From a bacterium (GTDB lineage Bacteria > UBP18 > UBA7526), in NCBI GenBank assembly GCA_030619985.1, contig JAUXAI010000054.1, positions 1 to 7,985 of the forward strand: DNA of 7,985 bases. The letters run 5' to 3'. Both the position numbers and the translations under genes were made by a program. Of the stretch, positions 1 through 7,985 are shown piece by piece. The notes beneath the pieces are model-generated. The model was given only the letters and a program-made list of their open reading frames with translations. It was not told where the DNA came from and did not search any database. Position 1 is the first letter of the stretch. Every line of letters begins with the position of its first letter.

Positions 1-208
1 CATCACTGCCCTCTACCTTTATTTTTATTCTGGTTCCCTTCCCAGCAGCAAGCATCATGATCCCCATGATGGATTTACCATCTACCTCCTGGCCCTCCTT
101 AGCCACTTTTATTTGGGAGGCGAACTTATTGGCCGTCTGAACAAATAGCGCCGCCGGCCGGGCATGGAGGCCGGCCTTATTCTCTATGACCAACTCTTTC
201 TCCTGCAT
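1..208 (-). CDS. ptsH: HPr phosphocarrier protein, 5' part (cut by window edge)
   Basis: The first 69 codons of an HPr-family protein; the 3' end lies beyond the left edge (HPr is usually 85-90 aa). Translation from the ATG at 206-208 gives the active-site segment GLHARPA with the phosphorylatable histidine exactly at residue 15, and the segment DGKSIMGIMML with serine exactly at residue 46. In the family, His15 accepts phosphate from PTS Enzyme I. Ser46 is the site used by HPr kinase/phosphorylase in Firmicutes and in many diderms. A GGAGG ribosome-binding site lies just before the start, with a short gap of about 4 nt. The gene follows hpf by 66 bp. Whether it feeds a sugar PTS or a purely regulatory phosphorelay cannot be told from here. 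The family call is secure from the motif positions; the physiological role is inference. Confidence 0.93.
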   Translation of the reverse strand, partial: MQEKELVIENKAGLHARPAALFVQTANKFASQIKVAKEGQEVDGKSIMGIMMLAAGKGTRIKIKVEGSD

Positions 209-236
209 ATCCCTCCTTTAAAATTTCTAAGTCAAA

Positions 237-268
237 GAACTTTGTCTCGCTCCGCTCGCCAAAGGTTC
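237..268. other. Inverted repeat in the hpf-ptsH spacer
   Basis: GAACTTTG (237-244) pairs with CAAAGGTTC (260-268) with one bulged base, around a GC-rich loop containing CTCGCTCCGCTCGC. On the transcribed strand this would be a stem-loop between the hpf stop and the ptsH ribosome-binding site. No U-run follows it, so it is not an obvious terminator. It might be an mRNA processing or stability element, or chance. Confidence 0.3.
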
Positions 269-274
269 CGGTAC

Positions 275-817
275 CTAATACCAGAACTCTGGCTCGATGA
301 GGCCGTAGTTTCCATCCTTCCTCCGATAGACAATGTTGACCTGCTCTGTAGTGGGATTGAAAAAGACAAAGAAATTATAACCCAATAGCTCCATCTGCTC
401 TGCGGCTTCTGATGGGGTCATGGGCTTTATGGCGAATCTCTTGCTCGCTATGATCTCGTGTTTCTCCTTCTTCATCTCAGAGGGGGTGATAACCTTCATC
501 TTTGCCCCAAAGTGCTTCGGCTTATGCCTCCCCCTATGGCTTATCCTTTCCTTATGCCTCTTGACCTGCCTGGTTATCTTAGCCATCGCTCCATCCAGAG
601 AGGCGTACATATCGGGTGAGGTCTGGACGGCCTTAAAGGTGAGGTCATCCCCGTAGATGACCACCTCCGCCCTCTGACGCTCTTTGGTGACGATGGCTGT
701 GACATGGGCACTCACCAGGTTTTCAAAGTACTTCAAAATGTCTCTCACCTTCTCCTGAATATAACTTCGCAGAGGTTCAGTTATCCTTATTCCCCGTCCA
801 GTAATGGTTAGATTCAT
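275..817 (-). CDS. hpf: Long-form ribosome hibernation promoting factor
   Basis: A 180-aa S30EA-family protein that binds the decoding region of the 30S subunit and, in its long form, dimerises ribosomes into inactive 100S particles under starvation. The N-terminal domain (about residues 1-95) begins MNLTITGRGI and has the family's beta-alpha-beta-beta-beta-alpha pattern. A charged linker (about 95-120) leads to the C-terminal dimerisation domain (about 122-178), recognised by the spaced motif KRF..KPM....A..QMELLG (126-146) and the ending YRRKDGNYGLIEP. The length matches long HPF rather than the short gamma-proteobacterial form of about 95 aa. The start is well supported: AGGAGG lies 7 nt before the ATG at 815-817. 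It follows lptB after a 144-bp repeat-rich spacer and precedes ptsH. The common neighbours rpoN and ptsN are absent around it. Confidence 0.96.
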   Translation of the reverse strand: MNLTITGRGIRITEPLRSYIQEKVRDILKYFENLVSAHVTAIVTKERQRAEVVIYGDDLTFKAVQTSPDMYASLDGAMAKITRQVKRHKERISHRGRHKPKHFGAKMKVITPSEMKKEKHEIIASKRFAIKPMTPSEAAEQMELLGYNFFVFFNPTTEQVNIVYRRKDGNYGLIEPEFWY

Positions 818-844
818 CCTTTAACCTCCTATTAAGGTGGTATC

Positions 845-879
845 GTTAACGGTTAACTGCTTACCGTTTACCGTCTTAA
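845..879. repeat. Degenerate heptamer tandem array (hpf-lptB spacer)
   Basis: Five consecutive 7-bp units read on the plus strand: GTTAACG, GTTAACT, GCTTACC, GTTTACC, GTCTTAA. All begin with G and share a G-T/C-T-A/T-A-C core. The array fills the spacer immediately upstream of the hpf ribosome-binding site. A related pair, ACCGTCA and ACCGTAA, lies at 924-937. Together they make most of this 144-bp spacer repetitive. I know of no named family with this unit. Confidence 0.6.
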
Positions 880-897
880 ATCTGCCGTAAACAGCGA

Positions 898-913
898 CCC
901 CGATGAATCGGGG
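898..913. other. Perfect short hairpin in the hpf-lptB spacer
   Basis: CCCCGA (898-903) and TCGGGG (908-913) form a perfect 6-bp stem around the 4-nt loop TGAA (TTCA on the transcribed strand). It stands out as a GC-rich island between AT-rich heptamer repeats. No T-run follows on the transcribed strand, so it does not look like an intrinsic terminator. It could be a recurring intergenic palindrome in this genome. Confidence 0.4.
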
Positions 914-948
914 GAGCGGGTGCACCGTCAACCGTAAACTACCCTTGT

Positions 949-962
949 AACGCTTTAGCGTT
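949..962. other. Palindrome abutting the lptB stop codon
   Basis: AACGCT (949-954) and AGCGTT (957-962) are perfect inverted arms separated by TT. The outer arm touches the first base of the lptB TAA stop (962-964), so the transcript could form a small stem directly after the stop. There is no U-run, and the 2-nt loop makes a stable RNA hairpin doubtful. Confidence 0.3.
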
Positions 963-1687
963 TATTCTAAGGTAAACTTCTCGCCAAGATAGATTTCTCT
1001 GGCCTCTTTACTATTCGCCAGTTCCTGAGAGGTGCCAGAGATAAGAATTTCCCCTTCATACATAATATATGCCCGGTCGGTAATGGCCAGTGTTTCCCGC
1101 ACGCTATGATCGGTAATCAGGACCCCGATCCCCTTCTTCTTGAGTTGAAAGATGATTTCCTGAATATCGGCAATGGCGATGGGATCGATGCCAGTAAAGG
1201 GTTCGTCCAGTAAAATGAAGGAAGGGGTAGTAACCAGAGCTCTGGTGATCTCTACCCTCCTTCTCTCTCCACCAGAGAGGGTATAGGCCCTGTTCTTGGC
1301 AAGGGGGGAGAGATTGAGTTCTGCCAAGAGTTCTTTTAGCCTCTTCTCCTTCTCTTCCTCTGTCAGGTTCAGGGTCTCCAGGATGGCCAGGATATTCTCC
1401 TCAACAGTGAGCTTCCTGAAGATGGAGGGCTCCTGGGCAAGGTAACCGATCCCCTTTCTCGCCCTCTTATACATAGGCAGTCTACTAAGATCGAAGTCGT
1501 CGATAAGTATCTGCCCCCGATTTGGTTTGACCAGCCCCACGATCATATAGAAGGTGGTAGTCTTTCCTGCTCCATTGGGACCCAGGAGGCCAACGATCTC
1601 TCCCTCCGTCACCTCTAAGTTAATATCATTTACCACCCTTCTTCTCTTGTAGGTCTTGACCAAGCCCTGGATCTTTAGGGTCTTCAC
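962..1687 (-). CDS. lptB: LPS export ABC transporter ATP-binding protein LptB
   Basis: A 241-aa ABC ATPase that powers LPS extraction from the inner membrane as part of LptB2FG. All nucleotide-binding motifs are present: Walker A GPNGAGKT (36-43), Q-loop Gln85 in [10 protein letters not shown], signature LSGGERRR (137-144), Walker B ILLDEP (158-163) followed by FTGIDP, and the switch histidine His194 in ITDHSV. Length and the [11 protein letters not shown] and DEPFTGIDP wording fit LptB rather than the LivF/LivG relatives, and position after lptC-lptA confirms it. The start is GTG (1685-1687), with GGAGG 6 nt upstream (1694-1698), a strong site. The downstream gene is hpf; rpoN, often found here, is missing. 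The permease genes lptF and lptG are not in the window. Confidence 0.97.
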
Positions 1688-1737
1688 CCCACTCCTCCTT
1701 TTGTATTTAAATATACCTCACTATGTTCGGCGAAATG

Positions 1738-1777
1738 CGGATGCATACGGATTTGAGCGGATTCAGACGGATGGTTT
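1738..1777. repeat. Decamer tandem array CGGATNNNNN (lptB-lptA spacer)
   Basis: Four in-phase 10-bp units on the plus strand: CGGATGCATA, CGGATTTGAG, CGGATTCAGA, CGGATGGTTT. The first five bases are invariant and the last five vary. The array sits in the 136-bp spacer upstream of lptB. A degenerate opposite-orientation copy follows at 1778-1811 and lets the region fold back on itself. Confidence 0.6.
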
Positions 1778-1791
1778 ATCCGTTTGCATCT
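1759..1791. other. Hairpin formed by inverted CGGAT units
   Basis: ACGGAT (1767-1772) and ATCCGT (1778-1783) form a perfect 6-bp stem around GGTTT. Extending outward gives a 14-bp stem with three mismatches (1759-1772 against 1778-1791). The same left arm also pairs 12 of 14 positions with 1798-1811. The element lies upstream of the lptB ribosome-binding site on the transcribed strand. A role in mRNA folding is possible but unproven. Confidence 0.4.
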
Positions 1792-1823
1792 GCTGCAATC
1801 TGTTTGAATCCTTTCTTCTATAT

Positions 1824-2462
1824 TTATTCAAATTCCGATGCTTTAAATTTTATTTTTGCTTTATTCTCAACCACCACCCGATACTCATCGACATACAGGG
1901 TTATTCTCTCCCCAGTGACCAAGTTCTCTTTTTCTCTTATCTCAGGATTACCAGTCAAGACGGCTTTTCTCTCTTTGTCGAAATAATCGAGGACCTTGCA
2001 GGTGGCAACCACATCATTTCTTACTAACTTCACCCTTCCCGCGGCCCGTAATCTATCCTCTGGTAGAAAGGCCTCTATCTTCTTACTGGTCAGGGTAAAG
2101 TTTTCCTTCTCACTGACCAATTTTGGCTTTCCTGTTGCCATTCCGTACCTTCTATCATGATAGTATTCTATTCTTTCACCTGTTAAGATCATTTTCTGTT
2201 TCTCGTCCTTCATCCAGGCCCGGCCTTCGGCAACCGCCTTATTCTCATCCGGAAAGAGTTTTAGTTGATCACTCTTTAAAGTAGTAGTCCCCTGAACAGC
2301 AACCACATGGCCAGTGAATACCACCACCTCTTTCCCCTTCACCTTAGAATACTCTACCTCATCTGAAGTAATATCCAGAGGGGGACCTTTCTTCTCCGTC
2401 CCCCATGAAGGAAGGGCAAAAAGAACAAAAATCAAAGATAGGAAGATCAGTTTACGGTGCAC
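1824..2462 (-). CDS. lptA: Periplasmic LPS-binding bridge protein, LptA/OstA family
   Basis: A 212-aa predicted secreted protein of the OstA/LptA family, which polymerises into the beta-jellyroll bridge carrying LPS across the periplasm. The N-terminus MHRKLIFLSL then IFVLFALPSW is a Sec signal peptide (basic start, hydrophobic core about 5-18, likely cleavage near residue 21). The mature part shows the repeated beta-strand pattern of the family: PLDITSDEVEYSK (28-40) with TGHVVAVQGTTTLKSDQ, LTGERIEYY (93-101), LTSKKIEAF (124-132) and VTGERITLYVDEYRVVVE (182-199). It is somewhat longer than the E. coli protein (185 aa). The start is GTG (2460-2462), 11 nt inside the end of lptC, with GAAGG 6 nt upstream. 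The overlap suggests coupling with lptC. Family assignment is firm from pattern and context; the symbol rests partly on gene order. Confidence 0.9.
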   Translation of the reverse strand: MHRKLIFLSLIFVLFALPSWGTEKKGPPLDITSDEVEYSKVKGKEVVVFTGHVVAVQGTTTLKSDQLKLFPDENKAVAEGRAWMKDEKQKMILTGERIEYYHDRRYGMATGKPKLVSEKENFTLTSKKIEAFLPEDRLRAAGRVKLVRNDVVATCKVLDYFDKERKAVLTGNPEIREKENLVTGERITLYVDEYRVVVENKAKIKFKASEFE

Positions 2463-3000
2463 TTAAGGCCTTCACCTTTACCTTGACATCCCTTTTTATC
2501 TTCGCATTCTCCAAGTCAGAATCTATTTCCAGACCATAACCTGTGGTTATCCTATCTGGCTCGGTGATCTTGATGAATTCCTCAGTGATAAACTTCCCCT
2601 TCGTCACCTTTCCTGTAGGGGATAGGTAGTGAAGCTCCTCTGTCTCCAGGCGCGAGCCTTTTGTCGAGGTCACGATTACATTCCCCGTAGCTTCCATATT
2701 ATTGGTGGTCATGTCAAGGATTCCCCTCCGGGCAGAAAGGACGGAGGCCAGTTCTCCCTCTTCATAGATGGAGGTCTTGAAGTCCTGAATATAGGTCTTC
2801 TTTATCTTCTCATAGATCTGGGCAGCCTTGGCCTCCAGCTCCCAGGTCTTCACTCCTCCCTCTGTGGCGATGAGTCTAAAGTCTTCTAACTTCTGCTGGG
2901 GGACGGGGATCTCATTTGCCACCCGGGAAAGGGGAGACCTTGAACTACAGCCCCCCAAAACAAAGACTAAAATGACAAGCCCTGATAATATTTTCTTCAC
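2452..3000 (-). CDS. lptC: LPS export periplasmic protein LptC, predicted lipoprotein
   Basis: A 182-aa protein of the LptC family, the membrane-anchored bridge component that receives LPS from LptB2FG and passes it to LptA. The N-terminus (MKKILSGLVI, then LVFVLGGC) is a lipoprotein signal with lipobox L15-G16-G17-C18 and Ser19-Ser20 after the cysteine, so the mature protein would begin at Cys18. The body shows the family pattern: TEGGVKTWELEAKAAQIYE (47-65), ATGNVIVTSTKGSRLETEEL (104-123) and the later GKFITEEFIKI. The GTG start (2998-3000) overlaps the kdsC TGA as GTGA, and the 3' end overlaps lptA by 11 nt. E. coli LptC is held by a transmembrane helix instead of a lipid, so the anchoring here looks different. 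Identity rests on weak family motifs plus a very typical position between kdsC and lptA. Confidence 0.9.
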   Translation of the reverse strand: MKKILSGLVILVFVLGGCSSRSPLSRVANEIPVPQQKLEDFRLIATEGGVKTWELEAKAAQIYEKIKKTYIQDFKTSIYEEGELASVLSARRGILDMTTNNMEATGNVIVTSTKGSRLETEELHYLSPTGKVTKGKFITEEFIKITEPDRITTGYGLEIDSDLENAKIKRDVKVKVKALSAP

Positions 3001-3530
3001 TTCTTCTTGGCCTTTAAGATAATATCTATTGCTTCCCTCACCGCCCCCCCTCCTCCAGGGGCCCGGGTAACATAGTGAACGATGTCTTTGATCTCTTCCA
3101 CCCCATTTGCTGGAGCGAGGGCTAGGCCGGCCTTTCTTAAGGGAGGGATGTCCCCTAGGTCATCGCCGATATAAGCGATCTCTTCATCTTTCAGACCATA
3201 TTTCTTTAAGAGCTTATGATAAATTTCTATCTTAAGAGAGACTCCCTGATAGATTTCGCTTATCTTTAGTTCCTCCGCTCTTCTTTTCACCACTTCAGAT
3301 CTCCGCCCACTGACCAATGCTATGACCAGCCCTTTCTGTAGGGCAAGATAGATTCCCACTCCATCCTGAACATAGAAGTTCTTTAACTCCTCTCCCTTGC
3401 TCCCTAAAATAATGCAACCATCTGTTAGTACCCCATCGACATCCATAATGATCATCTTAATCTTCTTTGCTTTCTCCTGTATTTTTTGCGATATTTTCCT
3501 TCTCACTTTCCCACCTGCTCGCCTGCTCAC
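2997..3530 (-). CDS. kdsC: 3-deoxy-D-manno-octulosonate-8-phosphate phosphatase
   Basis: A small cap-less HAD phosphatase that releases Kdo from Kdo-8-phosphate, the third step of CMP-Kdo synthesis. Numbering from the GTG at 3528-3530 (177 aa), HAD motif I is DVDGVLTDG (nucleophile Asp30, acid/base Asp32), motif II is SGR (Ser74), the motif III lysine is Lys100 and motif IV is GDD (122-124). The C-terminal VTRAPGGGGAVREAIDIIL is diagnostic of KdsC. The start is uncertain. GTG at 3530 gives a basic N-terminus (MSRRAGGKVRR) encoded by an octamer repeat and has no well-spaced ribosome-binding site. A second in-frame GTG at 3504-3506 has AGGTGGG just upstream (3510-3516) and would give 169 aa with the catalytic core intact. 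The gene follows kdsD by 2 nt and overlaps lptC by 4 nt. Confidence 0.95.
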   Translation of the reverse strand: MSRRAGGKVRRKISQKIQEKAKKIKMIIMDVDGVLTDGCIILGSKGEELKNFYVQDGVGIYLALQKGLVIALVSGRRSEVVKRRAEELKISEIYQGVSLKIEIYHKLLKKYGLKDEEIAYIGDDLGDIPPLRKAGLALAPANGVEEIKDIVHYVTRAPGGGGAVREAIDIILKAKKK

Positions 3531-3535
3531 TTTCA
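3504..3535. repeat. Octamer tandem array across the kdsD stop and kdsC start
   Basis: Four in-phase 8-bp units on the plus strand: CACTTTCC, CACCTGCT, CGCCTGCT, CACTTTCA. The array contains the kdsD TGA stop (3533-3535) and both candidate kdsC GTG starts (3528-3530 and 3504-3506), so it encodes the first residues of KdsC. The outer units match the octamer array at the end of kdsA (4705-4736). Confidence 0.6.
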
Positions 3536-4492
3536 GGCGATGCCTTCTTTCAAGAGGTCCCTTTCATCAACGATGCCAATGGGACAATTATCCTCATCCA
3601 CCACCGGTATATTATCAAACCTCTTCTCTTGTAAAATTCTCACCGCCTCTGTGGCCAGCTTTCTCTTAGTGATGGTGGTCGGCTTTTTGGTCATCACTGA
3701 AGAGATCTTCCTCTCTAAAAGATCTTTGTCTTTCTGGAGGTGTCTTCTCAAGTCTCCGTCAGTAAAGAAGCCGATAAGTTTCCCCTCCTTATTCACAACG
3801 CTCACCGCCCCCAGTCTGGTGGAGGTCATGACGAATAAGGCCTCCCTCACTCTCTTATCCTCATCTATCAAGGGGTTCTCCTCCCCTTTTCTCATAACAT
3901 CTTCCACTCTCAACAATAGCTTTTTTCCAATTACTCCTGCAGGATGAAGCCGGGCAAAATCTGCCTCCTTGAATCCCTTCTTGTTCAAGAGGGCAATGGC
4001 CAGGGCATCGCCTAAAGCTAACATGGCCGTAGTGGAGGCAGTGGGTGCCAAGTTGAAGGGACAAGCCTCTCTCTTCACTTTAGCATTCAAGACCGCATCC
4101 GATTCCTTAGCCAAAGAAGAATCTGGATTTCCGGTAAAAGTAATTAGTCTCACTCCCAGCCTTTTTATGAGGGGCAGGATCTTCTTCATCTCCTCCGTTT
4201 CCCCACTATAGGATAGAGCAAGGACAATATCCTCCTTCATGACCATCCCCATATCCCCATGCATCCCCTCTACCGGGTGGATGAAGAAAGCGCTGGTTCC
4301 GGTGCTCGATAGGGTGCTGGTGATCTTTCGGCCAATGAGTCCGCTCTTCCCCATGCCAGTGACGATCACTCTTCCCTTACACTTACTAATCAGCTCTACC
4401 GCTTGAGAGAAGTTATCATCTAGTTGTTCTATCAAATTCTTAATCGCTTCTGACTCTATCTCCAATACCTTCTTGGCATCTCTAATGCTCAT
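3533..4492 (-). CDS. kdsD: D-arabinose 5-phosphate isomerase (KdsD/KpsF family)
   Basis: An isomerase converting ribulose-5-phosphate to arabinose-5-phosphate, the first committed step towards Kdo. Numbering from the ATG at 4490-4492 (319 aa), an N-terminal SIS domain (about 30-170) contains GMGKSG (46-51), MHGDMGMV, SGETEE (96-101), REACP with Glu142, and LHPAG with His183, the pattern of catalytic residues known in the family. Two CBS domains follow (about 195-255 with FTDGDLRR, and 264-319 with GIVDERDLL). This SIS-CBS-CBS architecture and length match E. coli KdsD. The start was chosen because AAGGAG (4499-4504) lies 6 nt before this ATG. The alternative ATG at 4505-4507 adds five residues but has no ribosome-binding site. 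It directly precedes kdsC and follows kdsA after a 220-bp repeat-rich spacer. Confidence 0.96.
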   Translation of the reverse strand: MSIRDAKKVLEIESEAIKNLIEQLDDNFSQAVELISKCKGRVIVTGMGKSGLIGRKITSTLSSTGTSAFFIHPVEGMHGDMGMVMKEDIVLALSYSGETEEMKKILPLIKRLGVRLITFTGNPDSSLAKESDAVLNAKVKREACPFNLAPTASTTAMLALGDALAIALLNKKGFKEADFARLHPAGVIGKKLLLRVEDVMRKGEENPLIDEDKRVREALFVMTSTRLGAVSVVNKEGKLIGFFTDGDLRRHLQKDKDLLERKISSVMTKKPTTITKRKLATEAVRILQEKRFDNIPVVDEDNCPIGIVDERDLLKEGIA

Positions 4493-4498
4493 CCTACT

Positions 4499-4504
4499 CT
4501 CCTT
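4499..4504 (-). promoter_or_regulatory. Ribosome-binding site deciding the kdsD start
   Basis: AAGGAG on the minus strand, 6 nt upstream of the ATG at 4490-4492. It overlaps the codons right after the alternative upstream ATG (4505-4507), so if it is used the protein starts at the downstream ATG. Confidence 0.65.
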
Positions 4505-4535
4505 CATTTTACATTGAACATTTTTGCTAACAGTT

Positions 4536-4630
4536 AATATCGGTTAATAAGGAAGCCTTTCGCTAACGCTCAAGAACCTTGTTTCTTCGTTAACACTCAG
4601 AAATAACGGTTAATATTGGTTAATATCGGT
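4536..4630. repeat. Interspersed TAATATCGGT decamers and a 27-bp-spaced 18-mer repeat
   Basis: Two adjacent 10-bp units TAATATTGGT (4611-4620) and TAATATCGGT (4621-4630) match a further copy, TAATATCGGT followed by TAATA, at 4536 onward. Between them lie two 18-bp copies, TTCGCTAACGCTCAAGAA (4559-4576) and TTCGTTAACACTCAGAAA (4586-4603), identical at 14 of 18 positions and 27 bp apart. Together they form the kdsD-proximal half of the kdsD-kdsA spacer. Confidence 0.5.
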
Positions 4631-4642
4631 TGCTTTCAAATC

Positions 4643-4663
4643 GTCCCTCGTCCTTCATCCTTC
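4643..4663. repeat. Heptamer tandem array x3 (kdsD-kdsA spacer)
   Basis: Three in-phase 7-bp units on the plus strand: GTCCCTC, GTCCTTC, ATCCTTC (GAAGGAT-type units on the transcribed strand). It abuts the nonamer array that follows. Confidence 0.5.
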
Positions 4664-4664
4664 A

Positions 4665-4697
4665 CCAATCCACCCAATCCAACTAATCCAACTAATG
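4665..4697. repeat. Nonamer tandem array (kdsD-kdsA spacer)
   Basis: Units on the plus strand: CCAATCCAC, CCAATCCAA, CTAATCCAA and a partial CTAATG, all in phase with period 9. The sequence is strongly strand-asymmetric, almost without G on the plus strand. Confidence 0.6.
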
Positions 4698-4704
4698 TAC
4701 TACC

Positions 4705-4736
4705 CACTTTCCCACTTTCTCACTTTCTCACTTTCT
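4705..4736. repeat. Octamer tandem array at the kdsA 3' end
   Basis: Four in-phase units on the plus strand: CACTTTCC, CACTTTCT, CACTTTCT, CACTTTCT. The array contains the kdsA TGA stop (4728-4730) and its last codons (Arg-Lys). Three units are identical, making this the least degraded array in the window. The same octamer occurs at 3504-3535. Confidence 0.75.
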
Positions 4737-5549
4737 TACTATCCTGTCTATCTCTTTCACCTCTTTTAAAAGTTTGGGCACTTCCTCTAACCTCAGCATA
4801 TTGGGGCCATCGGATAATGCCTTATCTGGATCGGGATGGGCCTCGAGGAATAGGGCATCTACCCCACAGGCCACCGCTGCTCGGGCAAGATAGGGAACAT
4901 ACTCCCTATTTCCACCGGTTGCTATCCCCACTCCCCCGGGAAGTTGAACGCTATGTGTGGCATCGAAGACTACTGGATATCCGAAGGAACGCATGATAGG
5001 CAGGGACTTCATATCAACTACTAAATTATTATAACCAAAGGTCGTTCCCCTCTCTGTCAACAGGATATCTTTGTTCCCCACTGATTCAATCTTTTCAATG
5101 ACATTTTTTACATCCCAGGGAGCTAAGAACTGCCCCTTCTTAACATTCACCGGCTTTCCTGCCCTGGCCACGGCTAAGACGAAGTCTGTCTGGCGACATA
5201 AGAAAGCGGGGATCTGTAGGATATCTGCTACCTTACTAACTACGGATACATCTTCTCTCTCATGGACATCAATTAGAAGAGGAATGTTCAACTCTTTTTT
5301 TATCTTTCCTAAGATCTCAAGGCCTTTCTTTAGGCCTGGACCGCGATAGGACTTAAGCGATGTCCGATTTGCCTTATCATAGGAAGATTTAAAGATAAAG
5401 GGTATTCCCAATTCGCTGGTAATCTCTTTTAGTCTCTTTGCTGTTTGAAAGGTCTGCTCCTCTGTTTCAATGACACAGGGCCCAGCAATCAAAACCAAAG
5501 GATTATCTCCTCCAATCTTAATCTTGCCCACTTTAATCTCTTTAGTCAT
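4728..5549 (-). CDS. kdsA: Kdo-8-phosphate synthase, metal-dependent type
   Basis: A 273-aa aldol-type synthase condensing arabinose-5-phosphate with phosphoenolpyruvate to Kdo-8-phosphate in the cytoplasm. Family landmarks in order: LIAGPCVIE (20-28), FKSSYDKANRTS (53-64), RGPGL (69-73), DVHE (94-97), CRQTDF (118-123), KKGQFLAPWDV (137-147), ERGTTFGYNNLV (166-177), FDATHSVQLPGG (195-206) and the LSDGPN end motif. Cys25, His199, Glu236 and Asp247 each sit exactly 14 residues after the four metal ligands of the Aquifex enzyme (C11, H185, E222, D233), pointing to the metal-dependent class rather than the Asn-type E. coli class. The ATG start overlaps the kdsB stop as ATGA. The 3' end, including the stop, lies in an octamer array. 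Confidence 0.97.
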   Translation of the reverse strand: MTKEIKVGKIKIGGDNPLVLIAGPCVIETEEQTFQTAKRLKEITSELGIPFIFKSSYDKANRTSLKSYRGPGLKKGLEILGKIKKELNIPLLIDVHEREDVSVVSKVADILQIPAFLCRQTDFVLAVARAGKPVNVKKGQFLAPWDVKNVIEKIESVGNKDILLTERGTTFGYNNLVVDMKSLPIMRSFGYPVVFDATHSVQLPGGVGIATGGNREYVPYLARAAVACGVDALFLEAHPDPDKALSDGPNMLRLEEVPKLLKEVKEIDRIVRK

Positions 5550-6286
5550 TTTCGCTCTCTTTTAATCATTGCTTTTACCTTTTCTAAATCCTCTGGAGTG
5601 TCGACACCGATAGAATCGCATTCTGTCTCCACTACCTTTATCCTATAGCCATTCTCCAGAACGCGCAACTGTTCCAAGCCCTCTATTTTCTCTAAAGGAG
5701 TTGGTTTCATCTGGGCAAATTCTAATAAAAAATTTTTTCGGTAGCTATAGAGACCAAGATGTTTATAAGCCGTGATCCTGGATCTTGGATCCTGGAGCTT
5801 AGAATAAGGGATTAGGGAGCGGGAGAAGTAGAGGGCGAAGTTATCCTTATCAAAGACTACCTTGACCACATTGGGGTCTTCTATTTCCTCTTTCTTAGCT
5901 ATTTTATAGGCTAAGGTGGCCATAGGAATTTTGGGATTATCAACTAGAGATTTGATTGCTTCATCTATCGCTTGGGGTTCGATGAGTGGTTCGTCTCCCT
6001 GAATATTGGCCACAATATCAACATCTAAATCCTTTGCTGCTTCCGCCACTCTCTCTGTTCCAGAAGACAAGGAAGGAGAAGTTAAGACTGCTTCTGCCCC
6101 AAACTCTCTTGCCTTTTTCAGGATACGTTCATCATCTGTAGCAATAATTACTTTTTCCAAAGTTTTTGCCTGAGATGCTTTTTCCCAGACATGCTGGATC
6201 ATAGGCTTTCCTGAGATATCTGCTAAAGGCTTGCCAGGAAAACGTTTTGAACCATACCTTGCGGGAATGACACCGATGGCTTTCAT
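5546..6286 (-). CDS. kdsB: CMP-Kdo synthetase (3-deoxy-manno-octulosonate cytidylyltransferase)
   Basis: A 246-aa cytidylyltransferase activating Kdo with CTP to CMP-Kdo, the donor for lipid A glycosylation. Motifs: IPARYGSKRFPGKPL (7-21, nucleotide binding), ATDD (49-52), SGTERV (75-80), NIQGDEP (94-100) with the Mg-binding Asp98, YKHLGLYSYRK (174-184), EQLR (205-208) and GVDTPEDL (227-234) with Asp229 as the likely second metal ligand. Length is typical. The ATG (6284-6286) is preceded by AAAGGAG at normal spacing. The gene ends in an ATGA overlap with kdsA. Residues about 164-172 (LQDPRSRIT), in the variable loop before YKHLG, are encoded by a 7-bp tandem repeat like those in the spacers, but the frame and flanking motifs are intact. 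Confidence 0.97.
   Translation of the reverse strand: MKAIGVIPARYGSKRFPGKPLADISGKPMIQHVWEKASQAKTLEKVIIATDDERILKKAREFGAEAVLTSPSLSSGTERVAEAAKDLDVDIVANIQGDEPLIEPQAIDEAIKSLVDNPKIPMATLAYKIAKKEEIEDPNVVKVVFDKDNFALYFSRSLIPYSKLQDPRSRITAYKHLGLYSYRKNFLLEFAQMKPTPLEKIEGLEQLRVLENGYRIKVVETECDSIGVDTPEDLEKVKAMIKRERK
5774..5801. repeat. Heptamer tandem repeat inside kdsB
   Basis: Three in-phase 7-bp units on the plus strand, GATCCTG, GATCTTG, GATCCTG, followed by a degraded GAGCTTA. The three good units total 21 nt, exactly seven codons, so the reading frame is kept. They encode part of the segment LQDPRSRIT just before the conserved YKHLG motif. Confidence 0.6.
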
Positions 6287-6310
6287 CTTCTTGCTCCTTT
6301 AGGCGCAATC

Positions 6311-6398
6311 AGTTGATAAGTCGGTTAGTCAACAAGTTGATTAGTTAATAAGTCCTTGTTAACTTGTTTCCTTGTCAACTTGTATCCTTGTTAACTTG
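6311..6398. repeat. Octamer tandem array filling the kdsB-rfaE2 spacer
   Basis: Eleven in-phase 8-bp units on the plus strand: AGTTGATA, AGTCGGTT, AGTCAACA, AGTTGATT, AGTTAATA, AGTCCTTG, TTAACTTG, TTTCCTTG, TCAACTTG, TATCCTTG, TTAACTTG. The first six share AGT. The last five alternate as a 16-bp higher-order repeat ending in CTTG. The array enters the rfaE2 3' end and supplies its TAA stop (6391-6393). Confidence 0.7.
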
Positions 6399-6864
6399 CT
6401 TTCTGAATCTTATTGATGAGGGCGCTTGTTGAATAGCCTTTCACCTCCGGGATGATAATTACTTTTCCCCCATGGGCTTCTACCGTATCCCTTCCCACCA
6501 CCTCTTCTTCTCTCCAGTCTCCACCTTTAACCAAGACAGTGGGAATGATTTTGTCAATTAAATTCTTGGGGGTCGATTCATCAAAAATAACAATATAATC
6601 CACTACTTCTAAAGCGCTTAAGATTTCTGCCCTATCCTTTTCCTTAACCAGGGGGCGATTAGGACCTTTTAAGGATCTCACTGAATTATCGCTGTTCAGG
6701 CCGACGATTAAAGTGTCACCTAACTTCTTCGCCTCTCTTAAATATCTTATATGGCCGAGGTGTAGAATATCGAAGCAGCCATTGGTGAAGACGATCTTCT
6801 TACCCTCCTTCTTCAGCCCTTCGACTATTTTCATTAACTCATCTAATATCTTTAACTTCTTCAT
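6391..6864 (-). CDS. rfaE2: D-glycero-beta-D-manno-heptose 1-phosphate adenylyltransferase
   Basis: A 157-aa stand-alone nucleotidyltransferase equivalent to the C-terminal half of E. coli HldE (also called HldC). It adenylylates heptose-1-phosphate to ADP-D,D-heptose. Motifs: FTNGCFDILHLGHIRYL (26-42) with the HxGH signature at 35-38, GLNSDNSV (55-62), RPLV (70-73), RAEIL (78-82), VKGGDW (112-117) and the C-terminal YSTS (144-147). Length is typical for the split form. The start ATG (6862-6864) overlaps the kinase stop as ATGA, so the two halves are translationally coupled although not fused. No strong ribosome-binding site is seen, consistent with coupling. The last codons and stop lie in the octamer array of the following spacer. 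Confidence 0.95.
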   Translation of the reverse strand: MKKLKILDELMKIVEGLKKEGKKIVFTNGCFDILHLGHIRYLREAKKLGDTLIVGLNSDNSVRSLKGPNRPLVKEKDRAEILSALEVVDYIVIFDESTPKNLIDKIIPTVLVKGGDWREEEVVGRDTVEAHGGKVIIIPEVKGYSTSALINKIQKAS

Positions 6865-7838
6865 CCGCTTCTCATTCTTTTTAAAAGCTCTTTCTTACTA
6901 ACTGTGGCCGCCCCAATTTCTCTTACCACTATTCCCGCAGCAAAGTTAGCAATTCGGGCACTGGATAGAAAATTGGCTCCCACAGCAAGGCCTAAAGCAA
7001 GGACGGCGGTCACCGTATCCCCGGCTCCGGTGACATCATACACCTCCTGGGCAACGGTAGGGATATCGATAGCCTTTTTATCTTTCTGGAAGAGAGACAT
7101 CCCCTCTGCTCCTTTAGTAACGAGTAAGGCCTTAAGGTCCAATTCTTTCAAGAGTCTTTTGCCAATAGAATGGATACTTTCTTCCTCGGTCAGGATCCCT
7201 CCTAAAGCAACCCGGGCCTCGTTCTTATTGGGAGTGAGGATGGTGGCTCCTCGATAGTCCTTGAAGTGGCCCACCTTGGGATCAATAACTACCTTCTTTT
7301 TATGTTTTTCTACTAGGGAAAAGATTTTCTTAAGTATGGAAGGAGTAATTATTCCCTTGCCATAGTCAGATACGATGATAATGTCCACCCGATTGATGAA
7401 TCTATGGAGGGCATTCATTAGTCTTTTTCTTATATGAGAAGCAATGGAATCCGTCTTCTCCTTATCGATGCGCACCATCTGCTGGCTATGAGCAATAATT
7501 CTTGTTTTCTGAGTAGTGGGGCGCGACCTATCGATGATCAGTCCTTGAGTGCTTGCCCCGCTCTTAGTCAAGGTCTTCTTCAGTCTCTTTCCCAAGGGAT
7601 CATTTCCTATAGTTCCTACCAGATAGACCTTCCCTCCTAAGGAATTTATATTCCTCACCACATTTGCTGCTCCTCCGGGGATGAAGGTTTCTTTCATAAC
7701 CTTGACCACTGGTACCGGAGCCTCAGGAGAAATGCGGGAGACGTCTCCATAGATATACTCATCCATCATGACATCCCCGATAACAAGCACTTTTGCTTTG
7801 TTAAATCTATTTACAATTTCAACGAGTCTCTTCTTCAT
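6861..7838 (-). CDS. rfaE1: D-glycero-beta-D-manno-heptose-7-phosphate kinase
   Basis: A 325-aa PfkB/ribokinase-family kinase equivalent to the N-terminal half of HldE (also called HldA). It phosphorylates heptose-7-phosphate at C1 to give the 1,7-bisphosphate. Motifs: [15 protein letters not shown] (17-31), [12 protein letters not shown] (34-45), [16 protein letters not shown] (54-69), VSDYGKGI (156-163), LTPNKNEA (201-208), TKGAEGM (241-247) and the anion-hole motif DVTGAGDT (268-275) with the catalytic base Asp274. SRISPEAP and the PGGAANV wording are typical of RfaE1 rather than sugar kinases of catabolism. The ATG (7836-7838) overlaps the gmhA TGA, with AAGGGG about 8 nt upstream. Bisphosphatase gmhB and epimerase hldD, needed to complete the pathway, are not in the window. 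Confidence 0.96.
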
Positions 7839-7985
7839 TTAAAGAGCCCCTTTTCCGCCAAATGGCAGATGATATGGCCTATGGTAATATGTACTTCCTG
7901 AATCCGAGGAACATCGTCTGAGGGGACAACCAAGGGAAGATCTACTAAGTTCTTTAATTTCCCTCCCCCCTTTCCTATAAAGCCA
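7835..7985 (-). CDS. gmhA: Sedoheptulose-7-phosphate isomerase, 3' end (cut by window edge)
   Basis: The last 49 codons of a SIS-domain protein; the 5' part lies beyond the right edge. The tail contains [20 protein letters not shown], then [20 protein letters not shown], the characteristic C-terminal segment of phosphoheptose isomerase, in which the RIQEVHI stretch carries the conserved His of the active site. GmhA makes heptose-7-phosphate from sedoheptulose-7-phosphate, the first step of ADP-heptose synthesis. The TGA stop (7835-7837) overlaps the rfaE1 start as ATGA, so the two are coupled. DiaA-like SIS proteins share this ending, but the neighbouring heptose kinase and adenylyltransferase make GmhA much the likeliest identity. 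Confidence 0.9.

Follow-up and report, generated by a model that had tools for sequence, protein, structure and literature searches.

The short tandem arrays found in the gene spacers of a bacterium of candidate phylum UBP18 (nearest named relative, UBA7526) are probably copies drawn from a limited repertoire of miniature intergenic blocks, mostly palindromic, that are inserted ready-made, recombined and replaced. The window analyzed here is a stretch of 7,985 nucleotides containing kds and lpt genes, and genome-wide figures were obtained on 1.15 Mb of the same genome. An earlier note on the window had described its arrays, of period 7 to 10 bp, as unrelated to each other and created recurrently de novo.

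Arrays of the window were scored as lag-p runs (+1 per match, -1.5 per mismatch) against 500 dinucleotide shuffles of each spacer. Genes were taken as the greedy longest ORFs, so that some spacer ends are approximate. Arrays of period 7 to 10 were detected in 172 of 568 spacers, compared with 1.1 in the shuffles and 8 of 600 coding pieces; they occupy about 30% of the spacers of at least 60 bp. For periods 7, 8, 9 and 10 respectively, 105, 78, 17 and 19 spacer arrays were counted, against 0.4, 0.2, 0.1 and 0.4 in shuffled spacers. None had a period of 4, 5 or 6, and periods 11, 12 and 13 gave 3, 2 and 1. Spacer autocorrelation has its maxima at lags 7, 8, 9, 10, 14 and 16; that of coding sequence shows no such peaks, 3-periodicity being the sole exception. 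The arrays are therefore real, specific to spacers, genome-wide and limited to 7-10 bp. Neither outcome that the earlier note had named as fatal to it, equal scores in shuffled spacers or a lack of arrays in the other spacers of the genome, was observed. An assembly artefact was ruled out, because an independent MAG has orthologous spacers of up to 96-100% identity.

In the window, the earlier note had given the right period and place for the arrays of spacers 818-961, 3480-3545, 4508-4745 and 6287-6390 (shuffle p 0.002-0.012), and TRF recovered the same arrays (Table 1). Spacer 1688-1823, which it read as a plain decamer array, is not significant as such (p=0.15); it holds a strong two-armed hairpin with 34-bp arms. 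Nor are the unit sequences of the window unrelated: their word families are reused across the genome, and several arrays are hairpin arms.

Table 1. Repeat features of the window, with the best lag-p runs and the copies found elsewhere.
Position	Strand	Feature	Support	Copies and relatives
845..955	-	Heptamer two-armed array, GTTTACG/GTTAACG word, filling the lptB-hpf spacer	Spacer 818-961: best period 7 at 845-874, p=0.002; fold z -2.0	L052, 83% over 83 bp; L066, 78% over 91 bp
894-920	-	GC-rich inner hairpin GCGACCCCGATGAATCGGGGGAGCGGG within the lptB-hpf heptamer array		97% at L073
1739..1811	-	Decamer hairpin of the lptA-lptB spacer, GGATTCAAACAGATTGCAGCAGATGCAAACGGAT[AAACC]ATCCGTCTGAATCCGCTCAAATCCGTATGCATCC	Inverted repeat score 18; fold z -3.6	Seven dispersed genomic matches, 54-119 bp, 70-83%; spacer missing in L111
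3498..3536	-	Octamer array GGGAAAGTGAG/GAGCAGGT directly 3' of the kdsD stop codon	Spacer 3480-3545: best period 8 at 3500-3528, p=0.010	92% over 36 bp at L205, and further copies
4546..4606	-	E1 (TTTCTGAGTGTTAACGAAGAAACAAGGTTCTTGAGCGTTAGCGAAAGG...), a dispersed, non-periodic insertion in the decamer array		98% over 61 bp in the rfaE2-kdsB spacer of G001; 89-100% at L196, L096 and L095; absent from the corresponding spacer of G002
4602..4640	-	Decamer array, ACCGATATTA / GGTTAATATC word, with a short non-periodic link	Spacer 4508-4745 (p=0.002): period 10 at 4602-4631; TRF period 10	
4641..4664	-	Heptamer array GATGAAGGACGAGGGACG	Same spacer: period 7 at 4641-4664	Aligns with G002
4658..4744	-	Composite running over the kdsA stop codon: nonamer array (TTAGTTGGA), linker GGGTAGTAAATT, octamer array (GAGAAAGT)	Same spacer: period 9 at 4665-4696, period 8 at 4703-4743	Recurs whole: C45, 87% over 87 bp; C10, 82% over 85 bp; 96% in G002
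6306..6401	-	Octamer two-armed hairpin filling the rfaE2-kdsB spacer: AAGTTAAC AAGGATAC AAGTTGAC AAGGAAAC AAGTTAAC AAG / CTTATTAA CTAATCAA CTTGTTGA...	Spacer 6287-6390: period 8 at 6355-6383, p=0.012; fold z -3.1	C68, 84% over 96 bp; C86, 88% over 73 bp, ungapped; unit-variant order identical

Across this one small genome, 251 arrays are built from few words, about ten of them frequent, in four periods. Words recur at tens of loci, a single one being found in up to 33 arrays, and for 169 of 186 array spacers a diverged counterpart exists at another locus (median 87% over 75 bp). Word sharing blurs similarity with common origin, as arrays with permuted units still match at 82%, but inter-locus matches are better with the real unit order (0.860 vs 0.821, p=2e-13). 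Unit-variant order is common to four copies of the rfaE2-kdsB type, and the octamer and nonamer composite is present at three loci. Since few words serve all these arrays and blocks recur with their unit-variant order kept, units do not differ freely. Words, unit order and composites, together with the degeneracy of lineage-specific arrays described below, argue for the spread of pre-formed blocks, contrary to the proposal that mostly different units reflect de novo creation rather than spread.

Many arrays belong to large imperfect hairpins, of which they make up one arm; such a hairpin reaches from the stop codon of the preceding gene almost to the following start. Inverted repeats scoring above the 99th percentile of the shuffles were found in 44% of array spacers, versus 19% of the others. 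The AAGTTRAY word lies on both strands in 11 spacers, against about 1 expected by arithmetic from word counts, and AGTAACC in 12. The first unit of 5'-arm words is located a median of 1.5-8 nt past the stop, and the final CTT-arm or ATCTGTG unit 28 or 15 nt ahead of the start. These hairpins might be functional RNA elements, intercistronic insulators or stabilisers with base pairing under selection; the reach of the stems from stop to start, the strand bias of some words (GRGAAAGTG 19:0 and ATCTGTG 29:9 in the sense orientation) and a lower divergence of retained spacers than of 4-fold sites would all agree with this. However, stem mismatches of GT and AC type are similarly enriched (1.25 and 1.23 times expected), and substitution is alike at paired and unpaired positions (5.45% v 6.1%), with only 3 compensatory changes, so that the mRNA insulation considered in the earlier note is unsupported and selection on RNA structure was rejected as the main force. 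The pattern expected of a structured RNA element, covariation or slower paired sites with GU tolerated in sense, was not seen, and an Rfam scan gave no match. Co-directional, convergent and divergent spacers hold hairpins at similar densities (2.6, 1.9 and 2.4 per kb), and close relatives have no spacer at some of these junctions. A role as RNA elements thus appears quite unlikely. That single-arm repeats bind proteins or ribosomes and act after transcription, the role suggested for the TAACTGA repeats of Beggiatoaceae (MacGregor 2015, PMC4679880), is in our opinion very improbable: some words are indeed strand-biased and adjoin starts or stops, but words and periods are many, hairpin classes have both arms, junctions vary between relatives, and stop-rich words would be confined to gene ends regardless. 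Nor was there support for snap-back copying, in which one arm would serve as template for the other: arms agree little better in register (0.74, this register being picked as the best-scoring one) than one unit off (0.63-0.65), and adjacent units of the same arm resemble each other almost as closely (0.66-0.69).

Polymerase slippage is the usual explanation given for long simple repeats (5-11 bp) in bacteria. Each array would then be made in place from a local seed by replication slippage, the polymerase footprint being of about 7-10 bp, and would subsequently mutate; slippage was also among the processes suggested in the earlier note. Among long repeat units, heptamers are the most frequent in the majority of bacterial genomes studied, and the footprint of the polymerase has been put forward as an explanation (Mrazek 2007, as summarised in PMC4679880). 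Some arrays do look locally seeded, such as AAAGTAGGAAAGTAGG upstream of a start (G000 L106 11890), and one-unit indels occur (10 bp, L106 9403). The turnover of spacers among relatives that the earlier note had raised was confirmed, 49 of 73 orthologous spacers (60 bp or longer) being unalignable, and filled and empty junctions were observed between sister species and within the kds cluster. The kdsA-kdsD spacer, for example, measures 220 bp here and 148 in G002 (compared over part of that genome), contains another word family in G005, and is absent from G001 and G003. Yet lineage-specific arrays, some of which may instead have been lost by the sister species, match shared ones in degeneracy (unit agreement 0.80 v 0.79), and are near perfect in 2 of 62 cases only, whereas young slippage products should be near perfect, with homogeneous units. 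Fresh slippage is therefore not the main source of arrays. A word used in up to 33 arrays, conserved unit order and copied composites are likewise unexpected under slippage, and we consider this origin unlikely.

In the block-copying scenario that we favour, a block would consist, mostly, of two arms of degenerate 7-, 8-, 9- or 10-bp units, and would be copied ready-made into gene junctions, between the stop codon and the next ribosome-binding site, where it would settle because stop-codon-rich DNA is tolerated there. Inserted blocks would then recombine with each other into composites and be replaced. Copying may proceed by templated, microhomology-driven insertion or by a trans-mobilised process rather than by slippage in place; slippage may have built the first arrays, and may still alter unit numbers occasionally. 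Spread by RAYT or reverse transcriptase was rejected, as a search limited to the Y1_Tnp/RAYT (PF01797) and RVT families found neither in the incomplete genomes G000-G003. Block alignments reveal no fixed ends, and target duplications, read by eye at kdsA-kdsD and L067, are unclear, about 3-9 bp at best. Retained spacers diverge by a median of 4.6%, with an alignment filter that favours conserved spacers, versus about 23% at flanking 4-fold sites; neutral blocks need not show so low a divergence, which counts against block copying.

The earlier note knew of no named repeat family that fits; close precedents exist. The STRR of heterocystous cyanobacteria (Calothrix, Nostoc) are intergenic tandem heptamers with several words per genome (as cited in PMC4692102). 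Like them, the arrays described here are intergenic and comprise head-to-tail heptamers at many loci; unlike them, they also have periods 8, 9 and 10, strongly degenerate units and a large share of spacers. TAACTGA heptamers (Beggiatoaceae, Cyanobacteria, Bacteroidetes) are intergenic direct repeats, patchy across phyla, held to be horizontally acquired and restricted to gene ends by their own stop codons (PMC4679880). The present arrays share this direct-repeat, patchy and stop-limited character. TAACTGA is however one word, mostly just upstream of starts, with a single indirect repeat (PMC4679880), whereas the genome analyzed here has many words, two-armed hairpins and 5'-arm words after stops. 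The GGGAATC / GGGGA(T/C)T repeats of Xanthomonas and Nostoc are degenerate intergenic heptamers of one G-quadruplex word, and Xanthomonas genomes each have 70-75 convergent inverted array pairs, with junctions variable in length and sequence (PMC4692102). Degeneracy, inverted pairs and variation at given junctions recur here, with four periods and some ten frequent words that are generally not G-rich. The P6b stem of the Nostoc trnL intron is likewise a hairpin of degenerate heptamers (TDNGATT, NNTGAGT) whose motif classes are independently replaced (PMC4476775), but at a single locus in a self-splicing intron. With REP/REPIN/BIME and MITEs the blocks share a small size, palindromic structure and dispersed intergenic location without genes of their own; they lack the fixed termini and terminal tags of REP/REPIN, no RAYT was found in G000-G003, and they show neither a constant TIR nor a constant duplication at filled and empty sites. 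The genome also holds a separate, true MITE-like family, CCCGCACC...GGTGCGGG, which has the defined terminal inverted repeats and the target-site duplications (TGAA/ATGA) of a MITE. The arrays are an extreme form of a known, poorly understood type of bacterial intergenic repeat, and broaden the range of the heptameric STRR, TAACTGA and GGGAATC repeats to include four periods, with some ten frequent words in a single genome.

Some repeat words recur in unrelated phyla: AAGTTRAY octamers in G218, AATGYAAA heptamers in eight genomes and ACGCAGAT decamers in twelve, G188 carrying three of the five tested words together. Contamination was rejected for G218, because its proteins are at most 63%, and in median 39%, identical to those of the host. 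A plasmid search with KdsA returned distant homologues only. Two-armed blocks could be non-autonomous DNA moving horizontally across phyla, through an unrecognised mobiliser or machinery for templated DNA synthesis, the footprint of which would dictate the period of 7-10 bp. We hold this to be a doubtful possibility; if true, identical words across G218, G188 and other genomes would be the signature of a horizontally moving class of blocks.

Blocks form a large share of the intergenic DNA of this genome, and stand between genes that are contiguous or overlapping in relatives. With their clean filled and empty junctions, they offer a system for testing the origin of short repeats and of bacterial spacers, and the sharing of words across phyla calls for an explanation.

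The genome that carries the window (contig C56) comprises 1.25 Mb in 91 contigs. In a KdsA scan, its nearest named relative was bacterium UBP18_UBA7526 (stretch L111, 88% identity); the whole-genome set included only five other members of the family, the next genomes belonging to other phyla. From ORF content and order, all window genes lie on the minus strand. Starting at the right edge, we take them to be a gmhA fragment, rfaE1, rfaE2, kdsB, kdsA, kdsD, kdsC, lptC, lptA, lptB and hpf, with an HPr-like ORF at the left edge. This order was confirmed in relatives by tblastn.

Degenerate arrays were counted in 1.149 Mb of this genome, taken as stretches containing 568 spacers (100.5 kb). At periods 7, 8, 9 and 10, spacers held 105, 78, 17 and 19 arrays, versus 0.4, 0.2, 0.1 and 0.4 after shuffling and 6, 2, 0 and 0 in coding pieces of equal length. 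None was found at periods 4, 5 and 6, and 3, 2 and 1 at periods 11, 12 and 13; autocorrelation in spacers was raised at lags 7, 8, 9, 10, 14 and 16. The period-7-to-10 arrays, for which the earlier note had proposed both comparisons, are real and striking. Inside the window, all arrays but the decamer one exceeded 500 dinucleotide shuffles of their own spacers (p = 0.002-0.012). The decamer array does not stand out by itself (p = 0.15), but it belongs to a hairpin, of which it makes up one of the two 34-bp arms.

Many arrays were two-armed, an arm of units being followed by an arm of their reverse complement with identical period (e.g. ACAAGGGTG then TAAACCCCT..., or AAGTTGAC then ...TCAACTT). 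Inverted repeats above the shuffled 99th percentile were present in 44% of array spacers versus 19% of other spacers. The word AAGTTRAY occurred in sense in 20 spacers, in antisense in 25 and on both strands in 11, and AGTAACC in 28, 19 and 12, respectively, co-occurrence being far above chance for both. These blocks extend across the spacer, from the upstream stop to the region of the next start: the median distance from the stop codon to the first 5'-arm word is 1.5-8 nt, that stop often being part of the word itself, and from the end of the CTT-arm and ATCTGTG words it is 28 and 15 nt to the next start. Window hairpins are listed in the table; folding of the 4600-4740 patchwork gave no structure (z +1.4). 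Separately, one of the two sister species had the inner section of an octamer hairpin (L083, compared with L233) in words of the opposite arm, as if its centre had been flipped. A dispersed palindromic family of about 100 bp (GGTTAAGGTAAGGTAGTGGGTTTGGTAGTTAGG...AAAGACCAACTA...CCTAACC) was also seen, 6 of 7 copies being in sense orientation.

Features and their coordinates
Feature	Location	Fold z
Window hairpin	845-955	-2.0
Window hairpin	1739-1811	-3.6
Window hairpin	6306-6401	-3.1
E1, dispersed element	window 4546-4606	
Nonamer and octamer composite	window 4658-4744	
Octamer hairpin	L083:3394-3533	
MITE-like family	L024:9507-9586, L063:6881-6928 and 28 other places	
GGTTAAGGTAAGGTAGTGGGTTTGGTAGTTAGG palindromic family	L209:17362-17513, L022:3609-3842, L100:15019-15201, L210:5817-6000	
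TTGTCATTCCGAAGGAGTGAAACGACTGAGGAATCT...AAATGACA element (G218)	L213:3400-3830	

The earlier note had suggested that the arrays were born de novo rather than by spread of one element; the data reverse this. The 251 arrays group into few word clusters, among them AAACAGT (33), AACTTATT (25), AAAAATT (20), AACGGTG (15), AAAGTGAG (11), AACAAGGGT (10) and AACTGATATT (7), and 169 of 186 array spacers matched other, dispersed sites of the genome (median identity 87% over 75 bp, E<1e-6). The nonamer and octamer arrays, previously described as separate, form a single composite with GGGTAGTAAATT as linker, which recurs on contigs C45 (87% over 87 bp, gap-free) and C10 (82% over 85 bp). Copies of the 6306-6398 hairpin at other loci keep the order of unit variants (TTAAC, GGATAC, TTGAC, GGAAAC, TTAAC). 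When 163 arrays were compared with all other spacers, best identity was 0.860 with units in real order and 0.821 with permuted units (p=2e-13), so the order of degenerate variants is passed on from locus to locus, a pattern that independent birth of arrays would not give. Blocks are probably copied ready-made between loci; how this happens is inferred.

Spacers turn over between relatives. In the comparison with the sister species G002 (same genus, median protein identity 91%, 4-fold divergence about 0.21), alignment failed for 49 of the 73 orthologous spacers that measured at least 60 bp, the remainder differing by a median 4.6%; certain junctions carry quite different blocks, or are filled in one species and empty in the other. 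The kdsA-kdsD spacer measures 220 bp in the window, 148 bp in G002 (same composite, no E1) and 97 bp, with another word family, in G005; G001 and G003 have none. The empty junction of relatives (GATAGTAAGGAGAGTAGAATGAGT) shows that the block follows the end of kdsA and precedes the ribosome-binding site of kdsD. The 136-bp lptA-lptB spacer is absent in G003. Some orthologues of spacers in L011, L066, L096 and L075 are 98-100% identical in G002 with flanking 4-fold sites differing by up to 0.3-0.4, perhaps through recombination or some constraint.

Fresh slippage would leave arrays that differ between sister species nearly perfect; 2 of 62 were, with unit agreement of 0.80 (0.79 in shared arrays), and some of these differences may be losses. 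Hairpins retained as RNA structures should show a sense-strand excess of GU over AC mismatches and slower paired sites. Neither was seen: GU and AC types were enriched alike (1.25x and 1.23x), substitution was 5.45% at paired and 6.1% at unpaired sites, and 3 changes were compensatory versus 39 to AC and 34 to GU. Hairpin density was alike in co-directional, convergent and divergent spacers. Neither Y1 transposase nor reverse transcriptase, the families searched, was found in four incomplete UBP18 genomes, which leaves REP/RAYT and RT-based explanations without their enzyme.

E1, a non-periodic dispersed element inserted within the decamer array, has copies of 89-100% identity at several other loci and in G001. 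A MITE-like family of about 30 copies (46-137 bp) has terminal inverted repeats CCCGCACCTTT...AAAGGTGCGGG, many copies having TGAA/TTCA/ATGA-type duplications at their flanks; some lie where the stop of one gene and the start of another overlap as ATGA, and both genes thereby retain stop and start.

A search of 241 genomes for exact patterns used the reversed patterns as control. AAGTTRAYAAGTTRAYAAG matched 53 times in the own genome, 0-29 times in relatives, 56 times in G218, from another phylum, and nowhere else. ACGCAGATNNACGCAGAT was present in 12 unrelated genomes (control 0) and AATGYAAAATGYAAAATG in 8, with up to 15 matches (control in 3). GTTWACGGTTWACGGTT and AGTAACCAGTAACCAGT, each in one unrelated genome, carry little weight because their controls matched in 2 and 3 genomes. 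Three of the five patterns occur in genome G188. Contamination was ruled out for G218, which has two-armed blocks of its own; 13 of its spacers match spacers of the window's genome at E<1e-5 (reversed, 0), some of these matches being a tRNA or coding-like stretches. Words common to unrelated phyla may reflect horizontal spread or convergence. Further features of G218 are the element TTGTCATTCCGAAGGAGTGAAACGACTGAGGAATCT...AAATGACA and, within octamer arrays of several spacers, the GC-rich hairpin CCCCCTACTTAATCTCCCCCCTGGAAGGGGGGAGAAAGAGAGGGGGG.

No named repeat family had seemed to fit, yet the kind is known. Long simple repeats of 5-11 bp, most commonly heptamers, occur in scattered bacteria, with the polymerase footprint proposed as cause (Mrazek 2007 as summarised in PMC4679880). 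Precedents are the STRR heptamers of cyanobacteria, TAACTGA heptamers in Beggiatoaceae and Bacteroidetes (PMC4679880), 70-75 convergent inverted GGGAATC array pairs in Xanthomonas (PMC4692102) and the Nostoc trnL P6b stem, a degenerate-heptamer hairpin with class replacements (PMC4476775). What is new here is that a single small genome combines four periods with many words, that there is evidence for ready-made copying of blocks, and that pairing is not under constraint.
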